A DNA stretch of 64,000 nt from Zoroaster sp. YZ-2022 (taxonomy: Eukaryota > Echinodermata > Asteroidea > Forcipulatida > Zoroasteridae). Within the stretch, counting starts at the first letter, position 1. The number at the start of each line of letters is the position of its first letter. Where the stretch lies: contig CM055822.1 of the NCBI GenBank assembly GCA_029582265.1, positions 3,841,057 to 3,905,056 on the forward strand, in the 5' to 3' direction. The translations under genes were made by a program, and so were the position numbers. Under the pieces are notes generated by a model. The model did no database searches. It saw only the letters and a program-made list of their open reading frames with translations, and was not told where the DNA came from. Below are positions 1 through 64,000 of the stretch, in pieces.

Positions 1-1320
1 TAGGTCCATTGTGCGCTGTTTCTTGCGAAGTTGTTTACACCTTGTATTAGTGGTCTCGGGGCAATGTTCGTTTTAATAGTTGCCCTATAGGGCACTGTTG
101 ACAAGTGTATTCTTTTTTTTAAATCGTGTGTCCAATTTATTAAATAAATGAACAGCGATTTAGATAGCGATTTAGTTTAATATTTATTTAGTATTTTCAT
201 TAGAAAACGAGATGGACAATCGAATTCTATTTTAATTTTTTTTTTAATTTGTTTTTATATTTATTTATTTATTTTTGGGGGTGGTCGAGATTTTGGTTAT
301 ATTTATATAATTAAATAGGTAATAATTACATTAATTAATATAGCTATATATATTTGTAGGAACATGGACTTGCATTATAATTAATAAGTGAACTAAATAA
401 ACAATTAGAAATACAAATGCAATTGTACATCCTGACATTAGCATGAGATCAGCACGAGAACCTCTAAAAGTTATTAATCGGTAATTTTCATTGATAGTAA
501 ATAAAGAAATCGTGAAATACAAAAAAAAGGAGAACTTGAAAGAGAGAAAAAGGGCCATGATATAGTTTCATAACAAAGATGATTCTTGAAATACATATAA
601 TGGATTAATAAAGTGAACATCAAGGTTACAGGAATGTTTGGGATCGCATTAACGCCATTAAATAAAAACGATGACCGAAAATGTGTTATTTCTTTTTAAT
701 TTTATTTTAAATTTATTAACATGGGAAGATGCAAAAACACTTAGAATAAGGAACACTAAGGGATGCTGATGGAATGGTGGAACTGTCAATACTACGATAG
801 AGAACACACCTAAAAAAAAAATTCTAATGAAATGAAAATGACCAAACAATGCGATAGTTAGACTACTAACAATATAGTTGGTTTGATCAAGACATTTAAG
901 AAATTGAATTAATACAAATAAAACACGAGATCAGAATAGACAACGACAAAATATTCCCGAGAAGCACTTTCGAATTTGTCATAGTAACACTGAAATAAAT
1001 TAAATACAATTATTGCAATTCATGACTGTACATAACAAGAATTGATAAATTTAAAGACAACAAGAGATTTACATGTCAAATAATAGAAAGACCATGGCAT
1101 ATTGATTCAATGAAATTAATTTTAATATTTACAAGGGAGTGGGTTATGGGTACGGGATTCACATACGCTGAAAGGCCTATAGTGCGTACTCAAAAAGCGT
1201 GCCATGCATGCAGCATTGTTGGATGCGGCGAGTAGGTGTATACCTGTGAGTGAGTGGATAAGTAGTTGGGAAGTTAGCAAGAATTAAAAGTGATGTACGT
1301 TTCTTGGTACAACTTTCTCT
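1..1320. other. AT-rich stretch, nothing recognised
   Basis: T- and A-rich sequence; short frames have no family motif. No repeat structure stands out. Confidence 0.5.
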
Positions 1321-1858
1321 AGCTATCCAGTTACTTACCGCGGAGTAACTGGGTAAAACATGCAACGGTAACTAAAAAAATAAGTTCTTCAGTTACACAT
1401 GTAAAATAGTAAATTTCCTTAAGCTTACCTAACTATCTGTTTACCGCGGTGTAACTGGGTAGTTGACAAGGGTAAGTTTGCATGAAGGAAGTTGCACCCC
1501 GTGTAATGCAATAACTTTCTTTAAACTTGCCTAACTACCTGTTTACCGCGGTGTAACTGGGTAGTTGACAAGGGTAAGTTTGCATGAAGGAAGTTGCACC
1601 CGTGTAATGCAATAACTTTCTTTAAACTTACCTGACTACCTGTTTACCGCGGCGTAACTGGGTAGTTAGTAAGGGTAAGTTTGCATGAAGGAAGTTCATA
1701 AGTTGCACGTGTAATGCAATAACTTTCTTTAAACTTACCTGACTACCTGTTTACCGCGGGGTAACTGGGTAGTTAGTAAGGGTAAGTTTGCATGAAGGAA
1801 ATTCGTAAGTTGCACGTGTAAAAAAACTAACTTTCTTTAAACTTACCTGACTAACTGT
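1321..1858. repeat. Tandem repeat, about 107-bp unit, five copies
   Basis: Each unit carries GTTTACCGCGGTGTAACTGG, TAGTTAGTAAGGGTAAGTTT and AACTTTCTTTAAACTTACCT. The first copy is diverged. Confidence 0.9.
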
Positions 1859-2640
1859 TTAATAAAGGCATGAACCCTCAGGTCAAAGAGGTGAACATTA
1901 TCATAAGACCCTAACAATAATTTGTGTGAGAACATTTGAAAACAGAACCTGTGCATTCCAAGATGGTTGCCATGAATAATAAAGGCTTGAAACCCTGGGT
2001 ACAGTGGTCTGAGTACAGTGTCTTATTCAATGTCTCTTAAAAACAACCTATTTCTGTGTCGAACACTATTTCCAGCTTACCGTTGAAAATCAAACCAAAT
2101 GAGGGTTGCCAGTGATTAATAAAGGCAGAAACCCAGGCCGACCTGTAGTCTTGTGAACATCATTTTCTCTATAGGCTATTTGCCTATAAAGATTTTTGCA
2201 AATCAAACCTCTAAAACAAAAGGGTTGCCCTATGATTAATAAAGGCATGAACCCGTGGTGAACGTTTGTAGCATAATTATTTTGTCTAAATACTGTGTGA
2301 AACTCCTTAAATTTAAGCCTTTGGGAGTTTACATGTAATTTCCGAAATGGTTGCCCTCTGAGTATGATTAATAAAGGCATGAACCCTTGTCGAAGTGATG
2401 AACATTTATAGAATCATTTTGTTTAAATACTGAGTGAAACCCATTAAATTTAAGCCTTTGGAAAATCAAATGTAATTTCCAAAAGGGTTGCCCTGTGATT
2501 AATAAAGGCATGAACCCTTGTCAAGTCATGAGCAACAACAGTCTAATATACAGTTGACTTTACGGAAATATTATTTTAGAAAAAGTCTTTATTAGAAATA
2601 AAACCTGTAAATTCCAGAAGGCGTGAACCCTGTGGAAGTG
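1859..2640. repeat. Tandem repeat, about 120-140-bp unit, seven copies
   Basis: Each unit contains ATTAATAAAGGCATGAACCC (starts near 1860, 1978, 2116, 2236, 2368, 2498, 2618). Copies are considerably diverged. Confidence 0.8.
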
Positions 2641-2667
2641 GTCTGTAACCGTGAGTATAGAGTCACA

Positions 2668-2781
2668 ATGGTATCGAAAAATTTGCTGATTTTTGTTGGA
2701 TTTCTCACTTCTTTGCCGTGCTGCTTGCAATACTCTAGCATTGGATTAAAACCATGCGGGAACAAACTGCGTCTACGATGA
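2668..2781 (+). CDS. Short ORF with signal-peptide-like N-terminus
   Basis: 37 codons with a strong start context (A at -3, G at +4). MVSKNLLIFVGFLTSLPCCL has the lysine, hydrophobic core and small-residue end of a secretion signal. It then stops. A donor-like site follows at 2890 (TTCG|GTAAGT), so this may be the first exon of the transcript that runs into the cassette array. In another frame the sequence after Pro-Cys reads NCVYDETGYQYT, suggesting a frameshifted secreted peptide. No homologue is recognised; low confidence. Confidence 0.3.
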   Translation: MVSKNLLIFVGFLTSLPCCLQYSSIGLKPCGNKLRLR

Positions 2782-2889
2782 GACGGGCTACCAGTATACT
2801 TGATCTGCAGACATCACGCTTCGTCAGTCGTCACTAACGCAGCTCTTCATCAAAGACGATTGAAAGAGGGATGTTAGTGTTTGCCTTCG

Positions 2890-4611
2890 GTAAGTTAAAT
2901 ACCAGGTAAGATGAGCATAGCTTAGACTATAGGAATAGGCCTAATTTAACTATAATCTGACCTAGCATGGCTAGGCCACCTTTTCTTCCTCCCACAGCTG
3001 AGTTCATCCCATAGTAAGCTGAATCAACTTCTTCATCTTGATGTGGGTCCATCAGTTGGTAAGTTGTAAGGTAAGGTAAACCATGGAGGAAAGGAATACC
3101 ATGGGTATAAACTAACTAAAATCGGACTTTATTCCTCCCTTATAGCTGAGTTCGTCCCAGATGGTAAACCTGATCAACCTGTTCATCTTGATATGTGCCC
3201 ATCAGTTGAGCTTGAAGGTAAGTTACAAGGTAATGTAAACTAATATCTGACCTAGCGAGGCTAGGCTACCTTTGCTTCTTCCTGATCCAACAGGTCTGTA
3301 GCCGAGTTCATCTCCGATGGCAAACCGATACCCTGTTCATCTTGACGTGTGCCTATCAGTTGGAGCTTGGAGGTAAGTTACAAGGTAAGGTAGACTAACT
3401 AATATCTGACCTAGCGAGGCTAGGCTACCTTTGCTTCTTCCTGATCCAACAGGTCTGTAGCCGAGTTCATCCCCGATGGTAAACCGATACCCTGTTCATC
3501 TTGACGTGTGCGTATCAGTTGGAGCTTGGAGGTAAGTTACAAGGTAAGGTAAACTAACTAATATCTGACCTAGCGAAGCTAGGCTACCTTTGCTTCTTCC
3601 TGATCCAACAGGCCTGTAGCCGAGTTCATCTCCGATGGTAAACTGATACCCTGTTCATCTTGACGTGTGCCTATTGGAGCTTGGAGGTAAGTTACAAGGT
3701 AAGGTAAACTAACTAATATCTGACCTAGCGAGGCTAGGCTACCTTTGCTTCTTCCTGATCCAACAGGTCTGCAGCCGAGTTCATCTCCGATGGTAAGCCA
3801 ACAATTGGTGGTAAGTTATAAGGTAAGGTAAACTAACTAATATCTGACCTAGCGAGGCTAGGCTACCTTTGCTTCTTCCTGATCCAACAGGTCTGCAGCC
3901 GAGTTCATCTCCGATGGTAAGCCAACAATTGGTGGTAAGTTATAAGGTAAGGTAAACTAACTAAAATCTGACCTAGCGAGACTTGAGGTACCGGTATAAT
4001 GTTAGGTAAACTAAAAACTGACCTAGCGAGACTTGAGGTACCGGTATAATGTTAGGTAAACTAAAATCTGACCAAGCGAGACTTGAGGTACCGGTATAAT
4101 GTTAGGGAAACTAAAATCTGACTTTTCTTTCTCCCTTTATAGCCGAGTTCATCTCAGATGGTAAACCGATAACCTGTTCATCTTGATGTGATGTACCGGT
4201 ACCCTATTAGTTGGAGCCTGGAGGTAAGTTATAAGGTAAGGTACCAGTATACTAACTAAAATCTGACCTAGCGAGGCTAGGCCACCTTTGCTTCCTCCTG
4301 ATCCATTAGATCTGTAGACGAGTTCATCCCAGATGGTAAACCGATAACTTGTTCATTTTGATGTGATGTACCGGTACCCTATTAGTTGGAGCCTGGAGGT
4401 AAGTTATAAGGTAAGGTACCACTATACTAACTAAAATCTGACCTAGCGAGGCTAGGCCACCTTTGCTTCCTCCTGATCCATTAGGTCTGTAGCTGAGTTC
4501 ATCCCAGATGGTAAACCGATATCCTGTTCACCTTGATATGTGCCCATCAGTTGGAGGTATAAAGTTATAAGGTGAACGAACTATAAACCTATTCCTTTAT
4601 TTCATTCACAG
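2890..4611 (+). repeat. Tandem array of exon-like cassettes with splice sites
   Basis: About ten units, most 115-180 bp. Each has a pyrimidine-rich stretch and AG, a 36-81-nt cassette starting C(C/T)GAGTTCATC, then a strong donor GGAG|GTAAGTTA. Cassettes: 2998..3058, 3146..3217, 3302..3372, 3461..3531, 3620..3686, 3775..3810, 3899..3934, 4143..4223, 4318..4398, 4493..4556. A final acceptor (TTTCATTCACAG) ends at 4611. Only 3146..3217 keeps an open frame (EFVPDGKPDQPVHLDMCPSV); the others have stops, so the array is probably non-coding or decayed. Confidence 0.75.
3082..3103. mobile_element. Micro-insertion E (22 bp) inside a tandem-array unit
   Basis: CATGGAGGAAAGGAA then TACCATG interrupts a GGTAAACTAACTAA stretch that is uninterrupted in neighbouring array units (for example around 3546). 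GGTAAAC precedes it and GGTATAAAC follows, consistent with a 7-bp duplication that later gained two bases. Confidence 0.6.
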
Positions 4612-5968
4612 CCCATTGAAAACAACACTATACATCTGATCCAAATAGCACCACCTCTGATGTCGATGCTCGATAAGAAGGGAAATCAGCTCAGACGACA
4701 GAAGATACAATGGAAGTAGGAGACTTTTGCCTGAGATGAACTCTTGACAGGTCATTGACTGCACGCTCTACCCAGATTCTGCCAGTAGCTGTTGGGAGGT
4801 TAGTCATTTATAAATCCTTGTGAGGACAATGACAATGACATTGACGAAGAAATAGCAACACAGATCATATGCAACCTTAATGGTTATAAACATTTGGAAA
4901 TTAAACACACCGTACTGAGTTGACTGAGTTAATTTCCACCGTCAAGAAATTTTTCATAAAACTAACCTGGGAATGTTTCATCACAATATTTGGTCTTGTT
5001 TGTGAGAACGAAGAACTTTTGAAGAGTTCTACAAAAAGCTGCATACTGTTTTTGTCTCGAGGATGAAAGCACTTCAGACAGAATAATTCCTCGATTAAAA
5101 CTTTGACCAACTTTACACCAAGTAAACGTTTCGAATGCGTTAATTTGATAACCTGGTTTAATTTTCAATGTTGTACCTTCCCTTTAAAGGCATATTGATC
5201 AGACATTATTTCTAGTCAGGAGGAAAGTGCCTGTTAACATTCTCCTGAAGACGATCAGAGCATACTGATCGAAACTTCGACTTGTAACCAACCGGTTCAT
5301 TTCAGAACTATTTACTACTCAAAAGAGAATTTCTATACATGGTGTCACCGCAAACGGTCATTATTTATCCTTTTCACCATGCAAACTACAAGACTTACTT
5401 AAAATTGTCGTTTGTATTTTTATTACTCCAGAAAAGGGCACAACAAATTGCCGAGGTTTACGCTCTCAGAGCAGTATGCGTTTGCGACAACATGGAGCCT
5501 TCTATGACAATACTTCACGTAGTCCCTGCAACAGATAGATTACCAGCCGTTAATATGATAGAGAGAACGCTACTTAACCCATACCGGTATACCTCTCCAA
5601 AATTTATTTCATTAATATTAAAGTCTACTGAACTGAATAGAGCAAATTATAACCATATTAATATTTGTAACTGTAAATTTAAGCATTATAGTTAATGATG
5701 ATATACACTGAGGTTACCAAATTCTCAGATTAATTCAGATTGGCATTGGTAAATAATTATTATCTGTACGCTCACAGGATGAAGAGTTTATAAATATGAA
5801 GTGCTCTCATTTCAGAGAAAACAAAAATGCACATTTTCAAAAAGTTGCAAGACGGTTTCAAGTGTTTTCTGTACAAATTGTGAATAGGCCTAGGCCTACT
5901 TTTTTAAGTCTTTACTCATGAAATTTACTCCGCACTGAGCGGAAATGTTCACTGATTAGTTTCACTAA
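4612..5968. other. Possible terminal exon, then degenerate repeats
   Basis: The sequence after the acceptor at 4611 may be an exon of the cassette-array transcript; its frames are short. 5225..5400 holds one arm of the palindrome family seen at 41102. The rest is unassigned. Confidence 0.45.
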
Positions 5969-6066
5969 TAATCTTGATACAGAGCCTATAATCTTGATAC
6001 AGAGCCTATAATCTTGATACAGAGCCTATAATCTTGATACAGAGCCTATAATCTTGATACAGAGAC
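5969..6066. repeat. 20-bp tandem repeat, five copies
   Basis: Unit CCTATAATCTTGATACAGAG, nearly perfect. Confidence 0.95.
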
Positions 6067-6159
6067 TAAACATAATCATAGAAGCAATTGTGCCAATATT
6101 ACCAATGTTGTATAGACCTACCTTACCCTGTAATCTGGCTATAAGAAAGTTTAGTGCTT

Positions 6160-6478
6160 CAGATTTGTGTTCTGATGGCCGAGTCGTCAGAATGTGGGTT
6201 CGAATCCCAACTGCGACCATGGTGCTTGTGTCCTTGAGCAAGACACTTTACCATAATTGCTTCTCTCTACCCAGGATTAAATGGGTACCTGTGAGGGCAG
6301 AGTTGGTTGTTGTGTTTGATTAGCCCTATGCGCCGAAATGGCATTGAGCTGTATACTTCCCAGGGAGCTGAGATGGTTTCAGGAATGATTTATATGCGCC
6401 CGATGAGCAGGGTCAGCGCCTTGATGTAGTTGCTAGGATATGTGCGCTTTATAAGAATCGTGTATTATTATTATAAAA
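6160..6478 (+). mobile_element. Degenerate tRNA-derived SINE
   Basis: Plus-strand copy with B-box GGTTCGAATCC, the TGTCCTTGAGCAAGACACTT body, a diverged GCGCCTTGATG tail and ATT run. The A-box is lost. Older than the other copies by divergence. Confidence 0.7.
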
Positions 6479-7526
6479 TGATTTGTTATAAATTTTGTAA
6501 CAATATCAATATATCTTTACATAGTACATTTACAGAATAATTTGTTAGAGAATAATTTGTGCAAAGTATAGCCCCCCCCCCCTTGCGGTTTAAAAGGTGA
6601 TAACACAGTCGTCCAAATTGAACAAATCCCAATGTATACCCGGTAGTTTCAGTGTTTGCTTATAAATTGAAATTACAACGGAAACTAGGTGTGTGCACAC
6701 GTAGGGTTAACATAAGTGGTTTAACTGTTAGAAAATAAATTTACAAATTATTTTCTACAACACACCGATCCAGTTATGGTCATAGTCCCCACCTACCTTA
6801 GCATTGCTTGAAAATATGGTCACTTGACCTACATAGCAACAACTAGGGGCCTATCACTTCATCAGGGAAAGGTTTTCTACTATTAGTTACTCAATGATGC
6901 GTGTTTTGACAGGCTGGTGTAGTGTATTACGCCCAATGGTAATTGTATTTAGAAATAGATCAGTTGCAATATAATTAGTTAACTCCTTGCATTGGCGGAT
7001 CCATTGAGTGTGAAGGGGTGTGCTTTTACCTCCTTTCCGATGAACTGCTTCTTACAAACAAGGAAAATACTATATTATAATTTTCCCAATTTGGGTAAAT
7101 GTCACCTTTCCCCCATATCGTTTCTCCATTTTGATTCACCTTGAATCCGCTTCCGCTTCGTATGTCTACGTTATTACATATTTACTTTATTATAATCTTT
7201 TAAACTTACTTGATGTGAAGTTGGTGATGGCACCAAACATCCTAAGAAATTATTCCCGATGACATCCCTCTGACATCACAAATACAGATACATCCATTAC
7301 AGACATCTAACCAATCGTGTTACACTCCCTTGAATTTGTGTGAATGTTAGTAAAAGTTGATGCCGTTTCTGTGACACGTCTATATCTCAGACCTTGAACG
7401 TTCCATTATAGCCTTACTTATTTATGTAGTTTTACTTATTATATAGTTTTACTTATCTGTATTGAAAGTGGATACATATTTAGACCCCGTTATAAAGCAA
7501 TGACAGATATTATAGTCAGAATACGG

Positions 7527-7704
7527 TTACACTGTAAAAATGTTGGGCAACATGGGGTTGGGTACTGGTTATTTCTCCCAAAATTGGTCAGTATTTACCA
7601 CAACTGTTCACATATTTTGGCATAAAATTATCCAACATTGGGCAATGGTAAACCAACTGTGTAACCTGTTGGGCAACATATCAACCGTATTTCTTACAGT
7701 GTAT
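7527..7704. mobile_element. ACACTGTAA-terminated MITE
   Basis: Begins TACACTGTAAAAATGTTGGG and ends with CTTACAGTGTA. GTTGGGCAAC words occur at both ends and inside. Possible TA duplication. Confidence 0.55.
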
Positions 7705-8189
7705 ATCATTAGTAATAATAAATCTTTTAAAATCTTTAACATGTCATGTTAAACTAACAATAATAGAAAAAGAACCATTTGAATACATTAGTAAAATAAA
7801 ACAATAACAAAATTTAATAAATGTTTCCCAAGTCTCAATTTGTTTGTCTGTTTTTGTTTCATTTCTCGATAATTGGTCAATATTATTTCACGCTAAATTG
7901 TGGGCCATCTCGTGGGCCATCCGAAATTACTCTTTCTAATTCCATGAGCATATATTGTTGGGAAAAAATAGTTGTGGCCAATTCTTGTTGTATCCCGTAT
8001 TGAAATTAAGTTAAAACAAATGATAACCTGAATTCATTAAGTATTGAGGTGAAAAATTTCAGTTCTGTCATTTTTTTTATGGCATTCTTCCGACGGGGAA
8101 ATTGAAAAACTTTTTTTTATTGGAGTTTTGCCCTTCACCGACGCACTGTATACATGGTGCTTTCCAATATCAACGGGAAAGACATCCAC

Positions 8190-8245
8190 AGGCGACTCGG
8201 GTTGGATTCGAACCCACGACCTCTTGCTATGCTTTTCCGCAGCCC
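8190..8245 (-). mobile_element. SINE-like tRNA B-box fragment
   Basis: On the minus strand the sequence reads AGCAAGAGGTCGTGGGTTCGAATCC, split by me as AGCAAGAGGTCGT and the B-box GGTTCGAATCC. A sister fragment is at 35348..35440. Only the promoter portion is convincing. Confidence 0.4.
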
Positions 8246-10051
8246 AGTTACGGAGTACACATCGGTGAAGAGCAAAAATCGAATAATTTTTTCAAAGTTT
8301 TACATTTTTTGTTTATCGGAGATCTCATCGAGCCGAATAATACCCAACATGACAAAATCAGCCAGTATGAATTTTCAGTCCTTGTGTTCATCAACTAGGA
8401 CACCGATTCCGAGTCCATGCCCTGTTGAAAGTCTACTATGATCGTGACTACTGTCCTCCGATAGGAAGTGCAGTGTCTCACTTTATGTGAATCAAGATTT
8501 AGGCCTATATAAATTATACATAAAACACGGACTCGTTAAAGATAAAATAGTAAAAATCCATTCAGAAATTTCCATCGGCAAACACACGAACTTCACTTTT
8601 ATTCTAATGAGTAATCATTAACTTTTACAACAAGTAAAATTTATTTAAGACTTTCATTAGGCCTATATGCGTTTTGAGATTACCAAAGGGTACACTATTG
8701 TTGATAAAGCGAACTTTAAAAGTGTACAAATTATAAGCCTAAATATAAACCTTCTACAAACAAATAGCATTACTGATCACGTGTTATAGTGAACACGTTC
8801 AGGAGGGCAACGGAAGTTATAATACATTTTTCTAAAGTCTTTGATAGTTTGGCCTGATGTGAAGTCGTTATGCCAGTAGAGGGCCTAGAATGTACGGACC
8901 TTCTGTTGTCTATAGCTGTGTCGATATGGTCGTCCTAGCTGTGGTTTGGAGCCACTCGACCGCCACAGCAGTTACGTCATGATCACGTCATCGGGTATCA
9001 AATTACAAGCCATTTAAGTTTTAAAAATGACCATTTGCTATCGACTGTATATCAAAATATACTAAAGCTATGATGTTCATAATCTGGGATCTGATAGAGA
9101 TCAAGGCTTAGGCAACATTTGAAAAGTTAACGTCAAAATCGTCTGACATTTGCTTCCGGTCGTACCGGAAGGTCAAAGTTTTGATTTGTTTTTTTTCTTC
9201 AAAATCCCTTTTCTGGGCCAAAATCCCATTGACTTAACACACACCAGACACTCGTGGTTCTGGGGCCCATTGTTTACAAACCGCAGAGACTGAGATCGTT
9301 ATCTACTGGAAAACAGCTGGCGGTCTTCATGGGGACGTTTGCGGTTTCACAGGCTAAAGCTCTTGCAGGATAAAATATATTTTATAGATGTGTGGTTGGG
9401 CGTTTAAGCCAATAATGGCTGCGCTACAATATTTCTAAAACCGTAGATCGTATTAACTTAATACTGCAGTGTCATTTTTGTACGAATGGAAAGGGCTGTT
9501 GAAAAAGCCAATACCGAAAAGCTATTTCTTTGAAATGAGTAAGGCAACTTACTTTTGAAAACAGACGAGACAAATGAAAAGAAATAAACAAATAAATAAA
9601 TCCATTACTGTACATTTATATGATGTTTCGTTTTATTTATTTATTTATTAAATAACAAATGAAACTAGAATTTGTAGACCTTGTTTTTTTTAAAGGAATA
9701 TAATGAATGCATAAAATTACAGAATTAATGAATGCATAAAATTACAGAATTTACATATAAATTATACAGGTGAGCACAATATAAAATTTGTTCACAATTA
9801 ATGTGTAATTTCAAACATTTGTTTGAAGTAAATTGTTAGTGTTCACTAAGATAGGAGAGCAGCCGTATAAAATGCAGAGAGGTATTACATGCCTTATTTA
9901 CAAAACTAAGTAGTTTCTTTGTAAAAGTTGTTGTGAATCACAACATCATCTGAAAACATACATTTGGAAGGTCAATTATTAAAATAATTTCACATTATTC
10001 TGAATGTGGACGACCGCCTGGACGATGAAGGGACGGATATTGGTAATGGTA

Positions 10052-10544
10052 TTTATTACAGCTATTGTGCAGCAGCTTGCCTAGTCTTGGTTCCAAGACC
10101 TTCTTGTTTCAAGTTCAAGTTTTGGATCCTGCCTAGACGAATCAAACTTAAACTTGAAACAGCGCCCTCTATGTTTGATTCATGACATAAGTGTATGATG
10201 GTTTTATGGACGTGAAAACACCAAGGTCTTGGAACCAAGATTACAGCTTGCCCAAATGAAAGATATAAGTGAATTCCGATATCACAATGTAGAACTATGT
10301 TTAATTGCTGTTCAAATGTTGTAAGCATTTCAACTTGCGTGAATTAGTTGTAGAAAATTTGCTTATAAATACTGCAGAACTAACACAGATGGTTCAATAT
10401 TGGCAACATGAACATATGATATTCCTAAATTATATGAAACATGCATCATTTCTGCCTGAACGAGTTGAAAACTGTACAGCAGCAATGCAACTAGTTTATC
10501 TTTGCCCAGATGACTACGACTACACAGAGGATGCCATTCCCTAA
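10052..10544 (+). pseudogene. Possible decayed coding sequence interrupted by a MITE
   Basis: If the MULE-type MITE (10082..10243) and one duplication copy are ignored, a frame reads IVQQLAQMKDISEFRYHNVE then LCLIAVQML. After a one-base shift at about 10320 it continues KHFNLRELVVENLLINTAEL to LCPDDYDYTEDAIP and a stop at 10544. The composition looks protein-like, but I recognise no family. It could be an exon or processed pseudogene. Confidence 0.35.
10082..10243. mobile_element. MULE-type MITE with 9-bp duplication
   Basis: Terminal repeats TAGTCTTGGTTCCAAGACC and the complement of TAATCTTGGTTCCAAGACC. Flanked by CAGCTTGCC at 10073..10081 and 10244..10252. A 9-bp duplication is typical of Mutator-like elements. 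Internal AGCGCCCTC is shared with the copy at 16502. Confidence 0.85.
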
Positions 10545-12124
10545 AGTTAACAAAAAATCACTGACAATCATTCCATTCAAACATGACCATACAAACTTGG
10601 ATAAACTGTCTACAATTTTAGTATGAAGACAAGGCGAATCCTACAAAGTACCAGGCACCTTACAAATAGAGGAAGGTGGTATCAATTAACACAATTTCAA
10701 TGATACAAGTCATGACAAGTTGCAATTAACTATCTCTGCTGGAACTCATCACACGTTACAGCGCCTTCTAGCGATATGTTTTAAGTGTTACTTATTGCGT
10801 GCAAGTACTCATTTGACGAATCTTAAGTCACATTTTAACAATGATCCCAATTGATGAGGACATCAATTACCGTCACTTCCGAACACCTTGAGTTTGTTCA
10901 CAAACTCTGAATTTCTAGTTTTCTATTATGATGCTGTCTATTTCCCGCGTGTACTCTATGAATCAACATTAAACCAATGTCTGGGTGAGCTGAGCTAAAT
11001 TTGGGTCTCGTGACATTCTTACCACTTGACACTCGACTGGGCCCATGATTTACCAACGATTCACTGTATCTTGCTACCATGCTTCTATAGTACATGGTGA
11101 GGGAACCACCGAGTGAATACATCGCCGCTATAATGGGTGCACTAAATAGCGAGGAATTCATGCGCCGAGCTGTTTATCATAAAGTGTATATCCTCAAATG
11201 TTTCTGAAAAACAAAGATTTGAGACCCATTCATTTGAGGGATTGTGTAAAAATGGTCCAATATCATGACCTGGGGTCCTTGACTTCCAACATTGAGGATT
11301 TTGGACACACTAGGCCTTGAAAAAGTGGTCCTAATTTGATTTCAAGCGTTAAGGCCTTTTTCCAAAATAGCTGCTTTTCAGTGTGGGAGCAAGTTTTCAC
11401 TAGTGTTAGAGGGTGGTTTCCATTGGGATGAGAATAACTCGATGGAAACCTGGACTATCCACAATAAATTGAGAAGAAAATAAAAGGTTAGGCCTATATA
11501 TCGATCAATATTTTTTCTTTTGGTTTTAAAAGCTATACGACTTCTAAGTATTTTTTTTAAAATGATTTTTGAATATTTTGTACTTAGCACTGTTTACTAT
11601 GGGAGTTTATTTAGTGGGGTGCACCATATAGTAAACATCGGGGAGCTTATGGCCAAGTTCGTTATAACCAAAACAATGTTCGGTACAACGGCGAGTAAAC
11701 GATATACTGAGGTGTCAACTAATGACCCTTTAATGTGCAAATCTCCTCGACTGTTTATAGAAGGGATCGTTTGTTAATATTTATTAGGGTGCAGATACAG
11801 GTTGCAATCGGGGCCGGCGACCCTGTTTCAGTGGAGGTTAAAGATCACAAGCCTGAACACAGCTCGTTTGGTTTGAGTGTTGGCCTGTGGCATTTAGAAC
11901 CGGGCTATGAGATCACCAAATATGTATAAAACTATAGTCGGGACCTCCCACCCCTCATTATATATTTTGGACGGGAGGGAGAGACGGTAGTGGCAACGTC
12001 CCAATAATTATGACCCCCTAAAACAATCTAATCGGAGCACACAGAGTATAACATTGTACTTTGTGTTTTCTATTACATAACCCCATATTTAATAGCCATA
12101 GTCGGGCCTAATTTTTTGAAACTC
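10545..12124. other. Unassigned stretch
   Basis: No convincing exon or element. A 64-codon frame ending near 11929 has no recognisable motif. Confidence 0.4.
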
Positions 12125-12670
12125 TTTCAATTCAATTCAATTCATTTACATTTATTTCCATTTATTTCCATTTCACAATTCTCAAATCAAAGTATACAGA
12201 TAATAGTATTGATAAATTTATAAGTATTAGACATAAGAAAGGGTGAAATGGAGGCATATGTCCCAGTAAGCAGTTGCTTGTGTTGGGGATGCCTTACAAG
12301 ACAAGACAAGACGAACGAACGGACAAATGGACAGACAAGAAAACAACAAAACACTAATCACGGAAAAACAGCAAATTTTACGAGCCTAATTACTATACAA
12401 TGATAACAATTTACAAACTTACTAAGACAACAACACATAAGTATAGTTTACATAGAAAAATTTTATAGGTACATTTTAATTTTATATTTGAATAAATTAA
12501 GTGTTGATGAGTTTCTAATATCACTGGGAAGCTTGTTCCAATCGGTTGCACCAGTGTATCGAATTGTGTGTTGAAAACATTGCCTGTGTTTTGGGAGATG
12601 AATGTTAATTGAAGTTCTAGTGTTGTAGTTATGAATATTGTAATTAAATTTAAAGAGCGCTTGGAGGTGA
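12125..12670 (-). mobile_element. LINE 3' remnant of a second family
   Basis: On the minus strand a frame reads NTRTSINIHLPKHRQCF, then TGATDWNKLPSDIRNSSTLN and FKYKIKMYL before a stop at 12463. This is the usual C-terminal tail of a non-LTR retrotransposon ORF2 (W-N-x-LP...F). No RT core is present. Confidence 0.7.
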
Positions 12671-13394
12671 GTGGGGTTTTATCCATTTTTATGCAAATCG
12701 CCCACACAAGGCCAATGGCCAATCCAAGGTGGGGGTTACTAAGTCATTGAGTTGTTACAACAACTCCATACTGAAGAAACCAGCCCCTCGCACCGAAACA
12801 AGACAAGTTAATAACCAGCCTCTTCACGGTGCGAATAGGACTGGGAGGGGTAACTAGTCCAGAACAAGGCATTTGTTAAACTGCCTCTGCCCCTATAACT
12901 AGATAATGTCCCAAATAGTGTAGGCCTTTAGCATGAAACTTTTTCACGTAATAAAAAAATCAAACAAATTAAAATCTCGGCCTCACTCATCCCAATTTAT
13001 CAATCCGAGGGGTGAGGGTGGGGGTTTTGGTAAAAGGTCATGGGTCATAACCCTACCGTACGGCCCCCAAACGTATACAAAACAAAATGCCGCCATTCAG
13101 TGTCCAAAACCAACAGGAGAAAGATTCAGGCTGAAAGCTTGAATATCTAAGAATAGTTTTAGACCAAAATATAGTCTTAGCTTGTTAACCTTTACATAAT
13201 TTATATTCTAGCCATCAGAACAAAATAATCATTTCACAGGAAATTCAGTCTGTGGAAGGTTTCTGGTCATATTAGACTGAAGTTTTTAGAGGGTTTTCTG
13301 TGTACATAAAATTATTTTGTTTTAACTGCTTTGCGTCACCTCTAGAGGGCTCACTCATTTTGTATAACTCAAATACTTGAGCATGATTGTAACC

Positions 13395-14605
13395 CCAGAC
13401 GAATAATAATAAATATGAATACAAACAATATACAATGATAGCATAGAAAAAAAATTATGTACCGAGATACATATACAATGCAATTACAAATATACATCAT
13501 CTTTGAAGAATTGTGACATAAGATGAGTTTTAAGCAGCGACTTAAATCCAGTTATACCATGACAAGATTTGAGTTTAGTTGGAAGATGATTCCAGAGTCT
13601 TGGAGCCGCGACAGAAAAAGACCTATCACCCCAGGTCCGTTTTGAAGTTGGTTCCTTTGGGAGCAGCGGCGTAGCCAGGACTTTTTCAGTGGGGGGGGGG
13701 GGGGGGGGCCCAGGGGTCCAGGGGCCCAGGGGCCCAGGGGCCCAGGAGGTATGGGTTTTTCCCTTTTCTTTTTCTTTTCTGTTTTTTGGGGCACTATGAG
13801 GATTTTTCGTGGGGGGCACCTGGGGGGGAGGGCACTGGAAATTTGTGGGGGGGCACGTGTCCCCCAGGCCCCCGGCTACGCCGCTGTTTGGGAGTGACAT
13901 GTTGCTGGAGCGCAAATTGCGTGATGGAGTGTAGACTTTAAGCAGTTCAGAAATATAAATTGGAACAATGTTATTAAAAGATTTGTGAACAATTAGCGTA
14001 CGTTTAAAAACAATTCTCTGTGAAACAGGAAGCCAGTGCAGTTATTTCAAGATTGGAGTGATATGGCATGACATTCTGGACAAAGTCACTACACGAGCTG
14101 CTGTGTTTTGTATGTGCTGAAGACGAGATATTCAATTCTGCGGGAGACCGTAAAGGAGAGCATTCCCGTTATCAAGCCGTAATGTGACAAACGCATGTAT
14201 AATTTGTTCAGCAGCACTTTGATTCAAGTATTTCCTTATTTGGCCAATATTTCTGATATGAAATGATGATACGCAAACAATGTTGGAGATATGAGGTTTT
14301 AAAGTCATTGTCAAGTCAAATATTAACACCCAAGTTAGGTGCTTGTGATGAGGGGTTATCTGCGAGTCACCAATTGTAATAAATGAAGAGAAACTTTTGA
14401 TAATTGCTGACGCGATCCAAATAGAAGAAACTCTGTTTTTTCGTCGTTCAATTTCAATAAGTTTAGTCTCATCCAACTACGAATCTCTTGAATACATTCC
14501 TCCAGCATTGTAATACACGAATCGACAGGTTCTTGAGAAGATTTGAAAGTAATGTAAAGCTGCGTGTCATCAGAGTAGACATGGTAATTTAAATTATTTT
14601 CTCGG
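13395..14605 (-). mobile_element. CR1/L2-like LINE, 5'-truncated, with RT active-site motif
   Basis: On the minus strand the frame (with breaks) includes HVYSDDTQLYITF, the catalytic Y-x-DD box of a reverse transcriptase, then LNLLKLNDEKTE, ITIGDSQITP, SFHIRN and the C-terminal block RSFSVAAPRLWNHLPTKL...FKSLLKTHLMSQ. It ends in an ATT-type tail. The upstream RT and endonuclease are missing. A hAT MITE interrupts it at 13664..13886. The same family occurs at 22590..23465. Confidence 0.85.
13664..13886. mobile_element. hAT MITE inserted in a LINE
   Basis: Terminal repeats CAGCGGCGTAGCCAGG and its complement CCCCGGCTACGCCGCTG enclose a G- and C-rich core. A perfect 8-bp TTTGGGAG lies on both sides (13656..13663 and 13887..13894). 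The GGCGTAGCCAGG end is a common animal hAT terminus; a similar single end is at 31848..31870. Confidence 0.88.
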
Positions 14606-15621
14606 GATGTTTGGATGATTCAGTTATTCTGCCACCGGGTAATTCATTACCAAAGCTTAGCACCGACTGACGGAGAGGATTGAAGGCAAAAAAGAGCACC
14701 TATTTATAATGTTACATAATTTCTTCTAGTGCAAATATTTTGATTGTGTCACTATTACAACTTTTAGATCCTCTATCTATACCTATAATCAGTTTATAAA
14801 TGGATATTTTAATGGCTTTCATGGCTTACTACTGATAGTTATGGTATAAACAAAACCTTAATCAGACTATTCATTAAAATGACCATCATCATGGCTTGCT
14901 ATTGGCAAATACCCATGGTACCCGGTACCAAGGACCCATGGTACCCGGGAGGAAGGAAACTAGAGAGAAAATACATTCTGGAACATTTTGGCCGACACTG
15001 GCAAGCAAACACCTGATGATTCCACATAAACGCTTCCAGAAGGTGTTTATGCATTTTGTCTGCGTGAAATTAGCTTGGGTTGTAAGCTACCTCTCCTGGG
15101 CATAGGGTTAGGATGTGCCGCCCTCGAGTTAATTTCGAACATTAGGCTGCCCACTCACTTACACCACGGGAGGCCACAACTGATCGGTTGTACTGTTTGG
15201 TAATTTCCCTAAAACTCACAGAATGAAATACCACGTACCTGGAAGAATGTTAGAATGTTAGGGACCTTCACAAATTGTTTACATTTAGGGCCCAACCAGG
15301 GTATCTAGCTAAGGCGAGGTTTGCGTTAGCACCTTGTAATAAGTTTTCAAATCATAATACTGGTGAGTGGTGTAGGTTTAACCTCTGTGATTTCAACAAG
15401 ACCCCCTCTCGAATGACTACTTTTCAACATTCTTTTCCTCTCTGTTCCCTCTATCTCAACTGAATTCCGAACTAGACCCAACATAGAAATCACTGACCTT
15501 CTTAAATAAAAATAAACATGTTCAAATATTACGTACACGACTGGCATCCCCTCCCGGTATAAGTCTCAGTTATCACTGCCCCTCCTCCAAAATGGACGGT
15601 CCCCATAAAGGTGGTGATATA

Positions 15622-15981
15622 TAATAATAATAATAATAATAATGTATAGATTTATATAGCGCACGTATCCACCAACTAAGTGGCGCTCAAGGCGCATTAT
15701 ATTATTATCCCTGCTCATAAGGCTCATAAGGCTCATAAATCATTCCTGAAACCATCTCAGCTCCCTGGGGAGTATACAGCTCAATTGCTGCCATTTCTAG
15801 CGCATATAGAGCAAACCATATCTGCCTTCACAGGTACCCATTTAACCCCTGGGTGGAGAGAAGCAATTATGGTTAAGTGTCTTGCTCAAGGACACAAGTG
15901 TCACGGCCGGGGCTCGAACCCACACTCTGCTGCTGGCAACACCAGAACTTGAGTTCAGTGCGCTAGACCGCACGACAATCC
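15622..15981 (-). mobile_element. tRNA-derived SINE
   Basis: Same family as at 27931: B-box GGTTCGAGCCC, tail GCGCCTTGAGCGCCACTTAG and an ATT run at the plus-strand left end. The A-box region has lost a few bases. Confidence 0.85.
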
Positions 15982-16501
15982 ACTTTACGTGCATTATACA
16001 ACATGACATCATAATTTCTTAGCGGTTGTGATTGTTTGTAATAGAATTGAATAATCCTATAAATAGATATTGTGTTATTCCTGGCACGGACATTCTTTTT
16101 ACACAAAAACATATCGTGATTTTGGTGTGGGGTTGGTAATTAAAGGAATGACCAAATCGGTGTAGAACTGTACTGTGAAACTTTCTTGGTCTTAAACTGG
16201 ATATGGTATCCCAGTCAATCTTCCAAAGAATTTCTTTGTCCTAGGTGCTGGCACTTTTTCAGGAAAGTGAGAAAAAACTTTCAGAAAGTTACAACAAATT
16301 CTGAATGCATTTTCACTGTTTTCAAGATAACGGCGACACGTTAAGTAGGCCTGTTTAATAAAGTGAACATTTTACAGGTTGTTTATTCATGGAAGAAGGA
16401 ATTCCATATATCTTGATTCATTAGAGAGTAAGCATACATATTACCAAAGTCGTACCTTCCCTGAATTCACAAAATATAGGAAATATGGACTGGCCACTGA
16501 G

Positions 16502-16598
16502 TAGTCTTGGTTCAAGACTGTGTTTGTAGAGATAGCGCCCTCCTGTAGCGTTGGATCGTGTATCAAAAACATGCAAACGCAGTCTTGAACCAAGACTA
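16502..16598. mobile_element. MULE-type MITE, second copy (97 bp)
   Basis: Terminal repeats TAGTCTTGGTTCAAGACTG and complement, internal AGCGCCCTC. Flanked by GCCACTGAG at 16493..16501 and 16599..16607, a perfect 9-bp duplication. Confidence 0.88.
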
Positions 16599-18580
16599 GC
16601 CACTGAGCTGTCCCAATAGTGTCAGTACAGCATCTCGAAGGTCAGCGGACTTTTAAAAGTCTAGTAACTCACAAATGGTCCCTGGAGGACATACCCGACA
16701 GGCGCTGCTTAATGGATCGGAACCTTACACTCCCCGCAGGGGAAGATTATAGGTTAGAAGCTGAGGGACTACATATTTCTACTTGCCTTGTGGGTAAAAG
16801 ACAATTAGAGTAACAAGATAACATTCTTATTGGTTATAAAATATGAAAAACTAATTCTGTTTTTATGACACTGCGCAGTAAAAACAATATTTTCCCACTT
16901 TACAGTTACAAACCCCCCGCTGAAAGATGAATCACTTCAACTACATCAATCACAGTTTGAGGGCGATGTGTTTGTGATGGGGGTAGGTTTACTTCATATT
17001 TCGACTACGGAATTGAAAGACGCCGGTCACACATCATGGTTCGGGCCTGAACAGGTTCATTATTTGGTGAGGAATGTTAAGATGTTATGGAAAGTTACAA
17101 CATTGGTAATAAGTTACCGAATTATTATGTGAAAACTAAATTGGTGTGAAGTTTTCACCCTGAAAATTTATTGTCTGAAGTGGTCTCAGTTGAGAGAAAA
17201 ACTCGAACAAATTAATAATTATGCACGTTTGCAAAAGTTTGCAAAATCGGCGACTTTTTGCTCAAAAAACATTGTGAATGACTGTAAGATAAGACTCTGC
17301 ATTCAACTGCAACTTTCACAGATTTGTTAAATAAAAATGTTGCATGTATATCTTGATTCAAAGAAATTAAGCATATCACAGAAGCAGTTTTGCCAACATA
17401 TCAATGTTGTATCTTTCCTTTTAGACAGTTGGAATTTTTGAAGCGATTACTATGGCAACTACAGAACAGGGTGAGTCGTGCAAATATGCAGCATGTGTGT
17501 AATTTGTGTATATGATAAATTCAGGATATTGTTTTATTGAGATATTGCCGGTAGTACAATAATTGGTTACTCGATCAGGTTCCGTTTCTCCGTGGGTGAC
17601 ATCGGGGCGACCAAAAACATGTTTCGGCTCATCGATTGATCGCGTATTTGGCGAATTCGGTTGTGCTGCAAATGCAATCATTTGCCTCTCCACATTTTTG
17701 GGCTCGGTAATGCTTGGTTTCAAGATGACGGACTGTAAAAGTAACGATAGTTTTGTTTCGTATTTGTTAATGAAGGATGGAATAACTATTCTCACACGCC
17801 AATTGCTTTGTTACATTACAAACTTTCTGGTGAATACGTATTTTTATGCGTTTTCGTGTGGCTCTGTGTGAATGCTTACATGGAATAACTTGATGGCCCA
17901 TTTGTAACAAACGAGAAATATAATGCCAAGCTTGGGTTCGACTTCTGAAAGCTGAGACATAGTCGGCGATCATACATTGTACATGTACCATGATTGTACA
18001 TAGCAGCCCTCTATTTAATCGTGTTGTCCCTTGAATCTGCAAATATCTGTTCAATTCTCAGAAATTGAAACTGTTCAACTTTTTTTGTTTTTGTTTATTG
18101 TTCAACTTTTGTTTTGCAATTCAAGTCCTCGCGTTATATCATTTTTTTTTGTTTTTAAATAAATATCACTATCTTGGTAGTTTTGTGGTGAAAACAGTTG
18201 ATGGACTGGTGAGTTTTGTTACATTATCAAAGTCTCTTACTACTTTATCGAAGAATGAACATTTGACGGCCTTGATATTGTATTCAGAATCTGTTTACGG
18301 AAGAGTACATTGTGTTAGCGTGTGGCTCTCAAACGCTTTTCTGTATTTGTAATAAACAGTATACTTGCAAAGCCATTATTGGTTTCCTGTATTGCACTAA
18401 TTTCCGAGTTTAGCAGAGAATATTTAGGGTTTGGTGAATGTCAGTAACGATTGTCAAGCATCTGGGATCATGTATACCGGACATCATCCTTCATGATAAA
18501 CGGATGGCAGTACCCAATTTAGCCCACAGATTAACCTAGATGGGGATGACTGGCTGGTTATGTGGGTGTGTACCTTTCAG

Positions 18581-18610
18581 CATGGAGGAAGGAAATTTCC
18601 TTCCTCCATG
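18581..18610. mobile_element. Micro-palindromic insertion A (30 bp)
   Basis: Perfect palindrome whose left half is CATGGAGGAAGGAAA. Flanked by CTTTCAG at 18574..18580 and 18611..18617, a perfect 7-bp duplication. Confidence 0.8.
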
Positions 18611-19384
18611 CTTTCAGTGCGGCGTCGGTCCTCACGTAACAGGTATCGAGGTCTGTTAGCAGTTCGCTGGGCCATGTGGCTGGGTACACCATGCCATGGA
18701 TATACTAGCCCAGGTTGGATCATGAAGGAAAAGGATTGTCAATTTTCGTGTAACGTCCGTCGCAGACAGGGAGCCCCTTTTGGGCTGTGTGACTGGGCAT
18801 ACTTGTTTGTATTCTCAGGCTGCATTGTGTAGGGTCCATGTGGAAGTCTGAAGATCTGACGTCACGATTCGAGGCTTGTGAAAGATTAGATCTTCGGTAC
18901 AACGTATCCAATGAAATCCCTTGAATGGTTCGGCCGGAGCCTGTAATCCATCCTTGATAGGATAAAGACAGAGGACCAGTCTGGGTCCATGGCTTTAGCT
19001 ATCTGAGCACAGGGTTACCATAAAGAAAACACGGGGAGTGAATAGGATGGGAGGTGGGGGGGGGGGGGGGGGATTTAAAGGGACTAATGTACATTTCCCT
19101 TTATCATTATCTCTTGTTTGCATTGTTCCCCACTTTTTTGCAGCTTGCCCCCTTTTTGCCACAATGGATCTGCCCCTGAAAAACACTCTTCTCAAGCTCA
19201 GGTTTTTTTGGGTGTTTTTTGTTGTTGTGCCCTTAAGGCTTCTTCTAAGCTTCCTACCTCGCCAACAAAAGGTCACTAAGTGTTTTAAACTGTCGGCGCC
19301 GGTCACAGAAAAACACACGTTCTTTTTTATAATCACAGACCCCTGCAGGCTCTGGGGATTAGTAGCATACTGGCTGTGTAGAAT

Positions 19385-19419
19385 CATGGAGGAAGGAAAA
19401 TTCTTTTCCTTCCTCCATG
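19385..19419. mobile_element. Micro-palindromic insertion B (35 bp)
   Basis: 16-bp arms (CATGGAGGAAGGAAAA) around a 3-bp spacer. Flanked by GTAGAAT at 19378..19384 and 19420..19426, perfect 7-bp duplication. Confidence 0.8.
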
Positions 19420-20263
19420 GTAGAATATTCCCCACAATATACTTATCAAAATGCGTCTGGTTCATGAAAAGAAAATCAGTTTTTTAATAATTATAAATTC
19501 ACACAATGGGCCGCATTTAAATTGAGTGGCGGATCAAGGGTGGATTATCGATGAAAAGAGGGGCCCATTGATCCCCAAATTGGTAGAATGTTATTTATAG
19601 AATATAGATGGGGGTATACAGGCACATATGCTCATTCGCTCTTCCGTCTGTTTGGATAAATTGATGACAGTCAAAGATTATAGACTAGTATGATTAATAC
19701 CGTTAAGGATTTCTGACTTTGTAAATTAAGTCCTTGTTCCGGTACACAAACCCAGTAAACCATTAAGATGTGGTCATTCCTGTTAGAAAGCTACATATGA
19801 TGATATCCCGATTTTGGATGGTAAAAGTTCAAATGCTTGACCTCGGTCTTGTCCCCTGACTCCTGTATAATGTATGAATGCATGCGATTAATGTATAGGT
19901 AATTTGACATTTGTTCATATGACACGTGATTTTCAAGCTCCAAATCTAAAGGTGGGTTGTGAAATCACGTGATCTATATACAACTCATTAGTACTAATTA
20001 GTACTTAAAGTATCGTCACAATCAGAGCAGACTTTTGACAGGACTTTCGACAGGGCATGGAATTGGTACTGAAAACTCAATGGTTGAAAATAATACTCCA
20101 TGAGCGAACGCTGACGTAGATAACATGCTGGAAGTTCGTGGTTATCCTCGCCAGCGACGAACATTAGATAATAGGGCGCGATAAGATCCTATTATTACTG
20201 TGTCTGCTGCGTTAATAATGAGCCAGTGGCTGCATAATAAGGAAATAAACGTTTGTCATGATG

Positions 20264-20381
20264 TGGTCTTTATCGCAGGTGATTGACTGGTTTTGTGCGT
20301 GGTCACGGGCGATAAGGACCGAGTCGGTCCTTAACGCCTGTGACCAGACACAAAACCGGTCATTAACCTGCAATAAAGACC
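20264..20381. repeat. Long hairpin, 56-bp arms
   Basis: GGTCTTTATCGCAGGTGATT... pairs with ...TGCAATAAAGACC around a 5-base loop (GAGTC) at about 20320. Arms are roughly 90% complementary. Centre of the inverted-repeat unit 20153..20745. Confidence 0.75.
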
Positions 20382-20764
20382 AAGCGTCAAACTGATATTC
20401 CCATTCATAAATGCCCTTATTGATTTCGTTTTCAAAATGTAAAATTGTAATTTTTGTTGAATAAAACCAAATAGAAATGGGCAAATTCACGTTTGGGTAC
20501 ACACGAAACAATCTTATTCACTCTAATTCGTTCAAATCCGCATCGCGCGTCGCACAAAACGGCTGGCACATAATGCGCTGCTCTGATTTTGATAAGCCAT
20601 ATGTCTTTACCATCCGTTAATACACCCCACGTGATTACGTTATCAGATTGTTTAAACTGTCTTGAACAGTTTATGATGATATTTATGCATCAACGTACAC
20701 GTATCCTTTCGCGCCCTGTTATCTAGTCCAGCGCTTCGTCGTAGGGTTACGCTGCTCTACAGCC

Positions 20765-21105
20765 AAAATGTTTCCGAAACAAATGAAGTCAAACTTGACT
20801 AATTATGGGTCACTGAGAATGGAAATGATGCTTAAAATTGTTGATTGGCTCTAGTTTTCAAGATATGGTACCGTGTCAGTATCTACATAAACACATGAAA
20901 AGACGTAGGTTTACAATTCATGATTAAAAATCTGCTATGTATACCATATACAATGTCAAAACTTAAATATCTTAGAAACAGTAGCCAATCAGCAATTTTA
21001 ATTGTCCTTTTGAATTCAGCACATCAAAATCCATAATAAATAGCACATTTTATCTCCGAAGCAGACAACTTTAAAAAAATTGTTGACCAGTGTTATCAGT
21101 CACTG
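20765..21105. repeat. Dispersed repeat, copy 1
   Basis: Matches the complement of 50600..50960 over about 340 bp, for example AGTCAAACTTGACTAATTAT and CTCCGAAGCAGACAACTTTA. Confidence 0.85.
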
Positions 21106-21310
21106 AGTTCATCTAAAAATATGACACCGATTCCATGCCCTGTCGAACGTCTGCTAGTGATCGTGACGATACTGTCCCTTTAAGTGCATGGCCATTAAAT
21201 GTAATGTTGATGCAATGTTGTGCAGTCCTGGTTATCGCCGTCATGCATTGTGTACATAATACGATAATCATTTCCTTATAAATACAAATTTTTAATTAAA
21301 TTTGATTGTT

Positions 21311-21654
21311 TTAACCCTCCTATGCCCAGGCTGAAATTTGGCCCAGTAAGCACCGCACCCACAGACAGTCACTTGAGTATTTTTGGTTGCATTGCCAATT
21401 GTTCACACATGTGTATTTTTCTCTAAGAGTGCTGGAGATAGTGGCAAAGTCAAACACACTTGTGTATGTCTTACAAGTTATATGCAGAGTCACACAGAGC
21501 TGTGTATGTACTGCATAAGTTACAGTCGAGTGGTTTTGGTTTGACCTCCTACCAGAGCCACATTTATTTGAGTGCATTGCACAAAGTCAATGGGTTGGGA
21601 GTGACATACAAATTTTGAGTGTCTTTGATTGTTAAACCTATAGGAGGGTTTTAA
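21311..21654. mobile_element. TTAA-flanked MITE (piggyBac-type) 1
   Basis: TTAA then CCCTCCTAT at left, ATAGGAGGG near the right TTAA. Shares most of its interior with copy 2 at 42271..42541 but has about 75 extra bp. Confidence 0.75.
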
Positions 21655-21713
21655 TTTGAACAAATTATTTAGGGAAATTATTGTTGGCCTTACTATGACA
21701 AGGATCTTTCTTA

Positions 21714-21936
21714 AAAGGGGCATTATCGTCACGATCAACAGGGCATGGAATCGGAATGCTAGTTTATTAGATTAAATCAGCGACTGAACATAATACCCCA
21801 CATAACAAGGTTATATTACCGTTGCTGCTGCATCAATGAGCCAGTAATTTTCAGTCACTGTGTTCATCTTTAACTAGGACACCGATTCCATGACCTGTTG
21901 AAAGTCATGCTCTGATCGTGACAATAGTACCCCTTA
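21714..21936. mobile_element. GGGGCAGTATCGTCACGATC-family MITE
   Basis: Left AAGGGGCATTATCGTCACG and right GATCGTGACAATAGTACCCC form the inverted termini, with ACAGGGCATGGAATCGG and CCGATTCCATGACCTGTTG inside them. Confidence 0.75.
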
Positions 21937-22052
21937 TAACAAGCAAGCAGCAGCCTGCAGGCATGACTACTTCTAGTTCTACAGTATACGGCTATTTCAT
22001 GTCGCATTGCGCAACTTACGACAGTTTATTGGATTACGGTTGATAGTTTATG

Positions 22053-22074
22053 CATGGTATTTCCTTCCTCCATG
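22053..22074. mobile_element. Micro-insertion D (22 bp)
   Basis: Ends are CATGG and CCATG with TTCCTTCC inside. Flanked by GTTTATG at 22046..22052 and 22075..22081, perfect 7-bp duplication. Its complement is nearly identical to insertion E. Confidence 0.75.
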
Positions 22075-22589
22075 GTTTATGTACGAAACAAATGTTGAGA
22101 TGTTTACTGCATATTTTTCTGAAATGTGCTCCACAGCTGTAGTTATTTATGTCTCACCACAGTTTATCAGCATTGGTGTGAGTTACCATTATTACTAGAA
22201 TAATTATTGTCCCATACAGTCTCGTCAAATGTCGGCCCGAGCACAGATTATTTTACCCAGCCAGTGGCGAGACTTTAGACCAGAGAGCAAGGACAGACCA
22301 TGGAGGTAAAAATAGGGCAGACCTACCCAACTATGTTTGTATAAGAAGTTATATATATGTTGAAAAGAAGGTAAGAAAAATAATGTCTTTTTTTAAATAG
22401 GCCTACAACGCTGTTAAAATGTTACGCGATGCTTCACGTCAATGTCGAAATGCTGATAAATGATTTTGTTATGAGTGTTATTGTGAAAGCTCATAGAAAA
22501 TTTCTGACAACATTTTATAACACACTTTTTAGTTGAAATACACCCATCACAACTTCTAAGTTCCCCCTAATATTTTTAAGAATATCTAC

Positions 22590-23465
22590 AACTTCCTGAA
22601 ATTGAACGATGAAAAAACAGAATTTGTTCTATTTGGATCACGTCAGCAATTGTCTAAAGTTTTTCTTCCATTTATTACAATTGGTGACTCGCAGATAACC
22701 CCCTCATTACATGCACGTAATTTGGGTGTTATATTTGACTCGACAATGACTTTAAAACCACATATCTCCAACATTGTTCGCATATCATCATTTCATATCA
22801 GAAATATAAGCCGAATTAGGAAATACTTGAATAAAAATGCTGCTGAACAAATTATACATGCGTCTGTCACATCACGGCTCGATAACGGGAATGCTCTCCT
22901 TTACGGTCTCCCGCAGAATCAAATATCTCGTCTTCAGCACAGACAAAACGCAGCAGCTCGTGTTGTGACTTTGTCCAGAAAGTCATGCCATATCACGCCA
23001 GTCTTGAAAGAATTGTTTTTAAACTTATGCTAATTGTTCACAAATCTTTTAATAACATTGCTCCAATTTATATTTCTGAACTGCTTAAAGTCTACACTCC
23101 ATCACGCAATTTGCACTCCAGCAACATGTCACTCCTAAAGGAACCAACTTCAAAACGGAACTGGGGTGATAGGTCGTTTTCTGTCGCAGCTCCGAGACTC
23201 TGGAATCATCTTCCAACTAAACTCAAATCTTGTCATAGTATAACCAGATTTAAGTCGATGCTTAAAACTCATCTTATGTCACAACTCTTCAAAGATGATG
23301 TATATTTGTAATTGCATTGTAGGTACATGTATCTCGGTACATAATTTTTTCCCTATGCTATCATTGTATATTGTTTGTATTCATGTTTTTTCTTTGTTTC
23401 CGTGCCTTGAGCGCCCAGCAGGGTGGATATGTGCGCGCTAAAAATCTTTATTATTATTATTATTA
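22590..23465 (+). mobile_element. CR1/L2-like LINE 3' fragment inside the foldback element
   Basis: Two overlapping frames give LKLNDEKTEFVLFGSRQQL, ITIGDSQITPS, SFHIRNISRIRKYLN and the C-terminal RSFSVAAPRLWNHLPTKL. These are followed by a GTGCCTTGAGCGCCCAGCAG tail and an ATT run. The RT catalytic box is already lost. It is inserted in the left arm of 22539..25464: the matching right arm lacks it. Confidence 0.88.
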
Positions 23466-23539
23466 TGAATTTTAAAAATTCAAAAAGCAAATGACAGAAT
23501 GACATGTTCTACACAGCTCGTAATGAAATGGTTGAAATT

Positions 23540-23887
23540 CAATCATGCATGCACAATTGACAGTGATTTGAATGAAAATTCAGCTGAAAAAAAGTTGCAG
23601 TACAAAGCACTGCTTCAATGGCATGTTACACATGGAGAATAATGGAGGACCAATTCCATATTAAACTCTTGCTCTACCCTTCTAAAACAATGGACATGCA
23701 TGTTGCTTGTTGCTCTTTGAATATTCTTTTCTTATTATGAAACAGCCATCAATACCATTGTTATTGATGCATGAGTTCTTACAGAAAACTACATGTGTAA
23801 CGTGCCCTTGAAGCAATGCTTTGTACTGCAACTTTTTTTTCAGCTGAATTTTCATTCAAATCACTGTCAATTGTGCATGCATGATTG
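23540..23887. mobile_element. MITE nested in the foldback element
   Basis: Inverted repeats of about 90 bp starting CAATCATGCATGCACAATTG enclose about 350 bp in total. The equivalent place in the right arm (about 25312..25330) has no insertion, which supports a separate insertion event. The exact duplication is ambiguous. Confidence 0.75.
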
Positions 23888-23924
23888 TATGGAACGCTAC
23901 AGCTGCCTTCGGTGCCCATATCGC

Positions 23925-24275
23925 TTCATTCGGCTGATTCACCATTTCATTCGGCCGATTCACCATTTCATTCTGCTATATCACCATTTCATTCGGCTAC
24001 TCATCATTTCATTTGCCCAATCATCATTTCATTCGGCTAGTCTTCATTTCGTTCGCCTTTTCGTCATTTCATTCGGCCATTCACCATTTCATTCGCCCAA
24101 TCATCATTTCATTCGGCTAGTCTTCATTTCATTCGGCTATTCACCATTTCATTTGCCCAATCATCATTTCATTCGGCTAGTCTTCATTTCGTTCGGCTTT
24201 TCATCATTTCATTCGGCTTTTCATAATTTCATTCGGCTAGTCATCATTTCATTCGGCTATTCACCATTTCATTTG
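23925..24275 (+). repeat. 20-bp minisatellite, left arm
   Basis: About 17 copies of a unit like TCATCATTTCATTCGGCTAG with variants CTTCATTTCGTTCGGC and ACCATTTCATTTGCCC. The long frame across it is only a repeat translation. Confidence 0.9.
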
Positions 24276-25015
24276 CCACCAAGATCAAGCTAGCCGCGGA
24301 TTCAACCGCGGATTCAGCTGCAGGTTTTCTCACGGATTTAACCGGATCAGGTCAGTTTAAAAACTGGATAGGTTGGTCCAGCAGTGCGTGTGAATACTGC
24401 ACTCAATACGGTACATTTCCACACGGCCGGGCGCAGGCGAAATGAAATGATGATTGCGCCCAGCCTCTGTCGTTAAAAGCGTAATCTTATAACGCCAAAA
24501 CCACGATATGCCCTAAGGTGAAATGTCATCTCCATAATTCGTTAACAAAAATTAACAAAAATTAACATTATAGGGGCACAAATTGTTTTAACTTTTGATG
24601 AGTTGGTCACAAATACTCTGCATTGTGTAACTATACACGGCATATACCGGCGATAATGGTACATATTCTAGCGTCACTTTAATTATGACCAACTCGTCAA
24701 AAGTTAAAACAATTTGTGCCCCATTTAATGTTATTTTTTGTTAACTTTTGTTAACGAATTATGGAGATGACATTTCACCTTAGGGCATATCGTGGTTTTG
24801 GCGTTATAAGATTACGCTTTTAACGACAGAGGCTGGGCGCAATCATTTCATTTCGCCTGCGCCCGGCCGTGTGGAAATGTACCGTATTGAGTGCAGTATT
24901 CACACGCACTGGACCAACCTATCCAGTTTTTAAACTGACCCGATCCGGTTAAATCCGTGAGAAAACCTGCAGCTGAATCCGCGGTTGAATCCGCGGCTAG
25001 CTTGATCTTGGTGGC

Positions 25016-25290
25016 AAATGAAATGGTGAATAGCCGAATGAAATGATGACTAGCCGAATGAAATGATGAAAAGCCGAACGAAATGAAGACTAGACGAATG
25101 AAATGATGATTGGGCAAATGAAATGGTGAATAGCCGAATGAAATGAAGACTAGCCGAATGAAATGATGATTGGGCGAATGAAATGGTGAATGGCCGAATG
25201 AAATGACGAAAAGGCGAACGAAATGAAGACTAGCCGAATGAAATGATGAATCGGCCGAATGAAATGGTGAATCAGCCGAATGAAGCGATA
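25016..25290 (-). repeat. 20-bp minisatellite, right arm (inverted copy)
   Basis: About 14 copies of the complement, GAATGAAATGATGACTAGCC, in the opposite orientation to 23925..24275. The arms differ in copy number. Confidence 0.9.
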
Positions 25291-25464
25291 TGGGCACCGA
25301 AGGCAGCTGTAGCGTTCCATATGATTGAATTTCAACCATTTCATTACGAGCTGTGTAGAACATGTCATTCTGTCATTTGCTTTTTGAATTTTTAAAATTC
25401 ATGCAATACTTGTTGAGATATTCTAAAAAATATTAGGGGGAACTTAGAAGTTGTGATGGGTGTA

Positions 25465-27482
25465 GTAGTATTTTCGATCGCTTTATATACGTGCATTGAA
25501 TATCCTTGATCCTTTTTTCAAGCTCTCTGATTGGGCAAAGTGACTTCCAAATTTCGTCGGATCTCAGTGATTGGTTCAAATGTGATTCCACATTAAAACC
25601 ATGGAAGGAAAATAGACACCATCCATACATAATCTGAATTTGTACTGAATGTATCCACCCCCTGGTTAGCAGGAATGTTACAATAATATGTAAGGCATGT
25701 CTGTTATCATCATGCATTCTTTTTGTGGGTACGAAGCCTTTTGTTAGTCGATCCATAAAATGAATGATATTTGTCACCTGTGGTGTAAATTTCCCCTTTG
25801 AAAATGAATCGGTTGAAGTCCGATAGACACTGAGTGCTGAACTTACAGTGAACTTGGACTTGACATCAGTCATGGTGTACGCCTATAGTGACGGTATGTC
25901 AACTTGATACGGGCATGATATGGCCTCCGTGTGCATACATGAGTTAAATCTGAACTTCTGAAGGGCCGGGTTTGTTCTAAGTAATAATGAAGTGCCTTTC
26001 CCAGACGGAAAATAACAGGACGTATAGTTCTATATGGGGCGTTAAACAGGTGTCTCAAATTTTAAAAAGGGGAATTATAGAAACGATAAACGGCTGTATT
26101 CTGTTCCAAGAAGTTTCAGCACTGGCGCCAGGTGCATTATTGTTCTTATCTTACCCATTTCAAGACCTAGCCGTAACAGCATCCTTATTAAATACAGTAG
26201 GCTAGCACTTGTGGGAAGATGTTTGTAAAAGCATATTTCATGGTGTCATTAACAAGGAAATAGCGACGTTTTCTCTAAAATTACAACATAATGTTAGCCA
26301 TGATATTTGGTACCAGAATCATCCTAAAATCAAGAAGACCTATAAGCTTTTTAATGTCGTAATTCGCTCAGTTTCTGACAAAATTACTCTTGACTTAAAT
26401 TTTTACCTTGGGTTTGGATAATAATATAACTATGTACATGTAATTATATCATTCATGATAAACCCTTTGTTTAGTTTACTTATGACATAATCTCTCCAAA
26501 TGGGGAAAGTTAAATTATTGGAAATTGTGTTTGAATAGCCTATGTGTTGGACTGTTGTATAAGGCGATGAGCCACGGGACTTGATGATTATCAGAAATAT
26601 TCATGCACTGAATACTGTGTTGTGAATCAAGGATATTTTTAGTTAGGAGTTTTGGAATATTATAAACCTGTGTGTGAGGAATAATGTTATGAACTTATTC
26701 ATTCTGAAAAGCACGTATGCTTGCGTCTCAGATGTCCGTTCTGTTGAGAGTTTAATAGCCTAGGAGTGCAGTAAATAATTGCTGCGGTCGTTAAACAGCG
26801 GGCTTCAAGACCGCAAATTCAACCTTCTATAATTTAATTATTGATATAAGGTACATCCTCGATTTTTCTTTCATTACCTTATTGCCGTATACGCATTCAT
26901 GGTTTGAAGAAGAGACCACGCCTTGGACAAAACCCCTTCTGATTCCTTGGGGTCAGATTAAACTAGTCCAATCGTGGACCAGACAAGTTCATTTATAGAA
27001 ACCCCGAGCCAGACACTTATAAAATGAGGGCAGGGGGAAGTCTGCAAGTAAGGGCAACAGAACAATGTCTACGGATTTTAGATAATAAAACATGATAACC
27101 TTTTCACCGAGACAGCTTAGTCTTTTGGAGTGGGGTGCATGGTGGTCATGAATAAAAGTAATATTTGCACAATTCTAAACCCAGGGATTAAAATGGACAA
27201 CTTCCTAATACGAGTTGGATGATCTACATGCAGATGAAGACATGAATTCTTAAGACCAACGTTATTCCCCAGTCCATTGGAGAACAAAATATGAGACAGG
27301 GCCGACTCATCAGGGAAGAACATAATTGAATAAGTGATGAAATCTTGACTTTGGTCATCCGACGATCACCAGATAGAAACACCCCTATATCGAGCTTCTG
27401 AGCCATCACGCCCAGGCATTGTGACCCTCTTAAAGTTTTAGATTGAAACTCACTCTAATTCTACATCCATACTCTAACCATA
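25465..27482. other. Unassigned stretch between two elements
   Basis: A 146-codon minus-strand frame (25433..25873) runs into the end of the foldback element and shows no family motif. Nothing else was recognised. Confidence 0.4.
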
Positions 27483-27930
27483 GCTCTAACCATAGGCGTA
27501 TGGGCCGGGGCTGCAGCCCCCAGCCCTATGAAAGTTAAGCCATTCGGGCAAAAATGGTATTGCCATTCGGGCAAAATCATTCGGGCAAAAATGGTATTGT
27601 CTGTCAGTTTTAGCGTGGCAGATTAACCGCGGATCTGTGGCCAATTTATTCGTCATTTTCTCAATTAACACAAACCTACATACCACCATGGCGCTATTGA
27701 ATATATCAGAGACGTGATGACAGAAATTATTGTCATATCAGAGAGTGATGACAGAAATTACCGTCATATAGCCCGATAGCCGGGCTAGGCGGTTAGTCTT
27801 AGTCTGTCTATGGTTTCATGCGGTGAGCTTTACAATTAAATCTCAAAATCTGATTGGTTACAACGGGAAAAGCCAGACTCATGACCCTAACACCTCTGAG
27901 ACATGCTTGGCTCACGACGTTGTATTACAT

Positions 27931-28481
27931 AATAATAATAATAATAATAATGTATAGATTTATATAGCGCACGTATCCACCAACTAAGTGGCGCTCAAGG
28001 CGCATTATATTATTATCCCTGCTCATAAGGCTCATAAGGCTCATAAATCATTCCTGAAACCATCTCAGCTCCCTGGGGAGTATACAGCTCAATTGCTGCC
28101 ATTTCTAGCGCATAGAGAGCAAACCATCTCTGCCTTCACAGGTACCCATTTAACCCCTGGGTGGAGAGAAGCAATTATGGTTAAGTGTCTTGCTCAAGGA
28201 CACAGGTGTCACGGCCGGGGCTCGAACCCACACTCTGCTGCTGGCAACACCAGAACTTGAGTTCAGTGCGCTAGACCACTCGGCCACGACAATCCACTTT
28301 TCGTGCATTATACAACACACGGGACCTACGGCTTTACGTCCCATCCGAAGGACGAAGCAATTATGGTTAAGTACCTTGCTCAAGGATACAAGTGTCACGA
28401 CCGGGGCTCGAACCCACACCCTGCTGCTGGCAACACCAGAACTTGAGTTCGGTGCGCTAGACCGCTCGGCCACGACACTCC
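27931..28481 (-). mobile_element. tRNA-derived SINE, dimeric (two heads)
   Basis: Read on the minus strand, two successive heads each carry an A-box-like TGGCCGAGCGGTCTAGCGCA or TGGCCGAGTGGTCTAGCGCA and a B-box GGTTCGAGCCC. A shared 3' tail follows (GCGCCTTGAGCGCCACTTAG, ending in an ATT run). The first head is truncated before the second begins. Inserted in the hAT-like element. Confidence 0.85.
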
Positions 28482-28556
28482 ATTTCTCTTTCTGATTTCT
28501 TCGACTTGAACGACTTCAACTGCTGGTGATTTAACCGTCATTCGTCAATACTAATT

Positions 28557-28979
28557 ATGTTACCGTCAAAGTCTCGTAAACGATCTTATCGACACCGTGT
28601 TAAATGCGAGGAATGCGAGAAGGAATTTGACAGTGACTATAAAGAGAGACATTTTCGGGTAGTTCACAATGGTAGAAAAGTAAAATGTCATCCAGTACCG
28701 GATTCATCAGATTCAACCCAGGCAAAAATAAGCGGTTTCTTCGTCCAAAGTGCTGAAACTGAAAGTGGTGCAGCACACAAACATGCTGACCTGGTCACAA
28801 CCGTTGGAGAGCCCGAACGGACCGGCAGTCATGCGACTCACGCCGATGGTTTGGCCGTCCCCGAGTCAAATCAGATAGCCCTGGAGAAAGACACGTTTGA
28901 GAAGGAGCCCATGGTTGATGCGATAGCCTTGGTTGGGTCGGAAATGAGTGAACTCGAGAAATTGTCTTTAAAACAGTAA
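28557..28979 (+). CDS. Zinc-finger ORF inside a hAT-like element (hAT/ZMYM-type N-terminal fragment)
   Basis: The 140-aa frame is intact from ATG to TAA. An N-terminal basic stretch leads into a C2H2-like finger, C17-x2-C20-x11-H32-x4-H37, within VKCEECEKEFDSDYKERHF. This is followed by QAKISGFF and a Glu/Ser-rich tail ending LEKLSLKQ. The layout resembles the N-terminus of hAT-derived ZMYM1-like proteins, but the catalytic and dimerisation domains are absent. It lies inside an element with TIRs and an 8-bp duplication, directly downstream of a SINE dimer. It may be a relic or a small DNA-binding product of a non-autonomous element. The family call is inferred from motif layout. Confidence 0.55.
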   Translation: MLPSKSRKRSYRHRVKCEECEKEFDSDYKERHFRVVHNGRKVKCHPVPDSSDSTQAKISGFFVQSAETESGAAHKHADLVTTVGEPERTGSHATHADGLAVPESNQIALEKDTFEKEPMVDAIALVGSEMSELEKLSLKQ

Positions 28980-29170
28980 TATTTTTTGTAAATAATGTAC
29001 AATTGTAAATTGTCAATTGATAAAGTTGCCAGTTTCCCTGCTCTTAGAGCACTGCTCTACCAAAGATAACTGTTTCTCGTTCCCTAACATATGTATCGCT
29101 CAGGAATAACAATGGCAATCCGTGTTCTTCAGGGGGCTTCATATTTAATAGTAATATCGCGAGATGATTA

Positions 29171-29207
29171 TGACGTCATCGAAATGACGTCATCGAAATG
29201 ACGTCAT
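29171..29207. repeat. Three tandem CRE-like TGACGTCA palindromes
   Basis: A 15-16-bp unit ending TGACGTCATCGAAA is repeated so that three perfect TGACGTCA sites are evenly spaced. This is the consensus CREB/ATF site. Any regulatory role is inference; the sites lie within the hAT-like element. Confidence 0.6.
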
Positions 29208-30343
29208 CTCATTCGGGCAATTTATGTTCAGCCCCCCCTACAAAATTTCGCCCGTACGCCTATGGCTCTAACCGATTGTAACTACATGTTTATACTATAT
29301 AGGGACAAGTATTTTACAATTTATCACCAGGCTCAATCGTTTAAATTAAATTTCTGCTACATTCCTGTGTCTCCTCACTTGTGTCAGAATATAGCCAGCC
29401 GTAATGCGAAGAAGTGATGTTAAGAGTTCAAAGGTCAGTGCTCCAAAAAAAGTTCAGCCTCTATTTGTTACTGTTCCCGTCAAAAGATTTATATTCGAAC
29501 TTGACTAATCGGTGCAAATGGTCCTAATTCATATCGGAAGAAGCAGCATGGGAAGAATTTAATATCTTGGGATGTAGGGAATTGCCGTTGGGGGAAATGA
29601 AGTCCATACTTTACGACTTTGTCGAGTCCAAGGGAATAGATATATAACAACCGCTTATATAGGGTTTGTTATGTGTGGAACTGTCTGTGCATAAACAACA
29701 TTTATCCTTCCTTGTTTGGGAATGTATTCTGTCAACACGAATTTGACTCTCAGCTCAAGACACACTCCGTGCGCTGTGGTGCGCTCATACAGGGGATGGA
29801 TAGCTGAGAGTTTCCACGCTATGGCTAATAGCGGTGTCTCTGTCCTGGCATGGTCCCAGAAGACATGGGATAACAACTCGATATCTTCGACGTTTATATG
29901 GGAAAAATGAATTGTTCATCTTTTGCTGTTTTCCAAGGTCTGTTATGTGTTAACTATTTTTTTCGCCGACGAAAAAAAAAGATAAATGAAGTCACGCATT
30001 AATGCTCCTAATGGAGCGCTTCCGGAGCGCCCGGATATAAGTCTTCGTGACGGCTGCTCGTGCGATGACAGAAGGGGAGATGACAAATTAATATTATTAA
30101 AAATAATGTATTTTTGTAAAACGTAAAAACATGTTAAAACATGTAATAGTTTGTTGATGTTTTCTCAAAAACGTGAGCACCTATTGTAATGAGAGGGTTG
30201 ATGAACGTACGTTACCGAATACAAATGTTGTATCCTCACTTTATTAAATGGAAAATATCATCATGATCAGTAGGGAGGCTACGGTAGTTTAAGATTATAT
30301 TGCATTTGCTATTGTATTGCTATGCTTGTATGATTTCTTGTTT

Positions 30344-30419
30344 ACTGTAAAGCGCCTTGAGCACTTCTTGGTGGATATGTGCGCATTATAAATCTTCTGT
30401 ATTATTATTGTTATTATTA
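30344..30419 (+). mobile_element. Isolated LINE/SINE 3' tail
   Basis: GCGCCTTGAGCACTTCTTGG, then GTGGATATGTGCGC and an ATT run, matches the shared 3' tail of the local SINE and CR1/L2-like LINE. No coding part remains. Confidence 0.6.
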
Positions 30420-30590
30420 ACTCAGTGACTGGAAATAACACCCCACATGATAAGGTCATTATACCATTGCTGCGCTGCTGCATACATGAGTTAGTTATTT
30501 TCAGTCACTGTATTCATCTTAAACTAGGACACCGATTCCATGCCCTGTTGAAAGTCATGCTCTGATCGTGGCGATACTGTCCCTTTAAAG
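30420..30590. mobile_element. GGGGCAGTATCGTCACGATC-family MITE, right part
   Basis: Contains CACCGATTCCATGCCCTGTT and GATCGTGGCGATACTGTCCC. The left terminus is replaced by a LINE/SINE tail (30344..30419). Another fragment is at 8362..8460. Confidence 0.65.
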
Positions 30591-32873
30591 ATTGTGGGGA
30601 TATTATTCAAGGTAAAGCAGATGTCTTACAGGTCATACACTGGTGTGACAGAGTGAACGACATAACATGTTGTTACAGCTTTCACCCAATGGTCAGTACC
30701 GTTTTAGAAGTCGGGCGCGGTTCTATTTTATGACTTAGGTTTTTGATCTTTTGAAGTTACAATGTATTTTTATAGTAGGCTTTTTAAAAAGAAGATACAA
30801 CATCAGTATTAATTTGGTAACGATACGTTCATTTCAACTCCCAAGATTCCAATAATAATTATAAAACTAACCAATGAAAGCTTCATAAGAAAAAAGGTGA
30901 TCACGTGTTTGAGAAAAACACTGCGAACAACTATTACATGCTTGTTTGTTTTTATGTTTTAAACAAATTGCCAGTCGGCAACTGTTTGTAAATTTGACGG
31001 AACAATTTTTTTCTCTAAGAAGATGAATGCACTTTAGATGAGGATAATTAATACTTGAACCCACTAAGAAAGCTTTCATATAGTAATTTGGTAATTATGT
31101 GGTTATTCTCAATGTTGTTCAATGGTTGTACCTTCCTGTAACTTTCATCTAGTTTATACATAAAGGCTATAATATTGACGGTCTCTTTTTCATAATATTT
31201 AACCATCATTGTGTGAGGTGTATAAGCTTTCAGAACGAGGGGGGGGGGGGGCGACTTCAAAAAGAGAATATTTTGTCAATCAAAATACTGACACCACTAA
31301 GTCCTGTGGGATGCATTCAAAATAAATTTGCGTGAATAGTTGACAGAAATAAACCAGTCTGCGCTGTCAGTGATTAACACTGTGCGTGTCAAGTACAGCT
31401 TCAACCTTGTAATGCAGGACACCGTCGGCTGACTGGTCACTATCACGGTCACTATTGGTGACACGAGCGTGTGTCCGTGCGGACGATGCTTCCCGGAATG
31501 GATTGTTTTGATAAATAATCAGTTGATTGTGAACTAATGCATTGGCAATATACAATAACATGTGACATGCAAAGGAAGTTACCGGTATGACAGAAACTTT
31601 TGGTTAATTATAAAAACACAGGGTACCAAAACGTTCGACCGAATTTAAAGAGCCGAGTGAGCAGAACACACCAGCAGCAAGGCCGCCGCACTTGGTGATC
31701 ATCATGTCAGCTACCGTCACGGACATCCTTACTGAAAAAATATCACCGCGGTCAAAGCACAATCACATGTGGACGAAATTTAATATTGGTTTATACACAT
31801 TATAACAAAAATGGGAATAATAAACAGACCAGGCACGACAGGGACTGGGTCAGTTGCGTAGCCAAGGGGGGGGGGGGGCGGGGGGCAGGGGCGGTCCCCC
31901 ACACTTGTTGGAAATATAGTGTCTGGATCGGTAAAATCTTTTTGGTATTTCTGAACTTCTGAACGTCGGGAATTCAATATGTATTTGGACATAATTTGTA
32001 TTGTTTGGTTCCACGGAATATAGTTTTGTGATCGTAAATTAACCCCTAAAAATGTTTGCTTCTACTCTGAAAATGCTGCCCCTTCATATGCATGAGACGT
32101 CAGGGGATGAGACACGCACCCTTCTCCCAAAATATTGCCGCTGCTTTTCACCGGGCCGCACATAATTATCTTTGTTCGTCAATCTCTATTCTTAGCTGTC
32201 TGACTATACATTCCTGGCCCTGAAGGTATATTATTGTACCTTTAACAAAATGGTCAACCTAACGTGAACTTAGAACGGTAGTTTTTTGTTCATCTTGTTT
32301 GATTTTTGGTTTCCTGACAGATGGTCGTTTAGGATGGGAACAGACATAGACAGTTGATGTATTTGTCATACGCATCCTATTACAACAGGGTTGTGAAGGA
32401 GAGGGGACAGTCACCGACCTAACCCATTCCATTTCGGCTTCGCGATATCATACAACCATTACTCCGAATGGACATGAACAAAGTATGACCCAAACATATT
32501 TTTTTTTCATAACAGGGATCCGTTGGTTGGATGGAATTGACAGTGTAATGAATCGTGAGTAAGTCAGAAGTCAGTAAACGCGAAATATTCAAGTCGCCTT
32601 GAACTGTAGATTAGTCACTGTTGGCTGTTGGACACCTGTTCACTGGATCGCTGTCAAGAATGGATTATGTGATATCTTCCTTGCCAGTAAGGCTGGATAC
32701 ATTCTCCACAGTTGTGCCATAAATTCTTTCCACTCATTTGTTTGTTTTATGTATTGTTTGGTTCCACAGAATGTTGATCAAGCTATGAGCCAGCCAGCCA
32801 GCCCGGACAGGTCATGTTAACATCGACATGCTCACCGTGCAGATGAGACCTTTCTCCCCGAGGAGATAGCACC

Positions 32874-35447
32874 ATGGTACGGTGGCTTCGGAGACGTTGG
32901 CGTCGGTGGTTGTCACTCGGCTGCCTGGTCGTGGTTGTGGTTTTCAGTTTACGGAGCGACACTTCAGCGACAGGGGAAATAAATGGTGAAGACGCAAGGC
33001 TGGTTGGACTAAAAAAGCAGACACCTTTGGGGCAGTTCGGCGCACCGGAGGCTGCAAATATGGGGTTCAGGTATGAGTACATTTTAGCAATCAAGGAAAA
33101 CCTAAATATTATTGCAATTGTGTTTTGAAATGCAAAGCTTGATGCTTTATATACCAAAAAATGCCATAATTTTGTGACTAGGAATCACAAACACATCAAA
33201 TTCACAGGAATGAGCCTCTGACATGTTAGGAATAAGACACCTCACCCATAACGTGAATATTGCGTAATGGGGTGGGAAGTAGGCATGTGGAAATTTCACA
33301 AATGGCATGCTGCAGGCTATTACGTAATCGGAATTCGGTTACGTTTAAGTTTTCTTTAAAGTTGTGTGTAAGGCCTACCAAAAAGTCAAACGAAACCTTG
33401 CCTTCATTAATAATAATAATGTGTGGACTTATATAGCGCACGTATCCACCAACTAAGTGGTGCTCAAGGCGCATTTTTATTTTTTTAAATTATTTTTTTT
33501 ACGTGCATTACACAACACACGGGACCTACGGCTTTACGTCCCATCCGAAGGACGAAGCAATTATGGTTAAGTACCTTGCTCAAGGACACAAGTGTCACGA
33601 CCGGGGCTCGAACCCACACCCTGCTGCTGGCAACACCAGAACTTGAGTTCGGTGCGCTAGACCGCTCGGCCACGACACTCCTGAGCACAGAAAGCACAAC
33701 GCCATGCCGCGTTTGTCAGAGCGTCATCAGACCGTCATCAGACCCTTGGAATGATGGAAGCTGGCGTGAGCCAGCATGACGTTGCAGAACGCTTCAACTG
33801 CCATCGTAACACCATTTCGGCTCTAGTGAGAAGATATCGAGAAAGAAATGATGCTGCTGACCGCCCACGGACTGGTCGCCCGCGCGTCACAACACAACGT
33901 CAAGACCGCTGGATTCAAGTGACGCACCTGAGGAACAGCCGTCAAACTGTTGCTGGTACTGCACAGAGGATCCCTAACAACAGGCGAATTCACCCCATAA
34001 CGGTTCGTAGGCGATTACGTGAAATAGGGCTACGCCCATGTAGACCTGCTATACATCCCATTTTGACGGTACGTCACCGCCAAGCACGTCTGGGGTGGTG
34101 CAGGACACACGTACGACATCCATAACGCTGGTGGAGAAACGTTATGTTTACCGATGAATCACGGTTCCAGTTATCACGCAGTGACGGCCGTATACGCGTT
34201 TATCGACGCAGGGGTGAACGTTATGCGCAGTGCTGCGTCGTAGAGTGTGATCGTTATGGCGGTGGATCTGTCATGATTTGGGGTGGCATTACGGCACAAC
34301 ATCCCACGAATGTGATCAACGTGGAAGGCAATCTTACGGGGGAGAGGTATCGTGATGGAGCCAGTAGTGGTACCGTTCCTGAGTCAACACGGTCCAGGCC
34401 TTACGTTCCAGGCCTTACGGCTGGTTAGCTCAGTTGGTAGAGCGCTCGTACGGGAATCGAGAGGTCGCGGGTTCGAGTCCGGCATCGGCCAATTTTTCTT
34501 TGCTCGCTATGTTGGTGGGCGGTCCACTTATGCCAATTATTTATTGCTCTATGGGGCCAGGTCAGAGGCCAAACCATATCTGCCGAGTAGCCAGGGATCA
34601 AGCCCCGGTCATATACAAACAACCCGGGTAACGGCAGTAGCGGGGATCACCGGGACACAAGCCTTTTATGTGGTTGTACACAAAGTAGATTTATATGGAG
34701 AAACTGACCTGAAATATTTTACATGTATACATATATATTGGGGGGAGGGGAGTAACTAAAAACCTCCAGCAGGAAGTTTTCCGTCAGCGGCAGTAGTAAC
34801 AACGGCACATTTTCCGTTGCCAGGTTCAGCGGCAGTTTGACCCACTGAGGATGGAGCGGGGTTTAAGCAATTGTCTAACCATTTTGCTTTGGGGGAAAAG
34901 AAATAACTAAAAGTAAGCCCAATACTAGAATAGAAAAAGGGACAAAAACAAGCACTATTGCTGACAATGAATCTAATAATCATAATCCCAATTTCAAACA
35001 CGTTTTCTTTTATAGCATTTTTGTCGATCACTCACTTACGGTCAGGGGTCAGGGGTCAATTTCACAGAGCTGCTGAGCAGAGAAATTTGCTAAGCAAATA
35101 TTTGTGCTAATCAAAATAACAGACTACCAGCCACAATGCATACATTTTGTATGAAAGTTTGCCTGGTTACCAAAGAATTATCTAAGCAAACTTTCCTGGT
35201 AAGCAGCTCTATGAAAATGGCCCCAGGTATGCGTCGAATTTTGATGGAAAGTGCGTATTAAATGCTATAATCGTTGTACGGCGATGGTGCAGCGTTATAT
35301 AAACTCAGAATGTCTGTTAGCTTTGCGAAAATGAAACATGCCTAGTAGAACAGGCGACTCGAGTGGAATCGAACCTACGACCTCTTGCTAGTACAGACAG
35401 ACGTCCACCAAACATGTCGACCAGTACACAAAGTTATTTTGGACGGT

Positions 35448-35484
<37 letters not shown>

Positions 35485-36954
35485 AGATTTGGCCATATCC
35501 CCCTAGGCCTACACATGAATAATTGTTTCTGCCAAAATATGCCCATTCTCGATACGTTGTACCGGTGAAAACAATGTTTAGTAAAGATTTGTTCCTTTGC
35601 TTTATTTTGCAGAAAAAGCCTACAAGCTTTTCCAGATAGAGACACCCGGTCCTCAAACGGTTTGGCCCTTCGCAAACACCCGGAACTAACGGATTCCCAC
35701 CTATACCGTTCAGAGGATGGACGGAACGCAAAACAAGAGCCTCGTTTCAAAATCTACGTGTACGATCTCCCCCCGCGCTTCAACACGAACCTGACGTCAT
35801 GTGCACAAGTTTATTCCAATGGCTGTTACAAGTTTGATAATTTTGGAATGGGACCCGAGTTGCGTCGGCACGACCACCTGTCTTATCGGGACACTCATCG
35901 ATTGTCCACGGAGGTCATCGTCCATGAGAAAATGCTGCGAAGCCGGTACAGGACTTTAGACGTTGAAAAAGCAGACGCTTTCTATGTGCCGTTTTACGCT
36001 GCTCTGGCGTGTAATTGTCGAACGAATATAGAAGGGGATTTGCGTGGACTTTACGAGGAGTTGTGGCATTATCTTTCATCTGCCACACCGTATTTTGGGA
36101 GCTCTGGGCCCCCAAGGAGACCCCACTTCATGACGCTGGGGAAAATTGAGCGCGAATTTTGGACGAATAATTGCCCACTTCTGCGTCACACTGAACGGAC
36201 CAATGGGATTACGTTCATAAGTGTGGAACAGGAAGTGAATGAGGAACTACGGAAATATTTCAAGAGAACGGACGAACGAATGATTGTGGTACCATACCCA
36301 AGTTACGGTCACTTTGATTCGAGTTACACCAGCTCTCTTGGGGTTGGAAAGCGGGCTAGTTTCCCAAGTGATATAAGACAAACCACACGGGATGTTAGAA
36401 TGTTCATGGCGGTCGGAAGCCGCAAAGGACACGACGTACGCGTTATCCTGAAACGCCACATGACCGGCACGTCCCTGCGGTACGCCACGTTCACAGCGTC
36501 CTCGGGCAAGCAGCGTCGGTACGCAGTGTGGTACAGCACCCCCGAGTGTCGCAAAGACATGCAGTTACCCATTGTAGATTGGATGCGACACTCCGTCTTC
36601 TGCCTGCAGCCTCCTGGAGATTCTCTCACCAGGAAATCCTTCTACGACTCAGTCATGGCCGGCTGTATTCCAGTGACCTTCAAACCCAAGAAGAGATCAG
36701 CATCTGTACTGTATCCGTTTCAAGATCAATTGGACTACACGCGTTTCACTGTAAACATTCCTCTCGACGACGTGCTGGCAGGATCTGTACGCGTTTTGGA
36801 TCGACTAAGGATAATCCCAGATTCACGGATTGCTGACATGCAACAGCAGTTGGTTGAAGCCGCTCCCAAGTTACAGTACTCCTATCCGCCAACGTCTGAG
36901 GATGGGGATGCGTTTTCTATGATTGTGGAGGAAATGAAAAGAGTAGCGGCGTGA
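32874..36954 (+). CDS. Exostosin-family (GT47) type II membrane glycosyltransferase, two exons
   Basis: The model joins 32874..33070 to 35613..36954 and encodes 512 aa. The donor GTATGAGT (33071) and the acceptor TTTATTTTGCAG (to 35612) share the same phase: exon 1 leaves two bases and exon 2 supplies the third, giving Arg66. The start codon has A at -3. Residues 1-12 are Arg/Trp-rich and about 13-26 are Leu/Val-rich, a classic Golgi signal-anchor. The luminal domain begins with KIYVYDLPPRF (about 111-121) and carries the GT47 signature FCLQPPGDSLTRKSFYDS (about 395-412), then MAGCIPVTF. The family transfers sugars to glycans or proteoglycans in ER/Golgi. The closest pattern I recognise is the MUR3/KATAMARI-like branch rather than vertebrate EXT1/2, but the substrate is unknown. 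An AG at 32768-32769 after a T-rich run may start a 5'UTR exon. The catalytic exon is one intact block. Confidence 0.9.
33408..33681 (-). mobile_element. tRNA-derived SINE, internally deleted
   Basis: Intact head with A-box TGGCCGAGCGGTCTAGCGCA and B-box GGTTCGAGCCC. The middle is replaced by a T-rich stretch and the tail is present, ending in an ATT run. Lies in the GT47 intron. Confidence 0.85.
33702..34410 (+). pseudogene. Tc1-like (DD34E) transposase, truncated and frameshifted
   Basis: Recognisable segments are the N-terminal helix-turn-helix (EAGVSQHDVAERFNCHRNT), the linker RPRTGRPRVTT, FTDESRFQLSRSDGR with the first catalytic Asp, GGGSVMIWGGI and PFLSQHGPGLTFQ. The frame is broken near 33745, near 34125 and again near 34350. 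The sequence stops just before the region that should hold the second catalytic Asp and the Glu, where the tRNA-like unit begins. It is dead, and no terminal repeats were found. Confidence 0.85.
34419..34491 (+). tRNA. tRNA-like sequence, probably a SINE head or pseudo-tRNA
   Basis: The 73 nt fold as a cloverleaf. The acceptor stem GGCTGGT/ATCGGCC is fully paired (with G-U pairs), the D-arm is GCTC/GAGC, the A-box TTAGCTCAGTTGG and the B-box GGTTCGAGTCC. A T5 Pol III terminator starts two bases later. Oddities are C instead of U at position 33, a T.T mismatch closing the anticodon stem, a G.G mismatch in the T stem, and a formal anticodon GGG (Pro), which is rare in eukaryotes. It is more likely a transcribed SINE head than a working tRNA. 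Confidence 0.45.
35052..35224. mobile_element. GGGTCAATTTCACAGAGCTGC-type MITE
   Basis: GGGGTCAATTTCACAGAGCT at left and AGCTCTATGAAAATGGCCCC at right form about 22-bp imperfect inverted ends. About 170 bp, in the GT47 intron. Confidence 0.6.
35348..35440 (-). mobile_element. SINE-like tRNA B-box fragment, second copy
   Basis: On the minus strand CTAGCAAGAGGTCGT precedes GGTTCGATTCC, matching the fragment at 8190..8245. A 27-bp poly(A) run (plus strand) lies just to the right. Confidence 0.4.
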
Positions 36955-37778
36955 TGAATGAGAGATGATGTGGCACTGCAGGCCTGTTCCTGGAGTGAGA
37001 AGGAGAAGTCCCATAGTTCCTCCAGAGGGAAAATTATAAGTCAAAATAGTATCCATATAATATACTGTATATATAGTATGGTATAACTTGGACAAAACTT
37101 GGTATAGCCATAGAGAAAGCTAGGTATAACTTGGTAACATCAGTTTACCTGCAAACAGAGCAAGAACTGAACAGTCGTTCAGTTCTCTAAAAATCGTGTA
37201 AACACAATGTATGTTCTACAATGTTCATTATTCGCAAGGTAGGCTACGCCAAACAAAAAGGGGGAAACGAAAACTATAATATTTTAAGGAAGGACACACT
37301 GCCTTGAAAATGGCGCAAAGCAGAATATATCTTTCATAAATGGATGGGATTCTTTCAACATATTTAAACATGATGAAAGTAATGAGGACCACCGTGACTA
37401 ATCAACGGTTCAATGTTGGATGTAACACCTTATGGTATAGCTATTCAAGGTATTGAGAGCAATGAATTTTGTTTTTACTTTTTTGTTTTACTTTTAGTAC
37501 CAAATTGCTGTCCTCAAGTTATAAACATCACAATAGGTACCGGTGTGGATCGCTGGGATAGGGCAAGTTCCCGGTGCAAATATTTGTGTATATATAGGTA
37601 TGCAATGAAAGGTAAATGAATAACTATTTTGGCCTATATAGAATTTTATGAATCAAAAAGGAGAATTCATTGTTTAAAAGGTTATGAAAGCATCCAGTGT
37701 TATTCTGCGAAAAAAGTGCATTTTGTGGAGAAACGCAAAAGACAAAAAACACTTGTAAAAACAGGATATGTCACTGAA

Positions 37779-37855
37779 ATTGGTAGTTTAAAGCACTTAA
37801 ATTGGTAGTTATAAAGCACTTAAATTGGTAGTTATAAAGCACTTAAATAATAGTT
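37779..37855. repeat. 23-bp tandem repeat, three copies
   Basis: Unit TTGGTAGTTATAAAGCACTT, plus three bases. Lies in the presumed 3'UTR of the GT47 gene. Confidence 0.85.
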
Positions 37856-38085
37856 CACGTGAACTTGTCAACATAAATAATGAATTTCCTGTCCAGTCTT
37901 TGTGATGAGTCATCACACGTAGGCATAAATGCCTATATCTACCAATATATTTTGCTCTATAGTTCAAGGCACACTTGAACAGATAGCCATATTAATCATC
38001 AGTTTTGCAGAATAACGGCAAATCTACATTGCGAAAATAATAAGAAAACCATGTTGCAAATGTACAGACTGTTTATCTTTTTGTA

Positions 38086-38091
38086 AATAAA
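38086..38091 (+). terminator. Candidate poly(A) signal of the GT47 gene
   Basis: AATAAA lies about 1.13 kb after the stop codon and is followed within 40 bases by a TG-rich stretch (around 38118..38145), as expected for a downstream element. The intervening 36955..38085 is AT-rich with no coding signal and would be the 3'UTR. Assignment is by position only. Confidence 0.5.
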
Positions 38092-38249
38092 GAGATAATT
38101 TTAAAATGAATATAAGATTTGTGTGTGCTGATTTGTTTGAATATTTTGGATAACGTTATTTTATAAGCCCCAAGTGCGTCTTTAAAAACAAAAATATCAA
38201 AATATATGTAATAATGAAAAGCTTTGCATCAAAATGATAGAATACTACC

Positions 38250-38636
38250 AGTATAAGCCTTATCGGAATTGCTCCGAGCACGCGCATTGACTTAAAAAAC
38301 AACCTCGCACCTTGGAAAAAATGAGTACCCTTGCGTACGAGGATATGTAAAAAGTCAATGGGGGAATTTTTTTGGTGATAAGTTGTAAGTTTTTACATAT
38401 TATGACAACATTACGGAAATTTTTTCTTTGAAATTGGTTAGATATAATAATTTAAGTATTTTGTTTATGATCTTTTCAATTTCGTGGAAAAATTCTCCAT
38501 AATATTGTCATATAAATCGCCCCCTATTGACTTTTTACATATCCTCAAACGCAAGGGTATTCATTTTTTCCAAGGCGCCAAGTTGTTTTTCAAGTCAATG
38601 CGAATGCTCGTGGCAATTCCGATAAAGCTTATTATA
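38250..38636. mobile_element. Inverted-repeat MITE downstream of the GT47 gene
   Basis: About 110-bp arms (left with GCATTGACTTAAAAAACAAC and CTTGGAAAAAATGAG; right with the complements) enclose about 150 bp. The outermost shared sequence is TTATCGGAATTGC. Target duplication not certain. Confidence 0.75.
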
Positions 38637-38639
38637 CCA

Positions 38640-41100
38640 TGTGTTCCATTTGTGTATCCAGGGTTAGGGTAGGGTAATACGGACCCTTCAGGTAAAACAG
38701 ATACCTTGGTACATTTTGCCGTATTCCTGTATTATGTATGCACCCTCTGATGTATGAATGACCCTAGGACGACCTTTGTACTCGAGACTGAAAATATTCA
38801 GACAATAAAGGATGCGTTAAAAATAAAGCAATGCGGGAAAATGTATGGGGGGGGGGGGTACCATACGTTTTATCTAGTATGGAGGGTCCCGCTAGGATTA
38901 GGAATTAGGTGAGGTCTCGCTCGCTATGAATTGGGTGAGCCTGATCAATGATGTTGAGCTTGTGGCTTGTATCACTGTACATCATATAAATTCCTAATCA
39001 ACCCTGCTGTGATGAGTGACATCAAACAGTCTTGAAATTGCCAAATTGTGTTGTTAGTCATATTCGTCTAGCTAGTCTAGACATTAAAATACATGGACAC
39101 TAAGGTGTCTTAATTAGGGCCGCTATTGGGACTAAGGGAGTCATCATCATCATCATACTTGGTATTGTGAAACCTAGACTGTAGTCTCTATGGTACTCCT
39201 GAATCGAATATGTTATGTGCCAGTGTGTCACTGAACTGAAATAATTGCATTCAAAGGGAAAGTACAACGTTTTTTTACATTTTGTTTATTTGAAATCTTA
39301 CTTGTTTTAAAGTTGGGACACGGTATAAATGATTTCATCTGAAGTGCCTCCATCTTAGGGAAAAAAGGAATGATGTACATTTAAAAACAAAGTTGTTGAA
39401 TTGCCGTCCTGCATTTTTTGTAAACCATAACAAAAAAATCTTAAAATAATGTAATATTGTCATTGTTATCTCATAAACGTAAGTCTATTGTAATGAAACT
39501 TACACAGAGTTAGTTTATGATATTTTGAAAACTAGAGGGATGAAATGAATGTACGTCATCAAATACCTTCCATTTAAAGACAGTATACACTTATGATAAC
39601 ATTTCTGTAAATGCATTTATACTTTATAAGAATCAACAGAGAGATATAAACATAAACATGTTATTTCATGGTGTCGTTAATGAAAAATGAATATGCAGTC
39701 AAGTGAATATGCAGTCATATAATTCATTCCAATTTGGAATTAAAATATATGTGATAGATGACAAACAAAAATTGGATGATAAAATAATAAAATGATAGAT
39801 AGCACCTCAGACAGAAATGTTTTCAAGGGATGGTTGATACATTGAGAAATCAACTTCACAATAAGTAAGTTTCATATAAATCTGTCATTTGTTTTTTTGT
39901 TTCGAGAAAACACATGTACTAATAGATTACGTCCGGTGCTTTCATAACAAAGTTCACATCTTAGATTTATTTGAGGATGTTCCAATTTCCAAATAAGTAG
40001 AGCTTCCCATACTGCAAATATGTTAGGAATTGCGTGGGAATAATTTGGACTATTTTTATCAATGTCAAGTTCCATAACTAGGCGCGGTCCGGTAGAGGTC
40101 ACAACGAAGTAGGTCACCACTTACCAAATCGACATGAGCACCAGTCTATTTGTAGACGTTAGTTTCATTCTGATTCTCATAGATTATTGTGTTGGAAAAA
40201 CCAAGATGACTGCTGCATGATAAAGACGTCTGCTAGCATTTTTGAAGTACTGCCGGGCACTACCTCTTTTCAGAGTGGGTGAATCTTTTGTAAATAACCA
40301 TAACACCTCTAAACAGCGCCCTCCTATCCTCGCCAGTAAATGGCCAACTGTGCTAGTTATTGTCAGGGGTAGAGTCACAGCAGATGTTGTACCTCCAAAA
40401 AGGCTTATGTCGAGACGAGCATAAACAAGAAGAGTAGGGAAATGCTCATATTCTTCAAGAAGCAGCTGGTGACGTAATTTTTGGTACCCCAGACAGAAAC
40501 TTTGGAGGCCTCTTTATTTGAGATTTGCACTACTCACGTTCTGACAATAGAGGGCGCATTTTGTTTGTTCTTGAGTTCTTTCGGGTACATCATATAAAGA
40601 TCTCTTTTGGAAAAAGTGATGGCTGAGAAGAGACGGTTGGTTCGTTCTTAACATTTCGACGCTTAACGTTTCTGCTCTAGTCATCGTCAGGAGAAAGAAC
40701 TCGAGAACATCTATCTCCACCATGCAAAGCCTCAAATCCTACAGCACTATGTTATTGATGACGACCCAACAGCTAGCTTACACCGATAACTCTATTGTTA
40801 ACAGGAACAGAATCGCAGGATTTGTGACACCAAATGAACATCAATAGCATTCAATAACCATCAATGAAATTTTAAAACCCCAACCCCAAATGTTCAAGTT
40901 ACAGAAACCCCCAGGCCAGATGCAAACCTCGTCCATTCATTACAGAAACCCCCATTCTGTGGTGAATAATCATGCCCCCTACAGCCAAATAATTGTGCTA
41001 AGCAGTTCCGACTAAGAAACATGAAAAAAATATGTACATGTATAAAAACAAATGTGGCTTTAAAGGAGAAATAATTCTCCAAAATAACATCAATGAAAAA
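38640..41100. other. Unassigned stretch
   Basis: Contains a G run at 38849 and an old relative of the 41102 palindrome at about 40620-40740. No exon recognised. Confidence 0.4.
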
Positions 41101-41101
41101 A

Positions 41102-41340
41102 CTAAGTAAGAGTAATTGTGGTGACACCATGTGAAATGCTCAATTGAGTAGTAATTAGTTCTGAAAAGAACTGGAGGTACAACTTGACGTTTCGATCAGT
41201 ATGCTCTGATCGTCCTCATTCTCCAGAGGACGATCAGAGCATACTGATCGAAACGTCGAGTTGTACCTCCAGTTCTTTTCATAACTAATTACTACTCAAT
41301 TGAGCATTTCACATGGTGTCACCGCAATTACTCTTACTTA
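41102..41340. repeat. Near-perfect 240-bp palindrome
   Basis: Two arms of about 115 bp, nearly identical, separated by fewer than 10 bases. The core reads GACGATCAGAGCATACTGAT followed by CGAAACGTC. One-arm relatives lie at 5225..5400 and, more diverged, 40620..40740. Confidence 0.85.
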
Positions 41341-42270
41341 TCCTCCTCACCATGCAAAGCTACAAGTTCTAATGAAAAAACTGCAACCTGAGGCCAAGTT
41401 TGAGGGAATATTATGTTTATTTATTATGCAAAATTCCAAAACATAATCACAGTGTGTGATCCAAGGGAAATGACAATGAGTTAAGGTTGGGTGGGGGGAT
41501 GATTAGGGGTATCCCTATAGATGCATTTTATACATTCACATGGTTCCACCCCAAGCCCCTGGATCTAGTTGTCAAGTTGTATACACTATAATTAGTTCTA
41601 CATACAATACAACAAGTACAAAGGACATTGTAACTCAATAGCATGGATCTGTAATGCACAGCTGCATTTACTCCATGCATAACATTTTGTCCAGAAATTG
41701 TTTTTGGACAAATGTAATTTTTTAGCAAATTCGACTTATAGCAGACCATGCTATAAACCTTTATCACAGAGTCAACATATTTTTTTTTTTTTTAATTATA
41801 CACAATTATACATATATGGAAATCAGGACGAGGCTCATGTCCAAAATAGGCTGGTGCCCTCCAGAACCCTTACTACCCCCAAACTATTCAAACTCCAACA
41901 GTACGGTTTGTTGGATTTTGATGGACTCAGTACTGTATAGCCCAGACAGGGATACTTTGCATGGGGCTGGGTGTTCCAATTCCAGCTAAGTCCAACAGTT
42001 GGGTGGTAGTGTTTGTGCATGGTATTGGATTTTGGCAGATTCAGGAAGGTTCGTAGCCAAAATAGCTAGGGGGTTAGGGTTAATGTGTTTTTATCATTGT
42101 GATTTTGTGATTCACATTCTTGGTGCCAGACAAGTAAGGCCAGATGCAGCGAGAGAATGGTCTATCAACTTCATCATTAAAACAAGGAGAACAAAAAACA
42201 TTAATACTTCAAACAAATTATTCCTACATGATTTCTACACGATTCACATGTTTATGAAATAAAAGCTTAC

Positions 42271-42541
42271 TTAACCCTCCTATTGCCCAGGCTGAAATTT
42301 GGCCCAGTAAGCACCGCACCCACAGACAGTCACTTGAGTATTTTTGGTTGCATTGCCAATTGGTAGGTCAAACCACAGAGTCACACAGAGCTGTGTATGT
42401 ACTGTCGAGTAGTTTTGGTTTGACCTCCTATCATAGCCACATGTCCTTGCATTTATTTGAGTGCACTGCACAAAGTCAATGGGTTGGGAGTTACATACAA
42501 ATTTTGAGTGTCTTTCATTGTTAAACCTATAGGAGGGTTAA
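42271..42541. mobile_element. TTAA-flanked MITE (piggyBac-type) 2
   Basis: TTAA|CCCTCCTATTGCCC ... CTATAGGAGGG|TTAA. A shorter sister of the element at 21311. Confidence 0.82.
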
Positions 42542-42927
42542 ATGATAGAATGAAGTTTGATTTTTTATGATCCAAAATAATTGCAAAAAATGTTTTAGAA
42601 ATGGTTTCAACTTATCTCAATCACTCCCTATTGACACTAGGTCAAATGTCACATAGCTGGGCATTGGGTATTGACAAGTTTGAAAGGGCAAGAAACAAAT
42701 AGATGAACACAAACAACTGCTTGATTTTCCTGTTGTTTTGTTGCAAGTTAAACACTGTCAGGTAGCCTTTGGTTTTTGATGATGGTATTTATCCCTCCTG
42801 CCTGCAAAAGAAGAATAGAAAACAATGTTTTCAAGGTTAAGGTATACACACAAAATCCAAAAGTGTCCAATTTTAATATATAACTTACTGCTATTGATGG
42901 TATTTACTATCAATCTTTTTTCTGTGG

Positions 42928-43205
42928 GGTGCCATGGTCGAGCGGTTTAATGCATTGGATTTGTGTTCTGATGGCTGAGTCGTCAGAGTGTGTGGGTTCG
43001 AAGCCCATAATTGCTGCGAGGGCCGAATTGAACCCAGCCACTGGGCATGTACAAGCCAGTGCATGCTTAGTGCCGGTCCCAAGCCCGAATAAATGGGAGG
43101 GTTGCGTCAGGAAGGGCATCCGGCGTAAAAACCTATGCCAAATCATATATGCGGATCATGATCCGCTGTGGCGACCCCTAACGGGAGCAGCCAAAAGAGG
43201 ACAAC
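42928..43205 (+). mobile_element. tRNA-derived SINE with RTE-type 3' tail
   Basis: The head has ATGGTCGAGCGGTTTAATGC and B-box GGTTCGAAGCC. The 3' part (GGAAGGGCATCCGGCG, then GATCCGCTGTGGCGACCCC and AACGGGAGCAGCC) is the conserved 3' end of RTE-clade LINEs used by many animal SINEs. This is a different tail from the other SINEs in the window. Confidence 0.75.
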
Positions 43206-43560
43206 AACTATCAATCTTTTTTCTAAAAATTATTTTGTCCAAGGTGTTATTATATTTTAGAAAAGTTAAATTATTAATAACTTTATCAAAAAGATAACTC
43301 TTTCTTAAACTTCACTAAAGCATTAATACAAACAAAAACTGAATGCTTTTTTTACTCTTCTCTTGTTTTAAAATTTTATCTTGTTTCAAAGAAAATAAAC
43401 CCAGCTGTACCTTCCGTTTAATTCTTAAACATGTTAAGTATCTTTATGCATGTGCCAATACTTCATGTTACAACATTTCCATTGTAATATAAAAGGTTCA
43501 ATAATGAAATAACAAACAAACACAAAACCTGGACATCATCTTACCCCAAAATGTAGAAGA

Positions 43561-45227
43561 TTAGCCAATGAAGTTCAAGACAACTAGATGAAGAATAATA
43601 CTACCAAAGATGAAATCTGCAAAGGCACGTTCTGGAGAGGTGTTCCGAAAATCTAATCTGTTGGCTGGGTTGACTTGTAGTCGCAGGCAAACTGTACGTA
43701 ATATACAGAAAACCACTGATCAAAGCAACAGCATTTTTAGTTTCATTTAGAAGCAAGTAAGCAACATTCAGGGGAAAAATTAAGCATGTAATGGTAGTTG
43801 TGATTTCTTGGCTCTCAATACCATTTGAACATTCCGTCATCAAATAGGTTGAATTCACTGAATGCAGTACAGGGTTCCCCCTAGTGTGACTGCCTCTTCC
43901 CCTCAGTCTCTGACTCAGAGAATTTGCTAAACATGATAGGGCCTATCTACCCTGTTCATACTCTGTTTTTGCATGGGTACAACTATAGAATGCCCGGCCA
44001 CACCGAAGGTTACTTCTTATAAATTTACGTAATCTGACTTAATTTAAGCATGGAGGAGTCCTTCCTCCATGATTTAAGTAAAATACACAACTGTGGTTCC
44101 TCGGTCAAATTCAGAAAAAGGGAAAAATTTGGCCCTGCATTCTATAGGAACTCCTTTGCATGTTGTGTCAGTACACCACAACGGCACAAGTGTTATACTG
44201 GCAAATTACAAGTACTTAATAATATTACCATTATTATTATTAATGGACTAACGTTACACACAGTGCAGTGTCACTGTCACTAGTGTCAGTTTTCTATTCT
44301 AGCTAATATTTATCGGAACAGGATCCTAAGGCCATGAGAATGAAAGTCATAGATTTGCGTCCACCGCCCGCATGTCCCAAAAGCTACCGCCTAAATTGTT
44401 CATTATTTGCCAAAAAAATCATTATTTGCACAAAAAATGTATTTTCACCAAACAAATTTAGTTCCAAATCATCCACATCAGTAAAACGAAGTTTTTACCA
44501 AATTTCCACCAGTATGTGCGCTATAAAATAATCATTAGCACATGTTCTCTTACAGTCTTAGTCCCGCGTACGTCGTTCACAAAAAAGGTCGCATCGCGCT
44601 AAAAGTAAAACTGTATGGTAAACTCCGTCCGATCCGCACCTGCAACTGTACCGCCTTCACATGCACAACACGTTCGCTGTTGAGCCTAGTGAGTAGTACT
44701 AGTATGCCTGTGTGTGCGGCCCGCACGTATAATGATGCATGTACGTACACAGATTAGAAGAAACATCTTGTGATTGCGCTGTTATTAATGATCAATGGAA
44801 ATAATGAATAATGAATAATGAAAAAAAGCCTCATGTGTTTTCAAAATTTCCCGGACGCAAATCTATGACTTTCATTCTCTTGGCCTAACCTAAGTGATTC
44901 CTATCCTATTTGTTTATTTGCTTTGGAAGTTTGTCACCCCATCCCTTCATCCATTTAGAATGCCGATAAGGTTTATTCAGCATGATCAGTCATTAACGTT
45001 AAAGACGATTCCCTACCTCCCAAAACGAAAGAACCGACACACGAAATGAAACCAGACAGGAACGAGTTGAACGGGAAAGTTCCAACGAGAACGCAGTACA
45101 CAAACTGCACAATTCCCGTCAGCATGATGTAGGCCAGGTACGCATCGATAATCTTCAGCTTCTGCGAGGTCTTGCCCGTGTACTCCTCGTAGAATTTACT
45201 GAGAACCGTGAACAATTCTATTGCCAT
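43561..45227 (-). CDS. DAD1: DAD1, oligosaccharyltransferase subunit, two exons
   Basis: On the minus strand exon 1 is 45227..45017 and exon 2 is 43691..43561. The donor GTAGGG and the acceptor ending TACGTACAG are both phase 1 (G|TT makes Val71). The product is 113 aa, the same length as human DAD1. It contains the near-invariant core [20 protein letters not shown] (about 48-67) and the exon 2 blocks NPAN and [10 protein letters not shown], ending [13 protein letters not shown]1 is a small multi-pass ER membrane subunit of the oligosaccharyltransferase that N-glycosylates nascent proteins; its loss triggers apoptosis in mammalian cells. The Met at 45227 is chosen because it gives the family length, although the frame stays open upstream. 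ETS-like AGGAAGT and GGGAAGT motifs lie at about 45303-45332. The intron carries a MITE with TAA duplications. Confidence 0.97.
44049..44071. mobile_element. Micro-palindromic insertion C (23 bp)
   Basis: 9-bp arms CATGGAGGA and TCCTCCATG. Flanked by ATTTAAG at 44042..44048 and 44072..44078, perfect 7-bp duplication. Lies in the DAD1 intron. Confidence 0.8.
44330..44885. mobile_element. Harbinger-like MITE in the DAD1 intron
   Basis: Terminal inverted repeats of about 32 bp, beginning GGCCATGAGAATGAAAG at left and differing by one base at right, enclose 556 bp. Both sides are flanked by TAA (44327..44329 and 44886..44888). A 3-bp TAA/TTA duplication is the hallmark of the PIF/Harbinger superfamily. 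No transposase is present. Confidence 0.8.
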
Positions 45228-46292
45228 TTTGAGATTTTTTTCAGGTTGAGGAGCAAAAATAACCTGTAGATGTTTGTGTGTGTGTACGTGTGCAACAAGA
45301 CACAGGAAGTTCCCGTGGCATGATGGGAAGTTTGCATAATACAATAATAATTTATGTGTATTTCATTAATTAACTGTACTTTACATATTAGCTTATGCTT
45401 ATCTTATTATATTTGAAAAGTAAATTTTTTTATCATTATTACAAATAATTAAATAATATTAAATGCATTTGTTTTAGGAAGTGAGACATTTCGTCGTAAT
45501 GTAAGAGGATAAAAAACATCCGTCGTCTGCTTCGCCAAATGTTATCGAAAGATGGCGCTATTTAAAAATAAATTATACATAACTATGAAGTATGATAAAT
45601 ACACATTTATGTGAAAACGGTTGTGATTTTCCTTTTTACTGATGCTAAACTTTAAAAAAAACTAAACCTTTGGTGAAATTGATTTGTAAAAATAAATAAT
45701 GCAGCATTATGTCCAAATTTGTTGTTGTTTTCATCTTAAGGACCAATTAAAAAAATCAGTTCAATGCTATGAACTGATTTTTATAAGGGTATGGGGCAGA
45801 TATCCAAGGTAAAGGTTTTCCAAAGTATTCAAATTCTTTGATCTGACAAAACACAGTTGGATTTTTTGTATAGATATCACATGTAGACAAACCCTGGCCT
45901 GCACCCCAAAGTATAAAACCTAATTGTGCCCCAAAATGACCCAGGCCTGTCACCCCCAACCCCAAACGAGTCAATGACAAACACACATGCATAAACCACG
46001 GATAAACACACAAGGACACTGACCACAAAATAGAAACAAAGAATCATATTGTGACTAATATTTTATATATTGCTGTAAATAAAAATAGTTAAATAAATTA
46101 CATCTTCCGACAATCATCCCAACCTCTAAATGTGAAGTTAATAGAAATACACATACTACATTTCAAAAATAAAAACGCTGTTTGACATTTGTTTCTGTTG
46201 TTGTAATCTGCAAAATACCACCAGGGGGGGGGGGGGGGCAGTGTACATCACTGCGGGTTGCAAGTATGCTGGCCAGACTGACTATAATTTAC

Positions 46293-46385
46293 TCAATGTC
46301 GTACTTAACTGCCATTTTAAATTGATCAACTGTTTTGAACCCAATCACCTCTGTGGGAAGACTGTTCCATTCAGGTATTGATTTG
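46293..46385 (-). mobile_element. LINE C-terminal scrap, third family
   Basis: On the minus strand IPEWNSLPTEVIGFKTVDQF followed by KMAVKYDIE and a stop matches the ORF2 C-terminus pattern of non-LTR elements. Only about 30 codons survive. Confidence 0.6.
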
Positions 46386-47417
46386 ATTAGTCCATATTGA
46401 CCTAATCAGTGACATTGTGTATACAATCTCTTTACTAGATCAAGTTCTCAACTAACATGTATGCAGGATAATGAATGTTTACAAGATTTAAAGGGAAGGT
46501 ATAGCACTGGTATTTGGTAAATGTCCATTAATTTCATCAACCCTCCAGTTTTTAAGAAATATATCATACAAGTATGAAGGAAGGGTACAAGCACAGGTAT
46601 GCGCTATGTTTTTAAGAAATATAATTATGGTATGAGCAAATATGTGTGCTGTGTCAATAGAAGACACCATTACATTGACAATTCTTAAAAAGGACATTAA
46701 CATGATTCCAACAAATTTCAAATAGAACATTATTTCCACCTTTTTTTTGGGTACACTTAATATCTTTAATGTGCGTTTATACTTTGAGAAGAATACAAAA
46801 CATGTATTGAAACCAATCTATAAATGCTTTATCTCAACTGGTTTGCATATTTCTGAGAAAATTGTGAAAATTCATTTACAATTCCTGACAAAAATCGCAT
46901 GACATGAAACAGTGAACATTTTTTTAAAGTTAATAATAGATTTACTATAACAATGCCTGCATTTGTACCCAAAAAGTCTTGCCCAATGAATAATTTAGTA
47001 GAATACTTTGTGTACTAACTGCCTTTTCACTATATAAACAATGTCTCTAACACTAGTTCCACTGTTTAAAATAGACATGTAATAAATAATCTAAGTTTGA
47101 TATTTTCACACAATGTGTTAAAATTTGTATTTATAAAATCATTCAAATCTTGCCTTTATGAGTATCCTTCAATGTTTCTCTAATGCTATAAGGTATTACA
47201 ATGGACACATTGGGATATACACCACCTCCTCAATGTAGACAGTTTTTGAATGTCAGATGAAATGTTAATCACATGTAAGATGACCCATTGATATTAGGGC
47301 CAACTGTCAATGCTATCCATCATGATTCTAAATATAGACACTGACATCACTGCCTTGAGCCTAATGCAAGAAATGCTGAAGCCATCTTGAAATTTCTTCA
47401 ATTATTTAAAACAAAAT

Positions 47418-47871
47418 GTGACCGTCCACCACGAACGGGCTGTGAAGTCACACATGTTGATTTAGCAGTACGACTTGAAATGCATGAAAAATCAGTCGGT
47501 TGGCCATTTTGGTATTTTTTCAGAAATGAAAAGTTTTAAATATTCTCCTTTAGTTCTGAAAATTTCAGAATTAAATTCAATTTCAAAAATCATGAAATCC
47601 ACGTTTTCTTTCGGGCAATGAGTTCATAAATCTGTACAAAATGTAAGAAACTTACGAAACTGACGTGAGAATCGCACAAGTTTATATGAAAGTGTAAGTA
47701 ATTAGTGTAATGTCTTTGGTACACCATAACTTCGCGTAGGAATGTAGGAATGACTTGTGTTTGGTATCATTTCAAACCTTATGATATACTCTTTCCAAAA
47801 ATATATGAACCTCCAAATGTGAAATTTTCGACTTTACAGCCCCTTTGTGGTGGATGGCCACAAATGTTCAC
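47418..47871. mobile_element. Inverted-repeat MITE
   Basis: Terminal repeats of about 30 bp: TGTGACCGTCCACCACGAAC at left, complement of TGTGGCCATCCACCACAAAG at right, both continuing GGGCTGT. No coding sequence. Confidence 0.7.
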
Positions 47872-48009
47872 AGGATGCAGCATTTATGGCTGATGGGTCA
47901 CGATGGAACCTGAGCAAATACTTACAGGTAGTTTACATGTCTGAATCTTCACACACTCACATTCATGGGATTGTATACTATTGGTGAAATGTCTGTAAAT
48001 GCATCGTTC

Positions 48010-48231
48010 AAGGGGCAGTATCGTCACGATCAGAGCAGACCTTTCAACAGGGCATGGAATCGGTGTCCTAGTTTAAGATGAACACAGTGATTGAAAATTA
48101 CTGGCTCATTTATGCAGCAGCAACGGTAATATAACCTTATCATGTGGTAAACTATTTTCAGTCACTGAGTGAATCTAAAACAAGCACTCCGATTCCATGT
48201 CCTGTTGATCGTGACGATACTGCCCCTTTAA
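48010..48231. mobile_element. GGGGCAGTATCGTCACGATC-family MITE, best copy
   Basis: Left AAGGGGCAGTATCGTCACGA and right ATCGTGACGATACTGCCCCT are almost perfect inverted termini. It lies about 390 bp beyond the stop of the peptidase-like gene, possibly in its 3' region. Confidence 0.82.
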
Positions 48232-48618
48232 TTTGTAAAAAAGAAGAGTTATAGAAACCAACGGTATGTCAGACGGAATAATTTCTCAGGATGTTTAGTA
48301 CCCTCCCCTTCAATTCACATCCAGTAAGTTTTTAAATTATAATTCTATAATGATATATACATGGCTAATTACCAAAAGCTTATATTCCTGTAACAGTGTT
48401 TGTAGGTACACACACACACACTGCCACTAAATCACCAATAGTAATGATCACAGTCTGGGATTATTAAATACCTAATGGAAATCCGACCTAGATGGTCACA
48501 TTGTTAAAAGACCGCTGTGAATCCACTTCTCTTTGGTCTAGCTGATCCTTCAGATGGCCAATCCGAACAGTTTTGATTAACACTATGGTCTGATTCCGGC
48601 CTCTGGATCCGTATTGAG

Positions 48619-51600
48619 TCAGGAATCAGGCATGGCAAGAAAAGGCAATTCAGGTTCTTCCACCAATAGTCTGTAGGCATGTTTATTTTCCTTCCTCACG
48701 CACAGGGTAATGCCCGACTTGTAAACGGCCGGTATGCAAATATGACTCTTGAATAGCCAATCAGCAAGGAGACCCACTGGACGACGGTCTGGTGATTGGC
48801 TGTATGGTTCAGGTTCGCTTAGCATCTTCTTGACTTGTCCTATATGTGGGACAAAGAAATTGATTAAAAACAGATATCTAACAGTCATCATCAGGGGATC
48901 TGGTTGGCATAGTGGTAATTTCCTCGCCTTTCACCTTGGTGGACCCAGGTTCAAATCCCTCTCGGGACTGAGCTGACATGTGGATTGGGTTTTCAGTCCC
49001 TACCTCATTGTGGTTTGTTTATGTCGGAATATGTCAGGGCATGATAATACTACCCATAATGCCTAGCAGCCCCATGTATATAACAAAAGTCCCATAATTT
49101 ATAACCTTGATACAACATACTGTGTATTGTTTCTGTTACGCAATAACGTAAACAATCCAAGGTCGAGTGTGGAAATTATAAATAATGTGTTAATATTTGG
49201 ACAGCTGGTAGAATCATTAGTATCATGTGTAACATCTGTCCAATTGTTGCTTGCCCTATTGCTGGTCCTATGAGCACAATTAGCTTGCGGCTGTCGCAGT
49301 CGCGCCATGGTGCCACTGCCATGTAACATGTTAATGCTATTACATGCATAGGCATATCGCTGTATCGCTATCGCTATCGCTGTCGGTACATACGACCTCA
49401 GATTCAGAGGCTTTACTGTCGTTTTTACCCTGAAAATCACTACTTCCATCACTGTCAGTGTATTCAAAGTTCAAACATTGTCTCCATCACCGTCTCCATC
49501 ATCACTGTCCACGTCATAATTCCAAGAAAATAGCATGCATTGTGCATCGTTTATTGTGAGTGTCCTGAAGGTTGCTATTTTTAAACACACACCGTATGTA
49601 AACCGCATGTGTAATCAATGTTAACAATCAACACATTCGCAAGGTTTTGGAGTATTTGGTCTGTTCTCATTGTCCGCTCTCAAGCTGATATATCGGCTAA
49701 ACATCTTGAAAGAGTTAAGCCTCTCTGGATCTGCCCCCGAAAGTATTAAAACAAATATATACGGGATGCTTCTTAATAACAAACCTCTTGGGTTTCTTAT
49801 TGTCTCACCTTCAACATCCATTTCCCTCCATCGTGGATCAGAATGTTTGGAAAGAACTTTCAAGTCCATTCCCTCCTCCCACCGACTAATTACATCCACT
49901 CGTCGAATCTGCCATTAACAAATATTAAGAAAAGGTTTGGACAAAGATCTGAAAACATTATGTAAATCATGGAATACTTCACAACTACATTTTCGAATTT
50001 ATTTGTCAAGAAAAATGTCCTTAGATTGTGGTTTTTTGACCATTTATTTGAGAACACTTTGATGATGAATTACTAACCATAAGTACTGAGTCACTGCTTA
50101 TATAATGGAGAAAGTTTGATGTCATCTCTACTGAGAGTGGATTACACATGTGAATCCCCGTTTCATTTGCTCCATAAATCATCTGGTGATGCCAAGCATC
50201 AGGAATGCTGGTCTCGCCATTGACTACATGCTGAAGATTGAGGGTTGCTATGGGTACAACTCCTGGAAATTAACAGGAAACGAAGAAATTACTTGGATGA
50301 TATGGTTCAAGTGAAACTTTGTGTGGAAAAAAAACTGAACTGAACTGCCTGGAACTGTCCAATGGAATAACTTCTGATGATGTTTGCTACCATTACCATC
50401 TCAAGTAACTTTCATGTGAGTAATGCTGTTCGTCGCCTAGGGTACTCCCAATATGGTACCCAGGCAATCTCAATCCTATGTAATAAGTCCTTACTCTATG
50501 GAAAGGGGGCTTTTATGATTGCCTAGGTACCATTGCGAAGTACAACAAGCCCTTTAGCGTAAGTAAACTTTTAGATAATAATTCAGCCAGTTTCTATGTG
50601 GCTGATAACACTGGTCAACAATTTTTTTAAAGTTGTCTGCTTCGGAGATAAAATGTGCCATTTATTATGGATTTTGATGTGCTGAATTCAAATATGACAA
50701 TTAAAATTGCTGATTGGCTACTGTTTCCAAGATATTTAAGTTTTTACATTTTACGTACCATGTATATGGTGTACATAGCAGATTTTTAATCATGAATTAT
50801 CATACGCTATTCCCATACGTGTACACATGTACATGTAGATCTTGAAAACTAGAGCCAATCAACAATTTTAAGCATCATTTCCATTCTCAGTGACCCATAA
50901 TTAGTCAAGTTTGACTTCATTTGTTTTGGAAGCATTTTGGCAGTAGACCAGTGTAACCAATGGATGTAAGCCCTCTTTTTCATTATCATCATCAATGTCT
51001 TGTCAACCTATGGCAAGCAGAACCTGGGTCCACAGAAGTGGAAGATGAGAAAAGTACAACTCACGTCAACATGACCCCTCAAAATTATCATCCTTGTCTC
51101 TTGTGGTTCTGTTTTGTTCCAACTATGGTATTAGCCCAACTGTAGTTGGGCCACCCCAACTAGTGGCAGTTTTGGCAGTTGGGCCAACAAGATCACAACA
51201 CTGTACTACAGTTGAGCCTGTCCAAACTATAGTGTTGCAGTTGGGCCTACAAGACCACAACACAATGACCGTGTTGGTGACTAACGGGGGAGTTGACAAG
51301 ATCAGACTGACATGACTGAGGAAGTCATCGTATACCAAAAATGCCTGATTTTTCATGAAATAAATATCCTGGAATAATTTGAAGTATATGTCCATCATCA
51401 TCTATATGTTCTCCACCTTACTGGGTAGGTAAGATTACATTATTGGTTATATTGAATGAGAAAAAGTGGCGGTCAGATACGACATTCTACCCTTCCACCT
51501 TACTGAGTAGGTAAGATTACATTATTGGTTATATTGAATGAGAAAAAGTGGCAGTCGGATATGACATTCTACCCGAAATAAACAAGGGAGCTCATTACCA

Positions 51601-52525
51601 AGGTTGATCCATCCTGACAACCACTTCTGCACATCCACTTGCCGCTCTGGATAAAAGTGAAAGAACCTTGCAAAGACCTCCCCGTCGGATGCTTTGTCCA
51701 GTCCTTCGATAATGTCTGTGTGCGTCACCCCGGCAACACTCCTTGAGAAGAGGTACTCTGGAAGAGGAGCATCGCTCGCTCGTAACCTTGTGTTTACTGT
51801 CGAGGCAACATGCTCTTGATCTCTGGGGACTTGTAATGCTTTCTTTAAAGAGTAAAATATACAAAAACAGTAAATAAAAAACTTGAGGTTGTGACTTTGG
51901 GAGTTGTGTGATTTTTGTTTATATTCTGCTGACTGTGCTGTTGCTCTTAGAAATTGAAAAGTGTGGAGAAAATAAAGGAATGGGAAAAAACTGCCACTTT
52001 TTAAGTTAAAAAATGATTCTATCGATTTTTGGGGGTACAGAAAGTGAAAATTATCTTTAAAATACACTTTTATGATGGTTTTCGGACTTTATTTCCCTTC
52101 AGAAAATAGAAGGATCCTATTATAGTTGCCACTGCGCATGTACAATAACCGTGTTAGTCACTTATGGGGGAGTTGACAAGATCAGACCATAGAGGAAGGA
52201 AGTCATCGTATACCAAAAATGCCTGATTTTTCATGAAATGAATATCCTGGAATAATTTGAAGTATATGTCCATCATCATCCATATATTCTCCACCTTACC
52301 AGGTAGGTAATATTACATTATTGGTTATACTGAATGAGAAAAATTGGCGGTCGGATACGACATTCTACCCACATTACCACGTACCAGTGTGTTAATGACT
52401 GCTGTTGCACCACAAGCCGACGCTCCGATTTGTGTAACTTGCTTGCTTTCAGCTTCATCTGGGGTCCACAGAAAATCACCCCGTCTAGTCATCATGGAAG
52501 TTTCTGAAGATGGATCCCCCATCAT
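48619..52525 (-). CDS. Uncharacterised C39-like (papain-fold) cysteine-peptidase-type protein, five exons
   Basis: Minus-strand exons are 52525..52385, 51842..51599, 50262..50078, 49908..49809 and 48839..48619, 891 nt and 296 aa in total. Junction phases match throughout (0, 1, 0, 1). Donors are GTACGT, GTAATG, GTTAGT and GTGAGA; each acceptor ends in AG. An in-frame TAG directly precedes the first ATG. Exon 1 holds QIGASACGATAVINTL (Q32, C38), a papain/C39-type oxyanion-Gln and nucleophile-Cys motif. Exon 3 holds WHHQMIYGANETGIHMCNPL, matching the C39-like H-hydrophobic-YG...G(I/V)..NP block (H153 or H154, N169). Exon 2 holds RFFHFYPERQVDVQKWLSGW and exon 4 WEEGMDLKVL. There is no signal peptide or membrane segment, so it is probably intracellular. 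I cannot name an orthologue. Substrate and activity are unknown; the fold assignment is motif-based. Confidence 0.88.
48893..49085 (+). mobile_element. SINE-like unit with tRNA promoter boxes
   Basis: TGGCATAGTGGTAATTTCC followed by GGTTCAAATCC fits A- and B-box spacing, with about 130 bp of body of unknown origin behind it. Lies in intron 4 of the peptidase-like gene in the opposite orientation. Confidence 0.5.
50263..51598 (-). other. Intron 2 of the peptidase-like gene, with dispersed and duplicated blocks
   Basis: This intron contains an inverted dispersed repeat (50600..50960, shared with 20765..21105), a stretch with several TTGGGC/GCCCAA words (51110..51260), and a block of about 230 bp next to the donor (51263..51492, with a partial tandem copy to 51574). 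That block is also present next to the donor of intron 1 (52141..52375). Confidence 0.8.
50600..50960. repeat. Dispersed repeat, copy 2 (inverted)
   Basis: Opposite orientation to 20765..21105, with TAAAGTTGTCTGCTTCGGAG and ATAATTAGTCAAGTTTGACT. In intron 2 of the peptidase-like gene. Confidence 0.85.
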
Positions 52526-53270
52526 CTAATGCCCATCTACCCAGGCAGTAGCGAGCTACCCGGTACCCTGCCAGGCGCTGGCGGTCCAATTTGTCCAAGT
52601 CGCCTACGCTAGCGCTAACTTTAGCCTTGGCTTAGCTAGGCGTCAAACTTCAATCAGTATTCGACTACAAAGTACTCGATCCGATACCCCACAAATTGTT
52701 GATTAATAGGAACACTGACATCACATTCACACAGATTCAAAGTTAAAAACTGGCTATAAACAAATGCGTTTTTCCATTTCTTTTGCTATAAATAAACTGC
52801 AACCATGTCCATGTACATTATGTACAGTATATTGTAATGAGCGCACCATGATATAGTTCGTATGGCGACCTGTCAAATGCTGTTTATTTTCCCTGTATGT
52901 ACATGTATGAAGTCTAGGTTCTCGTGCAGAATGTTGTAAACACTCCACTCCAGGACTATTAGGCGAAGTAAAAAAAAAACATGTTTAGCGTCCCGCCCAC
53001 TTCCTTTTTGGGGGCCGCATGGATTTATTTTTTATTTTTACCAATTCAAAATGAGATTAAAAAAACGTAAAATGTCAACCGATCCATCGGAAAATAAAAT
53101 ACTTGCAAGTCAGAACTTCTAATTTATAGATTCTGTCGGTCCAGTCGACCGTACAATTGTGCAATCTCCAGTCCAAGTACGTACGTTTTTGCATGGCCCC
53201 ATCCGTGTGTTTCGGGTTTAATATTTCCCGCCGTGCGTGGCCAAGCCATCCTTGTGTACGAATTCGAGTC

Positions 53271-53360
53271 AACTCGTACCCCAACCAACTCGTACCCAAC
53301 CAACTCGTACCCCGACCAACTCGTACCCAACCAACTCGTACCCCAACCAACTCGTACTCG
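53271..53360. repeat. 17-18-bp minisatellite
   Basis: Unit CCAACCAACTCGTACCC, about five copies, inside the MULE-like element. The reading frames here are repeat translations. Confidence 0.9.
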
Positions 53361-53381
53361 TATATTAGAAGAAAATGGAAT

Positions 53382-53735
53382 TTTGGTGTGTCGTTTTTAC
53401 CCGTAACTTTTGAAAACCTTACAAAATGTTATTAGAATAAATTAAGTAAGTTGAGTTTCCCAGGATTTAAAATTATGTGAAAATTCCCAATTTTTAAGAA
53501 AATCAAATTAATTTTTTTTTTAAATTTTGGTGTGTCGTTTTTACCCGTAACTTTTGAAAACCGTAGAAAATATTATTAAAATAAATTAAGTAAGTTGAAT
53601 TTCCCAGGTTTTAAAATTATATGAACATTCCCAATTTTTAAGAAAATCAAATTAAAAAAAAAGAAGAATTTTGGTGTATCGTTTTTACCCGTAACTTTTA
53701 AAAACCTTGGATGATATTATTTGAATAAATTTAAT
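53382..53735. repeat. 142-bp tandem repeat, 2.5 copies
   Basis: Units starting TTTTGGTGTGTCGTTTTTAC at 53382, 53524 and about 53667, each with CCCGTAACTTTTGAAAACC. Confidence 0.9.
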
Positions 53736-54300
53736 TAAGGACATGTTATGTAATCTCTCTTTTGAACGTGTGGTGGCCCTGAAAAGGGCCGTTGGTTTTG
53801 TTGTTTAGAGACTGTAGGGAACGGCAAGTCCCACGGACTTTGGCACTTACGCCAAACTGCCTGAGCTGATTCGTAGTCCATGACGATCTGCTGGATTCTA
53901 TTTTTACCTCCATGGTGTGACCTTGACGGCAACTGCTTCTTCACGCACGGCCCTCAAAACCTTCCGGTCGTCACGCTTGGTCCGTCTTGACATCATGCAA
54001 AACGCCAGCGGTATCTGTTTCAGGGAACCGGAGTCCCCCTTCACAAATGCATGGATGCCAAACATCTGTGTAAACGGCTTGGAGATAACCTTCAATGTCG
54101 CATCCAATTACCATGACTTGGCCTTGTCCAAAATCGCCACCTGTTCTTGCGTCATAAAAACTACGACGATGTCCTTCGATAAAAAGTTCTCGGGAATAAA
54201 GTCCATCGCCAACTCAAAAAACAAAGACGCCGGATGGGTCTGCTGGACGCTGCCCCTGCCGCGGCCTGGTTGGCTGTGCGGGCTAGAGCGATGAGGTCAT
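53735..54300 (-). pseudogene. MULE-domain transposase fragment, broken
   Basis: Minus-strand frames read MDFIPENFLSKDIVVVFMTQ, a stop after AKSW, then LDATLKVISKPFTQMFGIHAF, LKQIPLAFCMMSRRTKRDDR and, in another frame, QQIVMDYESA. The D-A-T-(F/L)-K-V...Q-L/M-F block and the V-M-D-Y/F-E block are typical of the MULE transposase core, each with a conserved acidic residue. One stop codon and at least one frame break (near 53900, coinciding with an inserted TGGAGGTAAAAATAG stretch) show it is inactive. It may represent the family that mobilised the 9-bp-duplication MITEs here, but terminal sequences differ, so that link is inference. Confidence 0.7.
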
Positions 54301-54908
54301 TAACGTCAGTCATCACTAGACCTGGTGGGCGAATAGTGACATTTACTATTCGATTAAATCGCGCGGCAACATTTGGCGAATATTCGACTATTCGCGAATA
54401 GTTGGCAAAAATTTTCCCGCGGTTTATAAGCACGTGCCCATTTCCGCGTGTCGTGATTGGATAGATTTGCATAGTTGCTATTTTATTATTTTGGCTGTTC
54501 AAACATGAATATGTTCATTGTTGCATATTCATAATTTTGGGGTCGATGTTTCACTATGGTTTCACTGGTGCCCGTCTATGGAAAAGAAACACCTGTCTAT
54601 TGGTGTTTCCTTGTACGAACGAATGACAATGGTACTACTAATGTTAGTCTGATTTCCCGGACCGGATACGTACATTTTATCGTCGTTGCCAAGTCAGGGA
54701 ACAGACGGTATGAGCTCATGCAAGAGTGCGCACGCGCACGTTCCATTAGACTCGGGGACAAGTCGTTAGACAGTCGTGTTTTGTCTGTAGGCACCGCCGT
54801 ATACCACCGCAGAACACTGTTGAGGCTAGCGGCAACTAAACTCGGCTAATTATCGACTTGATTTCAAGTATAACATTCCATGAATGACGTGTTTCTCACA
54901 ACCACATG

Positions 54909-55602
54909 CAGTGCTTCCACTTTCAAGGAAATTTCCTTATTTTAAGGAAATTTTGAAATGTTTTGACGCTCTAAGGAAATTTCTGAGGAAATAAAGAAAT
55001 CTAAGGAAATCTAAGGAAATGCCGTAAATTCTAAGGAATGTTCGTAAATATTCGATATTTTTTTACGAAATAATGTTGCATAAAAATTAACACTTATTAT
55101 ACCCTCGGTCAGTTTGCGCGCTGTAGCATTGACGCAGATTTGACTAGGCACGGCACAAACAGCCTAGTTGCCGGCCGCATGTTAGGCACAGCCATGGGCT
55201 AGTCTAAGCATGACGTCAGATTTTCATGCTACCTAGGCTGGCCTACGCACATGTACATGTATGTACATGTATGTCTGGTAAGTGACCACCGCGGGCTCGC
55301 ATTTAAAGAATAACGTTACATTAGGCTGCAGGGCACCAACTGATGGGGAAGGCGTGCAAAAATGCTTATTTTCCCATGAATTGACTTTCCATTTTGAAAG
55401 GTTTTGCGCTTTTTTTCAACAGCATGCACTTCTTATGGCCTACTGCAACTTTCACATATGCAAACTGTGTATGCATACAGGGGCTAATACACTTTTGATG
55501 ATTGAAGTAAAACTAAGGAACATCGGGAAAAAAATCTAAGGAAATCTAAGGAAATGTTTCTGTAAATCTAAGGAAATGTAGATTTGAAAAGTGGAAGCAC
55601 TG
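54909..55602. mobile_element. hAT-type MITE nested in the MULE-like element
   Basis: Ends CAGTGCTTCCACTTTC and complement GAAAAGTGGAAGCACTG. Flanked by ACCACATG at 54901..54908 and 55603..55610, a perfect 8-bp duplication. Many CTAAGGAAAT repeats lie near both ends. Confidence 0.88.
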
Positions 55603-56589
55603 ACCACATGTACATGTACATGTACATATACATGTGACAGTACAGCTAGCTACATGATCGGCTGCCGATGTGTTGTTAGCACTTGTCAAATTTAACAAAT
55701 TTAAAAGGCTCAAAATGGTTTTCGTGAGCTACAGGGTTTTTAATACTGAACAAACTATTTAATAAAACCACTGTAATTTTGTAAACATGTTCAATGTCTT
55801 GTCCAACATGTTTCTTTCATTATTGTGTGTTTGAACAGTGGAAAAACCAATGGTTGTTCGAAATTTAAATAAGAATGGCGGCCATCTTGAAAATAAAAAA
55901 TAAAAAATAAAAAGCCCCTCCTCCTTCCTTTTTTTTCAGAAACCCGGACGCTAAACATGTTTTTTTTTACTCGGCCTTATTCCCAGGCTTAAAGGGCCTT
56001 TTTTTTGTGCATGATGACTGGATTTTTCATCATAATTCGAGTAGTAGACGGTTTATGATTGCACCATCTTCTGTTTGCAATCGGATATAAGAATTGTGTA
56101 AAGATTTATATTGCCCATATATTTTGTTATTATATTGCGAGTTGATATTGCTACAATTAACTTTTTAGACATTAATGTGATACAAAACATGTGTAAATAA
56201 CCAGAGAAAAAAAAACACGGGCCAAAATTGTTATTTTCTTGTATTTTTTTAAAAGTTGTATTAGATATTGCTCAATAAATTTAATCATAGGCTATATCTT
56301 TTAATCATTTTTTGTTGGAGTGTTCCACAGAAATTTCGTTTGAATATGAAACGACTCAAGGATCAAGGTTGATGGATATGTACATGTACACCACTGATAT
56401 TCTATACACAAACACAGTAGATTGAAATATGGGTTGATGTGAAGAGACAGAACCATACTAGCTGTCACAGAAACAGCTGTTACATTCTACCCGGATTCAT
56501 TTCTAACAATAACAAATTTGGTGTGGTCGAAATTAATGTCCCTGGACAGGTCTAAAAACTCTACCCCATTTCCCCTTAAACCCCCAAAC

Positions 56590-56880
56590 ACCCTAAAAAT
56601 AAACAAACAAACCCGACAACCCAACGGACAAACAAACAAACACCCCAACAAATGAACAAAACAGACAAACATCTAACAAACACCTATACAAACAGCCCAA
56701 TAAACTAAAGCAAGCAAACAAACAAACAAACAAAATGACAAACATCCAACAAACACACAAACGAACAAACATCCAAACGGACAAACAGACAAACAAATTA
56801 AGAAACACCTATACAAACAGCCCAATAAACAAAAGCAAGCAAACAAACAAACAGACATAAAACAAACAAAAACAACGAAC
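56590..56880. repeat. AAAC-rich low-complexity tract
   Basis: Repeated AACAAACAAACA and CACCTATACAAACAGCCCAA units. The Cys/Phe/Leu-rich frames on the minus strand come from this composition. Confidence 0.85.
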
Positions 56881-56959
56881 ATGCAACATAAATACCATCA
56901 AAAATCAATACACACAACATAAAACATGAAAGAAAGAGTAAACAAGACATATGGCCAAG

Positions 56960-57290
56960 AGTCTCCGGTTTCTGGTCATAGGTCGACTTGAAAATCGGTG
57001 CGGTGACGCGCATTTATTTTTTTGTTAATCTGTTGTTTTTAAATATAACTGTACATGTTAACATGTAGGCCGATACGCGGTTATTGGAACCAGACCAAAT
57101 TTCACAAACACAAACTATGGTGGTGGCTAAGATAGGCCGCACACGTTGGGCAAACGTTCATACCCCTATCGATTCAGCAATTTTGGCTGCAATCGGACAT
57201 CGTTTCATAGCAAAAAAGAAGAAAAGTAAAAATGCCGACGAGCGAGTCTGAAGCGACGTGCGTGGACACCAGAAACCGGAGCCTTATTTG
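56960..57290. mobile_element. Possible inverted-repeat element
   Basis: CTCCGGTTTCTGGT at 56966 and its complement ACCAGAAACCGGAG at 57265 face each other about 300 bp apart. Only about 16 bp match, so this is tentative. Confidence 0.4.
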
Positions 57291-57541
57291 GTCTATACAC
57301 TCATTAAACTTCAAAGTGTTACTATCGTACAATTCTACAAAAAGGACACTTCATAATTAAGAAGGAAATTTTATTTTGAAATCAGTTGATTTTGAAATGG
57401 GTCTCACTGGTGGTGGAGTTTGCCCTACATTTAATATCTTTTGCATTTGTTTACTGAAATAGAGTTTGCACATAAAACATTCCAGCAATTTGCAAAACAT
57501 CATTTTGCTTTAAATAACCTTGAAGTGGAGTACTTGTAAAA

Positions 57542-57905
57542 GTTGAGCAGGGTGTCTAGCCAAATTATTGTAGGGGGTTAGGGCAGCTTCACACTTGGAC
57601 AACTGATGGATGTTGTTGCATTGAGCAGAGTGTCTCGTCAGTTATTGAAGGGGGTGAGGGCAGCTTCACACTTGGACAACTGATGGATGTTGTTGCATTG
57701 AGCAGTGTCTCGTCAGTTATTGAAGGGGGTGAGGGCAGCTTCACACTTGGACAACTGATGGATGTTGTTGCATTGAACAGAGTGTCTAGCCAGTTATAGA
57801 AGGGGTTAGGGCAGCTTCACACTTGGACAACTGATGGATGTTGTTGCATTGAACAGAGTGTCTCGTCAGTTATTGAAGGGGGTTAGGGCAGCTTCACACT
57901 TAGGG
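57542..57905. repeat. 76-bp tandem repeat, five copies
   Basis: CAGCTTCACACTTGGACAAC recurs at 57584, 57661, 57736 and 57812 (partial at 57889). GTGTCTCGTCAGTTATTGAA lies in each unit. Confidence 0.92.
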
Positions 57906-60900
57906 GACTTGGGGTTAAGCACATGCCCATAGTGGGTTTCACTGTACATAATAGTATCAGCATTCAGGGACCAGTCTTTATAAAGAGAAGGTTGGTTTGT
58001 ATATGTATTGATTCTTATTCTGTATGAATGCATTCAGACATTTTATCAAATGTGTTGACTGGTTTTCAAGTCATACTATAAACATTTATATGTAAATATT
58101 TCCCAGCATACAGCATGTTTAATTTTTTGTGTTACCAACAGGTGTTAGACAACAGGGATATGTGTTAAACAACAACACAAATTGAAATTTTTACTGGTTT
58201 ATTGATAAGATTATAATCTAGATTATACTAGATTGATTAAATCACCCACAGTAACTAGAACTGGGGTAATCGTTATTAATATTTATAATGTTATATGAAA
58301 TAAAACAAACGTTCCTTGAAAATTTGAACAAATCTAAAAATGTCAATAATATTCAAACATTTTTAGTGGGAAATAACCACCCACCAAAAGGTTGATCATA
58401 CTACTAAGGCCAGTTTTCAATGATGATAAAATAAGAAGTTGTCCATGAAATCTGTCATTTTAATAAGTACAGTGTACTGAAAAAATCCCCCAAATAAAAT
58501 TGTCTGCAGATAAATTTCATAAAACAGATGAAATGATAACATGCAATGGTCCAACTCCTAGACCCAATGTAGAGTGTCCATGGTTTCATTAATTAAAATG
58601 GAAAAACATCATTTTTCTTTTTTTAAATTGGGACTCATCACTTAAATGTGCATGTACGCTAACTAACATTGATAATGTAAACAAAACAACCTTAACAAGT
58701 ACGGTATGCTTACTATTTGATTTGAACAATCTTAGCTTCAGCTTATTATGTTGTGTCATTAACAAGAAAATAATGAAAATGCATTCAAATTTCTAATGTG
58801 GAATTTAGGAAAGAGTACTCTTTCCTAAATTCATACTTGAAATTAATACATTTATCTCAAAAAGTGTCAGCACTCAATTTATTTCTAGGGAATATTGATG
58901 CCATCTTCAGTTTTACATCAAGTTAGATTCACATTACAATTCAACCATTTTGTTATTTTGGTAAACTGTCAGTAAATGCAGCAATATAGGTGCAGCAATA
59001 TAGGTACACAAACCAACCTATGAAAGTTTCAGCTTATTTCATTGTGTCATTAACAAGAAAATAGTGAAAATGCTTTCAGATTGTTCTTATTCATTCAAAC
59101 ATGGAATTTCTGTCTTCAGATGACAGAAATTAATTTTGAAAATTATTTCACAAATTTGACTTATTAGCACCGGAGACAGAAACATCTCAGGTGATGTTTG
59201 ATACCATCATCAACTTAACAAGTTTTATGTAAAACTGTGATCATTTATGTTTTTTGAAATAACTAACAGTACATGTATATGGTGGCTTTTAACTTTCTGG
59301 GCAATATATGCATGTCAAAATGAAATATGGCAGACAAGCTGAAAATGTTTTAGAATCTAAACTTATTTTGAATGAATACCCCTTTCATCAAATCTTAGCC
59401 ATGACATTATACACATGTCAGGGTCGGGTAGGTCGGGGAGTCTTTCAGTCACAGAGCCTGTAGATGAACATTACCTACATGAGCTAAGTGTATACTGCAA
59501 AGTGATTGTGAATGTAATTCAATCATGCCTTTACATAAACCTTACATTGTACAATATTACATAAATTTCAAAGAGACGCTAAACAAATAATAATTGTTGC
59601 TTAGCACAAATTCTTGCAAAGCATTTTTTTTATAGTGATATCCAGTTTATTGCATGGCTTACACCTTTACGTCTTGCCAGTTTGAATATTTTTCTGTTTT
59701 AATACCAGCTCAATGAACACGGATTCTTACACTATCTATCCGGTAAAACACTTAAAATTCCAATTCCAACAGCGTTCCTTCTTAGAATCATCACTTTAAT
59801 TTGAATGTCAAACATATAACATAGATTGCACACATTACAATTTGGAATGCAGATTGCACACAGCAATAACATATATCAAAAGCCCTCAACATAATTTGTA
59901 TGCAGAATTTTGCTAGTTGCAACACACACCTACAGATTTAGAGAGGCTTAAGCCACATAAAAACCCACTTTGTACATACGTAATGTTCTGTTTAAATGCT
60001 TTTTACTTGAAATCCTTGAAATGAAGGATACATTTTCAAAAAGCTTTGCACATTCAATGAAATGCACTCTATAGTCTTCATGTACATTGACTTTGAAATG
60101 GACAAAATGTCTGGGACCAGAACTGAAACAGAAATATCAATTTTCATTTTCCGCCCATTTCACCCTTCCAAAACCTATAATTCACCTGTACTTTGTTCCT
60201 AAACATTATTGGAGGGGAGCTGGTGAGGCATACGAGAGCTTCACTTGCCCAGGGCTTCAAAATACCTTTAAAAAAAAATTAAATTTGCCAATAACTCTCT
60301 TATGCCATAAATGACTCTAAACTCACATTTGCATCTCATTGTAATACATCTACTTGTTGTATTACTAATCATTCAATTAAGTGTCAATTTTGCATACTGC
60401 CTTGAAACAACAAGCCCCTTCCCCCAACAAAAATTAATATAAAATAAAAGAATGAAAAACATAAATAACAAAACTATAAACATTTCAATATTATACATAT
60501 AATAAATCAAAATCTAAATAAATATGATTTACACTGTATGATTCATGAAAACAATTCTGTAGTGTTGGAGCTTTTAACCTTACTTAGTGAAAAGTTGCAT
60601 CATCCATGATTTTCCCTATTTTACCAGAAAATATGATAATTCCTTTTAGAAAATAATGAAAATAAATTCTTTGAAGTGAGATTTTTCTTAAAATAATTAT
60701 CTGAAGCCTGCTTTAACAGTAAAAAGTACCAAATTAATTTATGAAGACACCCTCCATTATTTTGAGAAATAATGTGATTTTTAAGCATTTGTTTTCTGTC
60801 TCATGTAAAATAGCAATGTGCTAAGAAAATTAAATACAGAATAATTAGCTGTTGCTAACTGCTTACCAACCAAAATGATCTGTAATATCAATGTAAAATA

Positions 60901-61430
60901 GTAGGATCTTTATCAACTTAGGCCAAAAATAAAAAATTGCCGGAAACTGTTGTTAAAATAGCGTAAGACATTTGATGTAACTTTAACCGATGGGCCTCCC
61001 AATACTAACATGATCATAATCTAGGCCAGCATCCGTATTGCATTTCTTTTCATCCAAAGACTCCCCTTTCCACAAAGACAAAGGCTGACACAGATAAATT
61101 TGCTGTGCTATTTTGGTCATTCTTGTAGGCTATCTACACTACATTAGCCGACATTTCACAAGGCTAAATTTTATCACTATAATGTGACTGAGTTCAAATG
61201 AAAATGGACAAAGCTACCACATAAAGAGAAGTGAAAAATTTCAATCAAAATTGCTTTTAGATTCAGCAATTTTTTGGCATATGAATTGCCCAACCATATT
61301 CGTTAACTAGTATGATAAATATTTCATATTCCTTATAAATGTTATTTATAATTATATTGTGTACTATACTTTCCCTTTTCAAGTGTGCATTGCAATGATA
61401 ATATATTATACGGCCTAATAGTGATTCACA
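57906..61430. other. AT-rich stretch, nothing recognised
   Basis: No exon, repeat unit or terminal inverted repeat was convincing over 3.5 kb. TTTCAGCTTATTATGTTGTG-like words recur at 58735 and 59028, hinting at an old dispersed repeat. Confidence 0.4.
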
Positions 61431-62360
61431 TTAACCCTCCTATAAAATTTGCAGTTTTGGGCCTAGAAACTGCACCTTTCAAAACCTGTCAGCTGGAGGG
61501 TTTTGAAAGGTTAAGTAGTTTGCTTCACTATGCACTACACTGGCAGGTTTTGAAAGGTGGTGTAGATATACTACCATATGTACTATAATAATAATAATAA
61601 TAATAATGTGTGGATTTATATAGCGCACGTATCCACCAACTAAGTGGTGCTCAAGGCGCATTATATTATTATCCCTGCTCATAAGGCTCATAAATCATTC
61701 CTGAAACCATCTCAGCTCCCTGGGGAGTATACAGCTCAATTGCTGCCATTTCTAGCGCATATAGAGCAAACCAACTCTGCCTTCACAGGTACCCATTTAA
61801 CCCCTGGGTGGAGAGAAGCAATTATGATTAAGTGTCTTGCTCAAGGACACAAGTGTCACGGCCGTGATTCGAACCCACATTATGTTGCTAACACCAGAAC
61901 TTGAATCCGGTAAGCTAGACCGCTCGGCCACGTTTGTGTACATAACTGTTTACTGTTAGTCACTGCATATTTCAAATCCCTTTGGCAAGTAATAGAATGA
62001 TACATGTGTATATCTTAGGGATGACTATTTATGTACAGGGTAGCTCAGGCACCTTCTGAAAGGTTTTGACAGTTGGATGAACTTTATTGAGGATTACTTA
62101 GCTTTACTTTAAGACTTAGCGCCAATACCTTTCAAAACCTTCCAACATGTTTTGGCATGTAGGTGTACTTGCTACAGACTTAGCTTACTTTATGACTTAG
62201 TATCAGCACCTTTCAAAACCCTCCAAAGGGTTTTGGCATGTGGATGTACTTACTATACAAGTGTTATGACATGCATTGGCAGGTTAATGCTGTGGGCCCT
62301 ATGCTTATTACACAGGGCAAATTTGGCAGGTTTTGGCATGTACAGTAACAGGAGGGTTAA
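61431..62360. mobile_element. TTAA-flanked element 3 with nested SINE
   Basis: TTAA|CCCTCCTATAAAATTTGC ... AACAGGAGGG|TTAA. Rich in TTTTGGCATGT and CCTTTCAAAACC words. Contains the SINE 61585..61934. Confidence 0.75.
61585..61934 (-). mobile_element. tRNA-derived SINE nested in a TTAA element
   Basis: Full-length copy of the SINE family, with B-box GGTTCGAATCA (slightly degraded), the conserved tail and an ATT run. It lies inside the TTAA-flanked element 61431..62360 and so is younger than it. Confidence 0.85.
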
Positions 62361-62416
62361 TCAACATAAATAAATGGCATGCATAAATCAGAGTATTTTT
62401 ATCCAATATAAAATGT

Positions 62417-63219
62417 TTAACCCTCCAGGGACAGGTTCAAAAAGAATCCTTCGGAGTCAGCACGTGTACTGTACAGCTGCAGTACGAGTGACTTTTCTTT
62501 TTTAATTAACCCTCCTACTACTGATGCACTTTAGTGGAAAGTTGCTGTAGAGGTCAAAACCAGTCAACTGCCTGTTTTGACTGTTGACCCAAATGTGCAC
62601 ACAGGGTCATTTTTGACTGGTTTTTACTGTCATTTTGACCACCCTGAACAATACCAGACAATGCTTTTACCAGTCAAAATCAGTCGACTCATTTTGACCT
62701 GTAAATGTACTTACTACACATAAGGTTTGACAGTGTTTGACTTTTAAGTGCACTAGATATACCTTGGGAAGTATTTCAACATTTTGACTGATTTTGGCCC
62801 TTGTAGTAGTAGGAGGGTTAATAACTATGTCAATTGTTATGCTATTGAAGAGAGTAAATTATGAAAATAAAGGTTATGAATCACTGAATGTGAATATTGA
62901 TTTGATGGAATAACAAGTCCAAAAAAGCTTGCCGTTCATGCCAGTTTCAAAAATAGTGCCCGTGAAGAGCACCCTCTTGTGCCTTAAAAGGCTTACTGCA
63001 GTAAAAGAGATAAAGCAGATGGGTAAAACACATCTAGTATGCCGACTACAAAAAAATTGGAGTAGGATTTCTTCAATTGATCCCTAAAACTGATGTGAAA
63101 TGCCGTGGAATAGGCCTATCTAGATGGATGCGAAAATTTTTTTTTTTTTGAGTGAGTTATGTAATAATTAGTGGTTTTGCTGAGACAGCTGCAGTACACG
63201 TGCTTCCCTGGAGGGTTAA
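62417..63219. mobile_element. TTAA-flanked element 4
   Basis: TTAA|CCCTCCAGGGA ... TCCCTGGAGGG|TTAA, an 11-bp perfect terminal repeat. CAGCTGCAGTAC occurs near both ends. Interrupted by element 5. Confidence 0.78.
62506..62821. mobile_element. TTAA-flanked element 5, nested in element 4
   Basis: TTAA|CCCTCCTACTAC ... GTAGTAGGAGGG|TTAA. The interior is rich in TTTTGACTGGTTTT-type words. Confidence 0.82.
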
Positions 63220-63278
63220 ATCATAATACAGTGGAATATAGATGATGTTTACGCTGTCACTGTACACATAAATTATAA

Positions 63279-63635
63279 TTAACCCTAACTCCCTAGGCCC
63301 ATTTGCTTACACATAACCTGAATCCTCCAAAATCCTTCAGTAGTAAAGCAAGCACATGACATGTATGCACACATGTGTTTCTAATCTGTAATACATGTAC
63401 ATGGCCAGGGACTCTCCCTGCATGCATGGAGTAATAAACAGTGTCCACTGACCCAAGCACCGACCTCGCAATTACTACAACAAACATGGATGTATATGTA
63501 CCATGGAAAGGCAAGTATGCCTAATAACCTCAATCCTCCAAAATCCTTCACTTTAGCAAAGAGCATGTAGCATGTAACCTCAATCCTTCAAAATCCTTCA
63601 CTTTAGCAAAGAGGATTTGAGAAGGTTAGGGTTAA
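63279..63635. mobile_element. TTAA-flanked element 6
   Basis: TTAA|CCCTAAC ... GTTAGGG|TTAA. Contains repeated CCTCAATCCTCCAAAATCC and TTCACTTTAGCAAAGAG blocks. Confidence 0.6.
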
Positions 63636-64000
63636 ACCACCATATACACGTAACCTACGTCATGAACAAAATTGTGAAAAAGTTAATAGTGCAAATGTGA
63701 CCCGATCTTAAAAGTGAGCCTGAAGTAACCAAAGCAGCTTTTGTACAACAGAATGGGCACTAAAATCTCCATGAATGTCCCCAGAGTTGTAATACTCATA
63801 CTTGAGTACATTTTTCTTTACTCATACTCATAAAAAAGTACTCAATAACAAACCTGAATGTCCCCATAAAATTCTTAATTCACAGGACATTGACATGTGT
63901 ATGGTAGTCAATTTAAAATGACAATGTGATTGTTTTACTGAACAAATCTATACATAAAGAAATTTGCTTAACTTGAGATTATGTGGAAATTGCAGTGGTG

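What the first reader, a model, noticed from the sequence alone, without database searches (positions are those of the whole stretch)
18574..18617. Family of 22-35-bp palindromic insertions with 7-bp target duplications
Five sites share CATGG...CCATG ends with GGAAGGAAA-type interiors: 18581..18610, 19385..19419, 22053..22074, 44049..44071 and 3082..3103. Four have perfect 7-bp direct repeats (CTTTCAG, GTAGAAT, GTTTATG, ATTTAAG); the fifth (GGTAAAC) is nearly so. The fifth sits in a tandem array whose other units show the uninserted sequence, giving a built-in empty site. Insertions D and E are nearly the same 22-mer in opposite orientations. These would be among the smallest transposon-like insertions I can think of. 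They may be end-to-end deletion products of a larger element; Dada-type elements make 6-7-bp duplications, but that link is speculative.
Basis: partly seen in the sequence, partly recalled or inferred. Interest (0 to 1): 0.88.

Follow-up and report, generated by a model that had tools for sequence, protein, structure and literature searches.

The report
Palindromic scars of departed P-type transposons
The tiny palindromes are most likely not miniature transposons but scars left where a larger cut-and-paste transposon, probably of the fruit-fly P-element kind, jumped out of a sea star genome, and the same genome carries over a thousand like them.

Summary
Four sites have perfect 7-bp direct repeats; the fifth differs by 2 bp and has empty copies in its own tandem array. 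The host is a sea star with a 1.0-Gb genome. The 15-base end CATGGAGGAAGGAAA occurs 4284 times against 3 for the reversed control; two-armed palindromes occur at 1314 places against 0 (segmental copies included). Of 29 independent two-armed sites bounded by their arms alone, 22 have an exact 7-bp flanking repeat and none has one of 3-6 or 8-12 bp. Interiors vary and arms are trimmed unequally: this looks like break repair, not a replicating mini-element. I read them as excision footprints: repeat, up to about 20 nt of each terminal inverted repeat, repeat. P-superfamily transposases leave such long stretches. P transposase domains abound here, and a family with P transposase matches leaves similar palindromes. 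Weak points: no P domain was found near CATGGAGG ends among 50 places compared; candidate longer elements are known by coordinates only; the duplication is 7, not 8 bp. Scar reading strong; P assignment inferred.

The parts
18574..18580 (.). left copy of 7-bp duplication CTTTCAG
18581..18610 (.). scar, 30 bp: 15-nt arm + 15-nt arm, perfect palindrome
18611..18617 (.). right copy CTTTCAG
19378..19384 (.). left copy of 7-bp duplication GTAGAAT
19385..19419 (.). scar, 35 bp: 16-nt arm, TTC, 16-nt arm (TTC read on the other strand continues the arm as AAAAGAA, seen also at L051, L023, L066)
19420..19426 (.). right copy GTAGAAT
22046..22052 (.). left copy of 7-bp duplication GTTTATG
22053..22074 (.). 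scar, 22 bp: left arm cut back to 5 nt, right arm 15 nt
22075..22081 (.). right copy GTTTATG
44042..44048 (.). left copy of 7-bp duplication ATTTAAG
44049..44071 (.). scar, 23 bp: arms of 9 and 13 nt
44072..44078 (.). right copy ATTTAAG
3075..3081 (.). left copy of duplication GGTAAAC, inside a tandem array
3082..3103 (.). scar, 22 bp, CATGGAGGAAAGGAATACCATG; 20 of 22 bases as the reverse complement of 22053-22074
3104..3112 (.). right copy, changed: GGTATAAAC
3809..3848 (+). array unit with the unoccupied site (92.5% ungapped to the joined flanks)
3933..3972 (+). array unit with the unoccupied site (95% ungapped to the joined flanks)

Best explanation
Each site is the excision footprint of a cut-and-paste transposon family with ends CATGGAGGAAGGAAA(A)(CAGA/GAA...). 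The element inserted at a 7-bp target (GTTNAAC-like) and duplicated it. Later its transposase cut at the outer 3' ends but about 16-20 nt inside the element on the other strand, so the donor flanks kept that much of each inverted repeat as overhang. End joining with fill-in, trimming and a little filler sealed the gap. The result is duplication + arm + reversed arm + duplication. Such a long stagger is the signature of P-superfamily transposases, so the element was most likely a P-type transposon or a non-autonomous relative. Shown: duplication, palindrome, variable junctions, empty sites, genome-wide abundance, P transposase domains in the same genome, like palindromes made from the end of one family with P transposase matches. 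Inferred: the cut positions, the end-joining step and the P assignment of this particular family.
For: 15-mer end 4284 vs 3 reversed; two-armed palindromes 1314 places vs 0; 20-mer end 424 vs 0. 22 of 29 independent two-armed sites have an exact 7-bp repeat, 0 of 29 at 3-6 or 8-12 bp. 32 of 58 sites found by one 15-mer arm have the 7-bp left flank repeated exactly 15-70 bp on; shifted controls 0, 1, 1. Of the 50 two-armed sites listed first, 49 are 27-40 bp although the pattern allowed 56, and the 50 hold 34 distinct sequences. Arms pile up at 15-16 nt (47 of 74 arms in 37 sites). Scars with one arm lost or cut to 1-3 nt but the duplication kept: L006, L007, L031, L037, L050. Empty sites: L011:2499-2566, 68 of 68 identical to the joined flanks; window 3933 and 3809; L021 and L038 show each other's empty site. 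Target: G 18, T 24, T 19, mixed, A 19, A 24, C 16 of 32 sites. P transposase: PF12017 59 matches, PF21788 107 matches, each 0 of 14 control genomes. A family with P transposase matches (L072; 25 of 43 matches start at bases 275-281) leaves 34 palindromes of its own end, control 0. Literature: P transposase makes 17-nt extensions (PMC7776569 section 7 read); an end-joining footprint is the overhang sequence flanked by duplications (PMC3878927 passage); zebrafish P-like ends begin CATACCTG (PMC10983969 passages).
Against: No P-domain match was found near a CATGGAGG end: of 50 domain places compared on C1-C4 the nearest listed 20-mer is 15.8 kb away, and five on C1 are about 32 kb or more from any listed 15-mer (only the first 100 of 424 20-mers and of 4284 15-mers were listed). 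Four + to - pairs of the 20-mer among those 100 (131, 751, 2072, 5882 bp) could be elements, but none holds a PF12017 or PF21788 match, and their letters could not be read. The duplication is 7 bp, whereas Drosophila and zebrafish P elements give 8. Some arms reach 19-20 nt, not 17. 26 of the 58 one-arm sites have no exact 7-bp repeat within 70 bp (8 of these have one with 1 mismatch). Repeats flanking the scars of the L072 family could not be read.
Confidence: 0.76

Rival explanations
1. Excision footprints as above, but of another cut-and-paste superfamily (Dada, MULE, hAT or an undescribed one) that also leaves many terminal bases.
For: No P domain found near CATGGAGG ends; 7-bp duplications occur in Dada (PMC8869645 passages).
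Against: Mariner, piggyBac and hAT scars keep few or no element bases (PMC3878927 passages; for MULE recall only). Many Dada elements sit in RNA genes, the five window sites do not. A family with P transposase matches makes like palindromes in this genome.
Confidence: 0.15
2. Miniature palindromic elements of 22-35 bp that move as such.
For: Exact duplications and high copy number. Some interiors recur: AATATT in 4 of 50.
Against: Interiors and arm lengths differ from site to site (34 distinct of 50; arms 0-16 nt); some sites keep a single arm. A mobile unit should keep both ends.
Confidence: 0.03
3. Internal-deletion products formed inside the element (not by excision), i.e. elements shortened to their ends.
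For: Also gives ends flanked by duplications; internally deleted P-like elements occur in zebrafish (PMC7776569 passage).
Against: Deletion endpoints should spread over the whole element; here the arms stop at 16-20 nt.
Confidence: 0.05
4. Chance palindromes or a satellite.
For: None found.
Against: Controls of 3, 0 and 0 and the 7-bp-only duplications.
Confidence: 0.01

Closest known systems
Drosophila P element excision footprints
   Same: Duplication + terminal bases of both inverted repeats + duplication, from a long staggered cut (17 nt; PMC7776569) and end joining; from recall the Drosophila end also begins CATG.
   Different: 7-bp not 8-bp duplication; arms up to about 20 nt; over a thousand inherited places in one genome rather than scars scored in excision assays.
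Zebrafish Pdre2/THAP9
   Same: P-like ends (CATACCTGTCAAC), THAP transposase, excision without detected reintegration (PMC10983969 passages and section 6).
   Different: 8-bp duplications, at least 50 copies, larger flanking deletions in S2-cell assays.
Dada superfamily
   Same: 6-7-bp duplications (PMC8869645 passages).
   Different: Many insert in tRNA/snRNA genes; long retained arms are not mentioned in the passages read.
MITEs
   Same: Small, palindromic, flanked by duplications.
   Different: MITEs keep both full ends and a common interior (recall); these do not.

Membership tests
P superfamily | Transposase with THAP, PF12017 helix-turn-helix and GTP-binding insertion in an RNase H fold, encoded by an element with these ends | tested here: inconclusive
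   Domains abundant in the genome but none of 50 compared places lies within 15 kb of a listed CATGGAGG 20-mer; candidate elements could not be read and the PF21787 search did not complete.
P superfamily | Excision leaves a long stretch of each end (17 nt in Drosophila) at the donor site | tested here: met
   Arms mostly 15-16 and up to 19-20 nt, inserts of 27-40 bp in 49 of 50; inferred from products, not from a cleavage assay.
P superfamily | 8-bp target duplication | tested here: not met
   7 bp in 22 of 29, 8 bp in 0 of 29. That 7 bp also occurs in the superfamily is recall only.
P superfamily | Ends beginning CA (CATG in Drosophila from recall, CATAC in zebrafish) | tested here: met
   CATGG here; the L072 family with P transposase matches begins CAAAG.
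P superfamily | Palindromic target preference (Drosophila, recall) | tested here: met
   G18 T24 T19 N A19 A24 C16 of 32 sites; the table counts both strands and so is symmetric by construction.
Dada | Insertion in multicopy RNA genes | tested here: not met
   The window's tRNA gene is at 34419-34491 and the other Rfam match at 53750-53795, none at the five sites; sites elsewhere not tested, and the source says many, not all.
MITE | Conserved full-length ends and interior among copies | tested here: not met
   34 distinct sequences of 50; unequal arms.

The most novel reading that the evidence does not exclude
A P-type family has largely erased itself from a sea star genome: 1314 two-armed scar places (segmental copies included) remain against a few candidate elements. 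This suggests excision uncoupled from reinsertion, as reported for zebrafish THAP9, or a clearance in the germ line. The scars would be a readable ledger of very many excisions and of the animal's germ-line end-joining habits, with a stagger length that may differ between families (about 20 nt here, perhaps 24-25 nt for the L072 family).
Probability: 0.3. Interest if true: 0.78.

Novelty: new variant of a known kind. Interest (0 to 1): 0.6.

Why it matters
Excision scars of most cut-and-paste transposons are a few bases and hard to recognise later. Here they are long, tagged by a recognisable end and present in four figures, so one genome gives a count of excisions, their relative age through duplicated flanks, and a spectrum of end-joining products inherited through the germ line of a non-model animal. 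It also asks why scars outnumber elements so heavily, and whether stagger and duplication length vary across P-type transposases. Repeat annotators could mistake such scars for micro-elements.

Tried and rejected
Rejected: mini-transposon, chance, satellite, Dada (see rivals). Tried without result: reading the 5' end of the P transposase genes at C19 (L071) and C14 (L073). The 600 bases of L073 searched (201-800) lie inside a family with 30 other long matches at 79-99% identity, so the end was not reached; the L071 boundary search did not complete. L074 (upstream of L072) shows no CATGGAGG end (by eye). 'CATGGAGTATTTGG' at L073:417 looked like an end but is internal. L065/L068 and L019/L046/L048/L055 looked like true element ends with a shared interior, but their flanks are shared too: segmental duplications inside C1. 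Whether the first exon of L072 is a THAP domain is by eye only; the Pfam call for it failed. PF21787, meant to ask what the 5882-bp candidate encodes, did not complete, nor was PF21789. A paper search for CANRG gave, in the 20 of 40 listed, unrelated papers. The paper searches for P-element footprints, P elements in sea stars and genome-wide footprints (12 of 106 listed) showed, by title and start of abstract, no paper describing such a genome-wide set; most subscription papers are not held, so that is no proof of absence.

Full report
Check of the observation. Four are flanked by perfect 7-bp direct repeats; the fifth by GGTAAAC and GGTATAAAC. In a scan of the window for exact 7-bp repeats around 12-60-bp inserts with inverted ends, these four stand out from shuffles (7 raw hits, 3 of them in tandem repeats; ten shuffles gave 0 in eight and 1 in two). 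The array around 3082 does carry unoccupied units (3933-3972, 95%; 3809-3848, 92.5%, both ungapped to the joined flanks).

Where it is. The window lies in a 1,001,958,528-base genome of 616 contigs. An exostosin-like ORF at 35662-36954 is 83% identical to proteins of Asterias, Patiria and Acanthaster, and a histone 3' stem-loop is present, so the host is a sea star; the species is not identified.

Genome-wide test. CATGGAGGAAGGAAA occurs 2138 + 2146 times, reversed control 3 + 0. CATGGAGGAAGGA-N{0,30}-TCCTTCCTCCATG occurs at 1314 places, control 0. CATGGAGGAAGGAAAACAGA occurs 211 + 213 times, control 0. These counts include segmental copies: C1 is rich in duplicated stretches, and the first 50 two-armed sites hold 34 distinct sequences.

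Duplications. Of 58 sites with one perfect arm (segmental copies not fully removed), 32 have the left 7-mer again 15-70 bp on, controls 0, 1, 1; 26 do not. Bounding the insert by its two arms alone and removing shared flanks leaves 29 sites, four of the window's five included: exact repeat of 7 bp in 22, of 3-6 or 8-12 bp in 0. The 7 misses are three where a stray CATGG set the boundary wrongly (L016, L031, L056), one with 1 mismatch (L062) and three disturbed sites (L027, L045, L050). In the 32 sites the target reads G18 T24 T19 N A19 A24 C16.

Anatomy. A scan that requires the exact 7-bp repeat gives 37 independent sites (two of them, L004:344 and L044:786, with a sister end). Their inserts run from 15 to 51 bp with a mode of 32, and 47 of 74 arms end at 15-16 nt (arms were scored up to 16). 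Some sites keep one arm only, the other lost or cut to 1-3 nt (L006, L007, L031, L037, L050). At L001 the filler copies flanking sequence (by eye). Beyond base 16 the same continuations recur (AAAACAGA, AAAAGAA), up to one perfect 40-bp palindrome among the 50 listed. So up to about 20 nt of each end can survive. This spread of trimmed, joined ends is what repair of a break makes; it is not what copies of one mobile unit look like. Empty sites exist: L011:2499-2566 matches the joined flanks of L011:1501 in 68 of 68 bases, and L021 and L038 are paralogues with scars at different places, each showing the other's empty site.

Why P. P transposase cuts at the 3' end of the element and 17 bp inside on the other strand (PMC7776569 section 7). 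End joining then leaves a footprint of overhang plus duplications (PMC3878927 passage). Of the cut-and-paste superfamilies I know, only P leaves so much (recall). This genome has 59 matches to PF12017 and 107 to PF21788, each 0 of 14 in control genomes, with frames up to 762 aa. As an internal control I read 950 bp upstream of one P transposase gene (L072). A THAP-like first exon starts at base 448 (by eye). In a genome search 25 of 43 matches begin at bases 275-281, 16 of them exactly at 279, so the element begins CAAAGATCGTATAGCGCC. Palindromes of that end occur at 34 places, control 0, 26-52 bp long (the pattern allowed 54); 26 of the 34 could be read, with arms mostly up to 24-25 nt, one scored 30 because this end itself folds as a hairpin. 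A transposon family with P transposase matches thus leaves the same kind of palindrome. The repeats flanking those 34 could not be read, so that control is incomplete.

Against P. No P domain was found near CATGGAGG ends: of 50 places on C1-C4 (some are two domains of one element) the nearest listed 20-mer is 15.8 kb away; five on C1 are about 32 kb or more from a listed 15-mer. Among the first 100 of 424 places of the 20-mer, four + to - pairs could be whole elements (131, 751, 2072, 5882 bp); none holds a match, which themselves are lower bounds. Either these are non-autonomous and their helper is diverged or lost, or the family belongs elsewhere. The duplication is 7, not 8.

Other families. 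L004:344 (GTCAGAC) and L044:786 (GTTTAAC) carry scars of a sister end, CATGGAGGTA.... L031:2796 and L031:5027 show CA...TG palindromes within 8-bp repeats. Scarring by several P-like families is therefore likely in this genome.

Verdict. Excision scars: about 0.9. Scars of a P-type transposon: 0.76. The mechanism is known; the scale, the 7-bp duplication and the longer arms make it a new variant.

Noticed in passing
23470-25397: Long inverted repeat (a roughly 1.9-kb foldback, ends identical over the bases tested) whose arms hold tandem 20-mers at 23925-24273 and 25017-25284.
   Followed up: no
35662-36954: Open 430-aa exostosin GT47 frame, named xyloglucan galactosyltransferase-like in other sea stars; relatives in echinoderms, hemichordates, lancelets and molluscs.
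   Followed up: partly
13656-13894: Possibly a hAT-like short element: 8-bp repeat TTTGGGAG and ends CAGCGGCGTAGCC (the hAT label is recall).
   Followed up: no
L004:344-372 and L044:786-817: Scars of a second, related end CATGGAGGTA... with exact 7-bp repeats.
   Followed up: partly
L031:2796 and L031:5027: CA...TG palindromic inserts within exact 8-bp repeats GTTTAAAC and ATCAAAAC, perhaps scars of other P-like families.
   Followed up: no
L013:1481 and L053: Next to the scar and its repeat stands a further CATGGAGGAAGGAAC arm: nested or repeated events at one site.
   Followed up: no
C1 of G000 (L019/L046/L048/L055, L029/L032, L043/L058, L013/L053/L067): Many segmental duplicates on C1, with small differences inside some copied scars.
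   Followed up: partly
L073:1-294: Inverted repeat (79% over 308 columns) upstream of the transposase exon of a P family with 30 other long matches at 79-99% identity.
   Followed up: no
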